A stretch of 64,000 nt of DNA, from NCBI RefSeq assembly GCF_000732485.2, contig NZ_JAQV02000007.1, positions 165,884 through 229,883 of the forward strand, in the 5' to 3' direction. Position 1 is the first letter of the stretch, and each line of letters starts with the position of its first letter. Positions 1 through 64,000 of this stretch are shown in pieces. The position numbers were made by a program, and so were the translations under genes. The notes beneath the pieces are model-generated. The model did not search any database. It saw only the letters and a program-made list of their open reading frames with translations, and was not told the origin of the DNA. Origin of the DNA: Bacillus sp. SJS (GTDB lineage: Bacteria; Bacillota; Bacilli; Bacillales; Bacillaceae).

Positions 1-512
1 TCATCCGCGAGAATGATCTGAGGATTTAATATAAGGGCCCTTGCAATACTAACGCGCTGCTGCTGACCGCCCGAAAGCTCATTTGGATAATGATTCGCCT
101 GCTCTAAAAGACCAACACGACCAAGCATTTCATTCACTCTGATTTTCCGCTGAGATGCAGAAACTCCTCTAAGTGTTAAAGGAAGAGCAATATTTTCAAA
201 GGTTGACAGACTCGGTATCAACTGAAAATTCTGAAAGATAAACCCGAAATTCTCTAATCGGAACTCCGCCCACTTCTTTTCGTTAAATTTAGTTACGTCG
301 TGTCCATTAATAAGAATCTGTCCGGATACCGGTTTCATAAATCCTGAAATTAAATTCAGCAGCGTCGATTTACCCGATCCGCTCCGGCCGACAATAGAAG
401 CAATTTCACCCTTTTCAATATCAAGGGAAATACCGGTCAGCACCGGAATTTCCCTCTCCTTTCCTTTCTTGCCGACAAAGAAGGAATGAGATAGGTCGTT
501 GATTTGTATCAT
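1..512 (-). CDS. ytrE: ABC transporter ATP-binding protein, YtrE-like (partial, C-terminus outside window)
   Basis: This is the N-terminal part of a LolD/MacB-class ATPase that would energise a membrane permease; the 3' end lies beyond the left edge. Reading the minus strand from the ATG at 512 gives MIQINDLSHSF, a Walker A (GRSGSGKST), a Q-loop (FGFIFQNF) and the ABC signature LSGGQQQR, ending just before Walker B. It is the last visible gene of a minus-strand run that starts with a GntR regulator at 2734, in the order GntR, ATPase, permease, ATPase. That order matches B. subtilis ytrABCDEF, where YtrE pairs with the large permease YtrF; a ytrF would be expected just outside the window. The start is 18 bp from the stop of the preceding permease, so the two genes are co-transcribed. 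The assignment rests on motifs and order; the substrate cannot be read from sequence. Confidence 0.85.
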   Translation of the reverse strand, partial: MIQINDLSHSFFVGKKGKEREIPVLTGISLDIEKGEIASIVGRSGSGKSTLLNLISGFMKPVSGQILINGHDVTKFNEKKWAEFRLENFGFIFQNFQLIPSLSTFENIALPLTLRGVSASQRKIRVNEMLGRVGLLEQANHYPNELSGGQQQRVSIARALILNPQIILAD

Positions 513-529
513 GAAGTCCTCTCCCTGCA

Positions 530-1480
530 TTATAATTTTGCCTTTTTATATATTAGAAAGTATCCCAGGGTTCCACCTATTCCGGCACCTATTAACAACC
601 CAATTACATATCCGGTAATAGAATTTGATGAGCCGTAAGAAATCCCCCCAAATCCTAATGTCCCAAGTAATACCACGATAATAAAGACAGGTAAATTTAA
701 TTGCTTCCAGCTGAAGAAATAACCGTTTCGCTCCATAGGCTGCTTCAAGAAGGAAGCATATCCAATAATCAGATAAACTAAAGTCATAAATAGAGGAGCA
801 AGCATCTGAGTATATGACAATTCCTTAGCATAAGCAAAGTAAGAAGGAGCTAAGAATATCGCCATTTCTTCAGAAAGATTCACCAGACTTGACGGCGGGT
901 GCTCCATAAACGGATATAAATTCATAACAACTACCCCTACTACTAAAAGAGGAAGCATTGCCGTGCTAATAGCCACTATACCTTGAGCAAGCGATGTACC
1001 TGTCATACAGCCCGCAGCAAATACTAATGTAAATACCATAATCAGCGAAACGCCGGTCATGCAAAAATAATGAAGAAAACTGCCGTTGATCGCCGTGCCA
1101 TGATATAAACTTAACTGCAGCAAAGTAATTCCATATGAAATAAGCATGGAAACGACAATGATGCATATTCCAGTGAACCATTTCGTCCAAAAAATTGTGC
1201 TTCGGGAATAAGGAAGAGCCAGAGTGAAATCCATGCTCCCGCGCTGTTTTTCACTGCCTAAAAAACCGACTGCCAGGGAAAATGCGATAATTAAAATAAT
1301 CCCCATAAAAAATTTTGATGAAAAATCAAATTCATATGGACCAGAAATACGATTGGTAATGAAAGAAGAGTAATCCTCCCATAAAATAAAGGGCATATTT
1401 CCAATCAATATAATCATCGACACAGCAATAATAACCGCTGATTGCCTTAATTCTTTAAGTATGAGCCCCTTTATTACCAT
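530..1480 (-). CDS. ABC-2 type permease, YtrC/YtrD-like
   Basis: A 316-residue integral membrane protein with about six to eight hydrophobic segments. It has an N-terminal helix (about residues 13-33), a cluster at 60-75, further helices through 95-190, and a C-terminal glycine-rich hairpin. This is the general layout of ABC-2 family permeases. It follows the YtrB-like ATPase with a 7-bp overlap, so translation is likely coupled. B. subtilis has two similar permeases at this place (YtrC and YtrD); here only one lies between the two ATPases, so the ancestral pair may be reduced to one, or the duplication may be specific to B. subtilis. The known Ytr system responds to cell-wall-active antibiotics and is controlled by YtrA. 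The same role is inferred here from gene order, not from the permease sequence. Confidence 0.8.
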   Translation of the reverse strand: MVIKGLILKELRQSAVIIAVSMIILIGNMPFILWEDYSSFITNRISGPYEFDFSSKFFMGIILIIAFSLAVGFLGSEKQRGSMDFTLALPYSRSTIFWTKWFTGICIIVVSMLISYGITLLQLSLYHGTAINGSFLHYFCMTGVSLIMVFTLVFAAGCMTGTSLAQGIVAISTAMLPLLVVGVVVMNLYPFMEHPPSSLVNLSEEMAIFLAPSYFAYAKELSYTQMLAPLFMTLVYLIIGYASFLKQPMERNGYFFSWKQLNLPVFIIVVLLGTLGFGGISYGSSNSITGYVIGLLIGAGIGGTLGYFLIYKKAKL

Positions 1481-2352
1481 CTCCGTTTACCTCCAAACCT
1501 CGCAATAAATACTTCCTCTAAGCTGACTGGGAGTTCATTCCAGACTCTCGGTTCCAGGGATTGAAGCCACTCTCTTTGCCCGCTGTTTCTTTTCTCCAAT
1601 AAAACTGTATAGAATACCCCTGTATGATCAAGGATGGGAATCCCTTTCTCACGAATTTGAAGATGATGGTCGTTTTCAAAAGCTAACTGAACCTTCAAGT
1701 AATCCCCTTTTACATCTTCCATATCCACTAGGTTCGAGATTGTATTATCCTCTAGAAATGCAATACGGCTGCAAATTCTCTCAATGTCTTCTAGTCTATG
1801 GGAAGTAATCACGATCGCTGTGCTTCGGAGGGCCACCTCATCAATCATTAACTCGAGAACATCGTGGCGGGTTACTGCGTCAATCCCATCCGTTGGTTCA
1901 TCCAGCAAAATAAGATCAGGCCTCATAGCAAAAGCAATGATTAAAGCAAACTGTTTTTTCAAGCCCGTAGACAAATCACGGTACTTTTTCGTTTCAGACA
2001 GACCGTACCTGTTCATCAATTCATTGGCATACGTCACATCAAAATCCGGATACATCGGCTTAAGTATTCGAATCAGCTGTTTATACGAATAACGCTCGTA
2101 AAATCCATTTTGAATAGGCACATAAATTATCTTCCTTTTCACCTCAGGATTTGAAGCAATAGGAAGCTCATTAAACAAAATCTCCCCCTGATCTGGTATG
2201 AGCACCTGTTCAATCAGGCGAAGCAGCGTAGTTTTACCCGACCCATTTCTCCCAAGAAGCCCAAATATTTCTCCTGCATGTATCGTAAAAGAAATATTGC
2301 TTAAAATAAGCTCCCCATTCATCTTCTTAGACAGATTCCGAACCTCAAGCAT
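1474..2352 (-). CDS. ytrB: ABC transporter ATP-binding protein, YtrB-like
   Basis: A 292-residue ATPase starting at MLEVRNLSKKMN. Walker A is GLLGRNGSGKTT, the signature region is the degenerate DLSTGLKKQ and Walker B is LILLDEPTDGID, followed by an H-loop (VITSHRLEDIE). The degenerate signature is usual for ABC-2 exporter ATPases of the YtrB/BcrA class. An 18-codon upstream extension to 2406 is open, but it lies inside the regulator gene. The ATG at 2352 overlaps the regulator stop by 8 bp, a normal coupling arrangement, and matches the family's start. The C-terminal 90 residues are a regulatory tail of the type seen in this family. The probable partner is the ABC-2 permease immediately downstream. 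Confidence 0.87.
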   Translation of the reverse strand: MLEVRNLSKKMNGELILSNISFTIHAGEIFGLLGRNGSGKTTLLRLIEQVLIPDQGEILFNELPIASNPEVKRKIIYVPIQNGFYERYSYKQLIRILKPMYPDFDVTYANELMNRYGLSETKKYRDLSTGLKKQFALIIAFAMRPDLILLDEPTDGIDAVTRHDVLELMIDEVALRSTAIVITSHRLEDIERICSRIAFLEDNTISNLVDMEDVKGDYLKVQLAFENDHHLQIREKGIPILDHTGVFYTVLLEKRNSGQREWLQSLEPRVWNELPVSLEEVFIARFGGKRRW

Positions 2353-2734
2353 TCTTGTTTCCCCCAACCTCTTTCTTAATCTCATCAATCCACTCATGGA
2401 GCTCATTAATATCTATCCCTGCATAAGCCGCATCTATAATCAATGTCTTCAGCTGCTCCTTAAGCATTTCCATCTTCCCCTCATCCAGTTTTATTTTGAC
2501 ATTCTCCGAAACGAAGGTTCCCCTGCCCCTTAACGTCTCAATAATGCCTTCACGTTCAAGCTCCTTGTATGCTTTTCCCACAGTATTTGGATTCGCAATG
2601 ATAATGGTCGCTAATTCACGAACAGAAGGAAGTTTATCCCCCGGTTTTAGAGCCCCTTTTAAACACAGCTCCTTCATACTCTGAACCACCTGTTCATAAA
2701 TAGGTGTCGAGCTGCGAGGATCAATTTGTATCAT
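2345..2734 (-). CDS. ytrA: GntR-family transcriptional repressor, YtrA-like
   Basis: A 129-residue regulator of the YtrA subfamily of GntR proteins: an N-terminal winged helix (about residues 8-75, with PIYEQVVQSM, GDKLPSVRELA and NPNTVGKAYKELE typical of the family) and a short helical C-terminal dimerisation tail of about 50 residues instead of a large effector domain. It heads the ytr operon and probably represses it. A sigma-A-type promoter and an inverted repeat lie directly upstream (2773-2829). In B. subtilis YtrA controls the ytr operon and is relieved by some peptidoglycan antibiotics. The same control is inferred here from homology and position. Confidence 0.88.
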   Translation of the reverse strand: MIQIDPRSSTPIYEQVVQSMKELCLKGALKPGDKLPSVRELATIIIANPNTVGKAYKELEREGIIETLRGRGTFVSENVKIKLDEGKMEMLKEQLKTLIIDAAYAGIDINELHEWIDEIKKEVGGNKNA

Positions 2735-2772
2735 GATCTCCCTACTTTCTTATATTGAATGAACTGTATTAG

Positions 2773-2795
2773 GTGTACTACAATGATTAATACAC
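2773..2795. promoter_or_regulatory. inverted repeat downstream of the ytr promoter, candidate YtrA operator
   Basis: GTGTA and TACAC arms are separated by 13 bp, and a direct repeat TACTACAAT overlaps the area (about 2777-2785 and 2797-2805). The site begins a few bases after the -10 box, a position where a repressor would block transcription. Assignment to YtrA is inference from location. Confidence 0.4.
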
Positions 2796-2800
2796 TTACT

Positions 2801-2829
2801 ACAATATACAGTTGGTGAGGATTTGTCAA
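2801..2829 (-). promoter_or_regulatory. sigma-A-type promoter of the ytr operon
   Basis: On the minus strand, TTGACA (2824-2829) is followed by a 17-bp spacer and TATTGT (2801-2806), about 70 bp before the ytrA start. The -35 is a perfect consensus. Read by eye, not mapped. Confidence 0.6.
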
Positions 2830-2865
2830 CGGCATTTTTATGGAGGGGAGAGATGAATAATTTTA

Positions 2866-3275
2866 TTGGCCTGGCATCGCACTTGGTTTCCGGTTTGCCT
2901 AGCATTCTTGCCTGGCATCACACCCGTTTTCCCGTTCGCCCGGCATTCTTGCCTGGCATCCAACCCCTGTTCCGTGTTTGCCTGGCATTCTTGCCTGGCA
3001 TCGCACCCGTTTTCTGGTTTGCCCGGCATTCTTGCCTGGCATCGCACCCTTTTTCCGGTTTCCCTGGCATTCTTGCCTGGCATTACACCCTTTTTCCGGT
3101 TTCCCTGGCATTCTTGCCTGGCATCGCACCCTTTTTCCGGTTTCCCTGGCATTCTTGCCTGGCATAACACCCTGTTTTCCGCGTTTGCCTGGCATTCTTG
3201 CCTGGCATCGCACCCTTTTTCCGGTTTGCCTGGCATTCTTGCCTGGCATCACACCAGTTTTCCGGTTTGCCCACT
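2866..3275. repeat. tandem array, about ten copies of a 41-bp unit
   Basis: The unit contains two close copies of a TGGCAT motif (TGGCATTCTTGCC followed by TGGCATCGCACCC) and a TTTTTCCGGTTTGCC linker. Counting successive TGGCATTCTTGCC motifs gives a period near 41 bp over roughly 400 bp. Copies vary by a few bases, mostly in the linker. Open reading frames exist in several frames on both strands because the unit lacks stops. As 41 is not a multiple of three, each unit shifts frame, and no ribosome binding site or codon logic supports a protein. The array lies between the ytr promoter and the 3' end of a small gene. Confidence 0.9.
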
Positions 3276-3326
3276 GCCCCAAGTTCTCTACGCATTCCCT
3301 CCCCCCTTCCCCCAAAAAACCCCAAA

Positions 3327-3357
3327 CAAAAAAGCACCCCCAAAAACTCAGGGTGCC
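3327..3357 (-). terminator. rho-independent terminator
   Basis: On the minus strand GCACCC pairs with GGGTGC around a ten-base loop, followed by a run of T. It lies 18 bp after the stop of the small gene at 3375-3548. Confidence 0.7.
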
Positions 3358-3374
3358 CTCCATCATTCCTTGCC

Positions 3375-3548
3375 CTATTCACGGTCCAGCTGGATGTCAT
3401 TTTCACTTTCAACGGTTACGTCCATGTGGCCTTTTTCTTCGAGCTCCCGCTGCATTTCCATGGCTTCTACTTCGCTTCCGAAGGCGGGTCCGTCGAAGAC
3501 CCGCTCGCCTGTTTCTTTGTCTGTATACTGAACGATATATGTTTTCAT
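3375..3548 (-). CDS. small conserved-looking protein, 57 aa, unknown function
   Basis: A 57-residue acidic protein beginning MKTYIVQYTDKETGERVFDG and ending DIQLDRE. It starts at an ATG at 3548 with a good GGAGGAGAT ribosome binding site seven bases upstream, and is followed by a terminator, which supports it as real. No signal peptide or membrane segment is present. The predicted pattern is a beta strand, a loop, an acidic helix (SEVEAMEMQRELEEKG) and a second strand, a compact alpha/beta fold. I do not recognise the family with certainty and assign no function. Confidence 0.7.
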   Translation of the reverse strand: MKTYIVQYTDKETGERVFDGPAFGSEVEAMEMQRELEEKGHMDVTVESENDIQLDRE

Positions 3549-3614
3549 AACGCATCTCCTCCCATTATTCTTCTTCCCTTTTTTTATTTAAGGAAAACGA
3601 GGGATGACGTTGTT

Positions 3615-3764
3615 TTACTTTTCAGAAGGATGCTGTTTGGATTTGATTGGCTGGCCTTGCTTTGCGTATTTCTGTTTTGCCTTTGATACTGGATCGAGTT
3701 CATTGGAAAATTCGCTTTGGCCGGTTTTTTGTTCTGGGTTGTTCTGATCGGAACGTTTTTTCAT
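3615..3764 (-). CDS. small hydrophilic protein, 49 aa, possible spore-associated protein
   Basis: A 49-residue, very hydrophilic, lysine- and glutamine-rich polypeptide (starts MKKRSDQNNPEQK, ends KSKQHPSEK) without hydrophobic segments. The ATG at 3764 has an AAGGAGGT ribosome binding site. Such disordered basic peptides are common among minor small acid-soluble spore proteins and other sporulation products of Bacillus, but no diagnostic motif is visible, so that is only a suggestion. It sits between ytzC and the 57-residue gene, all on minus, and may share a transcript with ytzC. Confidence 0.6.
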   Translation of the reverse strand: MKKRSDQNNPEQKTGQSEFSNELDPVSKAKQKYAKQGQPIKSKQHPSEK

Positions 3765-3778
3765 GGGTGTGAACCTCC

Positions 3779-4042
3779 TTAATGTCTTTGAAGAATCATT
3801 TCGTTTTGCAGCTGCTGCAATTGAAGCCTCATTCTGTACAGCTGTTCTTTTTGCTGATCATCACAGCTTAATGTGAGTTTGTTTAGTTCATTTACAGCGT
3901 CCTCGAGCTTGGATTGGGCTTCTGTGTATTCCTGGTCATGATAATGCTCCTGTTTTGCTCCGCTTTCAAATTGCTCTTTTGCATAGTTGTATGTGTCTGT
4001 GCACATTTGCATATATTCTTCAACCGATTGCCTTGTCGCCAT
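3779..4042 (-). CDS. ytzC: YtzC family protein (DUF2524)
   Basis: An 87-residue soluble helical protein starting MATRQSVEEYMQ. Six extra upstream codons are open, but the AAGGAGA ribosome binding site lies correctly for the ATG at 4042. The sequence is two long amphipathic helices (about residues 3-45 and 48-85) with a C-terminal RMRLQLQQLQNEM stretch likely to form a coiled coil. It resembles B. subtilis YtzC, a protein of unknown function, and lies next to ytqA exactly as in that genome. No enzymatic motif is visible. Confidence 0.8.
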   Translation of the reverse strand: MATRQSVEEYMQMCTDTYNYAKEQFESGAKQEHYHDQEYTEAQSKLEDAVNELNKLTLSCDDQQKEQLYRMRLQLQQLQNEMILQRH

Positions 4043-4125
4043 TGGATAATCTCCTTCCATTATTCAGGTTCGATGCTTCACTTTTATAGGGTTTACGATG
4101 GCTGGCGTTTTAACACCGAGAAAAT

Positions 4126-4155
4126 TTGTCATTCAAAAAACGAGCGTGCTAAAAT
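4126..4155 (+). promoter_or_regulatory. promoter for ytqA-ytqB
   Basis: TTGTCA (4126-4131), an 18-bp spacer and TAAAAT (4150-4155). This overlaps the apparent N-terminal extension of ytqA, which supports the downstream TTG start at 4197. Confidence 0.5.
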
Positions 4156-4196
4156 GGCTTAATGACTATAAAAATTTTTCGGGAGGCTTTTCTGAT

Positions 4197-5162
4197 TTGA
4201 TTCAGTCCAACCCATTTCCATATGCGAACGATAAAAAAAGGTACCATACATGGAATTATCATTTAAAAGATTTCTTTGGACATAAAGTATTCAAAGTGGC
4301 GTTAGACGGGGGATTTGATTGCCCGAACCGCGATGGAACGGTCGCTTACGGAGGCTGTACCTTTTGCAGTGCTGCAGGATCCGGAGATTTTGCCGGCAGC
4401 CGGGCGGATGATCTTACAACCCAATTTAATGAAGGTAAAGCAAAAATGCATCAGAAGTGGAAGGATGGCAAGTATATGGCTTACTTTCAGGCGTATACGA
4501 ATACGCATGCTCCGCTTGAGGTTTTAAAAGAGAAGTTTGAAACCGTGCTTGGATTTGAAGATGTTGTCGGTCTGTCCATTGCGACAAGACCGGATTGTCT
4601 TCCAGATGATGTGGTGGAGTATTTGGCTGAGCTGAACAGGCGTACTTATTTATGGGTAGAGCTCGGGCTTCAGACGGTTCATGAACGGACGGCTTTGCTT
4701 ATTAACCGGGCCCATGATTATCCTTCCTATGTTGAAGGAGTAAACAAATTAAGGAAGCATGGAATCCGGGTTTGCACCCATATTATTGACGGACTTCCTC
4801 TGGAAGATCGGGATATGATGATGCATACCGCTAGAGAAGTGGCGAAGCTAGATGTGCAGGGGATTAAAATTCATCTTCTTCATCTATTGAAGGGCACTCC
4901 GATGGTAAAGCAGTATGAAAAAGGGATGCTTGAGTTTCTGTCATTCGAGGATTATATTCAGCTCGTTTGCGATCAGCTGGAGGTCATTCCTCCTGAAATT
5001 ATTGTTCACCGGATTACGGGGGATGGTCCGATTGACTTAATGATCGGGCCGATGTGGAGCGTAAATAAATGGTCGGTTATTAATGCGATTGATGCTGAAA
5101 TGGAGCGGCGCGGCAGTTTTCAGGGGAAATTTTTTCAAGCAGAAGGGGTGGACATAACATGA
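4197..5162 (+). CDS. ytqA: radical SAM protein, TIGR01212 family (YtqA)
   Basis: A 321-residue radical SAM protein. The iron-sulfur ligands sit in the unusual spacing C-x11-C-x2-C (CPNRDGTVAYGG then CTFC) characteristic of the YhcC/YtqA family. Other family blocks are IATRPDCLPDD, YLWVELGLQT and HLLHLLKGTPM. The frame is open upstream to 4098, but that part overlaps a promoter. A TTG at 4197 has a GGGAGG ribosome binding site, and homologues begin at this point (IQSNPFPY), so this start is preferred. The stop overlaps the ytqB start (ATGA), so the two are translationally coupled. No substrate is established for the family as far as I know; pairing with a tRNA methyltransferase suggests an RNA-related role, which is inference. 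Confidence 0.88.
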   Translation: MIQSNPFPYANDKKRYHTWNYHLKDFFGHKVFKVALDGGFDCPNRDGTVAYGGCTFCSAAGSGDFAGSRADDLTTQFNEGKAKMHQKWKDGKYMAYFQAYTNTHAPLEVLKEKFETVLGFEDVVGLSIATRPDCLPDDVVEYLAELNRRTYLWVELGLQTVHERTALLINRAHDYPSYVEGVNKLRKHGIRVCTHIIDGLPLEDRDMMMHTAREVAKLDVQGIKIHLLHLLKGTPMVKQYEKGMLEFLSFEDYIQLVCDQLEVIPPEIIVHRITGDGPIDLMIGPMWSVNKWSVINAIDAEMERRGSFQGKFFQAEGVDIT

Positions 5163-5731
5163 AGATAACCCGGATTCTTCCCTTCTGCAGGGATTTGCTT
5201 TCTGCTGCCGTTCAGCCTGGCGATACCGCAGTAGATGCAACCGCGGGGAATGGTCATGACACAGTTTTTCTGGCCGGATTAACAGGTGAATCGGGCAAGG
5301 TATTCAGCTTCGATATTCAAGAGGATGCCCTCCTGGCAACCGAGAGGCTCCTTGAGGAGAAAAATCTCAGCAGCCGTGTAACCCTTTTTCATAAAGGCCA
5401 CGAGTGCGCTGAAGAATCCATTCCTGCTGAATACCACGGAAAACTTGCCGGAGCGGTTTTCAACCTCGGCTATCTCCCCGGAGGCAATAAAGAAATTGTG
5501 ACGTCCCCTGACTCCACCCTTGCAGGCATCGGCCAGCTTTTCCGCATGCTTAAGCCTGAGGGAATCATCGTTCTTGTCATTTACCATGGGCATCCTGAAG
5601 GGAAAATAGAAAAAAACGCGGTCCTTGAATTTGCAAAAAACCTTCCACAGGATGAAGCCCATGTGATTCAATATCAGTTTATTAATCAAAAGAATAATCC
5701 TCCCTTTATTTGTGCAATTGAAAAAAGATAA
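5159..5731 (+). CDS. ytqB: SAM-dependent methyltransferase YtqB (MnmM-type tRNA methyltransferase)
   Basis: A 190-residue class I methyltransferase. Motif I is VDATAGNGHDTVFLA (about residues 21-35), and the family block FNLGYLPGGNK (about 99-109) is present where many methyltransferases have NPPY. B. subtilis YtqB has been described as MnmM, which methylates the aminomethyl group on wobble uridine of certain tRNAs in Gram-positives that lack MnmC. The same reaction is inferred here from homology. It overlaps ytqA by 4 bp and is followed directly by a terminator, closing a two-gene operon. Length equals the family norm. Confidence 0.88.
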   Translation: MKITRILPFCRDLLSAAVQPGDTAVDATAGNGHDTVFLAGLTGESGKVFSFDIQEDALLATERLLEEKNLSSRVTLFHKGHECAEESIPAEYHGKLAGAVFNLGYLPGGNKEIVTSPDSTLAGIGQLFRMLKPEGIIVLVIYHGHPEGKIEKNAVLEFAKNLPQDEAHVIQYQFINQKNNPPFICAIEKR

Positions 5732-5735
5732 AAAA

Positions 5736-5760
5736 GCGCCGGCCGATGAGCCGGTTTTTT
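5736..5760 (+). terminator. terminator after ytqB
   Basis: CCGGC and GCCGG arms around a six-base loop, then six T. It starts five bases after the ytqB stop. Confidence 0.75.
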
Positions 5761-5904
5761 CGTTTGCAGGGAAGAATAAATTCACCTGAAAAATAAAATA
5801 CTAAATTCGAGATTTCTTCGTTGACTTTCGACAATTTCTGCCTTAATCTTATAAAGTATTTTTTAAATAAATTAAACCTATCAACTAACTGGGGGATTAC
5901 AAAA

Positions 5905-6693
5905 ATGAGAAGATTTTTATCCATTTTTCTTATAGCGGCTGCTTTGCTTGCATTAGCTGCCTGCGGTTCGAAAAAAGAAGAAAGCGCTGGAAGTCTGTAT
6001 GATTCCATTAAAGAAAAAGGCGAAGTTACGATTGGAACGGAAGGTACATACGCGCCATTTACGTTTCATGACAAACAGGGAAACCTTACAGGATTTGATG
6101 TAGAGATTGCAAAAGAGGTTTTTAAACGCCTTGATATTAAACCTAAATTCATCGAAGCAAAATGGGATGGAATGATTGCAGGTCTTGATTCCAAACGCTA
6201 TGACATGGTTGCCAATGAAGTAGCGATCCGCCCTGAACGTTTAGAGAAGTACGATATGTCTGAGCCCTACATCGTTTCAAAAGCGGTTCTTATCGTAAAG
6301 GAAGACAATAACGAGATTAAATCCCTAAAAGATTTAAAAGGCAAAAAAGTGGGGCAGTCACTGGACAGCAACTATCGTAAAATTGCTGAAGAAAACGGTG
6401 CAACTAATACGGTTGTGGATGGCTTCAATCAATCCATTGATTTGATTGCTGCTGGAAGAATCGATGCGACAATCAATGACAGTCTTTCATACCTTGATTT
6501 GAAAAAACAGCGTCCTGAGCTTCCAATTAAGAAAGTTTATGAAGAAAAAGAAGCGACAGAAAATGCATTCCTTTTCCGCAAAGACAGCGGAAAGCTGAAG
6601 GAAGAAGTCGACAAAGCATTGGCTGAAATGAAAAAAGACGGTACTTACTTGAAGATCTCCGAAAAATGGTTCGGAACAGATGTCTCGAAATAA
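5905..6693 (+). CDS. amino-acid ABC transporter substrate-binding lipoprotein, TcyA-like (cystine)
   Basis: A 262-residue family 3 solute-binding protein. It has a type II signal peptide with lipobox LAAC followed by GSKKEES, then EVTIGTEGTYAPFTF and LTGFDVEIAKEV, the usual N-terminal landmarks of polar amino-acid receptors. The C-terminus KISEKWFGTDVSK closely recalls B. subtilis TcyA of the L-cystine importer. The start is the ATG at 5905 behind GGGGGA; the frame is open upstream without signal-peptide character. It leads a three-gene unit with a permease and an ATPase. The set is absent at this place in B. subtilis, so it is an insertion between ytqB and ytpB. Cystine specificity is a homology-based guess; other small amino acids remain possible. 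Confidence 0.8.
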   Translation: MRRFLSIFLIAAALLALAACGSKKEESAGSLYDSIKEKGEVTIGTEGTYAPFTFHDKQGNLTGFDVEIAKEVFKRLDIKPKFIEAKWDGMIAGLDSKRYDMVANEVAIRPERLEKYDMSEPYIVSKAVLIVKEDNNEIKSLKDLKGKKVGQSLDSNYRKIAEENGATNTVVDGFNQSIDLIAAGRIDATINDSLSYLDLKKQRPELPIKKVYEEKEATENAFLFRKDSGKLKEEVDKALAEMKKDGTYLKISEKWFGTDVSK

Positions 6694-6702
6694 AGGATTT
6701 GA

Positions 6703-7392
6703 GTGAATATGTTTGCTGATGAACGTTCACAGCGGATTATAGGGATTCTAACCGAATCCTTTTTTCCGCTTTTAAAAGCAGGAATTGCCTTTACCATTCC
6801 TCTGACCCTGATCACTTTTGCCCTTGGTCTGATTTTAGCGTTTTTCGTTGCCCTAGCCCGCATGTCCAATATTCGGATCCTTACGGCCATATCAGGCTTC
6901 TATGTCTGGGTTTTCCGGGGAACACCGCTGCTCGTTCAGCTGTTTATCCTATTCTTTGGACTCGGAAGCGTTGGGATTACACTGGATCCATTCACAGCCG
7001 CGGTCATTGGATTTACCCTTAACAAGGGGGCTTACACCTCGGAAATCATCCGGGCTGCTATTCTCTCTATTCCAAAGGGCCAATGGGAAGCAGCCTATTC
7101 AATTAATATGACTAGAGCGCAGGCAATACGGAGAATCATTCTTCCGCAGGCGGTGCGTGTATCCATTCCTCCGCTTGGGAACTCGTTTATTAGTCTTGTT
7201 AAAGATACATCGCTTGCAGCAACCATCACGGTTACGGAAATGTTCCAAAAGGGGCAGCAAATCGCGGCCGTATACTATGAACCGCTTTGGCTGTATATCG
7301 AAGTAGCCTTTATCTATCTTATTTTCAGCACCGTACTTTCCTGGCTGCAAACCAAACTGGAACGCCGTTTTGAACGCGGCATTGCCAAATAA
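6703..7392 (+). CDS. amino-acid ABC transporter permease, TcyB-like
   Basis: A 229-residue permease of the His/Glu/Gln/Arg class with about five membrane spans. The EAA loop that contacts the ATPase is present (SINMTRAQAIRRIILPQAVR). The block RGTPLLVQLFILFFGL is typical of polar amino-acid permeases. The GTG at 6703 has AAAGGA five bases upstream and is preferred; an ATG two codons later would also work. It lies 9 bp after the receptor gene and 12 bp before the ATPase gene, forming one transcript. Substrate follows the receptor, probably cystine. Confidence 0.82.
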   Translation: MNMFADERSQRIIGILTESFFPLLKAGIAFTIPLTLITFALGLILAFFVALARMSNIRILTAISGFYVWVFRGTPLLVQLFILFFGLGSVGITLDPFTAAVIGFTLNKGAYTSEIIRAAILSIPKGQWEAAYSINMTRAQAIRRIILPQAVRVSIPPLGNSFISLVKDTSLAATITVTEMFQKGQQIAAVYYEPLWLYIEVAFIYLIFSTVLSWLQTKLERRFERGIAK

Positions 7393-7404
7393 GGAGGGGC
7401 TGTC

Positions 7405-8154
7405 ATGATTAGAATAAGCAATCTTTATAAACGCTTTGGGGAACTCGAAGTTCTAAAAGGGATTGATTTGACGATTGAAAAAGGGAAAACAGCTGTCATT
7501 ATCGGTCCTTCCGGTTCCGGCAAAACGACTTTGCTGCGCTGCCTGAATCTGCTCGAGGTACCGAATGCAGGAACAATTGAGCTTGGTACGGAAACCATTC
7601 AGTTCTCGGAAAAGCAAAAGCTGAAGACAAGCACGGTGGCAGGGTTCAGAAAGCAAACCGGAATGGTCTTTCAAAGCTACAACCTATTTCCGCATCTAAC
7701 GGCTGTGCAAAACGTGATGGAAGGCCAGGTTGTGGTTAAGGGATTGTCTAAAGACGAAGCAAGGAAGAAGGCCCTTCTCCAGCTTGAAAAGGTTGGCCTT
7801 TTGGACAGAGCTGACATGTACCCTCATCAATTGTCCGGAGGTCAGCAGCAGCGTGTTGGAATTGCCCGAGCTATGGCGATGGATCCGGATGTTCTTCTGT
7901 TTGATGAACCCACCTCAGCTCTTGACCCTGAGCTTGTCGGAGAAGTGCTGAAGGTTATGAAAGACCTTTCAAATGAAGGGATGACCATGGTCATTGTCAC
8001 TCATGAGATGCACTTCGCGAGAGATGCAGCGGATCTTGTGATCTTCATGGACAACGGGATTGTTGTGGAAACAGGCTCTCCTCAGGAAGTATTTGATCAA
8101 ACGAAAAATGCCCGTACCCTTCAATTTCTGAATAAGGTACAGGCAACTATTTAA
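7405..8154 (+). CDS. amino-acid ABC transporter ATP-binding protein, TcyC-like
   Basis: A 249-residue ATPase with Walker [11 protein letters not shown]-loop [11 protein letters not shown], signature LSGGQQQR, Walker [15 protein letters not shown] and H-loop [10 protein letters not shown], the last typical of polar amino-acid importers. GGAGG lies before the ATG at 7405. It completes the importer that starts at 5905, and a terminator follows at once. No S-box, T-box or other leader RNA was seen upstream of the operon, so control is not evident. Confidence 0.85.
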
Positions 8155-8158
8155 GAGC

Positions 8159-8193
8159 AAAAGCTGCAGAAGCAAAATTCTGCAGCTTTTTTT
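8159..8193. terminator. bidirectional terminator between convergent operons
   Basis: AAGCTGCAG and CTGCAGCTT arms with T-runs on both strands, between the ATPase stop and the ytpB stop. Confidence 0.8.
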
Positions 8194-8196
8194 GAT

Positions 8197-9267
8197 TCAC
8201 TGAGCGGTTATTTTCTGGAACGTGCGATAGGCTCTGCCGTTCAGGTAGAAAAACAGAGACGTTCCGCCGCCTCTTCGCAATAACGTTCTGGCAAGCTTAT
8301 TCAGCTCTTTTCTGGACGTTACTTTCCGGTCAGAAAGGTACACGCCGAGCAAGCCTCTATTGATCAGCTTATGAAATCCTTCATGAGGAATTCCTTTTAA
8401 ACTGCTGTCAGCCTTTTCAATAAAATGCTTGAGGCGCTTCATCATGCTCTCCTCTGTTGGATAATAGCTGCAAAAGTTCAAATCTCCCCCTGCACGATCC
8501 TCTTCCTGATCAATTAAGTAGTCAAGAAGAATATGAAGTCCTTGAATATAAGGGAAATAGCTGTCACGGATCTGCTTGGCCAAATGCTGATCGTAGGAAT
8601 TTTGGAAGCCGTATGCTACAAGGCAAAAAATGCCGAGGGTTGAACCGCTGCAGGCAGAGAATTCGTACCATTCCATCTCAGGAAGTGCGCTTCGATGGTG
8701 CTCGAACCATGTTTCAAGACGCGGCACTCTCTCTTCAATTTGGACATGCTTATGTACTTGGAGATCGCAGTAATACCCGGAAAGCTCAAGCAGCGTGTCT
8801 TTTATATGAGGGTAACCATCTATCTTTCCCAGCTGTCTTTGGCATGTGATGACAAGATCATGCAAATACCCGCCATCATCCTGATCCTCCCGGAATGAAT
8901 AATAATTTTTCAGTTCCGCCCCGACCGTAAGTGCGTCCGGCATGGACTGATGCAGCATCCTGAAATCATCTGGATCGAGCGATGTGCTGCGGTCGCATAG
9001 ATTATCCAAGTAATCACTGATCGTCTGGTAGGCAACAATAAACTCGACACATTCTTTCATATTCGGCCCTGCCAATATCGCAAGAATTCCCCCGCCTTCA
9101 CAGTGGAATGATTTTTCAGTGATACTTGCCAAAGCCTGGCTTCTCAGCTCTTCATTTGGAATGGATTCAGCCTTTTTCTTCCACTCATCCAAACAAAGGT
9201 GGACAAGAGGAAATACATTTTTGTACACCTTTTTCATAAGTGAAAAGGGAGATGTCGGGATGGTCAT
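8197..9267 (-). CDS. ytpB: tetraprenyl-beta-curcumene synthase
   Basis: A 356-residue protein of the YtpB (DUF2600) family, a large terpene synthase class that in B. subtilis converts heptaprenyl diphosphate to tetraprenyl-beta-curcumene, leading to C35 sesquarterpenoids. The acidic cluster YLDNLCDRSTSLDPDD (about residues 86-101) is the likely Mg-diphosphate site. It overlaps ytpA by 4 bp (ATGA) and is the second gene of the pair. Length and neighbours agree with the family. The cell should then make C35 terpenes from the heptaprenyl side chain precursor of menaquinone-7, whose head-group genes lie further along the window. Confidence 0.9.
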   Translation of the reverse strand: MTIPTSPFSLMKKVYKNVFPLVHLCLDEWKKKAESIPNEELRSQALASITEKSFHCEGGGILAILAGPNMKECVEFIVAYQTISDYLDNLCDRSTSLDPDDFRMLHQSMPDALTVGAELKNYYSFREDQDDGGYLHDLVITCQRQLGKIDGYPHIKDTLLELSGYYCDLQVHKHVQIEERVPRLETWFEHHRSALPEMEWYEFSACSGSTLGIFCLVAYGFQNSYDQHLAKQIRDSYFPYIQGLHILLDYLIDQEEDRAGGDLNFCSYYPTEESMMKRLKHFIEKADSSLKGIPHEGFHKLINRGLLGVYLSDRKVTSRKELNKLARTLLRRGGGTSLFFYLNGRAYRTFQKITAQ

Positions 9268-10076
9268 GTATTTTCACTCCAATTTTCTTTCGGCAGCTCC
9301 GGAAGATGATTTTCGGCAAAAGCGTGGGCCATTTTAAACACTTGGTCACGATCAGGTTCATTGAAAATTTCGTGATAAAACCCTTTCCATTCCTTGTATG
9401 TTTTCTCAGTGGCATCCAAACGGTTAAACCACGATTTAACGGCGTTCTTATCCACTATTTTATCATCGCCTCCCTGCATAAGAAGGACCGGTACATCCGG
9501 GAATTTATTTTGTTTGTCGTTCGCCTGGTCCACTGCATGTACAAGTTCCCTGTACCAGCGGACGGAAACTTTCGTTACATAAAGGGGATCATTTTCGTCA
9601 ATTTCAATAACCGACTTATTGCGTGTCGCCATTTCAATGGACAGATTGGAATTCATCAGAAGTGCGGGATATACCACATTCAGACCCTTTGAAAGAACAT
9701 CCAATGCCCGATTCGGCTTATGCATTAAACCAAGGCAGGGCGATGAAAGAATCACGCCGGCTAGGTTGTGTTCTTTTTCCTGCAGGGCTCTGATTGCAAT
9801 CAGGCCTCCCATACTGTGTCCGAGAAGAAACAAAGGAAGATCATACTTATCTGCTTCCGTCAGCCATAAACTTAGCTCATTTATGTATTCATTAAAGGAC
9901 TGAATATGTCCTCTTCTTCTGGTTGAGGTTCCCTGTCCCGGCAAGTCCCCCATAATGACGTTATAGCCCGCGCATCTCCAGTTTTCAATCAGCCATTTAT
10001 AGCGTCTGTGATGCTCGGCTGCGCCATGAATCATGACAATTACTCCCTTAGGACGGTCTGCTTCCCATTTCCACAT
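9264..10076 (-). CDS. ytpA: lysophospholipase, alpha/beta hydrolase (YtpA)
   Basis: A 270-residue serine hydrolase. The oxyanion region VIMIHGAAEHHRRY and nucleophile elbow GHSMGG (about residues 89-94) are clear. GGDDKIVD and FYHEIFNEPDRD supply likely Asp and His of the triad. B. subtilis YtpA is a lysophospholipase linked to the phospholipid antibiotic bacilysocin. The start is the ATG at 10076 behind GGGAGGG; seven upstream codons are open but lack a site. It precedes ytpB in the same order as in B. subtilis. No signal peptide is visible, so it acts in the cytoplasm or at the inner leaflet. Confidence 0.88.
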   Translation of the reverse strand: MWKWEADRPKGVIVMIHGAAEHHRRYKWLIENWRCAGYNVIMGDLPGQGTSTRRRGHIQSFNEYINELSLWLTEADKYDLPLFLLGHSMGGLIAIRALQEKEHNLAGVILSSPCLGLMHKPNRALDVLSKGLNVVYPALLMNSNLSIEMATRNKSVIEIDENDPLYVTKVSVRWYRELVHAVDQANDKQNKFPDVPVLLMQGGDDKIVDKNAVKSWFNRLDATEKTYKEWKGFYHEIFNEPDRDQVFKMAHAFAENHLPELPKENWSENT

Positions 10077-10142
10077 AAGAATCCCTCCCTTTCTCACAAT
10101 TTTCCTGCATCTCCTTACAAGGAGCCTTTGTTTTATTATAAT

Positions 10143-10164
10143 GTAATTAGAATTCCCTAATTAC
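10143..10164. promoter_or_regulatory. perfect inverted repeat just downstream of the ytoA -10 box
   Basis: GTAATTAG and CTAATTAC arms around a six-base spacer. A TATAAT box (10137-10142) abuts its left edge on the plus strand. The site covers the expected transcription start of ytoA and is 67 bp from the ytpA start on the other strand, so it could be an operator for either or both. Confidence 0.5.
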
Positions 10165-10183
10165 GTGAAAGGATGTTTAGTAA

Positions 10184-10711
10184 ATGATCTATCCATATAA
10201 CCAATACATACCTGAAATATCAGAAAGTGCTTTTATTGCTGATTATGTAACCATTTCCGGTGATGTCAAAATCGGTGATGAGTCAAGCATCTGGTTCAAT
10301 ACGGTGATCCGGGGGGATGTAGCACCAACCATTATCGGAAAACGGGTAAATATCCAGGATCAATGCTGCCTTCATCAAAGCCCCGGCAATCCATTACTTA
10401 TTGAAGATGATGTTACCATCGGCCATCAGGTCATTCTCCACAGCTCCATTATCAAAAGAAATGCTTTAATCGGCATGGGTTCCCTAATTTTAGACGGAGC
10501 TGAGATCGGGGAAGGCGCCTTTATTGGAGCAGGAAGTCTCGTTCCTCCCGGAAAAAAAATCCCTCCCAATACCCTGGCTTTCGGACGGCCGGCTAAAGTA
10601 ATCCGTCCCCTGAACGACGAGGATTTGAAGGATATGGCCCGCATCCGCAGAGAATACACGGAAAAGGCGCAAATTTATAAAAAGGCCACCCCTATTCAAA
10701 AAGGGAAGTAA
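10184..10711 (+). CDS. ytoA: gamma-class carbonic anhydrase-like protein (YtoA)
   Basis: A 175-residue left-handed parallel beta-helix protein with hexapeptide repeats (residues about 15-140, for example VTISGDVKIGDESSIW, VNIQDQCCLHQS, VTIGHQVILHSSII). The three metal histidines expected of the gamma-carbonic anhydrase family can be assigned to LHQS, IGHQ and LHSS. The ATG at 10184 has AAAGGATG upstream. It diverges from ytpA, as in B. subtilis. Enzymatic activity of YtoA proteins is not certain; some bacterial members act as scaffolds or have weak hydratase activity. Confidence 0.88.
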   Translation: MIYPYNQYIPEISESAFIADYVTISGDVKIGDESSIWFNTVIRGDVAPTIIGKRVNIQDQCCLHQSPGNPLLIEDDVTIGHQVILHSSIIKRNALIGMGSLILDGAEIGEGAFIGAGSLVPPGKKIPPNTLAFGRPAKVIRPLNDEDLKDMARIRREYTEKAQIYKKATPIQKGK

Positions 10712-10886
10712 GCTGCTGTTTTTAATCCCCCGCTGACGGTAGATTGATTATATTTTATCATGGCGGGGCATGACTTCAAAAGAATGATGCCCTCATCCAT
10801 TGGAAAATCAGGTTTTTCACGTCTTCTTAAAGGAATTGAAAAAAAAAGATTGAATTTCTTTACAAATTCTTATTATTAACTAAATA

Positions 10887-10901
10887 ATTCTAAATTAGAA
10901 T
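10887..10901. promoter_or_regulatory. palindrome upstream of the PAP2 gene
   Basis: ATTCTAA and TTAGAAT flank one central base, 37 bp before the ATG of the phosphatase and within AT-rich promoter-like DNA. Operator or chance palindrome in AT-rich sequence; no regulator is evident. Confidence 0.3.
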
Positions 10902-10937
10902 AGTATAAAAGGCGTTTGTAAAGGAGCATCTGATTAT

Positions 10938-11498
10938 ATGAAAACCAAGCTGATTGCAAACATGTATGATTTCGAATGCAAGCTCTTCCGAAGCGTCAAC
11001 AGACATTTTGACCGCAAGTTTCTCAACTTGTACTTTCGGAATATCACGCATGTTGGAGGAGCGACTCTAACCATTTTAGTCTGCTTAGCCATGATTTTAT
11101 TTGCGCAGGGCCCTGTTAAATGGGTAGCGATAGCAAGTGCGGCATCTCTTGCATTAAGCCACATTCCAGTTGCCATAGTAAAAAAAATGTATCCAAGAAA
11201 ACGGCCGTATATTTCACTTTTGGAGACGAAGGTGCCTGCCAATCCATTAGAAGATCATTCTTTTCCATCCGGACATACAACAGCTATTTTTTCCGTCATT
11301 ATCCCTTTCTTGCTTTTCATGCCCAGTCTTGCCTTGATTCTGATCCCTTTAGGAATTAGTGTGGGGCTTTCCCGTATCTATCTTGGACTTCATTATCCTT
11401 CTGACGTGCTGGCAGGATGCCTGCTTGGCACATCTACAAGCATCATGACATTTATGATGGTCAGCAAGTGGTTCCCGAATCTGCTGCATTTCACTTAA
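10938..11498 (+). CDS. PAP2-family membrane phosphatase
   Basis: A 186-residue protein with about five membrane spans and all three parts of the phosphatidic acid phosphatase type 2 site: K-x6-RP (KKMYPRKRP, about residues 79-87), PSGH (FPSGHTTA) and SR-x5-H-x3-D (GLSRIYLGLHYPSDVL). The active site faces outward in this family. Substrates include undecaprenyl, phosphatidate or phosphatidylglycerol phosphates. Its start ATG has AAAGGAG upstream. The glycosyltransferase gene begins 35 bp downstream, so the two probably act together on a lipid-linked product. That link is inferred from position. Confidence 0.85.
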   Translation: MKTKLIANMYDFECKLFRSVNRHFDRKFLNLYFRNITHVGGATLTILVCLAMILFAQGPVKWVAIASAASLALSHIPVAIVKKMYPRKRPYISLLETKVPANPLEDHSFPSGHTTAIFSVIIPFLLFMPSLALILIPLGISVGLSRIYLGLHYPSDVLAGCLLGTSTSIMTFMMVSKWFPNLLHFT

Positions 11499-11533
11499 TT
11501 ATTCGGTTCGACTTTAATGTCTGGAGGGGTTCG

Positions 11534-12676
11534 ATGAAAATCGCATTGTTTACTGATACGTATGCTCCCGATGTCAACGGTGTAGCCCGTACATTAAAAC
11601 GGTTCACAGACTACCTTGAAGCGAACGGCCATGAATATCGTGTATTTGCACCAGAGAGCACGAAAGAAAGTTTATTTTCCAGTCACATCCACCGTTTTGC
11701 GAGCTTCCCTTTCTTTTTATATCCTGAATGCCGTGTTGCCTGGCCCAATATGCTTCAGGTTAAAGGAGAGCTTCAAAAATTCCAGCCTGATCTCGTCCAC
11801 ATTGCCACTCCCTTCAACATCGGTTTATGCGGAATGCATTATGCAAAAAAATTAAACATACCAATCGTTGGCTCCTATCACACGGATTTCGATCAATATC
11901 TTGAGTATTACGACCTTCAGTTCTTTTCAAAAATACTTTGGAAATACATGCATTGGTTTCACAGACCATTTAAAAAGCTTTTTGTGCCATCTCCCGAAAC
12001 CCTTGAACAGCTAAAGATACAAGGGTTCCCCAATTTGCGTATTTGGGGGAGAGGGGTAGATTGTTCCGTGTTTTCTCCAAGTTTAGAGGGTTTTGATGCT
12101 CATGAGCAATACAATATTAAAGAACCATTTATCCTTTCCTATGCAGGCCGTCTCGCTCCCGAGAAAGACATTCAGACATTGATGGCCGCTGCGAAAACGA
12201 TGCCTGCCCATCTAAGGGAAAAAGTTCATTTTCTTATCGTGGGAGACGGTCCATCCAAGCTTGAAATGATGAAGGATGCTCCTGAAAATATGACATTTGC
12301 CGGTTATGTCAGCGGCAGAAATCTTGCAAAAATTTATGCTTCTTCTGATTTGTTCGTCTTCCCATCTCCTACAGAAACCTTTGGAAATGTTGTCCTTGAG
12401 TCCCTTGCCTGCGGAACCCCTGTTATTGGCGCGAACTCCGGAGGCGTAAAAAATATCATTTCTCAAGGAAAAAACGGGCTGCTGTGTGAACCGCGTAACC
12501 CTGAAGCATTTATTGATGCCATTTCCTCTTTGCTTGAAAATCACCGATTACGGGAGGAAATGTCCCGTAATGCAAGAACCTATGCCTTAACCCAGACCTG
12601 GGACAGCATATTCGATGGACTTTTAAACGATTATGAAGAAGTTATCATTCATCCTGAAGAAGTTCGCTACGCTTAA
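11534..12676 (+). CDS. GT4-family glycosyltransferase
   Basis: A 380-residue GT-B fold transferase. The N-terminal MKIALFTDTYAPDVNGVARTL is the standard opening of bacterial GT4 lipid mannosyl- or glucosyltransferases. Further landmarks are HIATPFNIGLCG, GSYHTDFDQY and the donor-binding C-domain with GRLAPEKD, VGDGPSK and PSPTETFGNVVLESLACGTPV, which contains the E-x7-E pair. No signal peptide is present; it should work on the cytoplasmic membrane face. ATG 11534 has GGAGGGG upstream; an earlier in-frame ATG lies inside the PAP2 gene. Likely forms a two-gene unit for making or modifying a glycolipid with the PAP2 phosphatase. The acceptor is unknown. Confidence 0.85.
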   Translation: MKIALFTDTYAPDVNGVARTLKRFTDYLEANGHEYRVFAPESTKESLFSSHIHRFASFPFFLYPECRVAWPNMLQVKGELQKFQPDLVHIATPFNIGLCGMHYAKKLNIPIVGSYHTDFDQYLEYYDLQFFSKILWKYMHWFHRPFKKLFVPSPETLEQLKIQGFPNLRIWGRGVDCSVFSPSLEGFDAHEQYNIKEPFILSYAGRLAPEKDIQTLMAAAKTMPAHLREKVHFLIVGDGPSKLEMMKDAPENMTFAGYVSGRNLAKIYASSDLFVFPSPTETFGNVVLESLACGTPVIGANSGGVKNIISQGKNGLLCEPRNPEAFIDAISSLLENHRLREEMSRNARTYALTQTWDSIFDGLLNDYEEVIIHPEEVRYA

Positions 12677-12686
12677 TCACCACCAT

Positions 12687-12726
12687 AAAAAAGGCCCCGG
12701 CTCTTCACCAGCCGTGGCCTTTCTTT
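12687..12726. terminator. bidirectional terminator
   Basis: GGCC-CGGCT pairs with AGCCG-GGCC around a seven-base loop, with A- and T-runs on either side. It separates the convergent glycosyltransferase and oxidoreductase genes. Confidence 0.75.
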
Positions 12727-12727
12727 A

Positions 12728-14140
12728 TTAGCGGAACCACTTAATGTATCTGGCCGCCCATTTTTTCAAGCCCCCGTCAAAGAGCTTTTCCCTCCAATAT
12801 AAATCTGCAGCCGACTGGATGCCGGCTGCCCGGTTCGGATAGGGGTATACCATTCCCGAAAGACTTCTCAGCTTTTTCCCGCTGCTTTTTGCAAAAACAA
12901 CGGATTGCATCCAATCCCCTGCCCCCTGGCCAACAGCGTGGGCACCCAGGATCTTTCCTTTTTGATCCATAATTAATTTGACAAATCCGGTTTCCTGTTC
13001 GGTTACAAACCGATCCACTTCATCCAAAGCTTTTTTATAAATGGTCACATTGCCATGCTGTTCTTTTGCTTCTTTTTCCGTTAACCCAATGTGAAAAACC
13101 TCCGGCCTTGTATAAACGTTCCACGGCATATGATCATATGAAATCTTTCCTTTTACACCAAATAGGGCATTCTGTACAATGGTTTTCCCCTCTTGGCCTG
13201 CTGCGTGCGTGAAAAGATACTGTCCGATTACATCTCCTGCCGCGAAGATGTTCTTCTGGTTCGTCTGGAGATAACCGTTCACTTTTACATGACCTTTATC
13301 ATCCAGGTCTACTCCAGCTTTATCCGCTTTCAGTCCTTTTGTATTCGGAACGCGCCCCATAGCTAAAAGAATTTCATCGGCTTCAAGTATTTCTTCTTTT
13401 TGATCTGATCTAAGATGCAGGACCTTATTCTGTCCTGAAAGAGAAACCTTTTCCACTTCTGTATTTGAGCGGATCTCCAATTCTTCAGACAGCTTAGCGG
13501 TTATGAAATCTCTGACATCCTCATCCTCTTTAGCAAGGATTTTTGAAGAACGGTCTATGATGGTGACCTCGCTGCCGAGTCTCGCGAAGGCCTGTCCCAT
13601 TTCCACGCCAATTGGCCCTCCGCCTATAATAGCCAGCCTTTTCGGGAAAACCGGCATAGAAAAAATGGTTTCGTTCGTTTGAAAGCCAGCTTCCTTTAAT
13701 CCATCAATATCCGGGATGAGCGGACTTGAACCCACCGCGATAACAAACCGCTTTCCCATGAGCTTTTGTCCGTTCACTATCACTTCTTGCGAGCTTGAGA
13801 ATTCGGCAGTACCGTGAAAAATGTCTACTCCAAGCTGTTCAAAGCGGTCATCCGAATCATGATGCTGAATGGTTGAAACAGCTGTCTTTACGGCATTCTT
13901 GACCTGATTAAAATCTGCGTTCAGCTCATATCCGTGTCTGGCGGCTGCATTCCTTCCTATGTAGAATTCATTCGCCTGATGAATCAGTGCCTTAGACGGC
14001 ACACAGCCTACATGCAAACAATCTCCGCCGAGAGTATCCCGTTTATCAATAAGAGCAACCTTTGCGCCAAAGGAAGCCGCACCGGCAGCAGCTGTTAATC
14101 CGCCGGAGCCCCCTCCAATGACAATTAAATCATACTTCAT
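12728..14140 (-). CDS. FAD-dependent pyridine nucleotide-disulfide oxidoreductase (MerA-like, no metal domain)
   Basis: A 470-residue two-dinucleotide-fold flavoprotein. FAD motif IVIGGGSGGLTAA opens it. The redox disulfide is in GGDCLHVGCVPSKA (about residues 39-52), and the NAD(P) motif IIGGGPIGVEMGQ and second FAD block NIFAAGDV follow. It has the dihydrolipoamide dehydrogenase/mercuric reductase architecture but lacks both the N-terminal heavy-metal domain and the C-terminal vicinal cysteines that MerA needs, so mercury reduction is unlikely. It ends in a basic, aromatic tail (KKWAARYIKWFR) that could touch the membrane. The ATG at 14140 has GGGGGAAG upstream. It is the last gene of a six-gene operon. 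Its natural disulfide or quinone substrate is unknown. Confidence 0.85.
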   Translation of the reverse strand: MKYDLIVIGGGSGGLTAAAGAASFGAKVALIDKRDTLGGDCLHVGCVPSKALIHQANEFYIGRNAAARHGYELNADFNQVKNAVKTAVSTIQHHDSDDRFEQLGVDIFHGTAEFSSSQEVIVNGQKLMGKRFVIAVGSSPLIPDIDGLKEAGFQTNETIFSMPVFPKRLAIIGGGPIGVEMGQAFARLGSEVTIIDRSSKILAKEDEDVRDFITAKLSEELEIRSNTEVEKVSLSGQNKVLHLRSDQKEEILEADEILLAMGRVPNTKGLKADKAGVDLDDKGHVKVNGYLQTNQKNIFAAGDVIGQYLFTHAAGQEGKTIVQNALFGVKGKISYDHMPWNVYTRPEVFHIGLTEKEAKEQHGNVTIYKKALDEVDRFVTEQETGFVKLIMDQKGKILGAHAVGQGAGDWMQSVVFAKSSGKKLRSLSGMVYPYPNRAAGIQSAADLYWREKLFDGGLKKWAARYIKWFR

Positions 14141-14153
14141 TTCTGCTTCCCCC

Positions 14154-14735
14154 CTACTTGAGTAATCGTTTCGCTTCAAACAGTCTTTGAAAAGCTGTAA
14201 ACATTTCAACAGCGAAGAAGAGCAAGGTCATCCAAACAAGCTGGCCGCTGAAGATAATCATCAGTGAAAAAAGGATAAACCCTTCTGTCCGTTCCGCCAC
14301 TCCTGCCTGATAGTAAAAGGATTTCACACCTTGTTTTTCACTAAGAGCACCCACGGTCAAAAAGATCGTCATGGAAATAATAATGGAAACGCTTAGTAAA
14401 AGAAGAGCCCACTGCGCTTCGGGGTAAGCGAAGGCAAGGCCTAAAATTACACTGATCTCCACTACCCTGTCAAACGTAATGTCAAGAACGGTTCCCCAGG
14501 CGGAAGGCTTCGTTTTTCTGGCCATTGTTCCATCGACCGCGTCCAGAAAGCCGGAAATCCATAAAACCGCTACTGCAAGCAGAGGCTGCCCCACATACAC
14601 AAAAACCCCAGATGACAATCCGATTAAAAATGCGATTCCTGTTACTTGATTCGCAGTGAGCTTCCACCTCAGTAAAACAGAGGCCGTCCCATCAATTGCA
14701 GGCTGCACATATTTCCTTCCATGCGTATCAAGCAT
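14154..14735 (-). CDS. CDP-alcohol phosphatidyltransferase family membrane enzyme
   Basis: A 193-residue membrane protein with the complete family signature D-x2-DG-x2-AR-x8-G-x3-D-x3-D (begins DAVDGTMAR, ends GTVLDITFD, about residues 67-91), so the Mg-dependent active site is intact. Five to six membrane spans follow. Enzymes of this class transfer a phosphatidyl group from CDP-diacylglycerol to an alcohol such as glycerol phosphate, inositol phosphate or serine; the acceptor here cannot be read. The start overlaps the TVP38 gene by 8 bp and the oxidoreductase starts 13 bp downstream. In E. coli, YnjF, a protein of this family, also sits beside ynjBCD. Confidence 0.85.
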   Translation of the reverse strand: MLDTHGRKYVQPAIDGTASVLLRWKLTANQVTGIAFLIGLSSGVFVYVGQPLLAVAVLWISGFLDAVDGTMARKTKPSAWGTVLDITFDRVVEISVILGLAFAYPEAQWALLLLSVSIIISMTIFLTVGALSEKQGVKSFYYQAGVAERTEGFILFSLMIIFSGQLVWMTLLFFAVEMFTAFQRLFEAKRLLK

Positions 14736-15390
14736 CCTTCTTCACCTCATTTTCCTCATTCGAAAAGAGCCATTTCTTCATTTTTTTTCTAAAGAGAATA
14801 GGAATGATGGCAAGTATGATAAAAATGCCAATGGCAATAAAAATGATCATTTTATTATCTGATGTAAAACTCGAGCCAAGGAAGCTGTAGGCAAACGTAC
14901 CAGGTATGATTCCAATAATGGTCGCGAGCAAAAAGGAGCCCCAGCGAATGGTCGTCAGGCCGGCCGCATAGCTGATCAGGTCGAAATTTACGATTGGCAG
15001 GATCCTCAGCACGAGAACATAGAGAAAACCATTCTTTTCGATGATCTTTTTTAAAGAACTGATCCATTCGGAATCTGGAACCATTTTTCTGCCGAAGGTA
15101 CGAGAGAGAAAGAATGCAACCAGTGCGCCTCCGCTTGCACCTGCCATTATATAGATCATTCCGGAAATGGGACCGAATGCGAGCCCTCCCGCCAGTGACA
15201 GGATCGAAGCTGGAAAAAGGGTCAGAGGACGAACTGTATAAAGCAGAATATACACGACGGGCCCAGCCGCACCAAGTGATAAAATCCATCCCTTAATCAT
15301 TTCCGGACTTACGTTCAAATAAGTCTGATTAAACCATATGAGAAGGCCGGCGGCGATAGCAAGCAGCAGCAGTCTAGCTATTTTTTTCAA
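14728..15390 (-). CDS. TVP38/TMEM64 (VTT domain) membrane protein
   Basis: A 220-residue integral membrane protein of the DedA superfamily. The VTT region (about residues 35-170) includes LSLAGGLAFGPISGMIY and VLRILPIVNFDLISYAAGLT, standard for this group, with four or five spans and a basic C-terminal tail (FRKKMKKWLF). Related eukaryotic VTT proteins are lipid scramblases and DedA proteins recycle lipid carriers, so a lipid-flipping role is plausible but not shown. The start is a TTG at 15390 with GAGGAGG nine bases upstream, inside the ATPase gene (17-bp overlap). E. coli ydjX and ydjZ encode the same family near ynjBCD. Confidence 0.82.
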   Translation of the reverse strand: MKKIARLLLLAIAAGLLIWFNQTYLNVSPEMIKGWILSLGAAGPVVYILLYTVRPLTLFPASILSLAGGLAFGPISGMIYIMAGASGGALVAFFLSRTFGRKMVPDSEWISSLKKIIEKNGFLYVLVLRILPIVNFDLISYAAGLTTIRWGSFLLATIIGIIPGTFAYSFLGSSFTSDNKMIIFIAIGIFIILAIIPILFRKKMKKWLFSNEENEVKKDA

Positions 15391-16327
15391 GGAAAGCAGC
15401 CTCCTCAGCGTTTCTGCAGATGTAAACAGTCTGCCCTTCTTTTAAAGGAAGCGATGATGGCAGTGTGATCCACTGTTCCCCGGAGTCCATCGCAATTCTG
15501 AAAAAAGACTGACCGTATTTATATAATTCCCCTTCAATTCTGCCTTTCCAAGCATGCTCAGAAGGGACTTCAGATATCCGGAGCTTGTGAGAAGGAATAA
15601 ATTCCTGCTTTTGCATCATGCCATCTCCATAGAAGGATGCCGCCTTTTCATTTGCCGGCCGCAAATAAATCTCTCGTGCTGTCCCCTTCTGAAGAATGGC
15701 TCCTTCATGCAAAATGGCAATCTCGTCGCCGATCATCGCTGCTTCTTCCATATCATGTGTAACAAAAATGGATGTAATGTTTTGCTCCTTAAGCAGGCTT
15801 TTCACCCAAATTCTCAATTTATCTCTCAAAAGAGGATCCACGTTCGCAAATGGTTCGTCCAGCAGCAAAAGCTTCGGCTCAAGCACCAGGGCTCTTGCGA
15901 GTGCAGCCCTTTGCTGCTCCCCTCCGGACAGTTCATCCGGGTACTGATTGGCCGCGTGCAGCATTTCAGTCTTTTCGAGCATCTTTTTTACTTTCTGCTC
16001 TCTTGCTTCTTTTTTTACTTTATGAATCTTAAGACCATACTCTACATTTTCGACAACGGTCATATGAGGAAACAGCAGCGCCTGCTGAAAAACGAGAACC
16101 ACCTCTCTTTTTCTTGCGGGAACACGGGTTACATCCTTTCCGTTCAAGAAAAATTGACCCTCATCCAGGGCTTCTATCCCTGCCAGGCACTTAAGGAGGG
16201 TGGACTTTCCTGTCCCGGAAGGCCCTATAAGAGAAAGGATTTCCCCCTTCTGAATAGAGAGGTGAATTCCGTCTAAGATTTTCTTCTTATGAAATCGCTT
16301 CGTACCATTGAAAACTAAATAAGACAT
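15374..16327 (-). CDS. ynjD: ABC transporter ATP-binding protein, YnjD-like
   Basis: A 317-residue importer ATPase with Walker A GPSGTGKST, Q-loop LVFQQALLFPH, signature LSGGEQQR, Walker [14 protein letters not shown] and H-loop THDMEEA. The last 90 residues (from about 225) form a TOBE-like beta domain with ITLPSSLPLKEGQTV, making it longer than E. coli YnjD, which is close to a bare ATPase. The ATG at 16327 follows GGAGG embedded in the end of the permease gene. It energises the two-domain permease upstream. The ligand is unknown. Confidence 0.82.
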   Translation of the reverse strand: MSYLVFNGTKRFHKKKILDGIHLSIQKGEILSLIGPSGTGKSTLLKCLAGIEALDEGQFFLNGKDVTRVPARKREVVLVFQQALLFPHMTVVENVEYGLKIHKVKKEAREQKVKKMLEKTEMLHAANQYPDELSGGEQQRAALARALVLEPKLLLLDEPFANVDPLLRDKLRIWVKSLLKEQNITSIFVTHDMEEAAMIGDEIAILHEGAILQKGTAREIYLRPANEKAASFYGDGMMQKQEFIPSHKLRISEVPSEHAWKGRIEGELYKYGQSFFRIAMDSGEQWITLPSSLPLKEGQTVYICRNAEEAAFLEKNS

Positions 16328-16330
16328 TTC

Positions 16331-17989
16331 TCAAAACCTCCCTTTATATGGAGCAAGGATCCGGTACACCGCTTCAAATGCTATCCAAACTCCGATGGGA
16401 ATGATGGCAAACAGCAGTGAGAAAGCGGCCATAACTGCTGTATCCGCCTGTTCAAAATAAGGAAAATAGACAAGAGCAAGCGTCAATACACTCCCTCCGC
16501 CTATTAAGCTTGTTAAAATAAACTGGCCAAGCGATATAACAAAAATCAGGAATGCAGAGGAACGGAATGAAGAAAGCAGGAGCGGAAGATGGATGGACAT
16601 AAAAATCTCCAATCCTGATGCTCCAAGCGTTTTAGCCTGCTGCTCAAAGCTTTGCCCCATTTGTTCAAAGCCTGCTCTGAATATTTTGATGGTATACGGA
16701 AGAGTTGGGAGAAGCTGAATCAGCACGACCCCGCTCCACTCATTTGCCAAACCGAGGCGGATAAACGCTATATGCAATCCCATTGCAATAAGCAATGCAG
16801 GAATTAGAATTGGAGCGAGAAGAATTGTCTCCGCGAGCGTCTTTCCTTTAAATTGCCGGAAAGCCAAAGCCCGTGCCGCTGGAATGCCTGCTGCAAAGTT
16901 CAGCAGCACGACAGCCGTTCCGATACCGACTGATGTCCATATGGACTGTACAAGCAGCGGATCTTCTGCAATCACCCTCCAGGCTCTCCATGTAAATTCC
17001 GAATTCAAGAGATGATTCCGGTCTCTTTGCATCACACTGCTAGCGATTAGAGCACCAATCGGAAGAAATACGAAGAGTAAATAAATGCTGAGAACAGCGG
17101 CGGAGCCTTTTTTCCTGAAAACGGTGATTCCAGAACTGGACGGTACCATTCTTCTTTTTCTGCCCCATAAAAAATAGAAAATAGCAGTCACCAATATAAT
17201 TAAAACGGTGACGGTGATCATCGCCGCATATGCCAATGGGCGCTGTGACCAATCCCCGTTGTAAAACCAGTCAAAAGCCAAAACAGAAACCATCTTAGGG
17301 AATGTGATCCCAAGCAGTGCCGGTACCTCATAAGCTGTCAGGATAAAAGCGAATAAGATCAGAAAGGTCTCAATAAGGACAGGGAACACCACTGGCCATT
17401 CTGCCGTTTTAAAAACGTCCCACCGCGATCCCCCAAGTGAGGTAATGACGTCCTTCCTCCTGCCATCCATAGAAAGATAGAGGGGCAGGAGCATCAAAAT
17501 CACAAAAGGAATTTCCTTCGTGACGTACGTAAGGATTATTCCTATCCCCCATTCGTCTCTGATCAGGACGGGAAATTGCCCGGGCTGCTGCAGAAAACCA
17601 ATCTCTGTCAGCACCTGAGGAATCCAGCCCGTCTGATCAAGCAGCAGCAAAAGCATGTATCCCCAGACAAAATGGGGAAAAAGAATGGGGGACCAGGCAA
17701 GCAGCTTAAAAAAAGGACGCCTCATAAATGGGGCTATTTTTCTCGTAATCCATAATCCTGCTGCAATGGCGAGCAGCGATGAGATCAAGGCAAGTGAAAA
17801 ACTGTATAAAAAGGACATTCGAAAGCTTTTCCCATTCCAGATCTCTGCATAGGCTTTTAAACTTATATTTCCATCCATTGCTGCACTTTCATACAGTGAA
17901 AAAAGAATTCCGGACAGGAGCAGGATTCCCGATAAAACAAGAGCCGGTATAACCGCACCCGGCACCGATCTATTTTTGAACCACTTCAT
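16331..17989 (-). CDS. ynjC: ABC transporter two-domain permease, YnjC-like
   Basis: A 552-residue permease made of two fused binding-protein-dependent transport domains, each about 250 residues with about six spans. EAA-type loops occur in both halves (ITSLGGSRWDVFKTAEWPVV near 185-204 and AKTLGASGLEIFMSIHLPLL near 445-464). This layout is that of the FbpB/ThiP/YnjC group, where one polypeptide replaces the permease dimer. Its start lies 20 bp inside the end of the receptor gene and its stop is 3 bp before the ATPase, so the three are translationally coupled. Confidence 0.85.
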   Translation of the reverse strand: MKWFKNRSVPGAVIPALVLSGILLLSGILFSLYESAAMDGNISLKAYAEIWNGKSFRMSFLYSFSLALISSLLAIAAGLWITRKIAPFMRRPFFKLLAWSPILFPHFVWGYMLLLLLDQTGWIPQVLTEIGFLQQPGQFPVLIRDEWGIGIILTYVTKEIPFVILMLLPLYLSMDGRRKDVITSLGGSRWDVFKTAEWPVVFPVLIETFLILFAFILTAYEVPALLGITFPKMVSVLAFDWFYNGDWSQRPLAYAAMITVTVLIILVTAIFYFLWGRKRRMVPSSSGITVFRKKGSAAVLSIYLLFVFLPIGALIASSVMQRDRNHLLNSEFTWRAWRVIAEDPLLVQSIWTSVGIGTAVVLLNFAAGIPAARALAFRQFKGKTLAETILLAPILIPALLIAMGLHIAFIRLGLANEWSGVVLIQLLPTLPYTIKIFRAGFEQMGQSFEQQAKTLGASGLEIFMSIHLPLLLSSFRSSAFLIFVISLGQFILTSLIGGGSVLTLALVYFPYFEQADTAVMAAFSLLFAIIPIGVWIAFEAVYRILAPYKGRF

Positions 17990-19202
17990 TCGTCCAGTTC
18001 TCCTTTAACCAGTTCACATACCGTGAATCAATCTCCGGAAGGAAAGCATCTTTTAATTGCTCCGGCTTCAACACGCTGTCTCCCCGCTTAATTTCATCGT
18101 ATTCAGCCTTCTGCTGATTGGATAGCTTTGAATAATCCAAAGCCGGACTCTCCCCCCAATATTCCGGTGAGAGCTTTTTGATTTGTGCTTCCGGTGAAAG
18201 CAGGAAATTTATTGACGCTAATGCCCCCTCTTTATTTGAGCTATTGGCTGGTATGGCGAGGAAATGCGTATTCCCAATCGAGCCTGATTCAAGAACAAAG
18301 GACCGGGTTGATTCAGGGAATACGCCTTTTTCAATAAGACTCTCTGCGCGGGCCTCATTATAGCCCATTGTCATGGCAACCTCCCCATTAGCGTAGAGCT
18401 TATCAAGCTCGGTCAGATCATTCGGATAGAGCTTTCCCTTCTTCCAGAGATAGGGCTCCAGCTCATTTAAATCCTTCCAAAGCCGGTCACTGCCTGTTTT
18501 TGCAAATTTTTCATCATATCCTTTATCGAGAAGACCCTTTGCCCCGCCTGCTGATTCATAAAACAAATGTCTGATAAAAGCATTTCCTGTGAAATCTTTC
18601 GGATCAGGGTAGGCGAACTGGCCGGGATTGGCTTTCACCCATTTCTTTAAATCCTCTATCGTTTTAGGCGGATCCATAATTTTAGATGAATCATAATGGA
18701 AGACAAACTGCACTTTCCCCCATGGTGCTTCATAACCCTTTGTTTCCAGACCGAAGTCATAAAGGTTTTCAAGGGATTTTGTATCGTAGTATTTCGTGTA
18801 ATTCGGCAGTTTTTCAGTAATCGGGCCAAGAAGCAGATTGTTTTGCTTGGCGTTCTTAAAGTTCTCTCCATTCAGCCAAACAATATCGATCGTTCCTTCT
18901 GTCTGTCCTGTTCTTTTCTCTGTTTCCAGTTTTTGAAGAATTTCAGGGGTATCCATTGGAACTCTTTCTAAAAGGATATTGTTTTTTTCTTTGACCGCCG
19001 GTTTCACGTACTCATCTATATAAGCATTGATCCCAGGGTCACCGCCCCACATGAAGAGCCTCACTTTTCTCCCCGCAGCCTCTTTTTCAATATCCGACCA
19101 GCTGGATGCAAGAACTTTTTGGCTGTCCTTTTCTGTATCGGCCTTGGAAGAGCAGCCTGCTAATGCCAGTATAATCATAAATAAGACCAATAATCGCTTC
19201 AT
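17970..19202 (-). CDS. ynjB: ABC transporter substrate-binding lipoprotein, YnjB-like (COG4134)
   Basis: A 410-residue receptor with signal peptide and lipobox LAGCSSKAD. The opening LFMWGGDPGINAYIDEYVKP, the block DIVWLNGENF and the segment YPDPKDFTGNAFIR are typical of the YnjB family rather than of ordinary iron or spermidine receptors. The ATG at 19202 has AAAGGGG seven bases upstream; a TTG two codons earlier is less likely. It is the first gene of the operon with ynjC, ynjD, TVP38, CDP-alcohol transferase and oxidoreductase genes. I know of no established ligand for this family. Confidence 0.85.
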   Translation of the reverse strand: MKRLLVLFMIILALAGCSSKADTEKDSQKVLASSWSDIEKEAAGRKVRLFMWGGDPGINAYIDEYVKPAVKEKNNILLERVPMDTPEILQKLETEKRTGQTEGTIDIVWLNGENFKNAKQNNLLLGPITEKLPNYTKYYDTKSLENLYDFGLETKGYEAPWGKVQFVFHYDSSKIMDPPKTIEDLKKWVKANPGQFAYPDPKDFTGNAFIRHLFYESAGGAKGLLDKGYDEKFAKTGSDRLWKDLNELEPYLWKKGKLYPNDLTELDKLYANGEVAMTMGYNEARAESLIEKGVFPESTRSFVLESGSIGNTHFLAIPANSSNKEGALASINFLLSPEAQIKKLSPEYWGESPALDYSKLSNQQKAEYDEIKRGDSVLKPEQLKDAFLPEIDSRYVNWLKENWTNEVVQK

Positions 19203-19320
19203 GCACAATCCCCTTTTACGTTAAGATAGACAGATATTAATACCCCAAGAGACCTATATTGAATCCTCAATCAGAACATCAAGCATCCAAAAGGCCGGCC
19301 ATTCAAGCCAGCCTTCCATT

Positions 19321-20463
19321 TCACTTAAATTCATCTGCGAATTCTCCATAGCCTTTTTTCTTAAGATCTTCCTTTGGAATAAATTTCAGCGCTGCAGAGT
19401 TCATGCAATAGCGGAGTCCTGTAGGCTTTGGCCCGTCATCAAAAACGTGCCCAAGATGAGAGTCAGCGTACTTGCTTCGTACCTCTGTCCTTGTCATAAA
19501 CAGACCGTTATCCTCTTTTTCAACGATATTCCCGGGAACAAGCGGCTTGGTGAAGCTTGGCCAGCCGGTTCCAGAATCGAATTTATCCTTTGAACTGAAC
19601 AGCGGTTCACCAGATACGATGTCTACATATATTCCGTCGTCCTTCAAATCATGATAGGCATTGCTGAACGACCGCTCCGTCCCATCCTTTTGGGTCACCT
19701 TGTATTGCTCTGCAGAAAGAGTTTTTTTCAGCTCTGCATCAGAAGGCTTTTTAAAATCCGCATAGCTTGAGACAGCTTTTGATTTTTCCTTTATTTTCAC
19801 TTCACGGTCTTTCCCCCAGGCTTCATCTAAAAACTGGTCGCGTCCTGAATTGTTTCTGTAAAATTTATATTGAACCGAGCTCTTTTTATAATAATCCTGA
19901 TGGTATTCTTCAGCTTGATAAAACGTATCCGCGCTTCTGATTTCAGTCACGAGCTTGGAATCGAACCTTTTCGATGCCTGCAGATCTGCTTTGGATTTTT
20001 CTGCTGCTGCTTTTTGCTCCTCGCTGTGATAGAAAATAGCGGACACATACTGATCTCCTCTGTCTACAAATTGACCGCCGCTGTCTGTCGGATCGATCTG
20101 CCTCCAAAATACTTGAAGCAGCTCATCATAGGAAATTTTAGAAGGATCGTAAACAACCTGCACCGCTTCAACATGTCCAGTGGAGCCTGAGGAAACCTCT
20201 TCATAGGAAGGATTTTTCTTTTCTCCGCCTGTGTAGCCTGAAATGACTTCGTAAACGCCGTCCAGTTTTTCAAACGGCGGTTCCATGCACCAGAAGCATC
20301 CTCCTGCAAAGGTTGCTGTCGCTTTTGTTGAATCAGCCTCCACCGCTTCAACAGGCTGTGTTCCATAGGACCGTTTCGTAAAATATTCCCCCAAATTCGG
20401 GGCAACCACAAACAAAATAGCTGCAATACCCGCTATGACAATAATCGGCACCCAGATTTTCAT
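19321..20463 (-). CDS. msrAB: membrane-anchored peptide methionine sulfoxide reductase MsrA-MsrB fusion
   Basis: A 380-residue two-domain enzyme. Residues about 4-24 form an uncleaved N-terminal membrane anchor without lipobox, so the enzyme faces outside. The MsrA domain (about 50-205) carries the catalytic GGCFWC; the MsrB domain (about 235-370) carries SGTGWPSF and catalytic RYCMNSA. The MsrB part lacks the zinc-binding CxxC pairs and has Thr where a resolving Cys often sits, so recycling may need an outside reductant. The ATG at 20463 uses an AAAGGAG at the end of the kinase gene 2 bp away; an ATG two codons earlier is too close to that site. It repairs oxidised methionine in surface proteins and is co-transcribed with a two-component system. 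Confidence 0.9.
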
Positions 20464-20465
20464 GG

Positions 20466-21509
20466 TCATTCTCCTTTCTGTTTTAGCGGAAGCGAAAACC
20501 AAAATTCACTTCCTTTGCCCTCTTCGCTTCTAACACCCATCTCTCCATGATGGAGAGCGATAAATTCTTTTGCAATCGCAAGGCCTAGCCCTGACCCCCC
20601 CAGTGCTTTGTTTCTTGACTTTTCTGCTCGGTAAAACCGTTCAAAAATCCGCTTCTGATCGGATAATGTTATTCCCTGTCCCTGATCCTTCACGGAAAAT
20701 AGGACGGATTGGTCCGCTTGCTTTACTCTAAGCAAAATTACACTGCCAACAGGCGAATGGGCAACTGCATTTTGAATAAGGTTCGATAAGACTCTCATAA
20801 TCTGATCTCTGACAATTGGGACTGCCGGTATTCCATTCTCCATAAGGACTTCTGGCTGCACTTGTTTTTCTTTAAAAATAAGCTCAAACTGCTGGAGAAC
20901 ATCCAGAACAAGCTGATCAGCATGGACGGTTTCAGGACGGAATGGTATCTGCTTGCTATCAAGCTGGGACAGTTCGAATAGCTCTTGAATCAGCTTGCTT
21001 AAACGATTGGATTCCTTTTTAATAGTTTCAAGGTACTCATTTCTCTCCTGCTCACTTTTCACTACGCCATCCTGAAGTGCTTCAACATAGGACAAAATGG
21101 AGGCAATTGGTGTTCTCAGATCATGCGATACATTGGCAATCAGCTCCGTTTTGTAAGCCTCCGATCTCTTTACTTCCTGAAACATGTGATCCAGCTTCTT
21201 CGCCATTTCATTAAAATGGCTGCCAAGCTCTTTAATTTCAGCGGGACCTTTTTCAGAAACCCTGACCGCAAACTGGCCCTCTGACATTTTCTTCGATTCA
21301 GATTTCACCTGGTTTACAGCTTTCATAAGCGGACCCGTTAGAAAAAAATGAGCCAGAGCAGAAATGGAACCCGCAGCGAAAGTAATAATCGTCAAGATTA
21401 AAATGGATTCATTAGGGATCGACATCTGCACAAAACTAATCAGCAAAAACATCAGGATCAGCAGTGTGCTTAAAAAATTTGCCAAGATGAGAAGCGTTCT
21501 GATTTTCAT
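20466..21509 (-). CDS. sensor histidine kinase
   Basis: A 347-residue membrane kinase: two adjacent N-terminal membrane spans (about 5-29 and 34-58) with almost no extracellular loop, a HAMP domain (about 60-115), the HisKA dimerisation helix with phosphoacceptor in [12 protein letters not shown] (about 125-136), and an ATPase domain with N box, DQGQGI and GGSGLGLAI. The lack of an extracytoplasmic domain means it senses within the membrane or via a partner. It overlaps its response regulator by 4 bp and abuts msrAB. Confidence 0.9.
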
Positions 21510-22195
21510 ACCGGCTGCTCCAATTTATAGCCGATTCCCCATACCGTTTTAATATACTGAGGTTCTGCTGGATTGAGTTCAAGCTTCTCTCTCAGTCTCC
21601 GGACATGTACATTGACGGTATTTCCATCTCCTGAAAAATCATATCCCCACACCTTTTCAAGCAGCTGGGACCTGGAGAATACTTGAGACGGGTGACTGGC
21701 AAGCAGCCAGAGCATATCAAACTCTTTGGCGGTCATCTCTATGATTTTTTCACCCGCTTTAACTTGTCTTGTCGATAATTCGATGGAAATAGAGCCGACT
21801 GTAATGGACTGCTTTTCTGCGATTTTGTATTTCGAGGTCCGCCTTAACATGTTCTTCACTCTTAATACAAGTTCTCTGGGGCTGAACGGTTTGGTTAAGT
21901 AATCGTCCGCCCCTAAGGTTAAGCCAAGGAGCCGGTCCCGTTCCTGTCCCAGAGCCGTGAGCATGATGATTGGAACATCCTCGTCCTCCATTCGGATTTC
22001 CTCTGCAGCAGTCCAGCCGTCCTTTTCAGGCATCATGAGATCAAGAACGATCAAATCTGGTCTTCCCCTTTTCCACTGCTCGACCGCCTCAAATCCATTG
22101 ACCGCTGAATCAACCCTGTAGCCTTCTCTTTCCAGATAGCGCCGGCAAACATCGAGAATAGCAGGTTCATCATCAACAAGTAATATTTTCTGCAT
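21506..22195 (-). CDS. OmpR/PhoB-family response regulator
   Basis: A 229-residue regulator with a receiver domain (acidic DDEP pocket, phospho-acceptor in VLDLMMPEKDGW near residue 51, conserved Thr in MLTALG and Lys in YLTKPFSPRE), a linker, and a C-terminal winged helix (about 130-225, with TAKEFDMLWLLASHPSQVFSR and VHVRRLREKLE). AAAGGGG lies before the ATG at 22195. First gene of the three-gene unit with the kinase and msrAB, so it probably controls its own operon in response to envelope oxidation or cell-wall stress; the signal is unknown. Confidence 0.9.
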   Translation of the reverse strand: MQKILLVDDEPAILDVCRRYLEREGYRVDSAVNGFEAVEQWKRGRPDLIVLDLMMPEKDGWTAAEEIRMEDEDVPIIMLTALGQERDRLLGLTLGADDYLTKPFSPRELVLRVKNMLRRTSKYKIAEKQSITVGSISIELSTRQVKAGEKIIEMTAKEFDMLWLLASHPSQVFSRSQLLEKVWGYDFSGDGNTVNVHVRRLREKLELNPAEPQYIKTVWGIGYKLEQPV

Positions 22196-22515
22196 GTGTA
22201 TTGACCCCTTTGATCTATACTTTCTTTATCCAACAGAGTGTCTTAGAAAAAAGCTCTTACTTTACTATATCCCAGCCAGCCAATCTCGCCTAAGAATCAT
22301 GCTCTCTGCTCTTAATCGCATCATAAACCCGGAAAATTATGAAAGGATAAGGAAATGATTAAATAAGTATGAACAATTCATTTTTTTATGGAAATGCTTC
22401 AGCTCTGAAGCAGGATGACTGCTGCCATTAACCCTAAACTGGCTGATCTTTCTAACAAGAAAACGTGATAAATGGATAAAAAGATCATTTTTATTATCTC
22501 CAATCTCTTGAACAT
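22196..22515. other. 320-bp intergenic stretch, no gene recognised
   Basis: AT-rich DNA between the response regulator start and the metK terminator. It should hold the promoter of the regulator-kinase-msrAB operon, but I could not pick a convincing -35/-10 pair. No small gene with a ribosome binding site was found. Confidence 0.5.
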
Positions 22516-22553
22516 AAAAAAACGTCCGGAACGGTTACGTTCCAGACGTTTTT
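22516..22553 (-). terminator. metK terminator
   Basis: A CGTC-GGAACG stem with GTTA loop and a T-run on both strands, 48 bp after the metK stop. Confidence 0.8.
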
Positions 22554-22601
22554 GCTTTTTATAGCTGCTGTCTTAAGCAAGTCTTCCCATACGGGAATTG
22601 A

Positions 22602-23795
22602 TTAAAGGACTGAGCGAAGTGCTTCTGCTTTGTCTGTTTGCTCCCATGGAAGCTCAACATCTGTACGGCCGAAGTGACCGTATGCAGCAGTTTGTTTGTA
22701 AATTGGACGGCGAAGATCAAGCATTTTGATAATGCCTGCAGGGCGAAGATCAAAGTTATTGCGGACCGCTTCAACAAGAACTTCCTCGCTTGCTTTGCCT
22801 GTTCCGAATGTATCGATGGAGATGGATACCGGCTGTGCTACCCCGATTGCGTACGCAAGCTGAACTTCACATTTGTCAGCAAGCCCGGCAGCAACGATGT
22901 TTTTCGCAACGTAGCGAGCTGCATAAGCCGCAGAACGGTCAACTTTTGTAGCATCCTTACCAGAGAATGCTCCACCGCCGTGACGAGCATATCCGCCATA
23001 CGTATCAACGATGATTTTACGGCCAGTAAGACCTGCATCACCTTGAGGTCCTCCGATCACGAAGCGGCCAGTCGGATTGATGAAATATTTCGTGTTCTCA
23101 TCAATCAATTCTGCAGGAACTACAGGTTTGATAACAAATTCTTTAAGGTTGCGCTGAATTTGCTCCAAAGAAATTTCAGGGTGATGCTGTGTAGAAATAA
23201 CAATTGTATCTACACGAACCGGTTTGTTGTTTTCATCATATTCAACCGTAACTTGCGTTTTACCGTCTGGACGAAGGTATGGAAGAATTTCTTCCTTGCG
23301 TACTTCTGTCAGACGGCGCGCCAATTTGTGTGCAAGTGAAATAGGAAGAGGCATTAGCTCCTTCGTTTCGTTGCATGCAAATCCGAACATCAGCCCTTGG
23401 TCACCCGCTCCAATTGCATCAATCTCAGCGTCTGTCATTTGGCCTTCACGTGCTTCAAGTGCCTGGTCAACTCCCATTGCGATGTCAGCTGACTGCTCAT
23501 CGATCGAAGTAAGAACTGCACATGTTTCAGCATCGAAACCGTATTTTGCGCGTGTATAGCCGATTTCCTTAACCGTTTCACGAACAATTTTAGGGATATC
23601 GACATAAGTCGAAGTCGTGATTTCTCCAGCTACAAGAACAAGTCCTGTTGTAACAGATGTTTCACAAGCTACACGTGCATTCGGATCGTTGGCAAGAATG
23701 GCATCCAAAATGGAGTCTGAAATTTGGTCACAAATCTTATCCGGATGTCCTTCCGTAACGGATTCTGATGTGAAAAGATGGCGTTTAATCGACAT
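22602..23795 (-). CDS. metK: S-adenosylmethionine synthetase
   Basis: A 397-residue enzyme that makes SAM from methionine and ATP. Signatures are plain: [17 protein letters not shown] near the N-terminus, [12 protein letters not shown] (about residues 118-129) and the phosphate-binding [16 protein letters not shown] (about 272-287). GAGGAGG lies before the ATG at 23795. The leader carries an S-box riboswitch and intrinsic terminator (23959-24141), so expression falls when SAM is high. Supplies SAM for the methyltransferases and radical SAM protein nearby and feeds the LuxS branch. Confidence 0.97.
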
Positions 23796-23958
23796 AGTAA
23801 TTCCTCCTCTGAAAATTAAGCTGTTCTATTGGTAAGGTTCAGTTATGTACTTCCCCTCTTTTTTTGAGACGGAACTCGTTCCCATTACTTATCTTTCGCT
23901 TTAATTTAAGAATCTTTCCCTTACAATAGCCTTAAAGGAAAAAGATTCCAGACTGCAT

Positions 23959-23990
23959 AAAAAAACCCTTCCCACTTAATAGAGGAAAGG
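23959..23990 (-). terminator. riboswitch-controlled terminator in the metK leader
   Basis: On the minus strand CCTTTCC pairs with GGGAAGG, followed by seven T, between the SAM aptamer and the metK start. It is the expression platform of the S-box. Confidence 0.8.
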
Positions 23991-24009
23991 AGTTGATTTT
24001 CAGCCTTTC

Positions 24010-24141
24010 ACTCTTATCGCTCAAGGACTACAGCCTTGCGTCAGGTTAGCACCTTTGCATGAGTGAAAACATTACGTTTTCAAGTCTTGCAGGTTGCTGG
24101 GCTTCATAGGGCCTGTCCCTCCGCCAGCTCGGGATAAGAGA
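24010..24141 (-). promoter_or_regulatory. SAM-I (S-box) riboswitch of metK
   Basis: Reading minus from 24141: CTCTTATCCCGAGC, then the conserved GGCGGAGGGAC and GAAGCCCAGCAACC blocks, a P3 stem (AAAACGTAATGTTTT), AAGGTGCTAACCTG, and the closing CGATAAGAG that pairs with the start as P1. This is the classic order of S-box elements. A terminator follows and then metK 163 bp away. SAM binding favours termination. Confidence 0.95.
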
Positions 24142-24399
24142 ATCCGTTCAAGGACATATATTACCCCAAATTTCCCGCAAATGTCAACAAAAAATGACAA
24201 GCTTTCTCCCAAAAAAGTCAGGGCAGCAGGAAAGATGGGCTTATGATGGATTCAGCTATGGATTTATTTTAGTTGGGTGTGAGTTTTGCTTTTTGTTCGG
24301 CGGGGCACCATTTGAGAGGATTTGGGCCGTTTTCTGGCGGGTTTGGCTTCGTATGTGGCCGGTCACGATCGCTTTTCGCTTTTCGGCCGATCAGATCGG

Positions 24400-24800
24400 T
24401 TTTCCAGCGGATCCCTTCGCTATTTCGGCCAAACTATTTTTTCCAGCCGGTCTGGTACGTTTTGCAGCCAGTCCTGCTTCGTTTCCGGCCGATCAGCTCA
24501 GTTTTCCAGCCAATCCCATCACTTTTCCAGCCAAACTATTTTTTCCAGCCGATCTGGTACGATTTCCAGCCAGTCCTGCTTCGTTTCCGGCCGATCAGCG
24601 CGGTTTTTCAGCCAATCCCATCACTTTTCCAGCCAAACTATTTTTTCCAGCCGGTCTGGTACGTTTTCCAGCCAGTCCTGCTTCGTTTCCGGCCGATCAG
24701 CGCGGTTTTTCAGCCAGTCCTGCTTCGTTTCCAGCCGATCAGCGCGGTTTTCCAGCCGATCCCTTCGCTATTCCGGCCAAACTATTTTTTCCAGCATTGC
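24400..24800. repeat. tandem array of a 21-bp unit with higher-order 105-bp repeat
   Basis: The unit is TTTTCCAGCC followed by 11 variable bases (variants contain GATCAGCGCGG, AATCCCATCAC, GATCTGGTACG, AGTCCTGCTTC). Five units in fixed order form a 105-bp block that recurs about three times. Degenerate copies extend left to about 24310 and right to 25150. Since 21 is a multiple of three, a long reading frame with heptad repeats (FPADQRG, FPANPIT) stays open, but there is no credible ribosome binding site. Confidence 0.88.
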
Positions 24801-24855
24801 GTACTATCCGAACGTGCGTATACGCACCTGCGAAATTTACCAAACCATGTCGGAT

Positions 24856-24970
24856 AGTCGATATATTGAGAAAATAGACGATATAATTTTTTTTCGGTCG
24901 ATATATTTAAATTTTGGTCGATATAATTTTTTTTCGGTCGATATACTCATATTTCGGTCGATATATTGTG
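24856..24970. repeat. six copies of a 20-bp GTCGATATA repeat
   Basis: GTCGATATA or a one-base variant recurs at exactly 20-bp steps, with units starting at 24856, 24876, 24896, 24916, 24936 and 24956. The rest of each unit is A/T-only or nearly so. It is embedded in the right part of the 21-bp array but shares no sequence with it. Confidence 0.88.
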
Positions 24971-25209
24971 TAATGCTTCTCAACCACTCAAGTTTCCCAG
25001 CCGATTTAAAACCTTTTCACCCGATCCCACTTCATTTACGGCGAATCAGCACGCTTTTCAGCTGATTCCGATCATGTTCCGGCCAATCAGCCCCGTTTTC
25101 CAGCCGTTCCCGCTCCGTGTCCAGCCCAATCAGTCCCGCTTCCAAGCCAAATTTATCAGGATCTGGTTAAACGCGGTGGCACTTTCCAAGTTCGAGCGTA
25201 AAATACATC

Positions 25210-25249
25210 AATTAGTATAGACTATTAACTTAAATGTGTTATACTAATT
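25210..25249. promoter_or_regulatory. double CcpN-type operator at the pckA promoter
   Basis: Perfect 10-bp inverted arms AATTAGTATA and TATACTAATT are separated by 20 bp and overlie the -35 and -10 boxes. The right site TGTGTTATACT (25235-25245) fits the B. subtilis CcpN consensus TRTGHYATAYW at all 11 positions, as I recall that consensus; the left site read on minus (TAGTCTATACT) fits 9 of 11. CcpN represses pckA on glucose in B. subtilis. Confidence 0.7.
25218..25245 (+). promoter_or_regulatory. pckA promoter
   Basis: A -10 TATACT (25240-25245) with a weak -35 TAGACT (25218-25223) and 16-bp spacer, 37 bp before the ATG. Both boxes lie within the arms of the inverted repeat described separately. 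Confidence 0.55.
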
Positions 25250-25282
25250 ATGAGAACTACTTAATCACAAGCAAAGGAAGGT

Positions 25283-26875
25283 ATGGGGATGAATTCACTT
25301 GCGGCAACAAACGGGCTTTCGCTTTTACTTGAAGGGGAGAATGTTTTTCAAAACTTATCGGTACCGCAGCTAGTTGAAAAAATTCTATCAAGAAACGAAG
25401 CCGTTCTTACTTCAACCGGTGCCATCCGTGCAACGACTGGAGCTTATACAGGGCGTTCGCCTAAAGATAAATTTATTGTAAAAGAAAATATCGTAAATAG
25501 CAAAATTGATTGGGGCAGTGTGAATCAGCCAATCTCAAGCGAGACATTCGATAAGCTTTACAATAAGGTTCTTTCATACTTAAAAATGCAGAATGAATTG
25601 TTTGTGTTTGATGGGTTTGCCGGTGCAGATGAAAGGTATCGCCTGCCGATCAAAGTAGTCAATGAGTTCGCCTGGCACAATCTTTTTGCAAATCAGCTGT
25701 TCATCCGTCCGGACGGAGAAACAGCTTCAAACAATATCGAGCCTTTTACCATTGTATCAGCACCAAATTTTAAAGCAGATCCTTCTGTAGATGGAACAAA
25801 TTCAGAGACCTTCATTATCATTTCATTTGAGAAAAGAACCATCCTGATTGGCGGGACGGAATACGCAGGTGAAATGAAAAAGTCTGTTTTCTCCATCATG
25901 AACTATCTGCTTCCTGAAGCCGGCATTTTCCCAATGCACTGCTCGGCAAATGTGGGCCAGGAAGGCGATGTGGCCCTGTTTTTCGGATTGTCCGGTACAG
26001 GGAAAACGACTTTGTCAGCTGACCCGAACCGCAAGCTGATCGGAGACGATGAGCATGGCTGGTCTTCAAGCGGTGTTTTCAATATTGAAGGCGGATGCTA
26101 TGCAAAATGCATCAGCCTGTCCAAGGAAAAGGAACCGCAGATTTTCAATGCGATTCGCTTCGGTTCTGTTCTTGAAAATGTTGTAGTGGATGAGGAAACG
26201 AGAATAGCGGACTATGACCATGCATTTTACACGGAGAATACGAGAGCAGCCTACTCTCTTGATTCCATGGATAATATCGTGCTGCCAAGCATTGCCGGTC
26301 ATCCGAATACGATTATTTTCCTGACAGCGGATGCATTTGGTGTGCTCCCTCCAATCAGCAAGCTTACGAAGGAGCAGGCCATGTATCATTTCCTAAGCGG
26401 CTATACAAGCAAGCTTGCAGGAACTGAGCGCGGAATTACCTCTCCGCAGGCTACGTTCTCTACCTGCTTTGGATCTCCGTTTTTGCCGCTTCCTGCACAG
26501 CGCTACGCTGAAATGCTCGGCAAGAAAATTGAAGAGCATAATGCAGATGTCTATCTTGTTAATACAGGCTGGACTGGCGGGGAATACGGTACAGGCAAAC
26601 GCATGAAGCTTGAGTACACGAGAGCAATGGTTCAGGCTGCTCTTGAAGGAGATCTTGCTTCAGCAGAAATGCTGACGGATCAGATTTTCGGCCTTCAAAT
26701 TCCTGCACATGTTCCCGGTGTGCCGGATGAAGTGCTTATCCCATCCAAAACATGGGCAGATCAGAAGGCATATGAAGCGAAAGCAAAACAGCTGGCTGAA
26801 AAATTCAACCATAACTTTACGAAGTTTTCTTCCATCAGAAAAGATATCGCTGAACTTGGAGGACCACTCGTTTAA
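25283..26875 (+). CDS. pckA: phosphoenolpyruvate carboxykinase (ATP)
   Basis: A 530-residue gluconeogenic enzyme converting oxaloacetate and ATP to PEP, CO2 and ADP. Signatures: [18 protein letters not shown] near the N-terminus, HCSANVG, the kinase P-loop [11 protein letters not shown] (about residues 235-245), GDDEHGWS for metal binding, and [16 protein letters not shown] precedes the ATG at 25283; a second ATG lies two codons on, so the exact start is uncertain. Length matches the family. The promoter carries a double CcpN-type operator, indicating repression on glycolytic carbon. Neighbour of metK as in B. subtilis, with the arrays filling the gap. Confidence 0.97.
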
Positions 26876-26894
26876 TAAGGAGATCCATCTAAAA

Positions 26895-26928
26895 GAGGAG
26901 CATCCGAATACCCCCGGATGCTCCTCTT
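26895..26928. terminator. bidirectional terminator after pckA
   Basis: GAGGAGCATCCG pairs with CGGATGCTCCTC around an eight-base loop, between convergent pckA and the lyase gene. Confidence 0.75.
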
Positions 26929-26934
26929 CTTCGT

Positions 26935-29412
26935 TTATTTTTGAAAAGCCATGATGTAACGGCCTTGGGATACCGTTTTCCATGCTTTTCCGTTAACTGA
27001 AACAGACGTGATCGTTCCTTTGTTAAAGACAAGTGTCGTGTTTTCAAGTGTTTCTGCTTCTTTCAAGGTTACTTTTAACTCTCCGTTTGCAGCAATACTC
27101 GCGCTCAGGTTATCATCAAAACGATAATCTGCTCTTTTCCTTGATGCTGCCTTAGCGGCCGTTAATTTTCCTGCTGTTTTTTCCTGATGATTCTGGAAAA
27201 AATGATACGTTCCGGATGGGCTGTCAGCTCTTATGCCATATTGTCCGACTCTCTTTCCAGTTACAGGTGGTGTATTCGGCTTTGTATAAGGCTGGAGAAT
27301 GGTGACAAATTGTGCTGCGTTCCCCGTTACTCTTTGGATTATCGTTGGAGTCAGCTGACTTGGCGATGTAGAGGGACCTGGACCATCTGCTGTGAATACA
27401 GATGATTTTTCAAATGGGATGGAGAATGTGCGAAGTCCTTTTCCATTTTGATCCCAGGAGCTTCTCCAAGGAGACTCGATGCTCCCAGATCCTTTTGGGT
27501 TTTTCAGGTGTTCATAGCCTCCTCCCCTTCCGATCGGGCTGCCAAGCGGCTGAAGAGGCAATTCCGTTTCAAATTCCCCCAGGCCATGCAATGCCAGGTC
27601 ATACTGATGGGTTTTGGCGTCATCTTTAACGAAAAACCAGTCCAGCATAAATTCATCTTCCATCCACATGCTTCTTTCATACGTGACACCTTCATATGCG
27701 CCATCTGCCGCTGCATACATATATTTAAAATTCGGACTGCTGGAGAAAATCGGCATTTCTCCCTTTGTTTCACTTTGTGATTTTCCATCAATCGTAACCG
27801 TATTATGGCTGATGGATTGCTTATACCATCCCCTGTAAAGCGGATGAGTATATCCAGGTGTGCCAAAGTCAGGCGCCAAAAGCATCCCTGCTCCATATAA
27901 ATCGATATTCAGCTTATCATAATGCCCGTGAGAGCCTCCATGTTCTCCGTAATCCATCAAAACATAGGACTGCTCGTCTCTGGAATCCGGGTGTCTTAAT
28001 ATAGCCTGGCCAATGCTCGTAAGCTGAAGGGATTCTGTTGGCACTTCAGCGGCCTCTTCAATGCTGTCGCTTCCGAAAAATAGAGCAAAATCACCTGTAC
28101 GGCTCAATTTTTCGTATTTTGTATGGAGAAACCAGGCATAGCCCGTATCTTTATATTTTGAATAGGCAAGCTCATAATCATTATATCCGCGGGAGGATGT
28201 ATAGCTCGTGATCGTGCTCCCGAATTTTCCACCGTCATTATTCGCAGGCTGAACAAAATTCGGATAGCTGTATAAAAGCGGGATATCAAACATTTTTTTA
28301 AACTTTTCAATACTGTACAAGTCGTAGCCCCAATGGGACGCCGTTTGCGCCAATATACTAAGCGGAGCCAATGCATACGTGTGATAGGCCATGGACCCCT
28401 CCCACCAGAATCCATCCTCGAGAACGGCTTCATCCATTAGGAAGTAAAATCCGCGCTTTCCGTTAATGGCTTCATCAAGAAGCTGCTTATTACCCGCCGC
28501 AGCACCAATCATTCCAATGGCTGCATTGTGCCATGCCTGCCAGTTGGATTTGCTGTACGGATTTTGCTTCAATGTTTCAGCAATCGGGAAAAGCAATTCT
28601 TTCTCAACTTTTTCCTTTTCTTCCGCCGTGAAGGATCGGCTGCTGTATAGCAGGTCATAGCTTGAAGCCAGATCCACGGCACTAACCGCTTCGTCCAAAG
28701 ATTGATAGTACCATCTTCCGCCCTTATCCTGCTTCGCAAAATCTTTATACATGTCCGCATATTGGAGCAATAGGTGCTGTGCAGCTTCTGCATAGGTTTC
28801 ATTGCCGTTCAGAGCGAAAGCTGTTGCGAAAATCTTAATCTGTCTGACTCTTTCATTATGCTCGTAGGCTAGCCGTCCGGCTTCAATCTTTTCTCCTTCA
28901 TATATTTGTTTATCGCTCGGGCAATAGTTTTGTCCATTCTTGTATTCGAGCGGCGTTCCATCCTTGCACACATACCATGAAGCATAGCCTGCAGGTTTTC
29001 GGGGGATGGTTTGATCAAGCTTAAGAAAGGAATTTGATTCGCTTTCAAGTCTCTTTAAATAATTTTTTGCCCATGTATCGTTTACAACTCTCTTTTTTGC
29101 TGTTTGAAGTTCTAATGCACCGATAAAGGATTGTGGTCTTGGATTAGCAGTTTGAGTGTTCATAACTGGAGTATACCCTGGGGCAGCGGTTGATGAACCG
29201 GGATGATTTACTGGTTTTGTATAGCGAATCGGAGCTGTTTTAAACTTTTCTGCTCTGGCTGAAACTAAAGACTCATAGCCAGGGGAATGGACGAACGCTT
29301 CGTTCAGCCTTCCTGAATCAGGATTTGATGCAGCGGCAACGGATGTGGAAGGGATAAGCAGCAGGGACAATACGAAAAGAACACCCTTAAAGGGTCGAAA
29401 AGTCAAAGTCAT
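26935..29412 (-). CDS. secreted heparinase II/III-like polysaccharide lyase
   Basis: An 825-residue secreted protein with a Sec signal peptide (hydrophobic core about residues 9-23, cleavage near SVAAA). The middle third (about 190-400) is an alpha/alpha toroid of the alginate-lyase type (SNWQAWHNAAIGMIG, DGFWWEGSMAYHTYAL). The next part (about 470-640) is a heparinase II/III-like beta domain with YGEHGGSHGHYDKLNIDLYG, LAPDFGTPGY and SISHNTVTIDG, where the His and Tyr are likely catalytic. No anchor is present. It should cleave acidic polysaccharide by beta-elimination; the polymer (heparan, alginate or other) is unknown. No sugar transporter or hydrolase lies nearby. It is an insertion between pckA and ytmB relative to B. 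subtilis. GGAGGT precedes the ATG. Confidence 0.82.
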   Translation of the reverse strand: MTLTFRPFKGVLFVLSLLLIPSTSVAAASNPDSGRLNEAFVHSPGYESLVSARAEKFKTAPIRYTKPVNHPGSSTAAPGYTPVMNTQTANPRPQSFIGALELQTAKKRVVNDTWAKNYLKRLESESNSFLKLDQTIPRKPAGYASWYVCKDGTPLEYKNGQNYCPSDKQIYEGEKIEAGRLAYEHNERVRQIKIFATAFALNGNETYAEAAQHLLLQYADMYKDFAKQDKGGRWYYQSLDEAVSAVDLASSYDLLYSSRSFTAEEKEKVEKELLFPIAETLKQNPYSKSNWQAWHNAAIGMIGAAAGNKQLLDEAINGKRGFYFLMDEAVLEDGFWWEGSMAYHTYALAPLSILAQTASHWGYDLYSIEKFKKMFDIPLLYSYPNFVQPANNDGGKFGSTITSYTSSRGYNDYELAYSKYKDTGYAWFLHTKYEKLSRTGDFALFFGSDSIEEAAEVPTESLQLTSIGQAILRHPDSRDEQSYVLMDYGEHGGSHGHYDKLNIDLYGAGMLLAPDFGTPGYTHPLYRGWYKQSISHNTVTIDGKSQSETKGEMPIFSSSPNFKYMYAAADGAYEGVTYERSMWMEDEFMLDWFFVKDDAKTHQYDLALHGLGEFETELPLQPLGSPIGRGGGYEHLKNPKGSGSIESPWRSSWDQNGKGLRTFSIPFEKSSVFTADGPGPSTSPSQLTPTIIQRVTGNAAQFVTILQPYTKPNTPPVTGKRVGQYGIRADSPSGTYHFFQNHQEKTAGKLTAAKAASRKRADYRFDDNLSASIAANGELKVTLKEAETLENTTLVFNKGTITSVSVNGKAWKTVSQGRYIMAFQK

Positions 29413-29542
29413 TACCTCCGAATTTTTGTGTCTTTCTCACTATTACATATCGACTAACTTACGGTATTATTTCACAATTTTTTATAAAAAAACGGGATTT
29501 TTTTCTTACTTTGATTTCCGCTGCTTCAGAGCCCGTCAGTCC

Positions 29543-29573
29543 AAAAATAAAAGAGTCCCATTAACAGGACTCC
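29543..29573 (-). terminator. ytmB terminator
   Basis: GAGTCC and GGACTC arms with a T-rich tail on minus, directly after the ytmB stop. Confidence 0.65.
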
Positions 29574-29816
29574 TTAGTTCGTTGAATTTAGTTTTATAAG
29601 CTGATAGGTAAGAATGGTCTTGCTGTTTTCCCATTCTACTTTATTGATGACCGCTCTCCCGCTTACTTCTCCCTCTTTTGTCTTTCTCACTTCTACTGGA
29701 AGATCCAGCGGATATAGTCGGTATCCATCCTTTTGGAGGGTAAATACGTTTTCTTCCATCCGCTTTTCTCTGCCCTTCGTTACAATCATCGTATTCAATT
29801 CAAGGGGCATTCCCAT
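29574..29816 (-). CDS. ytmB: YtmB family protein (DUF2584)
   Basis: An 80-residue soluble protein starting MGMPLELNTMIVTKG, the same length and opening as B. subtilis YtmB. Mostly beta strands are expected (VFTLQKDGYRLYPLD, TILTYQLIKL). AAAGGAG lies nine bases before the ATG at 29816; a few upstream codons are open but unsupported. Function unknown. Same place as in B. subtilis, next to ytmA and near pckA. Confidence 0.85.
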   Translation of the reverse strand: MGMPLELNTMIVTKGREKRMEENVFTLQKDGYRLYPLDLPVEVRKTKEGEVSGRAVINKVEWENSKTILTYQLIKLNSTN

Positions 29817-29858
29817 CTCAAATCTCTCCTTTTGCACAATTAGTATTAGTTTACCATA

Positions 29859-30656
29859 TCAGACAGACGGCTGCCTTTTCATCCATTGTGTCAGTCTTTC
29901 AACCGTCTCCCTGTTTATATGCGGAGGAAAGTAATGCGTAAATTCCTCAAAGTACCACGCTTCAGCACTCTTTCCCAATTCAAGGGCCCGCTTTTCAAGA
30001 AGATATGAATGTTCAACGGACACGTTATGATCTTTAACTCCATGGATGATGAGCAGCGGAGCTTGTAATTTTTCCAGATTGTTGAGCGGTGTTCTATAGG
30101 AATAAGCGTCAGGCCGTTTATTTGGACTGCCTCCTATCACCCTTTTCATCATTCTCCTTAGATCCTCGCGTTCCTCATAGGTGAGGATCATGTCTGAGAC
30201 GCCGCCCCATGTGACGACCGAACAGACATCACTTCTTTCATTTCCGGCTATTAGCGCCATAACTCCGCCTCTTGAAAATCCAAATACGTGGATTCTTTCT
30301 TCATCCGTTTTGGGATTCCTCATCAGAAGATCAATCGCTGAAAGAGCATCCTCCCTGTCTTCTCCTGCAAAATCTTCATTTCCTTCTCCACCTTGATTTC
30401 CCCGATAAAATGGAGCCATTACGACGAAGCCCTCTGAGGCGAATTGGACAATTCGGCCTGGCCGAACCATGCCTACTCCCTTTATTCCGCCTCTTAAATA
30501 CAAGAACCCATCATAGGTTCCCTCTTTTTTAGGCTCAGCCAGCAGTCCTTTCACCTTCAGACCTCCTGACCAATAGGTGACAAGGTGCAGGTCAATATCA
30601 GGGTGTGGTGATGGATATTTCTGTTTATCTAAAATATCTCCATTTCTCATCTGCAT
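29859..30656 (-). CDS. ytmA: alpha/beta hydrolase, S9-peptidase-like (YtmA)
   Basis: A 265-residue hydrolase. The nucleophile is in VFGFSRGGVMAL (Ser near residue 124), the strand LLIIHGVKDHNVSVEHS gives the acid residue, and FTHYFPPH near the C-terminus gives the catalytic His, so the triad is complete. It resembles the catalytic domain of prolyl oligopeptidases, but without the beta-propeller, so small esters or peptides are likely substrates. No signal peptide. Start near 30656; an ATG two codons later is an alternative, and the ribosome binding site is weak. Lies beside ytmB as in B. subtilis. Confidence 0.82.
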   Translation of the reverse strand: MQMRNGDILDKQKYPSPHPDIDLHLVTYWSGGLKVKGLLAEPKKEGTYDGFLYLRGGIKGVGMVRPGRIVQFASEGFVVMAPFYRGNQGGEGNEDFAGEDREDALSAIDLLMRNPKTDEERIHVFGFSRGGVMALIAGNERSDVCSVVTWGGVSDMILTYEEREDLRRMMKRVIGGSPNKRPDAYSYRTPLNNLEKLQAPLLIIHGVKDHNVSVEHSYLLEKRALELGKSAEAWYFEEFTHYFPPHINRETVERLTQWMKRQPSV

Positions 30657-30776
30657 CCCACTTTCTTATATAGGCATTCACACATTTTTATCTTTTTCAT
30701 AGTTTATCTTAGATCAGATTATTGCGGTACGCGGCCTATTCTCAGGCGCAAAACCGACCAAAAGGAGGAACCGGAT

Positions 30777-31763
30777 TTGAAAAAATGGTTCATCAGCTTA
30801 ATGGCGCTTGTCCTAATAGCATTACCACTTTCAGCCTGCACGCAAAACAAGGTCCAGAAAATTCGAGTAGCGGAAGTGACCCGGTCTATTTTTTACGCTC
30901 CTCTTTACGTCGCTATCTCTAAAGGCTTCTTTAAGGATGAAGGTCTTGATGTCGAACTGACCACCGCATTCGGCGGTGATAAGACCATGACCGCACTTCT
31001 GTCTGGAGGAGCCGACGTTGCTCTTGTTGGTTCAGAAACTTCTATTTATGTAGAAGCTCAAGGATCCAAAGACCCGGTCATTAATTTCGCGCAGCTCACA
31101 CAAACCGATGGCACCTTTCTTGTGGCAAGAAAAAAAACTGATTCGTTTGATTGGGATGATTTAAGAGGAAGCACGTTCCTTGGCCAGCGAAAAGGCGGAA
31201 TGCCTCAAATGGCCGGAGAGTTTGTTTTGAAAAAGCATGGTATAGATCCGCAAACCGATTTGAACTTGATACAAAATATCGATTTTGCCAATATTGCCAA
31301 TGCCTTTGCGTCTGGCACCGGGGACTATGTTCAGCTTTTCGAGCCGACGGCAAGCATCTTTGAAAAAGAAGGCAAAGGACATATTGTCGCTTCCTTTGGT
31401 ACTGAATCCGGTCTAATCCCATACACCACGTTCATGTCCAAGGAAAGCTTTATTAAGAAAAATGGCGACTCGGTCCAGAAATTCACAAATGCAATTCAGA
31501 AGGCACAGAGCTGGGTAGAAAAGCACTCTGCTAAAGAAATTGCCGATGCCATTACCGAGCATTTTGAAGATACGGATCCTTCATTAATCGAAACGGTTGT
31601 CAGCAGATACAAGGAGCAAGGTTCATTTGCTAAAGATCCCATCCTTGACGAGAAAGAGTGGGAAAACCTTCAAAACATTATGAATGAAGCAGGCGAGCTT
31701 CCGAAGCATATCGATTACAGCAAACTTGTGAATACACAGTTTGCAGAAAAAGCTCCAAAATAG
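30777..31763 (+). CDS. ytlA: ABC transporter substrate-binding lipoprotein, NMT1/THI5-like (YtlA)
   Basis: A 328-residue receptor beginning with TTG at 30777 behind AAAGGAGG. Signal peptide with lipobox LSACTQNK. The family opening IRVAEVTRSIFYAPLYVAISKG and VDVALVGSETSIY follow. This is the NMT1/THI5-like type used for pyrimidine thiamine precursors, sulfonates or nitrate. First gene of a ytlA-ytlC-ytlD importer as in B. subtilis. No TPP riboswitch was recognised in the 120-bp leader, so thiamine control is not evident and the ligand is open. Confidence 0.85.
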   Translation: MKKWFISLMALVLIALPLSACTQNKVQKIRVAEVTRSIFYAPLYVAISKGFFKDEGLDVELTTAFGGDKTMTALLSGGADVALVGSETSIYVEAQGSKDPVINFAQLTQTDGTFLVARKKTDSFDWDDLRGSTFLGQRKGGMPQMAGEFVLKKHGIDPQTDLNLIQNIDFANIANAFASGTGDYVQLFEPTASIFEKEGKGHIVASFGTESGLIPYTTFMSKESFIKKNGDSVQKFTNAIQKAQSWVEKHSAKEIADAITEHFEDTDPSLIETVVSRYKEQGSFAKDPILDEKEWENLQNIMNEAGELPKHIDYSKLVNTQFAEKAPK

Positions 31764-31778
31764 TAAGGAGGTTATAGG

Positions 31779-32549
31779 ATGGCGTTCCTGTCCATACAAA
31801 ATCTGTCTCATTCCTATTTTACAAAAGACACCATCGCAACCGCCCTAGAGGGCATCAGCCTGACCGTCGAAGAAGGAGAGTTTATCTCCTTTCTCGGCCC
31901 AAGCGGCTGCGGAAAAACCACTCTTCTTACCATTGTCGCAGGTCTGCTTCATCCAACAGAAGGAACGGTCCTGATCAGAGAAGAGCCAATTAAGGAAATG
32001 AGAAGAAAAATTGGTTATATGCTGCAGCAGGATTATCTTTTTCCCTGGAAAACCATCGAGGAAAATGTTCTGATCGGTCTTAAAACTCAAAAAAAGCTGA
32101 CTCCGGAATCTGAAAAAAGGACCTTATCGCTTCTTCAGGAGATGGGGCTCTCATCAGTCGAAAAAAAATATCCACGGCAGTTATCCGGAGGGATGCGCCA
32201 GCGTGCGGCACTGATCAGGACATTGTCCACCGAACCTGACCTTCTGCTCCTGGATGAGCCGTTTTCAGCTTTAGATTATCAAACGAAACTCAAGCTTGAA
32301 GATCTCGTACAGCTCACGCTTCATGAATATGGGAAAACCGCTTTGCTTGTCACTCATGACATTGGCGAAGCAATTGCCATGAGCGACAGGATTTTTCTTT
32401 TTTCTGCGAATCCGGGGAAAATCGCTAAAATGTTTCCTATTCCCCGGGAAATTCGAGAACTGGCCCCTTTTGAGTCCAGGCAGCATCCTCTCTATAACGA
32501 ACTATTCCAATCGATATGGAAGGAGCTGGATCAGCTTGAACAAGGTTAA
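31779..32549 (+). CDS. ytlC: ABC transporter ATP-binding protein (YtlC)
   Basis: A 256-residue ATPase of the nitrate/sulfonate/taurine subgroup: Walker [11 protein letters not shown]-loop [12 protein letters not shown], signature LSGGMRQR, Walker [13 protein letters not shown] and H-loop [14 protein letters not shown]. The WKT after the Q-loop and the SGGMRQR signature are typical of this subgroup. AAGGAGG lies before the ATG at 31779, 15 bp after ytlA. Its 3' end overlaps ytlD. Confidence 0.88.
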
Positions 32550-33348
32550 AACTCATTTGGAGCAGCTTCATGACCATTATCTGGATCGGTTAAAGCGCGA
32601 AAAAATGGTCGTCCGTTTATACCAGCTCCTTATTTTTGCAGCATTTTTCAGTATCTGGGAAATCTCAAGCAAGAATAATTGGATAGATCCGCTTATATTC
32701 AGTGCACCATCAAAAATATGGCTGCTCTTTTTGGAGAAGTGGCAGGATGGAACGTTATACGCAAACGCCAGTGTCACAATTTTCGAAACGGTTCTTGGGT
32801 TTATTCTAGGAACGCTTGCAGGAACCCTCCTGGCTGCAATCCTTTGGTGGTCGCCAAGGCTGTCCAGGATACTGGATCCCTATCTGGTTATATTGAATGC
32901 TATGCCTAAGGTTGCGCTCGGCCCAATCTTAATTGTTGCAATCGGTCCCGGCTTCTTTTCCATCGTAGCAATGGGAGCGATCATTTCTGTCATTATTACC
33001 ACCATCGTCGTTTACACATCCTTCAGGGGATTGGATCCGAATTATTTAAAGGTGCTGCAAACCTTTGGCGCCTCAAGGCTACAGCTTTTTAAAGAAGCCG
33101 TCCTCCCTGCTTCCTTTCCAGTCATTATTTCCTCCTTAAAGGTAAATGTAGGATTATCCTGGGTCGGGGTCATCGTAGGAGAATTTCTCGTATCATCCAA
33201 AGGCTTTGGATACATGATTATTTATGGCTTTCAAGTGTTCAATTTTACTCTGGTGTTTCTTAGCCTTCTGCTTATCGCCGTGTTTGCTACGATTATGTAT
33301 CAGCTTGTCGATTGGCTTGAAAAAAGGCTGATTAAAAATTCGGATTGA
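32536..33348 (+). CDS. ytlD: ABC transporter permease (YtlD)
   Basis: A 270-residue permease with six spans and a clear EAA loop ([21 protein letters not shown], near residues 174-194), typical of the SsuC/TauC group. A TTG at 32536 with AAGGAG ten bases upstream is the probable start, giving a 14-bp overlap with ytlC; a longer frame from 32470 lies inside ytlC and is not supported. Completes the ytlACD importer. Confidence 0.85.
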
Positions 33349-33351
33349 AAT

Positions 33352-33380
33352 AGGCTTGCCGGTTTGCGGCAAGCCCTTTT
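33352..33380. terminator. terminator between ytlD and ytkD
   Basis: GGCTTGCCG pairs with CGGCAAGCC around GTTTG, with T after the stem on plus. It separates convergent genes. Confidence 0.75.
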
Positions 33381-33852
33381 AGTCCTGTATGTTCCCTATA
33401 ATCCGTTTTAAAGACTGCTGCAGCACTTCATCTTTCATAATGAAACTAAAACGCCTGTCCTGCTGTATATTATCAGGAAGTTCATCCAGAAGGACGGGAC
33501 CCTTTGTTTCCATGTAATCATCCAGATGAATGAGTTCGGAAACGGCCGCATAGTAAATATTTTTTATAATTGTTTTTTCTTTTCCGGAAACACGATACTG
33601 CCCCATGTACTGGAGAGACGACACAATACCGCCTGTTTCCTCTTTTACTTCTCTAATTGCCGCTTCGTCTGCCGTCTCATTTTCCTCGACCTTGCCGCCG
33701 GGAAATTCATACCCGCGGTCCCCATGGTTGGTTAAAAGCCACTTATCCTGAAAGCGGCATACGACCCATACATGCTTCGGAAGGCTGGAAAATGGATTCT
33801 TTTCAAAAGATAGCTGAACCTGATTGTGGTAATAATCCTTAAAACGATACAT
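33379..33852 (-). CDS. ytkD: NUDIX hydrolase YtkD
   Basis: A 157-residue hydrolase with a full Nudix box GGKVEENETADEAAIREVKEETGG (given in parts: GGKVEENETA, then REVKEETGG; about residues 54-77) that binds metal and cleaves a nucleoside diphosphate bond. B. subtilis YtkD hydrolyses 8-oxo-dGTP and other nucleoside triphosphates. The blocks KHVWVVCRF and YEFPGGKVE identify the family. The ATG at 33852 has GAGGGATC upstream and gives the family start MYRFKDYY; a TTG four codons earlier is the other option. A role in removing oxidised nucleotides fits dps nearby. Confidence 0.9.
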   Translation of the reverse strand: MYRFKDYYHNQVQLSFEKNPFSSLPKHVWVVCRFQDKWLLTNHGDRGYEFPGGKVEENETADEAAIREVKEETGGIVSSLQYMGQYRVSGKEKTIIKNIYYAAVSELIHLDDYMETKGPVLLDELPDNIQQDRRFSFIMKDEVLQQSLKRIIGNIQD

Positions 33853-33920
33853 GTGATCCCTCAATTTTCGACTTTTCCAATTCTATTTTATCACAATGGG
33901 ATGACATTGTATAAATTCTG

Positions 33921-34256
33921 CTAGGTTTGATCCTCAATATTATTCAGAATCTTCTGCTCATCGATATGCTGCTTCGCCTCTGCATCCCCTAGTTCATAAA
34001 TCATTCTATAGATATTCATGTTCGCCTGATCGACCGCATCATTAGGCCGGTCGAAGTGGTAAGGCAAATAGGGTACATGCGTCCTGAAAAAGCCTTTCCA
34101 GTCTGATGCATACTGCTGCTCAAAATAACTCCTCAGCTCAATGATTTGATCATCTGTCGCCTCAATACGGTAATCCCATACAGATGAATCAGACAGCTGT
34201 GATATTTCTCCGCTTCCAACTGTCACATAATACGTTTTCTTTTCAAAACCTTCCAT
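33921..34256 (-). CDS. hypothetical protein, 111 aa
   Basis: A soluble 111-residue protein (MEGFEKKTYYVTVGSGEIS; C-terminal helix ending QKILNNIEDQT). The first part alternates beta strands (KKTYYVTV, WDYRIEA), the rest is helical, with an aromatic patch HVPYLPYHFDRPND. No signal peptide or catalytic motif is obvious. The ATG at 34256 is preferred over the codon two before it because AAGGTG lies nine bases upstream. I do not recognise the family. Confidence 0.7.
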   Translation of the reverse strand: MEGFEKKTYYVTVGSGEISQLSDSSVWDYRIEATDDQIIELRSYFEQQYASDWKGFFRTHVPYLPYHFDRPNDAVDQANMNIYRMIYELGDAEAKQHIDEQKILNNIEDQT

Positions 34257-34319
34257 AAACAATCACACCTTCAAGCCTTTTCCCTTATTTTGCAGCATCT
34301 TCATGCTTTTATTCGGCAC

Positions 34320-34718
34320 TCACTTCTTCATTTTATTTTTAAGAAGATCAAGTGCGTCTTTCACAAATTGAGGAACCGGCAAGCCGCTGCTTGAAACGTG
34401 TGTAATAATATAAAGCATTTCGTAAAAAATATAAAAGATAATTGTAAAATCTTTTATGGAGAATCCCATCGGAATAACCTTGTCCAGTAAATTAGCAACA
34501 GCAACCATAATCAGAATCAGTGCTTTTTTGGAAATCTCAATGGAAATATCCCGTAATGACAATCCGCCATTTATCGACTTCGAAATCGCAAAACTAATAA
34601 ATTCAATAACCATTAGAGCAAAAAGAACATACATCATCTGCTCTAATTCTCCAAGTAAAAATGTCAGAACCGTCATGGTGAAAGAATATAACGTCATGAC
34701 ATCTGCATCCTTGCTCAC
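34320..34718 (-). CDS. ytkC: phage holin-family membrane protein (YtkC)
   Basis: A 132-residue membrane protein with three to four spans (TLYSFTMTVLTFLLGE, MYVLFALMVIEFISF, ALILIMVAVANLLDKV, IIFYIFYEMLYIITHV) and the block GLSLRDISIEISKKALILI typical of the toxin-secretion/phage-lysis holin family. A GTG at 34718 has AGGAGG six bases upstream and is taken as start; the longer frame has no site. There is no endolysin gene beside it and no phage genes, so it is a chromosomal holin-like gene, as at this locus in B. subtilis (ytkC). It may act in autolysis or secretion. Confidence 0.75.
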   Translation of the reverse strand: MSKDADVMTLYSFTMTVLTFLLGELEQMMYVLFALMVIEFISFAISKSINGGLSLRDISIEISKKALILIMVAVANLLDKVIPMGFSIKDFTIIFYIFYEMLYIITHVSSSGLPVPQFVKDALDLLKNKMKK

Positions 34719-34835
34719 TTCATCCCTCCTTTCACTAGAGGTATAGTTTATGCTATTCATTACGGCCAGAGGGGTATGGACAAACATAAGAGTTAATGAA
34801 AAAGGGCTTATTTCTCAATAAAAAGGAGGCTTACC

Positions 34836-35039
34836 TTGGACTGGAAAGAACATTTTACAAAAGACATCGCCATGAACTTTCGAACCGATACAGAAGACTT
34901 GGAAGCTGCAATTGAAAGTTATGTAAACGGACTTTCAGAAGCAGAGGTTTTTCAGCTCACTAAAAACATGGATGCTGAGGACCTTAGAGATATCCTGGCT
35001 CAATCTATCCTGGATAAAGTAGAAAAAGAGACAGAATAA
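34836..35039 (+). CDS. small acidic protein, 67 aa
   Basis: A 67-residue acidic helical protein from a TTG at 34836 behind AAAGGAGG (MDWKEHFTKDIAMNFRTD; ends DKVEKETE). Contains two predicted helices, ESYVNGLSEAEVFQLTKNM and EDLRDILAQSILDKVEK. No membrane part or known motif. It stands alone on the plus strand between two minus genes, and the strong ribosome binding site argues that it is real. Function unknown. Confidence 0.65.
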   Translation: MDWKEHFTKDIAMNFRTDTEDLEAAIESYVNGLSEAEVFQLTKNMDAEDLRDILAQSILDKVEKETE

Positions 35040-35071
35040 CAAAAAAAAGCACATCCCTCTTTCGGATGTAC
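35040..35071 (-). terminator. terminator downstream of the marR gene
   Basis: On minus AAGTACATCC pairs with GGATGTGCTT around GAAAGAG, followed by eight T. Confidence 0.65.
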
Positions 35072-35152
35072 TTCATAATGAACGATATAGGGCTGTCTGG
35101 ATGATGCCTGCAGAATTTAGCATTCCACCATCATCCTGCCTTTAAAAAGTGC

Positions 35153-35596
35153 CTATTTCACGAAAGTATTCTGCTCAAGCTTATCAACTAAACAGAAAAA
35201 ATCCGCAAGCTCCTTCTCATCAAAACAAGAAAAAAGTTCAGACGCCAGTTGATTGTGCGTGCCTTTAGCTTTCATCAAAAGCCGTTCTCCCTCAGCCGTA
35301 AGGGTTATGCGGATTTGTCTTCGATCGGATTCCAGATGGATTCTGTTCAGCCAGCCTCTTTTATGGAGCTGATTCGTTCCCATTGTGACAGCACTTGGCT
35401 TCACTTTTAATTTTTCTGCAAGCTGAGTTGTTCCCATTTCTCCATCTTTTCCAAGCAGCCATAAGATTTGCAGCTGGAATGGAGTAATCCCAAGCGGCTC
35501 GAGATTCTCCTTTACCAGCAATGAAACCTTTCTTTTAAATAAAATGGTCTTCTCCTGAACCCGCTCCAGCCATTCCATTTCCTTCGGATTGAACAT
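35153..35596 (-). CDS. MarR-family transcriptional regulator
   Basis: A 147-residue winged-helix regulator: dimer helices at both ends, DNA-binding helix GTTQLAEKLKVKPSAVTMGTNQL (GTTQLAEKLK, then PSAVTMG) and wing RIHLESDRRQIRITLT with the SDRRQ turn diagnostic of MarR proteins. AGAGGTGG precedes the ATG. Lies 36 bp downstream of a small membrane protein gene on the same strand. Its target is unknown. The efflux cluster starting at 38852 has a separate divergent MarR gene, so this one may regulate another set. Confidence 0.85.
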   Translation of the reverse strand: MFNPKEMEWLERVQEKTILFKRKVSLLVKENLEPLGITPFQLQILWLLGKDGEMGTTQLAEKLKVKPSAVTMGTNQLHKRGWLNRIHLESDRRQIRITLTAEGERLLMKAKGTHNQLASELFSCFDEKELADFFCLVDKLEQNTFVK

Positions 35597-35631
35597 GGCC
35601 CCACCTCTTTCCTAAAGGGCAGCCGCAGAAT

Positions 35632-35979
35632 TTACTGCTGCTTCCCTTTATTCAATGTTTGCAAGGCTTTTCGATACGCATCATCATCCATTTTAGAATC
35701 GTGCGCTGCTTCCTCGCCCTCTATATTCTTAAATTGGGATAACGCTTTACGGTATGCATGATCATTCATATTGTTAGATTCCGAAGGAGCAGGTTCCGGT
35801 GAAGCAGCAGGTGCAGGATTTGTTTCTTTTTCATTCTGCTCTGCAGGCTGGCTGCCGTCCTGCTGCCTGCTGTTTGGCAGCTCGTTCCTGCCTTTCGACC
35901 TGGACATTGCCTTCGTATTCGCAATTATAATGACGGCAAGCAATATGACCGCAACTACTATTAATAAACCGCCTAACAT
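35632..35979 (-). CDS. membrane-anchored protein with two DxAYRKAL repeats, 115 aa
   Basis: A 115-residue protein: one N-terminal span (about residues 1-22), a Gln/Pro/Ala/Glu-rich low-complexity linker (about 30-75), and two copies of a short motif, MNDHAYRKALSQFKN and MDDDAYRKALQTLNK, about 30 residues apart. The repeated D-x-AYRKAL unit with a helix suggests a small binding module. AGGTGA is spaced for the ATG at 35979. With an N-terminal anchor, the repeats may lie on either face. I do not know the family. Directly upstream on the same strand is the flavodoxin gene. Confidence 0.7.
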   Translation of the reverse strand: MLGGLLIVVAVILLAVIIIANTKAMSRSKGRNELPNSRQQDGSQPAEQNEKETNPAPAASPEPAPSESNNMNDHAYRKALSQFKNIEGEEAAHDSKMDDDAYRKALQTLNKGKQQ

Positions 35980-35995
35980 CTGCACTCACCTACTG

Positions 35996-36520
35996 TTATT
36001 TTGACATGCGTTTCGTAACTTCTGCTACTCGTTCACCTAAAGCCATCCCTAACGCACGATCGCTTGCAGAAATGACTTCAGTGCTTTCTACAGGACACGT
36101 AATACCGGCTCCATAATAGGAACCGTAGAGAGCATTCTCAGGAGTGTTTCCCGGAAGTCCTGCAATAATCATCCCCTGATGAAGCATAGGAGTAATCAGG
36201 TTTAACAATGTGGCTTCAAGACCGCCATGGGTCGTTGCCGTTGTGCAAAAAACGGCTCCCACTTTATTGATCAGCTTTCCTTCTGCCCAAAGATAGCCCA
36301 GTTTATCAATCCAAGTCTTTAATCCGGCACTGATGGTACCGAAGTGACCCGGACATCCCCATATGATGGCATCCATCTCAGGAAGGTCATATACATCTGC
36401 GTCCTTGACGCTTTTTAGATAAACAGTGGCTTCTCTGGATTTTTCAGCACCTGCTGCAATTGCTTGGGCAAGAGCTTCCGTATGTCCGCCTTCACTGTCG
36501 TATACGATACAGATTTTCAT
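35996..36520 (-). CDS. flavodoxin-fold NAD(P)H:quinone oxidoreductase (WrbA-like)
   Basis: A 174-residue flavodoxin-like protein. FMN-binding features are the phosphate loop [17 protein letters not shown] (about residues 5-21), [15 protein letters not shown] (about 52-66) and [14 protein letters not shown] (about 92-105), matching WrbA/NAD(P)H-quinone reductases. GGGGGA lies before the ATG. It follows the EmrB-type pump by 27 bp on the same strand, so the operon couples export with two-electron reduction of quinones or similar electrophiles, a common pairing under MarR control in Bacillus. No signal peptide. Confidence 0.8.
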
Positions 36521-36547
36521 TATAATTCCCCCAACTCTTCCGGCTGT

Positions 36548-38170
36548 TTATGAATGTACGTTTTTAGGTGCAGGGAGCATCCTTATTTCTTCTTGACGCT
36601 TAGAAACAGAAGGTTTTTCCGAAACCTTTTTGTCTTTCCTCACATCTCTCATAAAGAATGCAAGCACAAGTCCAATTAGTGAAATACCTGCTGCCCAGAA
36701 AAATGCGTCATTAATTCCGTGAATCGTCGAATCCTTGACCACTTTGGCATATAAGAGCTGAACAGCTTGCTGCTGCGCCTCTTCAGGTGACAGGCTCATC
36801 ATCTGAGCAATTTTTTGTGTAAATTCACTGAACGCTTGGGCAAAGAATGGATCAGAAGTATTCATCTGACTACCCTGCGCTTCCAAATGGTAATCCGTTC
36901 TGTTTGAATAAATGGTTGTAAGGAAACTGATTCCAATGGAACCTGCCACCTGTCTAAATGTATTGGCCATTGTTGAACCATGGCTGCTAAGTCTGTCAGG
37001 AAGCTGATTTAACCCGGCGGTCATGATCGGCATCATAAGGAAAGACATTCCGAATGTGCGAATCATATACAAGACCAGGATATGATTATAGGTCGTATCC
37101 ATTGTGAGCTGAGTAAATTCATATGTCGTAACAGTTGTAATCACCATTCCAATAATTCCGAGTGGTCTTGGCCCGAATTTATCGAATAGAATACCTGAAA
37201 CAGGTGACATGATCAGCATGACAATTGCACCCGGAAGTAAAAGCAGTCCTGAATCCAGCGGTGAATAGCCCCGAATGTTCTGCAAATAAATGGGAAGCAG
37301 GAACATCCCTGAAAACAGGCATATTGTAATCGCAATGTTGATAATACTCGATAAGGTAAAGATTGAATATTTAAACACTCTTACATCTAAAAGAGGGTCT
37401 TCAGATTTAAGCTGTTTAATTGTAAAAACAACTAGAAGAATGATTCCAACACCCATTGATGATAAAACAACAGGGTCTGTCCATCCATCATTTCCCGCTT
37501 CACTAAATCCGTACAGCAATAAACCCATACCCGCTAAAGAAGTGAAAATCGATAAAATATCCGCTTTTATATTCTCTGGAGGTGTGATGTCTTTTAATCT
37601 AAAGAAAGCAATGATTAATACGATGGCTCCAAGTGGAACCATTCCGGTAAAGAGCAAATGCCAATCATAATTTTGAACCACAAAACCTGATAGCGTCGGC
37701 CCGATAGCCGGGGCAAACATCATCGCGAGTCCAAAAATCCCCATCCCTTTCCCGCGCATTTCCGGAGGGAAAATAAACACAATAATCGTCATCACGAGCG
37801 GAGCCAATACTCCCCCGCCTATTGCCTGGATCAGCCTCCCCGTCATCATCACCGGGAAACTTCCAGCCAATCCGCAAATCAAGGATCCTAATGTAAAGCA
37901 AAACATAGCGAATAAGAACAATCGTCTTACTGCAAAACGCTTAATGAGATAAGCGGATAATGGAATCAGCGCTCCATTTACAAGCATATATCCAGTAAGA
38001 AGCCACTGAGCTGTATTGGCCGTTACACCAAACTCTGTTATGAGATGGGGTATGGCTACATTCAGCAGCGTTTGATTCAAAATGGCAAGGAACAAACCGA
38101 GCATTAATACAATCAGCAGCGGCATATGCTGCCTGACGCCGCTCTCTGATTTAGCTGCATTTTGTGTCAT
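36548..38170 (-). CDS. DHA2-family multidrug efflux MFS transporter (EmrB/LmrB-like)
   Basis: A 540-residue, 14-span drug:proton antiporter. Motif A-like GALIPLSAYLIKRFAVRR, motif C FAPAIGPTLSGFVVQNYDW (motif GPTLSG) and LNQTLLNVAIPHL in span 1 are typical of DHA2 proteins. A long C-terminal soluble tail is basic and Pro-rich. The GTG at 38173 and the ATG next to it share an AAAGGAGG site; the ATG is used here. The gene lies 43 bp after an EmrA-like fusion protein, giving an EmrAB-type pair; in a Gram-positive the short adaptor reaches into the wall rather than to an outer membrane. Confidence 0.87.
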   Translation of the reverse strand: MTQNAAKSESGVRQHMPLLIVLMLGLFLAILNQTLLNVAIPHLITEFGVTANTAQWLLTGYMLVNGALIPLSAYLIKRFAVRRLFLFAMFCFTLGSLICGLAGSFPVMMTGRLIQAIGGGVLAPLVMTIIVFIFPPEMRGKGMGIFGLAMMFAPAIGPTLSGFVVQNYDWHLLFTGMVPLGAIVLIIAFFRLKDITPPENIKADILSIFTSLAGMGLLLYGFSEAGNDGWTDPVVLSSMGVGIILLVVFTIKQLKSEDPLLDVRVFKYSIFTLSSIINIAITICLFSGMFLLPIYLQNIRGYSPLDSGLLLLPGAIVMLIMSPVSGILFDKFGPRPLGIIGMVITTVTTYEFTQLTMDTTYNHILVLYMIRTFGMSFLMMPIMTAGLNQLPDRLSSHGSTMANTFRQVAGSIGISFLTTIYSNRTDYHLEAQGSQMNTSDPFFAQAFSEFTQKIAQMMSLSPEEAQQQAVQLLYAKVVKDSTIHGINDAFFWAAGISLIGLVLAFFMRDVRKDKKVSEKPSVSKRQEEIRMLPAPKNVHS

Positions 38171-38213
38171 CACTCATTTCCTCCTTTCCTTAAAGCTTTC
38201 AGAAACATCTGAC

Positions 38214-38852
38214 TTAGTTTTTAGAAATTTTCACTTCAGCGTTCATTCCTGGAAGCACTTGTTCAGAATAATTCGTAATAGAGATTTTTACAGGTACGGT
38301 TTGAGTTACTTTTGTATAATTTCCGTCATCATTGGATTTTGGCATTAAAGAGAAAATGGAGTTGGTTGCATACCCGATTTTTTCAACCTTGCCTTCAATG
38401 ACTGTCCCACCGTCACCATCAACCGTTACATCTACATCGTCCCCAACCTCGATATCCTGCAGCTTATCTTCTTTTAGGTTAGCTGTGATATACAGTTCAC
38501 TGAGGTTTACTTCACTTGCAATGGTTTGGCCAGGCTGTGCCATTTGATCATTATCCATTTGTTTTTTAATAATGGTTCCGTCTGCAGGAGCCGTTATTGA
38601 CTGAGTGCTATTTGCAGCACCGATTTTTGCAATTTCGGCACCCTTTTTGATTTCGTCGCCTTCTTCAACATTCATACCGGATACTTTTCCGGCTGCAGGG
38701 GCCTTAATTGTATGAAGGTCACCCGCCACCTTTGCGTTATCAGTCGTTACATAATTGGTCTGCTGGAAGTAGTAATAAACGCCTCCTGCGACTAGTGCAA
38801 GAATCACAACAATCCCTACAAAATTAATCAAAATCAGCCGTCCTCTGGACAT
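38214..38852 (-). CDS. EmrA/HlyD-family membrane fusion protein
   Basis: A 212-residue adaptor with one N-terminal span (about 7-29), then a lipoyl-like half motif around IKAPAAGKVSGMNVEEGDEIKKG (parts: APAAGKVSG, VEEGDEIKKG), ITAPADGTI for the second half and a C-terminal beta-barrel ending VLPGMNAEVKI. The coiled-coil hairpin found in Gram-negative EmrA is absent, so it is of the short Bacillus type. First gene of the operon with the DHA2 pump and flavodoxin. It diverges from a MarR gene across a 349-bp region with an 8-bp inverted repeat. Confidence 0.85.
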   Translation of the reverse strand: MSRGRLILINFVGIVVILALVAGGVYYYFQQTNYVTTDNAKVAGDLHTIKAPAAGKVSGMNVEEGDEIKKGAEIAKIGAANSTQSITAPADGTIIKKQMDNDQMAQPGQTIASEVNLSELYITANLKEDKLQDIEVGDDVDVTVDGDGGTVIEGKVEKIGYATNSIFSLMPKSNDDGNYTKVTQTVPVKISITNYSEQVLPGMNAEVKISKN

Positions 38853-39201
38853 AAAAAATTCCTCCTTGTTTCGTATTCGATCTCACCATTATAAAAATAC
38901 TTCATGATAAAGTTACTTTTTAATAAAGGTATTTACGATTCGTAACTTTAACATATTTTTTCGTATTTTTACAGTAAAAACATTTGCCTTACTTTACATT
39001 GGATAAAAGTTGAACTAAATTTATAGAAGAAAAGGGAAAGAAATAGAAGACATTTGCCTTGAACAGCCCCGGAAAAAAAATATAAGTACTTATCCTTTGA
39101 TGGATGGGTGACGGGCAAGGCTCAGGAGCTCGAACGAAGTTATCTTCGGTCAGGCTATATACTGTGAAAGCTTACTTCATTATTTTAAAAGGGGAACCTT
39201 C
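38853..39201. promoter_or_regulatory. divergent regulatory region between efflux operon and marR
   Basis: Contains perfect inverted arms AAAGTTAC (38909-38916) and GTAACTTT (38942-38949), a TATAAT box for the efflux operon on minus (38888-38893) whose -35 would fall on the AAAGTTAC arm, and an 11-bp direct repeat ACATTTGCCTT at 38980 and 39050. Likely MarR operators; no gene seen here. Confidence 0.5.
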
Positions 39202-39663
39202 ATGAAAAACAATTTAAGCAGTCAGCTGGAAAGGCTGGATGAGATAAAAGATACCTTATTTATGCATAAGCGCCAGCTGATCGAGATGAAAATTAAAGAA
39301 ATGCCGTATAATCTGACCCCCACTAAGTACCACATCCTTAAATTCGTCTTCAAACAAAAAAAATGCAAAGTAGCAGAAATTTCCCAGAAATTACTTTTAA
39401 CATCGGGGGCTACCACCACCCTTTTAAACCAGCTGGAGGACGATTTACTCCTTAAAAGGGCAAGAGATAGCCAAGACCGGAGAATTGTCTGGATTGTCCT
39501 CACAGACCAGGGAGATCAGTTTGTAGCAAGTATGATTGAGCAGCGGAATCTCTTCTGGACGGAAATGCTTTCCGTCCTGAATAGGGAGGAAAGGGAAGAG
39601 TATTTTAGGATTTTGAATAAAATCGAAGCCGGTATTCTTCAAAAAGACGCCGCCGAAAAGTAA
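39202..39663 (+). CDS. MarR-family transcriptional regulator of the efflux operon
   Basis: A 153-residue winged-helix protein with recognition segment VAEISQKLLLTSGATTTLLNQL (parts: VAEISQKLLL, GATTTLLNQL) and wing RARDSQDRRIVWIVLT, where DSQDRR is the conserved MarR wing turn. AAAAGGGG lies before the ATG. It diverges from the EmrA-like gene, so it probably represses the efflux-flavodoxin operon and itself until a drug or electrophile binds. No cysteine is placed as in redox-sensing OhrR or MhqR members. Confidence 0.85.
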   Translation: MKNNLSSQLERLDEIKDTLFMHKRQLIEMKIKEMPYNLTPTKYHILKFVFKQKKCKVAEISQKLLLTSGATTTLLNQLEDDLLLKRARDSQDRRIVWIVLTDQGDQFVASMIEQRNLFWTEMLSVLNREEREEYFRILNKIEAGILQKDAAEK

Positions 39664-39670
39664 GACCATT

Positions 39671-39702
39671 AAAAAACGGAACCCCTTAGGGTTCCGTTTT
39701 TT
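39671..39702. terminator. bidirectional terminator
   Basis: CGGAACCC and GGGTTCCG arms around CTTA, flanked by six A and six T; separates convergent marR and dps. Confidence 0.85.
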
Positions 39703-39705
39703 CGT

Positions 39706-40146
39706 TCATTTTCCGAGATACGCTTTCAGCATCCAGTTGTGCTTTTCAAGACTTTGGTGAATAGCAAGAAGCATATCCCCTGTTGTTTCGTCTCCTACCT
39801 CAGCGGCAAGCTCCATCCCTTCTTTCAGTTCTTCAGCAACCTGCAAAAAGTCCTTATGCAGCTGTTGTACCATCTGCTCAGCTGTTTCGCCGCCTTCTGC
39901 TTCTTGGATACTCGAGAGCACGAGGCACTCTTTCATGGTAGCAGCAGGTTTTCCTTGAAGGGCAAGCAGCCGCTCTGCCAGCTCGTCAATATTTGTACCC
40001 GCTTCATTGTAAAACTCTTCGAATTTAGCATGAAGTGTAAAGAAATCTTTTCCTGTTACATACCAGTGGTAATTATGCAGTTTTACATAAAGGACGGTCC
40101 AATTGGCAACCTGCTTATTGACCGTGTCCAGCAATTTTTGAGACAT
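39706..40146 (-). CDS. dps: Dps/ferritin-like DNA starvation protein
   Basis: A 146-residue four-helix protein. The intersubunit ferroxidase ligands are in [24 protein letters not shown] (parts: [18 protein letters not shown]) and [16 protein letters not shown], the Dps signature. It stores iron as ferrihydrite, consumes peroxide and shields DNA. AGGAGG precedes the ATG. The position near ytkA and luxS fits B. subtilis dps (ytkB). No clear PerR or sigma-B site was recognised upstream. Confidence 0.92.
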
Positions 40147-40287
40147 TATGCATTCCTCCTTCGATGATAAATATGCTAAGAATCTCCCTCTTTATCATGT
40201 CTCGAAAGGCATCCCAATATCCTTTCTGCATGGTACTATAAAGGAAAGCGTTCTCAATATGGATTGTTCAGTAAGGAGGAAACAATC

Positions 40288-40446
40288 ATGTACTTATGGA
40301 TTCTTGGAATTTGCATCATTATTGTTTTCGTTGTATTAGCCTTAAGTGTAGTTACAACCAATAAAGCATACAAATATGAACACACTATTGACCCCATGGA
40401 GGAGGAAATTAGTCCTCCAGTCAATAAAAAGGACTCTGCTGAATAG
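40288..40446 (+). CDS. ytzI: small membrane protein YtzI
   Basis: A 52-residue protein with a single N-terminal span (WILGICIIIVFVVLAL, about residues 4-20), followed by TTNKAYKYEHTIDP, the recognisable YtzI block, and an acidic tail. The ATG at 40288 has AAGGAGG upstream; the longer frame from 40264 is not supported. Function unknown. Next to dps as in B. subtilis. Confidence 0.75.
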   Translation: MYLWILGICIIIVFVVLALSVVTTNKAYKYEHTIDPMEEEISPPVNKKDSAE

Positions 40447-40458
40447 TAGAGTTTTTTT
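40428..40458 (+). terminator. ytzI terminator
   Basis: ACTCT and AGAGT arms followed by seven T, overlapping the ytzI stop. Confidence 0.6.
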
Positions 40459-40544
40459 ATTTCGAATGGGTTCAGTATGTTTTAATCTTCGAAGTTCGGG
40501 GAATCTAATACATACAACCACATGTTCGAAAAGGAGAATGAACG

Positions 40545-40688
40545 ATGCTTTGGACGATTATTTGGATTTTGCTGATCGTTTGGCTAGTCGGCTTAGTTTT
40601 CAAAATAGCCGGAGCTGCAATTAATCTGATTTTAATCATTGTACTGGCTTTGATTGTAGTCAAATTTGTTAAACGGAAAAGGCTGTAG
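40545..40688 (+). CDS. small two-span membrane protein (lmo0937 family-like), 47 aa
   Basis: A 47-residue, almost wholly hydrophobic protein: MLWTIIWILLIVWLVGLVFK, a short turn IAGAA, a second span (INLILIIVLALIVVKF) and a basic end KRKRL. The Trp-rich start and two-helix hairpin match the very short lmo0937/DUF5670-type proteins of Firmicutes, often induced in stress. AAGGAGA lies nine bases before the ATG. Too short for many gene finders. Function unknown. Confidence 0.75.
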   Translation: MLWTIIWILLIVWLVGLVFKIAGAAINLILIIVLALIVVKFVKRKRL

Positions 40689-40798
40689 ATGCCATTTAAA
40701 ATACGCGCACTTATTCAACTGGCGCAGCTTCGGGGCTGCAAGGGTGTTTGAGAGGAAGGGCTTACGCTGTGTAGGTGCTGCAAAAATACTTATGAACA

Positions 40799-40818
40799 GA
40801 ACCGAATGGATTCGGTTC
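40799..40818 (+). terminator. hairpin, possible terminator
   Basis: GAACCGAAT and ATTCGGTTC arms with a two-base loop and a T-rich tail, about 110 bp after the small membrane protein gene. Confidence 0.5.
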
Positions 40819-40850
40819 TTTATTTATGTTCATTACAAATGCAGAGAAGA

Positions 40851-40877
40851 AGGCCCTCCTGATTGCAGGAGGGCCTT
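40851..40877 (-). terminator. ppaC terminator
   Basis: AGGCCCTCCT pairs with AGGAGGGCCT around GATTGC. It lies 8 bp downstream of the ppaC stop on minus; the T-run is short. Confidence 0.6.
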
Positions 40878-40884
40878 TCATTTA

Positions 40885-41823
40885 TCAGCTGTTTGTTGAG
40901 CTGAATGTTTCAGTTAATATTGGAACGATTTGCTTTTTGCGGGAGACAACGCCTTTTAGCAGCGCTCTGCTATCCTCGATCTTCACATTGTATGCTCGTT
41001 CTACTGCTTCAACTTCTCTTCCAGAAGCAAGAGCAATGGAATCACTTTCAAGAATATCTGTTACGACAAAAAGAAACAGATCCAAGCCCTTTTCAGCAAC
41101 CACATGTGCAATTGCCGCTTCAATTTCGCTTTGACGAACCAGGATATCATTAGGATCCACTGCATTTACTTGAGCAATTTCAACCCGGCGTGTTCCCATT
41201 TGGAATTCCTTTGCATCCAAAGAAATGAGTTCTTCCACCGTTTTGCTGCTTAAATCAGCTCCGGCTTTCAGCATTTCCAATCCGTAGCTTTCGAGGTTCA
41301 CCCCGGCAATTTCAGCTAGTTCTTTTGCTGCTGCAATATCCTGCTCCGTGCACGTAGGTGATTTGAAAAGCAAAGAGTCAGAAATGATGGCTGAAAGCAT
41401 GAGACCCGCCGTATCCTTTTCAATCTCTACGCCGTTCTCTTTATACATTTTATTTAAAATAGTCGTGGTGCAGCCCACTGGCTCAGCACGGTAATACAAT
41501 GGATCGCTTGTCTCAAAATTTGCAATACGGTGATGATCAATCACCTCAAGAACGCTTACTTCTGTAATATCATCCGCACTTTGCTGACGCTCATTGTGAT
41601 CAACGAGAATGACATGGTTAACCTCTGCCGCTACTTTTTCTACTAAACGCGGTGCCTGTTTATTAAACGTATCTAGCGCATATTGTGTTTCACCATTAAT
41701 TGAACCTAAGCGAACAGGCTCCGCGTTCATACCAAGCTTATTCTTAAGCTCTGCATAAGCAATGCTTGAACAAATTGTATCTGTATCTGGATTTTTATGA
41801 CCGAAAACCAATACTTTTTCCAT
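40885..41823 (-). CDS. ppaC: manganese-dependent inorganic pyrophosphatase
   Basis: A 312-residue DHH-family (family II) pyrophosphatase. The metal ligands lie in [19 protein letters not shown] (parts: [13 protein letters not shown]), VDHNE and the DHH motif [10 protein letters not shown]. The C-terminal DHHA2 domain has [13 protein letters not shown] TRRVEIAQV and SRKKQIVP. It hydrolyses pyrophosphate to drive biosynthesis and is activated by Mn2+. Its orthologue is elsewhere in B. subtilis (yybQ/ppaC), so it is locally out of synteny. Start ATG at 41823 with AGGATACG upstream is a weak site but matches the family start [13 protein letters not shown]. Confidence 0.95.
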
Positions 41824-41984
41824 CGTATCCTGCTCCTTGCTGTAGATAGAGTTTTTTGCAGCGTCCGCATTGAACCCTGCTTCCGTTCTCTATTCTATCA
41901 CATCTTTCTTATTTTTTCGGCAGGGGATTTTCTGCATTGGACGAGTCAATTAGTACCTCAAAGCAGCTCAAGTACCGTTATGGT

Positions 41985-42320
41985 TTAAAGAATACAAAGA
42001 AACTGAAGTCGGTTGGAAGGCTGGCTATCCGAGTAATCCAGCCACTTGTATTTTTCAAGTCTTTTATCCAAACCAGCCGTTATTTCATCCTCAATGTCAT
42101 GCATCAACTTCAATAGGCCATCAATGGTCATTTGGAATTGGTCTGCAGCCTGCTGATGGGGTGAACAAACTGTCAGCATCTTTAAAAACTGTTCCTTCGT
42201 CTCACTTTGCTTTGCCAGTTCGTCTTCAGCTCTTACTACGTAGCGATACACTTCTCTTTTTTCTGCAGGCAATCCGGCTACAATATCGCGAACCATCATT
42301 TCCATCAGGTGATCATTCAT
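41985..42320 (-). CDS. hypothetical helical protein, 111 aa
   Basis: A 111-residue protein starting MNDHLMEMMVRDIVAGLP behind AAAGGAG (ATG at 42320; an earlier in-frame ATG overlaps the site). It is largely helical with two long helices (about 20-48 and 58-92) and a hydrophobic C-terminus NRLQFLCIL. One cysteine pair candidate (TVCSPH and FLCIL). No known motif. It lies 30 bp after rpsN2 on the same strand and may be in that Zur-controlled transcript. Confidence 0.65.
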   Translation of the reverse strand: MNDHLMEMMVRDIVAGLPAEKREVYRYVVRAEDELAKQSETKEQFLKMLTVCSPHQQAADQFQMTIDGLLKLMHDIEDEITAGLDKRLEKYKWLDYSDSQPSNRLQFLCIL

Positions 42321-42350
42321 GTTCATACTCCTTTTCACATGCTGACAAAT

Positions 42351-42620
42351 TTACCAGCTGGCTTTTTTCACACCTGGCAGCTGTCCTTTATGTGCAAGCT
42401 CGCGAAATGCGATCCTGGACATATTGAATTTACGAAGGTATCCTCTGGGCCTGCCTGTCAGCTCACAGCGATTATGAAGTCTCGTTGGAGAAGAATCTCT
42501 GGGAAGCTTTCTCAGGCCCTCGAAGTCTCCCTTCTCTTTCAGTTCCTGTCTTAACGCAGCATATTTTTTAACAGTGGCTTCCCTCTGCTTTTCTTTTGCA
42601 ATCATTGATTTTTTTGCCAT
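42351..42620 (-). CDS. rpsN2: zinc-independent ribosomal protein S14 (alternative S14)
   Basis: An 89-residue S14 of the C-minus type. The zinc ribbon CxxC pairs of the short primary S14 are absent; instead the longer N-terminus [17 protein letters not shown] is present, with the S14 core [27 protein letters not shown] and SRIAFRELA. Such copies replace the zinc form when zinc is scarce. A near-consensus Zur box lies 59 bp upstream (42679-42699). In B. subtilis the equivalent (yhzA) is Zur-repressed. Confidence 0.92.
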
Positions 42621-42678
42621 TTTCCTTCTTCCTTTCTTTAATCAGTTTTCACTGGCTATTATATGACTGTTATACCTT

Positions 42679-42699
42679 AAATCGAAATCATTACGTTTT
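42679..42699. promoter_or_regulatory. Zur box upstream of rpsN2
   Basis: The 21-bp site begins AAATCGAAAT and ends ATTACGTTTT, two mismatches from the Bacillus Zur consensus (AAATCGTAAT-N-ATTACGATTT). Confidence 0.8.
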
Positions 42700-42742
42700 A
42701 ATTATTAAATCTTATCCCTCCCACTTAAATCAAGCAGTAATT

Positions 42743-42766
42743 AAAAAAACCCCGCTTGGCGGAGTT
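42743..42766 (-). terminator. ytkA terminator
   Basis: On minus CTCCGC pairs with GCGGGG around CAA, followed by seven T. Confidence 0.65.
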
Positions 42767-43214
42767 AATGGTGATGGCCTGATTCTTTCTCTTCTTTATC
42801 ATTTCCGTTATCCGCAGCATGTCCTACTATTAGCTTAACCTTAGGCATCACATGCATATCTCTTGCTGTTACGTGGGTTTGCAAATAATAAATTCCATCC
42901 TCTTTAAACGCCTTTGAAATGGAATAGACCCCATTTCCGCTATGTTCTGCTTTCACCATTTCGCTTTGTTCCTTCGAACCTGACTCCCAGATCTCAAACT
43001 CGACCGAGCTTGCATCCTGGACCATTTCCTTTCCCTGCGTCACTTTCACTTCATATTCTTGAGTTTCATTTTTGCGGATTACTTTCGGTACACTGATTTT
43101 TGCATTGACCATTTCTGGGACATCGGAAGCTTTACTGCCTGCTGCCCCGCATGCTGCCGTCAGAAATAAAACGGCCGAAAATAGTACAAGCAATGTCCAA
43201 TTTTTCCATTTCAT
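42765..43214 (-). CDS. ytkA: YtkA-like lipoprotein
   Basis: A 149-residue exported lipoprotein: signal peptide and lipobox (LTAACGAAGS), then an immunoglobulin-like beta domain (about 40-130) of the YtkA family with VNAKISVPKVIRKNETQEY, VEFEIWESG and the metal-like ending YYLQTHVTARDMHVMPK. Ends with a His-rich tail (ESGHHH). YtkA-like domains occur near copper and cytochrome oxidase assembly factors, so a metal-related envelope role is plausible. Here dps, Zur targets and luxS are neighbours. Start ATG at 43214; the ribosome binding site is not strong. Confidence 0.82.
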   Translation of the reverse strand: MKWKNWTLLVLFSAVLFLTAACGAAGSKASDVPEMVNAKISVPKVIRKNETQEYEVKVTQGKEMVQDASSVEFEIWESGSKEQSEMVKAEHSGNGVYSISKAFKEDGIYYLQTHVTARDMHVMPKVKLIVGHAADNGNDKEEKESGHHH

Positions 43215-43302
43215 AAGTATCCCATCCCGTATTCGACTTTCTTCTATTATAAGAAAGACTGTAAGCGGTTTCTATAGAAGATGGGAAAAAATTGATTCAT
43301 AA

Positions 43303-43487
43303 GAAAAGCGGAGGGCGCTTGCTCAGCTGTGAGAGACGGTGGAGCCCCCGACCGAGAGGCGCCCAAGTTAGGTTGTTCAGCTAAAGGCGCGACGTCCTGT
43401 CGCAACGCTGAACGGGCCTTCATCGTGAAGGCCCTCGACCGAGAGAGCGAAGCGGCCGAACAGCTAGCGCCAGGAGCTGGACAAAAG
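43303..43487. repeat. structured dispersed repeat element, about 185 bp
   Basis: GC-rich block in AT-rich intergenic DNA, with outer arms GGCGCTTGCTCAGCTG and CAGCTAGCGCC partly complementary, and a perfect inner hairpin GGGCCTTCA-TCG-TGAAGGCCC (43413-43434). It ends AGGAGCTGGACAAAAGT. Blocks of this kind (GCGGAGGGCGCTTGC...GAGCTGGAC) recur in intergenic regions of Bacillaceae. No coding potential. Lies downstream of the ytkA start and after the luxS terminator. Confidence 0.65.
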
Positions 43488-43514
43488 TAAAAAATTCATA
43501 CGTTCTTATCTTTT

Positions 43515-43551
43515 AAAAAAAGCCTGACAGCGGATTGCTGTCAGGCTTTTC
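43515..43551 (-). terminator. luxS terminator
   Basis: AAGCCTGACAGC pairs with GCTGTCAGGCTT around a short loop, with a run of T on minus. Confidence 0.8.
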
Positions 43552-43557
43552 AAATGA

Positions 43558-44031
43558 TTAACCGAATACTTTTTCAAGCTCTTTCTTATCCTGATCAAGC
43601 CAGAACTTCATCAGTCGCTTCGCTCCATCCAAATCATGAAGCTTCGCTTGACCGCATTGCTTTTCATTTGCAGCTGGAATTTCGTCAATTTCAATAGCTG
43701 ACTTTAATGTATCATCAAGAAGATCTATAATTTCCTTAACTGTCGGCTCTCCGCTGACTACAAGGTAGTAACCCGTTTGACAGCCCATTGGAGAGATATC
43801 AATAATATCAAAATGATCGTACTTTTCTGCATGATCACGAATATTAAAAGCAAGCAAATGCTCAAGCGTATGAATCGTATCAGGTTTCATTGCCTGTTTG
43901 TTCGGCTGGCAGAAACGGATATCAAACTTATTAACAACACCATCGGATCCTACTTTATGGACGCCGCAATGTCTTACGTAAGGTGCTTTAACTGCATTAT
44001 GATCAAGCTCAAAACTTTCTACTGATGGCAT
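43558..44031 (-). CDS. luxS: S-ribosylhomocysteine lyase LuxS
   Basis: A 157-residue enzyme that splits S-ribosylhomocysteine into homocysteine and DPD, the AI-2 precursor. The metal ligands HTLEH (His 53 and His 57 region) and the C-terminal Cys in [11 protein letters not shown] are present, with RFCQPNKQ and [12 protein letters not shown]. The ATG at 44031 has GGGAG eight bases upstream and gives the family length; three earlier codons are open from a GTG. Recycles the methyl cycle that starts at metK. Confidence 0.96.
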
Positions 44032-44064
44032 ATTTTTCACTCCCAGCTTATTTTCTATGAACCT

Positions 44065-44093
44065 ATTGTAACAATTCCGATAAGAACCATCAA
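44065..44093 (-). promoter_or_regulatory. luxS promoter
   Basis: TTGATG (44088-44093), a 17-bp spacer and TACAAT (44065-44070) on minus, about 34 bp before the start. Confidence 0.6.
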
Positions 44094-44144
44094 CTTAATT
44101 GGCTTTGGTGTTTTTTTCTGTTCTTTGCTTTTTTATTCCCCATG

Positions 44145-44180
44145 GCGTAAATTTATAACATTAAGGTACGGCGTTTACGC
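44145..44180. promoter_or_regulatory. inverted repeat upstream of yidD
   Basis: GCGTAAA and TTTACGC arms separated by 22 bp, 31 bp before the yidD start. Resembles half of a Zur-type palindrome but is not a match; possible operator. Confidence 0.3.
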
Positions 44181-44210
44181 GTTCTTATCATTAATAAAGG
44201 GAGGCGTATC

Positions 44211-44450
44211 ATGAAAACATTGTTTTTGAAGCTCATTCGATTTTATCAAAAATTTATCTCTCCATTGACTCCGCCTTCTTGCCGTTTTTACCCTACCTGC
44301 TCAAATTACGGTTTAGAGGCCATTCAAAAGCACGGAGCTATAAAAGGAAGCTGGCTGACAGCCTTAAGAATTCTTAAATGCAATCCTATGCATCCAGGCG
44401 GGTTTGATCCGGTTCCAGAGAAGAAAAAATCTACTCATACCCATTTGTAA
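44211..44450 (+). CDS. ytjA: membrane protein insertion efficiency factor YidD
   Basis: A 79-residue protein with the YidD family block [28 protein letters not shown] (parts: [20 protein letters not shown]) and [13 protein letters not shown]. The conserved cysteines are all present. It is thought to help YidC/Sec insert inner membrane proteins. GGGAGGCG precedes the ATG. Converges with the carbonic anhydrase gene, and the two coding ends overlap by 20 bp. B. subtilis ytjA sits at the same place. Confidence 0.92.
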
Positions 44451-44997
44451 TCAAATCAAGCTTGCCCGTTCCAGGGTCAATCACCAGTCCATGAACCCTA
44501 ACATCGGCCGGAAGCAGGGGATGATTTTTTATTACATCTACACTATGTAAAACACTATCCTGTACTTTATCAAAGCCCTGAAGCCATTTATCTAAATCTA
44601 AGCCAGAGTAGCGAAGCAGATCAATTTTTTCTTGAGAGATGCCTCGTTTTTTGGTTTTCTCCAGGAAGGACGCTGCATTCAGTTTGCTCATCCCGCAGTC
44701 ATGATGACCGACAACACATATTTCTTCAGCCCCAAGCTCATACACAGCAACCAGCAGACTCCTCATAATACTTCCAAACGGATTCGCCACTATAGCCCCT
44801 GCACTTTTTACAATCTTCACATCGCCGTTTCTAAAGTTCATGGCATTTGGAAGAAGCTCCACCAGCCTTGTATCCATACATGTAAGAATTACGAGCTTCT
44901 TATCAGGAAATTTGCTTGTTTCAAATTTTTCATATTGTTTGGTTTCGACGAATGTCTGGTTGTGTTCTAAAATGTTATCAAGTATCTTCACTGTCAT
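44431..44997 (-). CDS. ytiB: beta-carbonic anhydrase (YtiB)
   Basis: A 188-residue enzyme interconverting CO2 and bicarbonate. Zinc ligands are in LTCMDTRL (Cys, with Asp and Arg of the active-site dyad) and VVGHHDCGM (His and Cys). Family length and order fit B. subtilis YtiB. The start is not settled: ATG at 45015, ATG at 44997 and GTG at 44991 are all in frame, and AAAGGAG lies 3 and 9 bp before the latter two. The 44997 ATG is taken, matching the family N-terminus near [11 protein letters not shown] zinc enzyme beside Zur-controlled genes. Confidence 0.9.
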
Positions 44998-45015
44998 CTG
45001 CTCCTTTGCATTCAT

Positions 45016-45310
45016 ATCACATCCAATATAGCATATACCATTGCAATCATGTCTATTTCATATATCACGTTTGATACTAAAATGATTAAAATGCGAACTC
45101 CCTGCATTTGACGAACGGACTGCAAGAGCGATTTTTTCTGCTGTCATATTTTTTTCGGATGCTCGTTTATCCTTAGCGGCAGGCAGCGCCAATTGCATGA
45201 GGACTCGAACCTGCAGGACCTTGCGTTTCGTCAGCCTTGTTTTACTTCAAAAAAGCGTTCTAGTAGAAAAGTGACGATATTTACTAAATTTCTAGCTATT
45301 GCCGGTTCTC
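45016..45310. other. intergenic stretch upstream of the znuA-like gene
   Basis: About 300 bp between divergent ytiB and the zinc-binding lipoprotein gene. No further gene with a ribosome binding site was found. The regulatory part is the Zur box and promoter that follow it. Confidence 0.4.
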
Positions 45311-45334
45311 AAATCGTAACCTTTACGATATAAT
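45306..45334 (+). promoter_or_regulatory. promoter of the znuA-like gene
   Basis: TATAAT (45329-45334), a 17-bp spacer and TTCTCA (45306-45311). The Zur box lies across the spacer, so Zur binding would exclude RNA polymerase. Confidence 0.6.
45311..45331. promoter_or_regulatory. Zur box upstream of the znuA-like gene
   Basis: The 21-bp site reads AAATCGTAAC then a variable base and TTTACGATAT, three mismatches from consensus outside the central position, with the AAATCGTAA and TTACGAT cores intact. Confidence 0.8.
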
Positions 45335-45379
45335 GGCGAAGGATATTAGGAACTGTTTTATTTCGAGAGGAGAAACACA

Positions 45380-46354
45380 ATGAGAAAAATAGTTTTTGCT
45401 TTAATTTTGCTGCTCGCTGCGGCCTCATCACTGGCGGGTTGTTCATCGAGTGGTGAGACGAACGAGGCGAAGAATGGCAAATTGAAAATATATACGACGA
45501 TTTTCCCCCTTGAAGATTTCACAAAAAAAATTGGCGGCAATTTAGTGGAAGTTGAGAGTGTGTATCCCCCTAACACGGATGCACATTCCTTTGAACCCTC
45601 CACTAAAACCATGGTTAAAATTGCAGAGGGCGATGCTTTTATTTACACAGGAGCAGGCATTGAAGGGTTTGCTGATAAAGCGGCTGAGACACTAAAGAAT
45701 GAGGATGTTGAAATCGTTAAGGCAGCAGAAGGCATTGAGCTCGCTAAAAGTGCAGCTCATTCTCATGAAGGAGAAGCAGGCCATGATGAACATTCGGAGG
45801 AAGCCGCGCATGAAGGACATGAACATGGAGATACCGATCCGCATGTTTGGCTTGATCCAATCCGCTCCATCCAGATGGGCGAAAACATTAAGAATGCACT
45901 CGTTAAAAAACACCCTGAAGGCAAAGAAACCTTTGAGAAGAATTTCGCAGCATTAAAAGCAGACCTTGAGAAATTGGACAAGGAATACAAGGATACCCTT
46001 TCTAAAACGGATAAAAAAGAAATTCTCGTTTCCCATGCAGCATATGGCTACTGGCAGGAACGCTATGGGATTGAGCAAATTAGTGTAATGGGCTTATCAG
46101 CATCAGATGAGCCCTCCCAAAAGCAAATCAGCGCCATTATTAAGGATGCTAAAGCACATGGGATCAAACATGTCATTTTCGAAAAAAACATCAGCAGCAA
46201 GCTATCAGAGATTGTGCAGAATGAAATTGGCGCAACTCCTTTAACTGTAAGTAATTTGGAATCCGTAACGGAAAAAGATGCAAAAAACAGTGAGGATTAT
46301 TTCAGTCTTATGAGAAAAAATTTAGAAACCATGAAAATCGCATTGACCGAATAA
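45380..46354 (+). CDS. znuA: zinc ABC transporter substrate-binding lipoprotein, ZnuA/AdcA-like (orphan)
   Basis: A 324-residue cluster A-I metal receptor. Signal peptide with lipobox LAGCSSSGE, then the receptor fold with IYTTIFPLEDFTKKIGG, YPPNTDAHSFEPS (first metal His), and a His/Glu-rich loop HSHEGEAGHDEH plus HEGHEHG (about residues 128-150) typical of zinc receptors, then DPHVWLDP (second His) and VSHAAYGYW (third His). The acid ligand sits in the C-terminal domain. GAGGAG lies before the ATG. A Zur box spans its promoter and a terminator follows at once, so no permease or ATPase is co-transcribed. It must use a znuBC pair elsewhere or act as a zinc buffer. Confidence 0.9.
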   Translation: MRKIVFALILLLAAASSLAGCSSSGETNEAKNGKLKIYTTIFPLEDFTKKIGGNLVEVESVYPPNTDAHSFEPSTKTMVKIAEGDAFIYTGAGIEGFADKAAETLKNEDVEIVKAAEGIELAKSAAHSHEGEAGHDEHSEEAAHEGHEHGDTDPHVWLDPIRSIQMGENIKNALVKKHPEGKETFEKNFAALKADLEKLDKEYKDTLSKTDKKEILVSHAAYGYWQERYGIEQISVMGLSASDEPSQKQISAIIKDAKAHGIKHVIFEKNISSKLSEIVQNEIGATPLTVSNLESVTEKDAKNSEDYFSLMRKNLETMKIALTE

Positions 46355-46362
46355 TGAAAGTT

Positions 46363-46396
46363 AAACCGCGACGCCTTCCGGCCTCGCGGTTTTTTA
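46363..46396 (+). terminator. terminator of the znuA-like gene
   Basis: AACCGCGA pairs with TCGCGGTT, then six T, 9 bp after the stop. Confidence 0.8.
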
Positions 46397-46977
46397 AACG
46401 AATATAGCTACGACTATACTCCCGTCCTCCAAATAACGGTTCCAATGTCAATTGAAAACGCATACTCCGTGTCGATATTGACTTAAATGAGCAGACTCTT
46501 CCATCCTGCGATTGAAAAAACGAGTAATCTGCCATTAATTCCTTATGCAAGCAACCATCTGAAGACACAGTTAACGGCCTATAAATGTCGATTAAAAACG
46601 GTAAACCCATAGGGATGATAGGTCTTTTACCCTTTGCAAATCCTCTCGTATTTCATCCTGAATTTACCCCTCTTCTAAATTACTATATTAGAAAACGGAT
46701 TCACTTTCGCTTTAAAGCATATAATTGAGAAGATTTTTCAATAAAAAAATCAATTTCCTAAAGGATTTTTTCTTAAAATTTTCATATTTTCTTATATGCA
46801 GAATTATATTTTGTTACATAATCTTCCGCTTGAATCCTATTCCCTATAATGATCAATGCTATATGAGTCCTATTAATCATTTTGAATTTTTAGAAAACTT
46901 TTGATATGTTTTTCCTTCATATGGTGCTACTATTCTATTTGTAATACACAATTTCATATTTGGAGAGGGGAATTCGT
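46397..46977. other. 580-bp intergenic stretch, AT-rich upstream of the protease
   Basis: Between the znuA terminator and the neutral protease. A 100-codon frame on minus (46308-46610) overlaps the terminator and has no ribosome binding site or hydrophobic logic; it is probably chance. The right half (46640-46960) is very AT-rich with a short inverted repeat (TTCTAA/TTAGAA near 46675) and should contain the protease promoter, not resolved by eye. Confidence 0.5.
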
Positions 46978-48609
46978 TTGAACAAAAAGTTTGCTGCAAT
47001 AGTTATTGGTACTGCATTAACATTAGGCTCCGCCCTGCCGTCTGCATCTGCTTTGACTGGTCCAAAAGACAATAATTTTCAAGAGAAAGCACAGCTTGTC
47101 CAGAAGCAATGGCTGAAAGACAAAGGCAGCCCATCTTTTCATGCCGGTATTAAATCCTCTATTAAAGTTCAAAAAGAAGCAGATGCAAGAAGCTTCCTTA
47201 AGCAAGACAACTCAATAAAGATCGATCCCTCCAATGAACTGACTCTCTTGAGCGAAGAAAAAGATGAACTTGGATTTACCCACTACAAATACATTCAATC
47301 GGTAAATGGTGTACCGGTGGATGGCGCTGTATACATTGTTCATACGGATAAAAACGGTACAGTAACTGCTGCAAACGGTGCTTTGCATGATGATGTTAAA
47401 GCACAGGTTAAGAGTACAAAAGCAAAAATCTCCAAATCTAAGGCTGCAGATTTGGCATGGAAATCTATTAATCTATCTAAAAAAGAAACCGAAGCTGAAG
47501 AACAGTCCATTCCTCAAGGTCCTGTCAAGAAAAGCAATGTGAAAAGTTCAAATGAAAAAGGCGAGCTCGTTCTTTACAAGAAAAACGATCAATTCCACCT
47601 GGCTTATAAAGTTCAGCTTCAATTCATTAAACCATACGGGGCCAACTGGCAAATTTACGTTGATGCAAATACAGGAGAAATTATTGATTCTTACAATGCA
47701 GTAGCAGATGCAACCGGGTCCGGGACAGGGGTGCTTGGAGATACGAAATCCCTGAATACTTACTTTTCAAGCAATACTTATTATCTGTATGACATAACAA
47801 AACCGATGAATGGGGTAATCGAGACGTTCACAGCGAGAAACGGTTCCGCCCTTCCTGGTTCCTACTCCGTTGACAGCGATAACGTTTTTAATGCTTCCAA
47901 TCAGCGTGCAGACGTAGATGCTCATTACTATGCAGGAAAAGTGTATGATTACTATTACAACACACACGGGCGCAATAGCTTCGATGGCAACGGCGGCACA
48001 ATCCGCTCGACCGTCCACTATAGCAGCCGCTATAACAACGCATTCTGGAACGGAGCCCAAATGGTTTACGGAGATGGCGACGGCACAACCTTCACTGCTC
48101 TTTCCGGATCGTTGGACGTAGTAGCCCATGAACTTACACATGCTGTGACTGAAAGAACAGCGAACTTGCAATATCAAAACCAGTCTGGTGCATTGAATGA
48201 ATCCATGTCGGATGTATTCGGATATTTCCTTGATCCGGCTGACTATCTATTGGGTGAAGATGTTTACACTCCTGGCAGATCCGGGGATGCTTTAAGAAGC
48301 CTTTCCAATCCGGAGGCTTATGGCCAGCCAAGCAACTTCGCAAACTATGTATATACTTCTTCTGATAATGGCGGGGTTCATACCAACAGCGGAATTCCGA
48401 ATAAAGCATTCTACTACACAAATCAAAGCATTGGAAAAGCGGCAGCAGAAAAAATCTACTACCGTGCATTAACAAGATACCTCACTCCTACAAGCAGCTT
48501 CAGCAATGCCCGTGCAGCCCTTCTTCAATCTGCTGCAGATTTATACGGCAGCGGAAGCAGCACATACAATGCCGTTGCAAATGCTTGGACACAAGTAGGC
48601 GTCAACTAA
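46978..48609 (+). CDS. secreted neutral metalloprotease, M4 (thermolysin) family
   Basis: A 543-residue bacillolysin precursor. Signal peptide (about 1-26), FTP/PepSY pro-region (about 35-230) and catalytic domain from about 235. The active site is VVAHELTHAVTE with HExxH-type zinc ligands and GALNESMSDVFGYF giving the third ligand Glu; NGGVHTNSGIPNKAFY is the substrate-binding block with the catalytic His. Length and order match NprE/NprB-type enzymes. The TTG at 46978 has GAGAGGGG six bases upstream and is preferred over the ATG at 46960. It stands alone with its own terminator and zinc-related neighbours. Secretion and self-processing follow the family. Confidence 0.93.
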   Translation: MNKKFAAIVIGTALTLGSALPSASALTGPKDNNFQEKAQLVQKQWLKDKGSPSFHAGIKSSIKVQKEADARSFLKQDNSIKIDPSNELTLLSEEKDELGFTHYKYIQSVNGVPVDGAVYIVHTDKNGTVTAANGALHDDVKAQVKSTKAKISKSKAADLAWKSINLSKKETEAEEQSIPQGPVKKSNVKSSNEKGELVLYKKNDQFHLAYKVQLQFIKPYGANWQIYVDANTGEIIDSYNAVADATGSGTGVLGDTKSLNTYFSSNTYYLYDITKPMNGVIETFTARNGSALPGSYSVDSDNVFNASNQRADVDAHYYAGKVYDYYYNTHGRNSFDGNGGTIRSTVHYSSRYNNAFWNGAQMVYGDGDGTTFTALSGSLDVVAHELTHAVTERTANLQYQNQSGALNESMSDVFGYFLDPADYLLGEDVYTPGRSGDALRSLSNPEAYGQPSNFANYVYTSSDNGGVHTNSGIPNKAFYYTNQSIGKAAAEKIYYRALTRYLTPTSSFSNARAALLQSAADLYGSGSSTYNAVANAWTQVGVN

Positions 48610-48621
48610 CCCGTACTATAT

Positions 48622-48659
48622 GAAAGCCCGCTTCCATTCTTGGAAGCGGGCTTTTTTTA
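48622..48659. terminator. bidirectional terminator after the protease
   Basis: AGCCCGCTTCCA pairs with TGGAAGCGGGCT followed by seven T. The far end touches the rpmE2 stop. Confidence 0.85.
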
Positions 48660-48914
48660 TTCTTCTTCTTTTTGCATATTGTATTTTTTCATAAAACGAT
48701 CGGCGCGGCCGCCTTTATCAGCAAACTTCTGTCTGCCAGTATAGAAAGGATGAGTATCTGCAGTCGTTTCCATTTTAATGAGCGGATAGGTATTTCCGTC
48801 CTCCCACTCAATTGTTTCATTGGAACCTTTAGTTGAGCCGCTTAAAAATTTAAATCCGCTATTCACGTCCATATAGACGACTTTTTGGTAGTTTGGATGT
48901 ATGGCTTGTTTCAT
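48657..48914 (-). CDS. rpmE2: zinc-independent ribosomal protein L31 type B
   Basis: An 85-residue L31 lacking the CxxC zinc motif of the type A protein. Family blocks [16 protein letters not shown] and [20 protein letters not shown] are present. It replaces zinc-bearing L31 when zinc is low. A Zur box lies 20 bp upstream of the start, overlapping where transcription should begin. The orthologue is B. subtilis ytiA. Confidence 0.94.
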
Positions 48915-48934
48915 GTTTAATACCCCTTTCTTGT

Positions 48935-48955
48935 AAATCGTAATGTTTACGTTTT
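48935..48955. promoter_or_regulatory. Zur box upstream of rpmE2
   Basis: Starts AAATCGTAAT and ends TTTACGTTTT, two mismatches from the Zur consensus. Confidence 0.82.
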
Positions 48956-49098
48956 AATAATAACAAATGCCTGGGACTGTGTCAATAAAGCAGCTTTTTT
49001 GACTTGGCAAGCTGAACAGGATTGATGATCAGGCAGCACAGCTTCCTGCAGCAGCCCAAAAAGAAGACGCCTTTTTATAGAAGAGCGTCTCTCAATCC

Positions 49099-49746
49099 TT
49101 ATTCTTTAATACGCAGCCCCAGCAGCGCAGCAAAACCGATTGCCTGCTCAGAAGAAACGACGCAGCCCTCCAAATTCCCCGGCTCTACACTCAGCTGATC
49201 ATAATGACAGCTGCTTATGTCTATTCCTTTCAAAGCAGTGCCAGTAAAATCAGCGCGGTTCAAATCACATTGTTCAAATATGATCTTATTAAATCTGGCA
49301 TCGTAAAAATTCACATTTTGCAGAGATGACCGTTCAAACTGAATGTGTTTTAAACGGGCATCCACAAAATCAGCCAAATTTAACAGACAGTTTTCAAAGG
49401 TTACATTTCCGAGATTAGCCTCCGAAACATTCAGCCCCATTAGTTTGCAGTCCTTAAAAACGACTCTGTTTAGATTTCCCTCGCTTAAATCAACATTGGA
49501 CAAATCACAGTTTTCAAAAACAGCATCTGTTAAATCAATTCTTTTAAAAGAAGCATTTACCAGACGGACATGATTAATTACTGCTTTGGAAAGAGTTAAT
49601 TTATCAATTTCCGCATAATCAGCCTCGGTGTTTGAAATCAGACAGTTGCACATATATGGGTCTTCATCATTAAATACGTCTTGAAAATTTCCCTCTTTAA
49701 GATCTTTTGGGATTTTTGGACGTTCCATTTTAAAATTTAAGGTCAC
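49099..49746 (-). CDS. pentapeptide repeat protein
   Basis: A 215-residue protein made of A(D/N)Lxx repeats for about residues 45-185 (for example LTDAVFENCDLSNVDLSEGN, ANLGNVTFENC, ADFVDARLKHIQF), which form a right-handed quadrilateral beta-helix. A globular end EQAIGFAALLGLRIKE follows, like the C-terminal cap of Qnr/McbG-type proteins that mimic DNA and protect gyrase. Whether it protects gyrase here is not shown; most chromosomal pentapeptide proteins have no known role. The GTG start has AAGGGTG upstream; an ATG six codons on is an alternative. No counterpart is known to me at this place in B. subtilis. Confidence 0.8.
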   Translation of the reverse strand: MTLNFKMERPKIPKDLKEGNFQDVFNDEDPYMCNCLISNTEADYAEIDKLTLSKAVINHVRLVNASFKRIDLTDAVFENCDLSNVDLSEGNLNRVVFKDCKLMGLNVSEANLGNVTFENCLLNLADFVDARLKHIQFERSSLQNVNFYDARFNKIIFEQCDLNRADFTGTALKGIDISSCHYDQLSVEPGNLEGCVVSSEQAIGFAALLGLRIKE

Positions 49747-50010
49747 GAAGCATTAGCACCCTTCAAAGGAAAATTTTAAAAAACATTAATGAAAACATAC
49801 CATAGCAAGGGGTTTTCATATAAGTCTTTATTTTGGTTAGTCATTGTGTTCTCAGAAGGAGACGATTCTTTAAGTACTCCGTTTTTCAGGTCTGGCTTTA
49901 TATGAATCCAGCCATATCAGCTGTCTGCTTTTCTAGAGTGATAACACGAATAATGATTGGTAAAAAGCGGATAATAAGGAAAGGAAATCAGATAGGAAAG
50001 GCGGATTGTC

Positions 50011-51372
50011 ATGACAGATTTAGTGTTTGCTCGCTCTCTTTTTGGAACGACGATGGGATTTCATATTATCTTTGCAACACTCGGGGTAGGAATTCCATTG
50101 ATGATCTTTTTTGCTGAAATCATGTTTCAGCGTACGAAGGATATTGATTACTCGATTATGGCCAAGCGCTGGACAAAGGGTCAGGCTGTTCTCCTTGGAG
50201 TGGCAATTCCTACCGGAACTATTGCAGGAACGCAGCTGACGCTTTTATGGCCAGGCTTTATGGAGGTAATTGGACGAGTCATGTCCCTTCCTTTTCAAAT
50301 CGAAATTTATGCATTTTTCATTGAAGCTCTGTTCATGTCCATCTACGTTTACGCATACGACAGAATCGGACCGAAAACAAGACTTCTTAGTGTATTTTTT
50401 ATTTTTCTCGGCGCCACAGCATCAGCCGTTCTGATAACGAATGTTCATGCTTTCGAAGGGACTCCTGCAGGCTTTAGAATTCAAAATGGAGAGATTGTGG
50501 ACGTTGATCCATGGGCGGCATTTTTTAATCCCAGCTTCCTTGTTTCCGCTGCTCATGTAGCGTTTTCAGCCTTTATGACCGGTGCTTTTATGATCACCAC
50601 AATTGCAGCCTATAAAATGCTGAAAAATAGAAAAAACGAGCGGCTATTCACCTTTCACCGAAAGGCATTTATTATGAGCCTTCTAATTGGACTCGTGTCC
50701 TCCTTTTTAACTGCTATTAATGGGCACGAATCGGCTCAAATGCTTCATGAGTATCAGCCTGAAAAACTAGCCGCTGCAGAAGGCTTGTTTGAAACCCAGG
50801 ACCATGCGCCGCTTGCAATAGGCGGATTCACTGATAGAGAGGCGCAGGAAATAAAATATGGGATTGAAATCCCCTGGGCGCTGAGTTTTCTTGCTGGCAA
50901 CAGCTTTGATACAGAAGTAAAAGGCCTTAACGATTTCCCGGAGGAATATTGGCCTCCATTATTCGTTCACACCCTTTTTAACGCAATGGTATTAATCGGC
51001 AGCGCACTGATCGGACTTTCACTATTCGGTCTTGTGTGGAAGAAATTCGTAAAGAGGCCTTTCCCTAAATGGTTTTTATGGGTCTGCATTCCAGCCGGAC
51101 CCCTATCCCTTCTTTCCATCGAATTCGGCTGGATTTTTGCGTGTACAGGCCGTCAGCCGTGGGTGATCTACCGATTGCTTAAAACGTCTGAGGTCGTGAC
51201 CAAATCCGGAAATATTGGAACGCTGTTTTTATGCTTTACTGTTGTGTACGCCATATTAGGGACCGCCGTTCTTCTTGTCCTTCTTTATTACTTCAAGCGG
51301 AATACCGTTGAAAAAGATCTTGCGGCTGCTCAAGGTAATTCCGGTGAAGGAAATGGTGTAGATGTTTATTAA
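50011..51372 (+). CDS. ythA: cytochrome bd-type quinol oxidase subunit I (YthA)
   Basis: A 453-residue nine-span CydA. Heme ligand His lies in FGTTMGFHIIFA, the GRQPW motif (ACTGRQPWVIY, about residue 380) and the quinol Q-loop (about 245-310, of the short type) are present. It oxidises menaquinol and reduces oxygen to water without proton pumping. ATG 50011 has AGGAAAGGCGGA upstream. The partner CydB follows 35 bp on. This is the ythAB-type bd oxidase, distinct from the main cydABCD set of Bacillus and lacking cydCD here. Confidence 0.9.
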   Translation: MTDLVFARSLFGTTMGFHIIFATLGVGIPLMIFFAEIMFQRTKDIDYSIMAKRWTKGQAVLLGVAIPTGTIAGTQLTLLWPGFMEVIGRVMSLPFQIEIYAFFIEALFMSIYVYAYDRIGPKTRLLSVFFIFLGATASAVLITNVHAFEGTPAGFRIQNGEIVDVDPWAAFFNPSFLVSAAHVAFSAFMTGAFMITTIAAYKMLKNRKNERLFTFHRKAFIMSLLIGLVSSFLTAINGHESAQMLHEYQPEKLAAAEGLFETQDHAPLAIGGFTDREAQEIKYGIEIPWALSFLAGNSFDTEVKGLNDFPEEYWPPLFVHTLFNAMVLIGSALIGLSLFGLVWKKFVKRPFPKWFLWVCIPAGPLSLLSIEFGWIFACTGRQPWVIYRLLKTSEVVTKSGNIGTLFLCFTVVYAILGTAVLLVLLYYFKRNTVEKDLAAAQGNSGEGNGVDVY

Positions 51373-51407
51373 AGCGCTGGAGCGACTACATAAGGAGGCA
51401 GCACAAA

Positions 51408-52454
51408 ATGGGCGTATCCGCTGATGCACTACTCGCGATCACAGTCCTTTGGGGTTTTATTTTTATCTATGCTGTAATGGGAACAATGGACTTTGGCGCA
51501 GGCTTTTGGTCGATGATTTACTTAAATCAGAAAAAGACAAAAGCAACCAATATCGCAAACCGCTATTTAAGCCCGACATGGGAAGTAACAAATGTTTTCA
51601 TCGTGGCCATAGTCGTGGCTGTATTCAGTTTTTTCCCGGGGGCAGCCTATATTCTTGGAACCGTCCTGCTCATACCGGGAAGCATGATTCTCTTACTTCT
51701 TGCAATCCGAAGCGGCTTTCTCGTCTTCTCCCATATTGCAAAGGATTATGAACGTGCCTTAACCTATATTTCAGGAATTTCCGGGTTTATCATTCCAGCC
51801 CTATTGATTTCCATATTGCCTATTACGCACGGCAAGTACATCAAAGTAGTGGATGGTGTGCACCAGCTTCAAATTGGTACGGTTTTCACAAGTCCCAATG
51901 TTTTCGCCTTTATAGGATTTGCCGTAAGCAGCACCTTATTTCTCTCATCCCTGCTGCTTGCCGACTATTCACGCAATCTTGCCGGAGAAGAAAAAGCCTA
52001 TGAAGTTTATCGGCGAGACGCTCTGATTACTGGCCCGATTTCACTTGTCATGGCTTTTCTTATCATGCTGACGCTTCGTACTGAAGCGAATTGGATTTAC
52101 AGTAACATGATGGAATACCTGCCGGCTCTAATTGGATCTGTTGTGATGTTTTTACTTGCAGGTGCGGCTCTGTTTATCCCATCCAAAAACAGAAACACCC
52201 TGGGAAGACCGAGAATCGCCATGGTCGCTGTTTTATTGCAATATTTTTTCGCGAGCTATGCCTACGGACGCGCCCATCTTCCATATATGATTTATCCGGA
52301 TATTACACTCGACGCAGGATTCACTGATCCCAATACATTTCATGCTCTTTTTATCAGCTACATTGTAGGGTTTGCCATTCTATTCCCTGGCTTCATTTTC
52401 TTCTGGAACTTATTTATGAAAAACCCCAAAACCGCAGAGGAAAATGAATCCTGA
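51408..52454 (+). CDS. ythB: cytochrome bd-type quinol oxidase subunit II (YthB)
   Basis: A 348-residue eight- or nine-span CydB. The opening ADALLAITVLWGFIFIYAVMGTMDFGAGFWS matches the family, with WEVTNVFI and later FASYAYGRAHLPYMIYPDITL in the conserved places. AAGGAGG lies before the ATG. It pairs with YthA to form the oxidase; expression of this type is often under low oxygen or stress, but no Rex or Fnr site was recognised in the leader. Confidence 0.9.
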   Translation: MGVSADALLAITVLWGFIFIYAVMGTMDFGAGFWSMIYLNQKKTKATNIANRYLSPTWEVTNVFIVAIVVAVFSFFPGAAYILGTVLLIPGSMILLLLAIRSGFLVFSHIAKDYERALTYISGISGFIIPALLISILPITHGKYIKVVDGVHQLQIGTVFTSPNVFAFIGFAVSSTLFLSSLLLADYSRNLAGEEKAYEVYRRDALITGPISLVMAFLIMLTLRTEANWIYSNMMEYLPALIGSVVMFLLAGAALFIPSKNRNTLGRPRIAMVAVLLQYFFASYAYGRAHLPYMIYPDITLDAGFTDPNTFHALFISYIVGFAILFPGFIFFWNLFMKNPKTAEENES

Positions 52455-52519
52455 AGATAACAGGTATGCACTTGGAGCCAAAGTGAAAAAATAAAAGGAA
52501 AGTGAAGGAGGAATAACTT

Positions 52520-52681
52520 ATGTCCCACCAAAAAATTCAATGTGAAGTAAACAATTGCACCTATTGGGGGCAAGGCAACAACTGTACGGCCGATGCCATC
52601 TATGTAGTCAGCCATGCAGGCGATCGCGCAAGCAATAGCGAAGAAACAGACTGCAAAACATTTAAACCGCAGGATCTTTGA
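52520..52681 (+). CDS. DUF1540 small protein (YthC-like)
   Basis: A 53-residue protein too short for many gene finders. It holds a single DUF1540 domain with four cysteines: C-x5-C in the start (QCEVNNCTYWGQGNNC), then C at TACT-like NNCTADAI, and SEETDCKTFKP. The pattern suggests a small zinc or disulfide knot. GAAGGAGG lies before the ATG. Third gene of the bd oxidase unit and followed by a terminator, so it may assist or regulate the oxidase. That link is by position only. Confidence 0.82.
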   Translation: MSHQKIQCEVNNCTYWGQGNNCTADAIYVVSHAGDRASNSEETDCKTFKPQDL

Positions 52682-52686
52682 GTAAA

Positions 52687-52712
52687 TCCGGCCTTACTTG
52701 GCCGGGTTTTTT
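52687..52712 (+). terminator. terminator of the ythABC operon
   Basis: CCGGCC and GGCCGG arms around TTACTT, followed by six T. Confidence 0.8.
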
Positions 52713-52908
52713 ATTGCGGAACGGGCTACAGTGAGGGACTTCACCAAAGTAAAAATGGCTAGTTCGGCTGGAAAATTGTTTTGGCTGGAAAGTCCTAGAT
52801 TTTGGGTGGAATCAAGTTCATGTGCCGTTTCCGGCGGTTGCCCGCTGCTTTCCAGCTAAGACAGAGTAGGAGGTATCTGCGACCTGCATTATTTATTGAC
52901 TTTTTACG

Positions 52909-53013
52909 TTAATTGCTGAGTATTTCCTGTTAATTGCTGACTTTCTCCTGTTAATTGCTGACTATTTCCTATTAATTGCTGACTTTTCCCTGTTAATTGC
53001 TGACTTTCCATTA
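52909..53013. repeat. five copies of a 21-bp tandem repeat
   Basis: Units of the form TTAATTGCTGACTTTCTCCTG start at 52909, 52930, 52951, 52972 and 52993, with only one to four changes per copy. No protein is likely. Just left, at 52766-52792, two inverted TTTTCCAGCC-like words match the unit of the array before pckA. Confidence 0.9.
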
Positions 53014-53183
53014 TTTCAGCCGTTCACACCACGGTTCCCCCCGTTATCCGGAACTTTCCAACCCGCGTTAATCCGCTGATAAATTGACGTTAACATCTCA
53101 AATCCGTTCAAGTTCGGCAAGTAAAATCGTTTCAGGAGTGAAGCCCTGGGTTCGACTGCAATGCTGTTTAAGATGAATTCCAA

Positions 53184-53213
53184 CAAAAAAACACCAGTAA
53201 ATCGTACTGGTGC
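53184..53213 (-). terminator. terminator of the small gene at 53239
   Basis: CACCAGTA pairs with TACTGGTG around CGATT, then seven T on minus. Confidence 0.75.
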
Positions 53214-53238
53214 CAACAGATGAGCGCTTTTGGATGGG

Positions 53239-53412
53239 TTATTGGGTTAGAGTTTGCTGGGCTTGAAGCAGCAGGTCTTGAATTTCGTCTTTGGAGAGCT
53301 GAGTCAGCTCCTGGACGGTGTCAGGGGAGACATTGCGTTTTAACAGCAGGGCGGCTATAAACCTTTTCCTTTTCAGCGGATCGTGATCACTGGATCCAGC
53401 ACAAGCATTCAT
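53239..53412 (-). CDS. small hypothetical protein, 57 aa
   Basis: A 57-residue helical protein (MNACAGSSDHDPLKRKRFI; SPDTVQELTQLSKDEIQDLL). One basic patch KRKRF and a C-terminal amphipathic helix rich in Gln and Leu. The ATG at 53412 is behind AAAGGAGG with a rather long 12-base spacer. Terminator downstream supports a real gene. No family recognised. Confidence 0.55.
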   Translation of the reverse strand: MNACAGSSDHDPLKRKRFIAALLLKRNVSPDTVQELTQLSKDEIQDLLLQAQQTLTQ

Positions 53413-53513
53413 AAAATAGGGATCCCTCCTTTCCACGAAAGTATAGCGCTGAAAAAGGCTTGGGGCAAAGCAGCATATTGCTTTTATCTTCCTTTATTTA
53501 GCGTTTTTACTTG

Positions 53514-53547
53514 TAAAAAAATAATAACCCCGGCTTAGGAGGTTATT
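53514..53547 (-). terminator. menC terminator
   Basis: AATAACC and GGTTATT arms overlapping the menC stop, followed by seven T on minus. Ends the men operon. Confidence 0.7.
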
Positions 53548-54652
53548 TAGAAAACGTAAAAATCTGTTTTGTATATTTTTTTAATAGCTGCCGGTTTACT
53601 TCAAATCCGATTCCTGGACCTTCGGGAACGATAATTTCTCCGTTTTCTACGATGACTTCAGGTACAATGATGTCTTCATGCCAATATCTTGACGAGGACG
53701 ATATATCCCCTGGAATGGAGAAATTTGAAAGCGACGCGGCGGCAATATTATGGGCTCTGGAAATTCCCGTTTCAAGCATTCCTCCGCACCAAACTGGAAT
53801 TCCCTGTCCCTGGCAGATATCGTGAATTTTTTTTGTCTCAGCTAGTCCTCCTACCCTGCCTGGTTTAATATTGATGATTTGGCAGCTGCCCAGGTTTATT
53901 GCTTTTCTGGCGTCATCTGCCGATTCAATACTTTCATCAAGACAGATCGGAGTTTGGATTTTTCTTTGCAAAACAGCATGGTCAATGATATCATCCGCAG
54001 CTAACGGCTGTTCAATCATCATTAATTCAAATTCGTCCAGTGCTTTCAACAGGTCTGCCTGATCAAGTGAATAGGAGGAGTTCGCATCTGCCATCAATGG
54101 CAAATTAGGATAAACCCTTCGAATTTCCCTGATTAATTCAATATCTCTTCCAGGCTTGATTTTCACCTTGAATCTTTTATATCCGGAAGCAAGTGCACGT
54201 TCTATTGAAGCAAGCATTTCTGTTAAAGGGGCCAGCCCAATTACGATACCAGCTTCAATATGCCGTTTCGTTCCTCCCAATAGGTTTGATAAGGACTGCC
54301 CAGTTTGCCTGCCATACAGATCCCAGCAAGCCATTTCAAGAGCCGCCTTCGCCATCCGGTTTCGTTTCAAGCTTGAAAAGGAAGCACTTACTTCATTTGG
54401 GTGGGAGTAATCTGTGTTCAGACAAATTGGAATCAGAAAATCTTCAAGCATATGCACACTCGTCTTAACCGTTTCCTCTGTATACCAGGGAGAGGAAAAA
54501 GCGACACCCTCCCCCCATCCGGCTATGCCCTGTTCGTCTTGAACTTCTACGATCATGCTTTCCCTGTTTTCTACTCTTTCAAGACTTGATTCAAACGGTT
54601 CAACAAGCTTCATTTCCGTCAGATGCAAGGTTATTTTTTTAATTTTCATCAT
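53543..54652 (-). CDS. menC: o-succinylbenzoate synthase
   Basis: A 369-residue enolase-superfamily enzyme that dehydrates SHCHC to o-succinylbenzoate. The barrel carries FKVKIKPGRD (the catalytic Lys pair K-x-K), metal ligands in MADANSSY (Asp), MIEQPL (Glu) and CLDESIES (Asp), and a catalytic Lys in INIKPGRVGG. WGEGVAFSSPWYTEET is the family N-terminal block. The start overlaps the menE stop by 4 bp. Last gene of menFDHBEC. Confidence 0.95.
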   Translation of the reverse strand: MMKIKKITLHLTEMKLVEPFESSLERVENRESMIVEVQDEQGIAGWGEGVAFSSPWYTEETVKTSVHMLEDFLIPICLNTDYSHPNEVSASFSSLKRNRMAKAALEMACWDLYGRQTGQSLSNLLGGTKRHIEAGIVIGLAPLTEMLASIERALASGYKRFKVKIKPGRDIELIREIRRVYPNLPLMADANSSYSLDQADLLKALDEFELMMIEQPLAADDIIDHAVLQRKIQTPICLDESIESADDARKAINLGSCQIINIKPGRVGGLAETKKIHDICQGQGIPVWCGGMLETGISRAHNIAAASLSNFSIPGDISSSSRYWHEDIIVPEVIVENGEIIVPEGPGIGFEVNRQLLKKYTKQIFTFSK

Positions 54653-56109
54653 TGCACCATCCCTTTCAATACATGTCTTTGAAGCTTGCGGGAGGCGTTT
54701 CTCGGGAGTTCGCTTACAAATGTAATCCCTTTGGGCACTTTATATTTTGCCAATTTTTTAGCGCTGAAGTGAAGCAGTTCATTCGCAGTCAGGTTTTCTG
54801 ATGCTACTACGAATGCGTATGGAACCTGTCCCCATTTTTCGTCTGTAACTCCTGTAACTCCTGCTTCCTTTACCAAAGGATGCTCCATCAGCACCGACTC
54901 AATTTCTGCAGGATATATGTTTTCGCCGCCTGAGATGATTAAATCTGAGCGCCTGTCCAGAACATAAAGGAAACCATCCTCATCCATTCGCCCGATGTCA
55001 CCCGTATGAAGCCAGCCGTTTTCAAGCGCTCTCGCTGTAGCCTCTTGCTTGTTCCAATATCCTTTCATGACGTTCGGGCCTTTAACCATAATTTCACCCG
55101 GCTCGTTTGTCCATGCTTCATCTCCGGATTCTTTCACAATTTTTATTTGGCACGGGAAAAGCGGTTTTCCGGCAGAGCCTAATTTTCGAAGCGAATCTTC
55201 CATGGAGAGTGTTGCAAACTGTGAGGAGGTTTCCGTCATACCATAGGTTTGAACGACAGGAATGTCCTTCTCTTTGCATTGATTCAGCAAGGACGCAGGC
55301 GCTGGCCCCCCGCCTAAAAGCATGCAGCGGAATGTTTTTGGATAGGAACGCTCCTTAAGGTTTTCCAGCATCCCGTCAAGCATCGTACTCACCACTGAAA
55401 TAATACTGGTTTTATTATGGATGATGGATTGGTTAATGGTTTCGGCATCAAAACGCTCATGGAGGCTAACGGTCATTCCGTAAATAACACTTCTGAACAA
55501 AATAGAAAGCCCGCTTATATGAAACAAAGGCACTGCTGCCAGCCATTTGTCTTCCGTATGCAAACCAAGGTTTAGTGCAGAACCAACGGCGCTCCAATAG
55601 TGATTGCCGAACGTTTGCATGACCCCTTTCGGTTTTCCTGTCGTACCGGAAGTGTACATAATGACTGCAGTTTGATTTAAATCGTATTCTTCCTCGTAGA
55701 CTGCAGGTTTTTGTAATAAACGTACGGCGTCCATTAAGGATAATTTTTTATTTTCATTTACTGGTACGCGGTCATAATATTCCGGAGATGCAATGATGAG
55801 TTTTGCTTTCGAATCGAGAAACTGATACTCCCATTCTTCTTCTGTAAGCCTTGTATTTAAAAGGACTGCAGTTGCCCCGCAATAAAACACTGCATGAATA
55901 ATTTTAACCATTTCTGCACTGTTCCCCATCAGAATGGCAATATGATCGCCCTTCTGGATTCCAAGGCCCTCTAAAGCGCCAGCCCTTCCCAGCACTTCTT
56001 CATGCAGCTCTAAAAAAGTTAAGGATTCTTCCGCTGTCTCTAAAGCAATCCTCTCAGGTGTCATATACGCCCGCTGCTTCAGCCAGTTCGGCATAGTCGT
56101 TGTTTCCAT
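54649..56109 (-). CDS. menE: o-succinylbenzoate-CoA ligase
   Basis: A 486-residue adenylate-forming enzyme that activates o-succinylbenzoate to its CoA thioester. The P-loop-like MYTSGTTGKPKGV (about residues 151-163), TGDIGRMDEDG and the C-terminal lysine in LPRNASRKLQR are present. GAGGAGG precedes the ATG. It follows menB after a hairpin (56164-56192) that may attenuate or process the transcript. Confidence 0.95.
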   Translation of the reverse strand: METTTMPNWLKQRAYMTPERIALETAEESLTFLELHEEVLGRAGALEGLGIQKGDHIAILMGNSAEMVKIIHAVFYCGATAVLLNTRLTEEEWEYQFLDSKAKLIIASPEYYDRVPVNENKKLSLMDAVRLLQKPAVYEEEYDLNQTAVIMYTSGTTGKPKGVMQTFGNHYWSAVGSALNLGLHTEDKWLAAVPLFHISGLSILFRSVIYGMTVSLHERFDAETINQSIIHNKTSIISVVSTMLDGMLENLKERSYPKTFRCMLLGGGPAPASLLNQCKEKDIPVVQTYGMTETSSQFATLSMEDSLRKLGSAGKPLFPCQIKIVKESGDEAWTNEPGEIMVKGPNVMKGYWNKQEATARALENGWLHTGDIGRMDEDGFLYVLDRRSDLIISGGENIYPAEIESVLMEHPLVKEAGVTGVTDEKWGQVPYAFVVASENLTANELLHFSAKKLAKYKVPKGITFVSELPRNASRKLQRHVLKGMVQ

Positions 56110-56163
56110 GGTTCTGCCTCCTCTCTTAATGGTTATCCAAACTAACCAAGCTTTTAATACAAA

Positions 56164-56192
56164 GACAGGCAGCCGGTTAAGGGCTGCCTGTA
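56164..56192 (-). terminator. hairpin between menB and menE
   Basis: ACAGGCAGCC pairs perfectly with GGCTGCCTGT around CTTAACC. The T-run after it (CTTTGTATT) is broken, so it is more likely an attenuator, RNA-processing or stability element than a strong terminator. Confidence 0.5.
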
Positions 56193-56202
56193 AAGCTTCG
56201 GT

Positions 56203-57021
56203 TTAAGGAAAACGAGGGAATTGCTTGAAATCAGGATCGCGTTTTTCTTTAAACGCATCTCTTCCTTCTTTCGCTTCATCCGTTGTGTAATATAAAAGAG
56301 TGGCATCACCGGCAAATTGCTGAATTCCTGCAAGACCATCTGTATCTGCGTTAAATGCAGCTTTAAGGAAGCGGATAGCAGTCGGGCTCTTTTCAAGAAT
56401 TTCCTCACACCATTGAACGGTTTCTTTTTCAAGCTGTTCAAGTGGTACTACGGTATTAACAAGTCCCATATCCAATGCTTCCTGTGCACTGTATTGACGG
56501 CAAAGGAACCAAATTTCACGGGCTTTTTTATGGCCTACGATTCGTGCAAGATAGCCTGAACCGTATCCGGCATCAAAGCTTCCCACTTTAGGTCCTGTTT
56601 GTCCAAATACGGCATTATCCGCTGCAATCGTCAAATCACAGACGATATGAAGAACATGTCCTCCTCCTATTGCATAGCCTGCTACCATTGCGATAACCGG
56701 TTTAGGAATAACACGGATCAGTCTTTGCAGGTCAAGAACATTCAGACGAGGGATTTGGTCTTCGCCTACATAACCGCCATGGCCGCGTACTTTTTGGTCT
56801 CCGCCTGAACAGAAGGCTTTTTCACCGGCACCTGTCAGGATTATAACTCCCACATTGGAGTCATCTCTTGCATAAGCAAAAGCATCAATAAGCTCCATTA
56901 CCGTTTTTGGACGGAATGCGTTATGTACTTCCGGGCGGTTAATGGTGATTTTTGCAATTCCATTGTACGTTTCATAAAGAATATCTTCATACTTACGTTC
57001 TGCTACCCATTCAAATGACAT
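56203..57021 (-). CDS. menB: 1,4-dihydroxy-2-naphthoyl-CoA synthase
   Basis: A 272-residue crotonase-fold enzyme that closes the second ring of the naphthoate. Oxyanion-hole loops [13 protein letters not shown] and the block [16 protein letters not shown] are typical of MenB, as is [17 protein letters not shown] lies before the ATG. Length 272 fits the family. Followed by a hairpin then menE. Confidence 0.96.
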
Positions 57022-57034
57022 TCTGAAAACCTCC

Positions 57035-57838
57035 CTATTGTTTTAGAAACCCATTTACTATTGTACCAAAAATCTTGGGTTGTTCCACATGGATTGCATG
57101 GCCTGCATCATTTACTTCTATATACTGGCTATTTTCGAACAGTTCGTCCATTTCTCTTCCTATTTTGCAAAACTTGGCATCAAGCTCTCCAGCCAGTATA
57201 AGGACGGGAAGAAGGCATTGGTGTAGTTGTCCCCACCAGCTATACTGAATACCCGTACCCATCCCCCGGAGACTGTTGGCAAGTCCTATCGTGGTATTTG
57301 AAAGACGCTGTTCCCGAATAGCCCGTATTTTTTCTTGCGGAAGAGCTGCCTGACTTGAAAACAGCGGCAGCTTTTCCCATGCATCAACAAATGAAGCAAC
57401 CCCGCCTGTTGTTATTTTTTCTGCTAAAAGTCTGTCGCTGTTTATTCGCCTTGTTCTCTCCTCAAGCGTCTTAAGACCCGGAGAGGCACTTTCAAGAATC
57501 AAATGTGACACTCTTTCCGGAAACAGCATGGAAAAGTTCAATGCTGTGCGGCCACCCATTGAATAGCCGGCAACAGCTGCTTTGTTAATATCCAGCTCAT
57601 CTAAAATAACAGCTAGATCCTTGCATACTTCGTCCATTGTATAGCGTGCTTCTTCAGCAGGTGCCTCCGTCTTCCCATGACCGATTAAATCAATTAGAAT
57701 GAGTTTCCTGCCTGTGAGTACTGGGATCATTTCTTCCCAGTCGCTGACTGCACCTGTAAATCCATGCAGGAGCAAAAGAGGAGAACCCTCACCGATGACT
57801 TGGAAATGATAGCTCACACCTCTGATTGTTTTAATCAT
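57035..57838 (-). CDS. menH: 2-succinyl-6-hydroxy-2,4-cyclohexadiene-1-carboxylate synthase
   Basis: A 267-residue alpha/beta hydrolase-fold lyase that removes pyruvate from SEPHCHC. It has [14 protein letters not shown] near the start, the nucleophile in [10 protein letters not shown] (about residues 94-103), and the triad Asp in [10 protein letters not shown] and His in [12 protein letters not shown]. The start overlaps menD by 8 bp. B. subtilis name ytxM. Confidence 0.93.
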
Positions 57839-59582
57839 AGCTTACATCTTTCATTATTTCCTGGGAAACAAATTGCAGCAAATCACGATGTATTTTGACA
57901 CGTGTTTTGCGGTTTGTAGGAACCTCAATAATCCGGATACCTTTTTGTCCCGCAGACGTTTTAAAAACTGACGCGAATTCTTCCCAACTGTGAATAAGAG
58001 AATATTCTGCTCCATATAATTGAGCCGCTTTTCCATAGTCCAGGCCAATAGGTGTACCGAATAATTGCTCAAAATGCTTTTCTTCGGCAGATTGGGGCAG
58101 GAATGAAAAAATTCCTCCGCCATCGTTATTCAGCAAGACAATAGTCAAAGACAGATCATTCAATTTAGCTCCCAAAAGACCATTTAAATCGTGATAAAAG
58201 GATAAGTCTCCAATGACAAGAACGGTAGGAGATTTAGAAGCTGCCGCCACTCCCAGGCTTGAGGAAACGACTCCATCAATCCCGTTGGCCCCTCTATTGG
58301 CGTAGAGGGTAATATTCTTATCTGTTACTCCAAAATACGTATCAGCATCCCGTATGGGCATACTGTTTCCTACAAATAGCTGGGAATCATCCGGCATAAG
58401 CTCCATCAGCTTGAGGAATGCTTTTCCTTCAAATAAATCGCCGCCCTCGTCAAGTAAAGGCAGATGATTTCTGTAAATTTGATTGGCATGCTTCCACGCC
58501 AAAGCATACTCATTATTTTTTCTTATGCTGATTTCGGCTGTAAGCTCTCGGCAAAAGGCCGCTTCATCAACAGAAAACATTTCTGCAGCTGCTAAAGTAG
58601 GATCGCGCCACTTGCCGTTTTGGTCAACGACAATTTGATAAATTTCAGGTGAATCTCTGAGCATAAGAAACAGCGGCTTAGAAACAGGCATGGCCCCCAG
58701 CCGGATGACCGCTTCTGGCTTTAGCCTCTCTCTTAATGCTTCATCTTTTAATATGGAATCATAATTCTCAATAATCATGTCTTTCGAATGAGGACCTGTC
58801 CTCATATTGGAAAGCGGGTCTGCAAGCACCGGAAATCCCGTCGCTGATGCAAGAGCTGCCACCGCCTCCTTGTATTCTTGCCCATGAATTTCCCCGCATA
58901 CAATCATTCCCTTTTCCACACCGCTCAGTGACTCCATCAGCCTTTTAATTTCTGAGCCGGCAGCCATCGAGACTGTCTGTCCTTTACGAGCATGCTTTTC
59001 TCTCGTTCCTTCTTCCCGCCACAGGAATGGAAGTCCGAGATTAGGAATGAGGGGCTCTCTGAATGGAAAATTCAGATGAACCGGTCCCATTGGTACGGCT
59101 GCTGACTGGCTGTATGCCCGTGCCGCGAGAGTTCTGGCATAGCGGTGCATAAAGGGCTGATCCTCTGGGATTGCTGCATCGGTAAACCATTTGACATAGC
59201 TTCCGTACAGTTCATTTTGATTAATGGCTTGAGGAGCTCCAACATCTCTCAATTCATGCGGACGATCTGCAGTCAGCACGACTAAAGGAACATTTGAATA
59301 GTGAGCTTCTACCACTGCAGGAAAGTAATTGGCAGCAGCTGTACCGGATGTGCACAATAAAGCAACGGGCCGCTGCAGGCGCTTTGCCATTCCCAGAGCA
59401 TAAAAACCGGCGGATCTCTCATCAATTTGGAGATGAGTCCTTACTTCAGGGTGCTCTGCAAGCAGAATGGCAAAGGGCGTTGATCTTGAGCCCGGGCTGA
59501 TTACGGCATCGGTTATCCCCTGTGCTGCAAGCTCATCAATAAATCCTGCAGCATAACGGGTTAAAGAATCACGTCCTGTCAT
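57831..59582 (-). CDS. menD: SEPHCHC synthase (thiamine-diphosphate dependent)
   Basis: A 583-residue ThDP enzyme that adds a succinyl semialdehyde unit from 2-oxoglutarate to isochorismate. The N-terminal VISPGSRSTPFAILLA with a catalytic Glu in QIDERSAGFYALG, and the cofactor motif GDLSFYHDLNGLL with VLLNNDGGGIF (GDx-NN motif), are clear. Its start overlaps menF by 14 bp. AGGAGG precedes the ATG. Confidence 0.96.
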   Translation of the reverse strand: MTGRDSLTRYAAGFIDELAAQGITDAVISPGSRSTPFAILLAEHPEVRTHLQIDERSAGFYALGMAKRLQRPVALLCTSGTAAANYFPAVVEAHYSNVPLVVLTADRPHELRDVGAPQAINQNELYGSYVKWFTDAAIPEDQPFMHRYARTLAARAYSQSAAVPMGPVHLNFPFREPLIPNLGLPFLWREEGTREKHARKGQTVSMAAGSEIKRLMESLSGVEKGMIVCGEIHGQEYKEAVAALASATGFPVLADPLSNMRTGPHSKDMIIENYDSILKDEALRERLKPEAVIRLGAMPVSKPLFLMLRDSPEIYQIVVDQNGKWRDPTLAAAEMFSVDEAAFCRELTAEISIRKNNEYALAWKHANQIYRNHLPLLDEGGDLFEGKAFLKLMELMPDDSQLFVGNSMPIRDADTYFGVTDKNITLYANRGANGIDGVVSSSLGVAAASKSPTVLVIGDLSFYHDLNGLLGAKLNDLSLTIVLLNNDGGGIFSFLPQSAEEKHFEQLFGTPIGLDYGKAAQLYGAEYSLIHSWEEFASVFKTSAGQKGIRIIEVPTNRKTRVKIHRDLLQFVSQEIMKDVSYD

Positions 59583-60969
59583 ATTTCAGGCCTCCTAAAG
59601 CTGAAAGCATCGGCCTTAGCTTCATTTTTGTCTCTTCATATTCCATCTTCGGATTTGAATCTTTAACAATTCCGCACCCTGCATATAAAACAGCGGAATT
59701 TGCCTTCACAAGACTTGAGCGGATCGCAACAGCAAACTCGCCATTTCCTTCTGTGTCAAGCCATCCAATCGGCGCGGCATACCACCCGCGGTGCATCGGT
59801 TCAATTTCTCTGATCATGCTCATTGCTTTTTCCTGAGGCAAACCGCCAAGTGCCGGGGTTGGATGCAGGTGTTTAACGATATCAAGGAGCGATGATTGGT
59901 TATTCAATACTCCTTCGATCGGTGTATATAAATGCTGAACATTTTTGGTTTTATAAATTCCCGGTCCATTTGGACATTGAAGATCAGAGCAATGATTAAG
60001 AAGAGCTTCTCTTATCATTTTTACGACATATGCATGTTCTTCCAGGTTTTTTTGATCCTCAAGCAGTTCACGCTCAAGCAGCTGATCCTCTTTATCTGAT
60101 GACCCGCGTTTTATTGTTCCGGCAAGACATGCAGAACGGACGTGCTGATCTTTTATTTGCACAAGCCTCTCCGGTGTAGCTCCAATAAAGCTTGAGCTGC
60201 CGTTTTCAAAAATAAACCGGAAAGAGGATTGCTGCTCATTAATCAGTGTTTTCAGGGCTCCCTGGACATCAATCGGCGTTTCAGAATCAAGGGTAATGTC
60301 TCTTGCAAGGACAACCTTATCAAGTTCTCCATTACGAATGGATTCTGTCGCCTTTGTAATAGAAGCGAGCCATTCTTCTGTATGGTGCTCATTCATTTCG
60401 AATGGCGCAGGAGTGCTGCCAGCTGTAATTTTACCGCGGCAAAGTTTCTTTACATACAAGGCCCGTTCAGTGAAGTCAGCCTCTGCCTCTTCCACTGTTT
60501 CATTAGGCAGGATCACCTTTGCAATTGTGACCTCAGGTTTCTGGCCTTTTTTCCATACACCTAAAAAACTCGGAAGAACAAACCTGCCTTCTTTATAAGG
60601 CTCCCAGAGATGGTTCTCATTTTTAAAAGGATCAAAGGAAAATCCGCCCATTAAGATCGGGCCCTTATCAGAATTTGACGAATCTGTATATTTTTTAAAG
60701 CGCTTCCATTCGGTTTCAATCTCCGTAAATCTTGCATTGGACTGTTCAGCTGTATCTATAATCCATTCATTTCCCGCTCCAACCATCGTCTCATCTGAAT
60801 TAGGCGACATCCAGAATGTTCTCTCGCCTGAATAAAGATCTTCCGCTGCAGCAAAAAAATGAAGGGGGTTTATATGTGGTACAGGAATGGTTCGGCTGAC
60901 GATAACCTGCTGCCCCTGTTTGGCATCATCAACAGCTAAGGCTAAAGTCTCCCTGAATGTTTTGCGCAT
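59569..60969 (-). CDS. menF: isochorismate synthase
   Basis: A 466-residue chorismate-binding enzyme that opens the menaquinone pathway by converting chorismate to isochorismate. The C-terminal catalytic half has SSFIGATPERLVQI, CLAGTIKRG, HPTPALGGLPQEKA and WYAAPIGWLD. The ATG at 60969 has AAGGTGA eight bases upstream; four earlier codons are open. First gene of the overlapping menF-D-H-B-E-C operon; the promoter is at 61020-61048. Confidence 0.95.
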   Translation of the reverse strand: MRKTFRETLALAVDDAKQGQQVIVSRTIPVPHINPLHFFAAAEDLYSGERTFWMSPNSDETMVGAGNEWIIDTAEQSNARFTEIETEWKRFKKYTDSSNSDKGPILMGGFSFDPFKNENHLWEPYKEGRFVLPSFLGVWKKGQKPEVTIAKVILPNETVEEAEADFTERALYVKKLCRGKITAGSTPAPFEMNEHHTEEWLASITKATESIRNGELDKVVLARDITLDSETPIDVQGALKTLINEQQSSFRFIFENGSSSFIGATPERLVQIKDQHVRSACLAGTIKRGSSDKEDQLLERELLEDQKNLEEHAYVVKMIREALLNHCSDLQCPNGPGIYKTKNVQHLYTPIEGVLNNQSSLLDIVKHLHPTPALGGLPQEKAMSMIREIEPMHRGWYAAPIGWLDTEGNGEFAVAIRSSLVKANSAVLYAGCGIVKDSNPKMEYEETKMKLRPMLSALGGLKYDRT

Positions 60970-61019
60970 TGTGGTAATCACCTTGCATACCCCCGTAATC
61001 CGTAAAAATCGCTTTTTCT

Positions 61020-61048
61020 AACATACACCCGCATAAAGGGTGTGTCAA
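61020..61048 (-). promoter_or_regulatory. men operon promoter with inverted repeat in the spacer
   Basis: On minus TTGACA (61043-61048), a 17-bp spacer and TATGTT (61020-61025). The spacer and flanks hold ACACCC and GGGTGT arms (7-base loop), which would put a repressor directly between the boxes. Confidence 0.65.
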
Positions 61049-61149
61049 TAGAATGAAACAGGCATATTCTGCTTCTTATCCTTATTATAATACGTTTTGG
61101 AATCCGAATAAATCGGAAACCCTTGAGAAGCAATGACAGTAAGGATTCA

Positions 61150-61178
61150 TTGACAGTAAGTGTCTATTTAACTACACT
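61150..61178 (+). promoter_or_regulatory. menA promoter
   Basis: TTGACA (61150-61155), a 17-bp spacer and TACACT (61173-61178). The word TGACAGTAAG occurs twice (61134 and 61151), the second copy including the -35. Confidence 0.65.
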
Positions 61179-61228
61179 TATAGTTGAAGAAGATTGTCTT
61201 CTATTGTGAACTAAAGGAGAGAAGAGAA

Positions 61229-62164
61229 ATGCACCCTGATACACAACCGCATTCAGCTCCTTCCATAGAACCTGATAAAAATTGGCGGATTTGGTGGATG
61301 CTTTTACGGCCTCACACCTTAACGGCAGCCTTTATTCCGGTAGCGATTGGAACCGTAATGGCCATGAAGGAAGGATCATTTAACATTTGGCTGTTTTTAT
61401 CAATGCTCGCAGCCTCAGTACTCATTCAGGCAGCCACTAATATGTTTAATGAGTATTTCGATTACAAAAGGGGCCTTGATAACGAAAACTCCGTAGGAAT
61501 TGGAGGAGCAATTGTCCGGAATGGTGTTAAGCCGAAAACTGTTCTTAATTTAGCTTTTGCCTTTTTCGGGATATCAACCTTACTCGGCATTTATATCTGC
61601 TTCCAATCCAGCTGGTGGATTGCTGCTATTGGTACGCTATGCATGATTGCAGGCTATCTTTATACAGGCGGGCCTCTGCCTATTGCCTATACACCGTTTG
61701 GAGAACTGACAGCTGGTCTTTTTATGGGAGTCGTCATCATTTTAATTTCATTTTATATCCAAACAGGAACAATCAGCATGGAAGCATTTCTCATTTCATT
61801 GCCTGTATCTTTATTGGTTGGAGCCATTCTGCTTTCCAATAATATCAGGGACTTGGACGGCGATAAAGAAAACGGACGCAAAACGCTGGCCATTTTAATG
61901 GGACGTAAAAAAGCAATTGATTTCCTTGCTCTGCTATTCATCTGCTCTTATATCTTTATTGTTGCCTTTATTATTGCAGGGACCGCATCTTTTTGGAGTC
62001 TTCTTGTCTTCCTGAGTGTGCCAAAGTCAGTCTTTGCTGTTAAAGCTTTCAGAGGAAAAAGTCTTCCAATGGAAATGATGCCCGCTATGGTAGCTACAGC
62101 ACAAACCAATACACAGTTTGGCCTGCTGCTTGCTGCCGGACTATTTATCAGCTATCTATTCTAA
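61229..62164 (+). CDS. menA: 1,4-dihydroxy-2-naphthoate polyprenyltransferase
   Basis: A 311-residue UbiA-family membrane enzyme with about eight to nine spans that joins the naphthoate ring to the polyprenyl tail. First Asp-rich motif NMFNEYFDYKRGLDN (about residues 71-85) and second DLDGDKENGRKTLA (about 209-222) bind Mg-prenyl diphosphate. The ATG at 61229 has AAAGGAG upstream; a longer frame from 61184 covers the promoter side. Diverges from menF, and completes the pathway except for the final methylation (menG/ubiE). Confidence 0.94.
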   Translation: MHPDTQPHSAPSIEPDKNWRIWWMLLRPHTLTAAFIPVAIGTVMAMKEGSFNIWLFLSMLAASVLIQAATNMFNEYFDYKRGLDNENSVGIGGAIVRNGVKPKTVLNLAFAFFGISTLLGIYICFQSSWWIAAIGTLCMIAGYLYTGGPLPIAYTPFGELTAGLFMGVVIILISFYIQTGTISMEAFLISLPVSLLVGAILLSNNIRDLDGDKENGRKTLAILMGRKKAIDFLALLFICSYIFIVAFIIAGTASFWSLLVFLSVPKSVFAVKAFRGKSLPMEMMPAMVATAQTNTQFGLLLAAGLFISYLF

Positions 62165-62192
62165 ACACGGTCCTTGACCGTGTTTTTTTTTG
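62164..62192 (+). terminator. menA terminator
   Basis: AACACGGTC pairs with GACCGTGTT around CTT and is followed by a T-run. Confidence 0.8.
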
Positions 62193-62250
62193 CAGTTTGC
62201 TCATACTAAGTACAGGATTCCAAATTACAATGTATGGAGGGAGAACCGCT

Positions 62251-62994
62251 ATGCTAACCGATCACCAGCTGAATGCCTTCCGGGAACAACTTCAGACTGC
62301 GAAAACAGAGCTTGAACAAAGATTCGGCGAGAACGGTCACTTTGGCCTTGAAAGCGGACATCCGCATGACACAGTGGGTGAACTATCCAGCTATGATAAT
62401 CACCCTGGAGACGAAGGAACTGAGCTGTATGAGCGTGAGAAAGATGTTGCCTTAAATGAACATGCAGAAGAGGAATTGAGTGACATTAACCGGGCGTTAA
62501 TGGCGATTGAAAAAGGGACTTACGGAAAATGTGAAATATGCGGCACAGATATTCCAGCTGAACGATTAGAAGCAATCCCATCTGCCACTACATGCAAAGA
62601 GCACTCGCCCAACCAGTCCATATCCTCAGATCGTCCCATTGAGGAAGAAGTACTGTCTCCTCCATTTGGAAGATTCACTTCTGACGATAAAGATTCAGTC
62701 GCATTTGACGCAGAGGATGCGTATCAGGAAACAGCAAGCTTTGGGTCGTCGGAATCTCCTTCAGATTTTGAATATCCAATGGAGGATTATGAGGATGCAT
62801 ACATTGAATCGGACGAGCCTATAGGTTATGTAGAGGATTACGAAAATTTTGCCGGAACGGATATCGAAGGCAAAAACGTGACCATCTATCCAAATGATGA
62901 ACATGAAAAATATGAGGACGCCCTTGACGAAGAAGGCATCATGACCTCCTTTGGAGACCTTCCTGCATCTGAAAAAGAACGATATACCGATTGA
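62251..62994 (+). CDS. yteA: DksA/TraR-like zinc-finger protein YteA
   Basis: A 247-residue YteA-family protein. The N-terminal half is a coiled coil, then the DksA-type finger with CEIC and a second CKEH 17 residues on (CxxC-x17-CxxH), so the last Cys of classic DksA is His here. The C-terminal 100 residues are a long acidic, low-complexity tail (EDAYQETASFGSSESPSD, EDYEDAYIESDEP), typical of YteA and perhaps for contact with a basic partner. The ATG at 62251 has GGAGGGAG upstream. DksA proteins act at the RNA polymerase secondary channel; a similar role is inferred for YteA but not shown here. Confidence 0.85.
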   Translation: MLTDHQLNAFREQLQTAKTELEQRFGENGHFGLESGHPHDTVGELSSYDNHPGDEGTELYEREKDVALNEHAEEELSDINRALMAIEKGTYGKCEICGTDIPAERLEAIPSATTCKEHSPNQSISSDRPIEEEVLSPPFGRFTSDDKDSVAFDAEDAYQETASFGSSESPSDFEYPMEDYEDAYIESDEPIGYVEDYENFAGTDIEGKNVTIYPNDEHEKYEDALDEEGIMTSFGDLPASEKERYTD

Positions 62995-63058
62995 CACCCG
63001 GGTCTCGTTTCCTGCGAAGGATAGAGGAGCTAAAAGGCTCCCCTGAGAATAATTCAGA

Positions 63059-63083
63059 AACCCGGAAGCGCTCCGGGTTTTGT
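63059..63083 (+). terminator. yteA terminator
   Basis: AACCCGGA and TCCGGGTT arms with a short loop and T-rich tail. Confidence 0.75.
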
Positions 63084-63367
63084 TTTTCGTTTCTGATGAA
63101 TGAATTTTTCTGTTTACTTAACCATAATGGATTAAGCTGATGGAGCGGAAATCAGCCTAAGCCAATCCCATGTGAAAGGTGCTTTAAGTCCTTATTTTCC
63201 GGACACCGCCCATTTTCTAAGCCTATCCACAGGTTTTAAACCGCTAGCATAAGTGAATAGAAAGAAATACAGCGGTTCTCAACGAGGTCCGCCTTTAAGC
63301 ATTTACCATAGATCCTGAGTTGAAGCGGGGGTTTGGTAAATGATCAGTTAAACGAGGAGGAGCGTCC
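63084..63367. other. 280-bp intergenic stretch with a long inverted repeat before tspO
   Basis: The notable part is the perfect 9-bp inverted pair CATTTACCA (63300-63308) and TGGTAAATG (63334-63342), 26 bp before the tspO start. No gene or riboswitch was recognised here. Confidence 0.45.
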
Positions 63368-63832
63368 ATGGTACGATCCATACTTATTTTTGTTATTACA
63401 TATGCCTTATTTTTAATAAGCGGATTTTTGTTTCAAATTGATCAAAGCTGGTATGATGCGCTGAATAAACCTGCTTGGACACCTGCCGGAGGTACAATCG
63501 GAATGATTTGGTCAATTCTTTTCGCTTGTATTGCGGCTTCAATTACCATCATTGATCGAAAAGCAGGGGGACTTAACAACCTTAAGCCTGCATTTTGGAT
63601 CATACTAATTGTGAATTATCTCTCTAATCAATTGTTCAGCTTTTTCCAGTTCAGTCAAAAAAACCTTGGTCTTGCGACGATTGACTGCGCCATTGTTGCC
63701 ATTTCTGCAATCATTTTAACTGTCTTTGCGTTAAATATTCGAAAAATAGCGGGTATTCTGCTTGTTCCATATGTGCTGTGGACTTCATTTGCCACCTTCC
63801 TATCGTTTATGTTTTACTCGATGAATTTATAA
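63368..63832 (+). CDS. tspO: TspO/MBR-family membrane protein
   Basis: A 154-residue five-span protein of the tryptophan-rich sensory/peripheral benzodiazepine receptor family. The block WYDALNKPAWTPAGGTIGMIWSILF carries the conserved WxPP-like segment and Trp residues; the C-terminal spans follow the family pattern. It binds porphyrins and affects tetrapyrrole and stress handling; the true role in Bacillus (gene ytaB) is not settled. GGAGGAG precedes the ATG. A group II intron end begins only a few bases after the stop. Confidence 0.88.
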   Translation: MVRSILIFVITYALFLISGFLFQIDQSWYDALNKPAWTPAGGTIGMIWSILFACIAASITIIDRKAGGLNNLKPAFWIILIVNYLSNQLFSFFQFSQKNLGLATIDCAIVAISAIILTVFALNIRKIAGILLVPYVLWTSFATFLSFMFYSMNL

Positions 63833-63835
63833 TCG

Positions 63836-64000
63836 AGTAGGAGGGGGTGATTAACCCCCGACCTCTCACACCACCGTACGTACGGATCCGTATACGGCGG
63901 TTCGAAAGTTTATGAAACCACAATCGTTAATTGTTTTAATCCAAGTTGATTCCAGTACTTGTTAGGAAGGGCTTTGTGGAGAATGGGGTTCTTAGAATTC
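63836..64000 (-). mobile_element. 3' end of a group II intron (domains V/VI), truncated by window edge
   Basis: On minus the segment runs out of the maturase gene into AACCGCCGTATACGG, a four-base loop, CGTACGTACGGTGGTG (a domain V-type hairpin, 63863-63903) and then GGTCGGGGGTTAATC, CACCCCC (domain VI-type hairpin). These are characteristic words at the 3' end of Bacillaceae group II introns. It lies just downstream of tspO, inserted between that gene and whatever follows. The 5' end and most of the ORF are outside the window. Confidence 0.75.
63910..64000 (-). CDS. ltrA: group II intron reverse transcriptase/maturase (partial, C-terminal 30 aa)
   Basis: The last 30 codons of an open frame entering from the right edge, translated minus: NSKNPILHKALPNKYWNQ, LGLKQLTIVVS, stop at 63910. 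The NPILHKALPNKYW-LGL pattern is like the C-terminal end of intron-encoded reverse transcriptases, and the intron domain V follows at once. Only the tail is visible, so RT motifs cannot be checked and intactness is unknown. Confidence 0.65.
   Translation of the reverse strand, partial: NSKNPILHKALPNKYWNQLGLKQLTIVVS

Follow-up and report, generated by a model that had tools for sequence, protein, structure and literature searches.

Six tightly packed minus-strand genes (12728-19202, from the list of open reading frames and the DNA) in the window, that is, the whole 64,000-nucleotide stretch analysed here, probably encode a system that imports a hydroxylated, probably sugar-like compound and makes it a phospholipid head group by way of CDP-diacylglycerol, with a flavoprotein and a VTT membrane protein acting on the group or the lipid (probability about 0.6). 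In this scheme YnjBCD, presumably working inward, would import such a compound. The CDP-alcohol transferase would then condense the imported alcohol, its presumed acceptor, with CDP-diacylglycerol, its presumed donor, to give a putative product bearing the new head group. The likely task of the flavoprotein is to maintain the proper state of a redox-active portion of the head group, a putative electron acceptor; that of the VTT protein is probably to transport the lipid within the membrane, possibly by flipping it, or to handle it in some other way. We favour this reading because of the packing of the genes, their families, the intact transferase motif, a pocket without most of the inositol-phosphate contacts, the co-occurrence of YnjB with the transferase and the existence of alternative modules. 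On sequence grounds, the gene set of this putative import-to-lipid system is real and widespread. The importer and the transferase occur widely, including in E. coli K-12, and no assigned function for either was found in our searches of open-licence PubMed Central papers; a previously unassigned phospholipid head group supplied through its own importer would add a new kind of chemistry to membranes.

The operon and its products

The genes overlap by 20, 17 and 8 bp and are otherwise parted by gaps of 3 and 13 bp, exactly as an earlier sequence-only reading of this DNA had stated, and to judge from this packing they probably form one transcript (Table 1). The terminator-like hairpin beyond the last gene is weak evidence for a terminator, because the number of such sites in the scan (16) is close to that in shuffles (11.5 +- 3.9). 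The genome is 4.15 Mb in size, and the closest YnjB proteins are named Metabacillus, on which account its phylum is taken as Bacillota. Directly upstream on the same strand lie an msrAB gene (an MsrAB fusion), 118 bp from ynjB, and a two-component system (19321-20502 and 20466-22195); a PAP2 phosphatase and a GT4 glycosyltransferase (10938-12676, plus strand) converge on the operon. Rfam matches in the window comprise a SAM riboswitch (24011-24140), BsrC (40695-40780), a Bacillaceae-1 RNA (43365-43431) and a group II intron (63832-63902).

Table 1. Coordinates of the operon genes and the adjoining hairpin in the window
Feature	Positions	Strand	Remarks
ynjB, lipoprotein-type solute receptor (COG4134-like)	17970-19202	-	NF008633; ATG, TTG start possible at 19208
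ynjC, two-domain ABC permease, 552 aa	16331-17989	-	PF00528 (BPD_transp_1) 51.7 bits; 20 bp overlap with ynjB
ynjD, ABC ATPase, 317 aa	15374-16327	-	PF00005 (ABC_tran) 130 bits
VTT/TVP38 membrane protein	14728-15390	-	PF09335 88.9 bits (gathering score 33.9); TTG start
Operon-type class I CDP-alcohol phosphatidyltransferase	14154-14735	-	CDP-OH_P_transf 41.3 bits (cut-off 22)
FAD pyridine-nucleotide disulfide oxidoreductase, ynj/ars clade	12728-14140	-	Pyr_redox_2 and dimerisation domain; ATG
Terminator-like hairpin and T run, 3' of flavoprotein stop	12697-12714	-	consensus match only

Profile searches returned the families that had been named from the letters alone (BPD_transp_1, ABC_tran, VTT_dom, CDP-OH_P_transf and Pyr_redox_2, besides YnjB), and YnjB, at 457 bits against a curated cut-off of 203 for NF008633, and the VTT protein are clear members of theirs. 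The UndP transporter UptA was rejected for the latter (NF052604, 21 bits against a cut-off of 250). The AF2 model of the receptor has a pLDDT of 94.1. VIA-align places it closest to sugar and glycoside receptors, with mostly sugar receptors in the top rows, as a match of fold only, and Foldseek ranks polyamine (PotD-type), iron and sugar-phosphate receptors first; the ranking of the predicted structure is thus split between the two methods. Polyamine or thiamine import, suggested by family names, was set aside because these matches lie below the cut-offs, although PotD-type receptors are among the first Foldseek rows. The sequence-only reading had guessed at an imported alcohol or thiol; no evidence for a thiol ligand was found, and VIA-align favours sugar and glycoside receptors. 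That interpretation as a whole is partly supported.

The active site of the transferase, described earlier as an intact DG-x2-AR, is part of a complete D-x2-DG-x2-AR...G-x3-D-x3-D motif, and the class I CDP-alcohol phosphotransferase motif is present in all 32 aligned operon-type rows; with PF01066 above its cut-off, the protein belongs to this family. Besides it, the window genome encodes a single PF01066 enzyme, which matches the family more strongly. We mapped the pocket by profile alignment of the 32 rows onto the pocket residues of MtPIPS (PMC4634129): R155 and K135 are each replaced in 32/32 rows and S132 in 29 (it is kept in three), and R195 is kept throughout, so that of the two phosphate-binding arginines, R155 and R195, one is lost. 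Phosphatidylinositol-phosphate synthase was therefore rejected, the inositol-phosphate contacts being mostly lost and the NCBIfam PIPSynth score reaching 66.5 bits against 170. None of the 32 rows has a bulky residue at the places of M69 and P153 in the acyl groove, which would fit a diacylglycerol donor.

The flavoprotein has only two cysteines, C41 and C46, in a CxxxxC motif, and lacks both a C-terminal cysteine pair and an HMA domain, which agrees with the claim that mercury-binding parts are missing. In none of the 25 NCBIfam matches listed does it reach the curated threshold; NF004991 comes first and MerA next, both below cut-off. The hallmark of MerA is the C-terminal cysteine pair, and that of dihydrolipoyl dehydrogenase (LPD) and glutathione reductase (GR) is a catalytic histidine before P-T. 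Mercury(II) reductase was rejected on the cysteines and on TIGR02053 (370 against 454 bits), and the other two on the tyrosine at the place of the histidine, on TIGR01350 (346 against 409 bits) and on a position outside both branches in the trees. The same tyrosine occurs in the one readable MerA row and is not special to the present clade. In trees of 28 and 34 rows, the members from ynj operons and from ArsS/TIGR04283 clusters form one branch apart from MerA, LPD, GR and RclA (support 100/99 with 28 rows, and 100/97 with 34 rows, where it takes in a basal row from a different context). Both trees require three changes for the ars rows; this interleaving is an argument and not a survey, since the rows were chosen by context.

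The flavoprotein search covered 160 of 398 genomes (80 + 80), 54 of the first 80 having been picked for YnjB or TIGR04283 and two for truncated transferases. A line was drawn at 500 bits, ynj/ars rows scoring 524 and up and MerA-like rows 429 and below. Above it stand three ynj loci (G000, which is the window genome, G049 and G247) and two TIGR04283/ArsS loci (G313 and G426), and none of the 104 remaining genomes, i.e. those not picked for YnjB, TIGR04283 or a truncated transferase. G103 has a partial clade member (442 bits) beside TIGR04283. In G160 a relative with one internal stop (468.7 bits) lies in another context (locus L284) and joins the clade at its base, with loose placement. Apart from that one basal row, the sampled clade members lie in ynj operons or beside ArsS/TIGR04283 genes; genome search and trees thus both bear out the earlier assignment of the flavoprotein to such systems. 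In two Planococcus loci (L097 and L102) a DUF1499 domain stands at the flavoprotein C-terminus and the transferase lies on the opposite strand; elsewhere (L138:14357-16651) two short-chain dehydrogenase domains are fused to a VTT domain.

Partners of YnjB across loci and genomes

We collected the best 80 of 584 relatives on named genome contigs by similarity to the window, 40 further stretches and E. coli, in all 121 loci, which came to 110 after merging YnjB proteins at least 95% identical; 86 of these extend 5 kb or more to either side. By title 54 of the 80 named loci are from Bacillota, so that the sample leans to close kin, and locus counts ignore relatedness; the surroundings were searched with our own queries and profiles, which weak homologues may escape. 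The gene set recurs well beyond close relatives, as the sequence-only reading had expected, in Bacillota, Spirochaetota, Chloroflexota and Alpha- and Gammaproteobacteria. Its order varies, with the transferase before or after YnjBCD or, in Planococcus, on the other strand. Annotated plasmids of Klebsiella and Pseudoalteromonas carry YnjBCD, the transferase and a TVP38/FAD fusion, and two Rhodobacterales plasmids carry YnjBCD with the transferase; the Sinorhizobium and Peptoclostridium plasmid copies have no annotated transferase beside YnjBCD. A lysophospholipid acyltransferase adjoins YnjB in Deinococcus.

Among the 86 loci, the transferase is present in 67, a VTT gene in 66 and the flavoprotein in 42, all three jointly in 39. 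Further neighbours are a dicluster oxidoreductase (20), rhodanese (17), APH-type kinase (11), Msr (9, several Metabacillus copies coming after msrAB), YedE-type proteins (9), nucleoside hydrolase (8), GT2 (7), NTase (7), LPG-type flippase (5), YdjY (4) and AhpD (2). Some clostridial versions (among L112, L130, L143, L145, L147 and L150) adjoin a YedE-type Sulf_transp gene and a GltD-like dicluster oxidoreductase, and they have a LysR regulator of the NCBIfam "selenium metabolism-associated" family, at 246 bits against a cut-off of 250 in L150.

Two kinds of candidate head-group module hardly overlap: the transferase (67 loci) and a kinase/GT2 module (11 loci, seven with GT2 and four with the kinase alone) meet in one locus (p 2.6e-7). 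The kinase version consists of an APH-type kinase, joined in 7/11 loci by a CofC-like NTase and a GT2 transferase. Likewise, the flavoprotein (42 loci) and YdjY/rhodanese/dicluster genes (25) never occur together (p 5e-10). Nine loci, two of them from Halobacillus, have no head-group module within 9 kb, 19 have neither redox module, and 20 lack a VTT gene nearby. The two head-group types are intermingled on the YnjB tree of 81 rows, the kinase/GT2 label requiring 6 changes, at least 5 of them forced. Since the modules hardly overlap and interleave on this tree, a single lineage of receptors seems to supply two alternative attachment modules, either a CDP-alcohol transferase that acts in one step or a kinase/NTase/GT2 series. 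Swappable head-group modules, together with a nucleoside hydrolase near 8/86 loci, would fit a hydroxylated, riboside-like ligand.

At the genome level we sampled 398 genomes of the window's phylum, Bacillota, calling YnjB by NF008633 at E <= 1e-60 and the operon-type transferase at 148 bits or more with its own profile (15 further genomes at 58-73 bits were left out). YnjB occurs in 30 genomes and the transferase in 23, both in 21, so that YnjB is found in 21/23 transferase genomes against 9/375 others (Fisher 7.6e-26, species not being independent). In both genomes that have the transferase but not YnjB, the copy is truncated; it adjoins YnjC, YnjD and YnjB fragments in one case (L262) and a truncated YdjZ in the other (L261). 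The search for receptor and transferase proposed earlier thus turned out in favour of their association: in this sample the operon-type transferase is all but confined to YnjB genomes, as expected if it uses the importer's cargo. The 30 YnjB genomes are spread over 20 families, and the transferase is present in 13 of these. YnjB has a scattered distribution within the family to which the window genome belongs, exceeding the cut-off in 14/80 genomes, and all 13 loci retrieved besides the window have the transferase nearby. TIGR04283 is present in 5/9 YnjB genomes without the transferase versus 1/21 with it (p 0.0046).

The link to arsenosugar clusters

The TIGR04283 glycosyltransferase is found in 30/398 genomes and ArsS in 11/398; every ArsS genome also has TIGR04283, and YnjB is absent from all of them. 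Accordingly, 0/30 YnjB genomes have ArsS. Co-occurrence of YnjB and TIGR04283 is weak (6/30 versus 24/368 genomes, p 0.018), and in one of the six (G165) they lie on different contigs. TIGR04283 stands outside ynj loci in 25 genomes, of which 20 were examined, the five left out scoring below the curated cut-off. These 20 loci hold an ArsS-family radical SAM gene in 12 cases (11 at a 35-bit line), VTT in 14, NTase in 17, rhodanese in seven, and YdjY and the flavoprotein in three each, and an AhpD-like protein was identified in addition; the operon-type transferase was recognised in none. ArsS and ArsM are each found in 0/86 YnjB loci, and an ArsR-like gene (E. coli ArsR query) in 7/86 against 3/20 TIGR04283 loci, so that an arsenic reading builds on shared partners only. 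The window genome itself gave no match to ArsS (TIGR04167) at 1e-60, the best hit scoring 25 bits against a cut-off of 300, and none to TIGR04283 at 1e-25, and an ArsS-type arsenosugar biosynthesis cluster was rejected for it.

Plasmids make the shared partners visible. That of Pseudanabaena has the order TVP38, flavoprotein, arsM, TVP38, arsS. That of Burkholderia glumae has DUF2282, DUF692, a DNA-binding protein, DoxX and a TVP38/FAD fusion; these are followed, in the opposite orientation, by a second FAD enzyme, TIGR04282, TIGR04283 and a methylthioadenosine-type phosphorylase, with arsS some 6 kb on. The Klebsiella plasmid begins with the same genes and second FAD enzyme and continues with YnjBCD and the transferase. 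Identities between these two regions (L274 and L279, a ynj and an ArsS-bearing one) are 51% over 713 positions for the fusions, 44% for DUF692, 35% for the second FAD enzymes and 36% for DoxX; by these values the two plasmids share a homologous backbone carrying either ArsS and glycosyltransferases or YnjBCD and the transferase. The predicted modules for head group and redox state thus come in interchangeable versions and are partly common to arsenosugar clusters.

In Synechocystis we take slr0304 to be arsS. ArsM is slr0303 there (PMC4010505) and a Tvp38 protein is Slr0305 (PMC3836016); ArsS and ArsM together carry out the initial steps towards arsenosugars (PMC8552651), and the organism makes arsenosugar phospholipids (PMC11009773). 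Our literature search found no gene named for the lipid step. A riboside of the arsenosugar type is the leading candidate for the imported compound, and the product may be an arsenosugar-type phospholipid, an arsenic-bearing lipid such as is predicted for some related gene clusters. A possible but doubtful extension is that YnjBCD replaces ArsM/ArsS: an arsenosugar from outside (a dimethylarsinoyl riboside, e.g. the glycerol glycoside) would be salvaged and joined to CDP-diacylglycerol in one step to give an arsenosugar phospholipid, the flavoprotein would handle the redox state of the arsenic, and the kinase/NTase/GT2 version would phosphorylate, activate and transfer the same riboside. If this were true, a lipid-forming enzyme for arsenosugar phospholipids would be named and the E. 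coli ydjXYZ-ynjABCDEF genes given a function, opening the lipid step and a microbial route for recycling organoarsenicals.

Rival readings and known systems

The operon could instead be an island against metalloid or oxidant stress, with the flavoprotein and VTT protein as a core for detoxification or membrane repair and the importer and transferase supplying a protective lipid or reductant, so that the imported compound would not be the head group. The MerA-like tyrosine at the LPD histidine place speaks for it, as do MerA as second-best NCBIfam match after NF004991 (both below cut-off), the msrAB genes before several Metabacillus copies, with Msr near 9/86 loci, and two plasmid clusters that adjoin DUF2282-DUF692-DoxX genes. 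Yet the transferase is a commoner companion of YnjB than the supposed core flavoprotein (67 versus 42 of 86), and 44/86 loci have no flavoprotein of the ynj/ars clade, and we regard such an island as rather unlikely. That the transferase yields a soluble phosphodiester, as DIPP synthase does, and not a lipid is improbable: a CofC-type NTase, CofC-type being the cytidylyltransferase family searched, lies near it in 1/67 loci, and the acyl-groove positions are free of bulky residues. Variable gene order and the absence of parts from some loci might suggest neighbours placed under a common promoter for convenience and not joined in a pathway, but the genome co-occurrence (Fisher 7.6e-26), the truncation of both transferase-only copies and alternative modules that hardly overlap make this very improbable.

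The operon has a close parallel in E. coli, where the ydjXYZ-ynjABCD/ynjE/ynjF locus brings YnjBCD together with a CDP-alcohol transferase and a pair of TVP38 (DedA-family) proteins. To that extent the parallel drawn in the sequence-only reading stands; but the flavoprotein is missing there, with YdjY (Fe-S), the AhpD-like YnjA and the sulfurtransferase YnjE instead, and ynjF is read in the other direction. With the window transferase YnjF shares 32% identity, and it has Gly at the position of R149. The ydjXYZ-ynjABCD genes appear in a table of the FNR regulon (PMC3688515). ArsM/ArsS arsenosugar clusters, e.g. that of Pseudanabaena, share TVP38 and the same flavoprotein clade, and TIGR04283 surroundings share TVP38, YdjY, rhodanese and AhpD-like genes, but these clusters have their own ArsS and GT2/NTase and the operon-type transferase in 0/20 loci. 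COG0398 DedA proteins fused to PF07992/PF02852 (PMC10127716) combine a VTT protein with the same oxidoreductase type, a fusion that also occurs in two ynj operons on plasmids; the passages of that report on the fusions present them as domain fusions, without YnjBCD, a lipid transferase or a link to ArsS. From phosphatidylinositol-phosphate synthase, likewise a class I CDP-alcohol phosphotransferase, the window transferase differs in being mostly without the inositol-phosphate contacts. Bacterial choline salvage by phosphatidylcholine synthase (Pcs) has another importer, another substrate and no known flavoprotein or VTT partner, but it too joins an imported alcohol to CDP-diacylglycerol to give a phospholipid, and the proposed operon would work alike.
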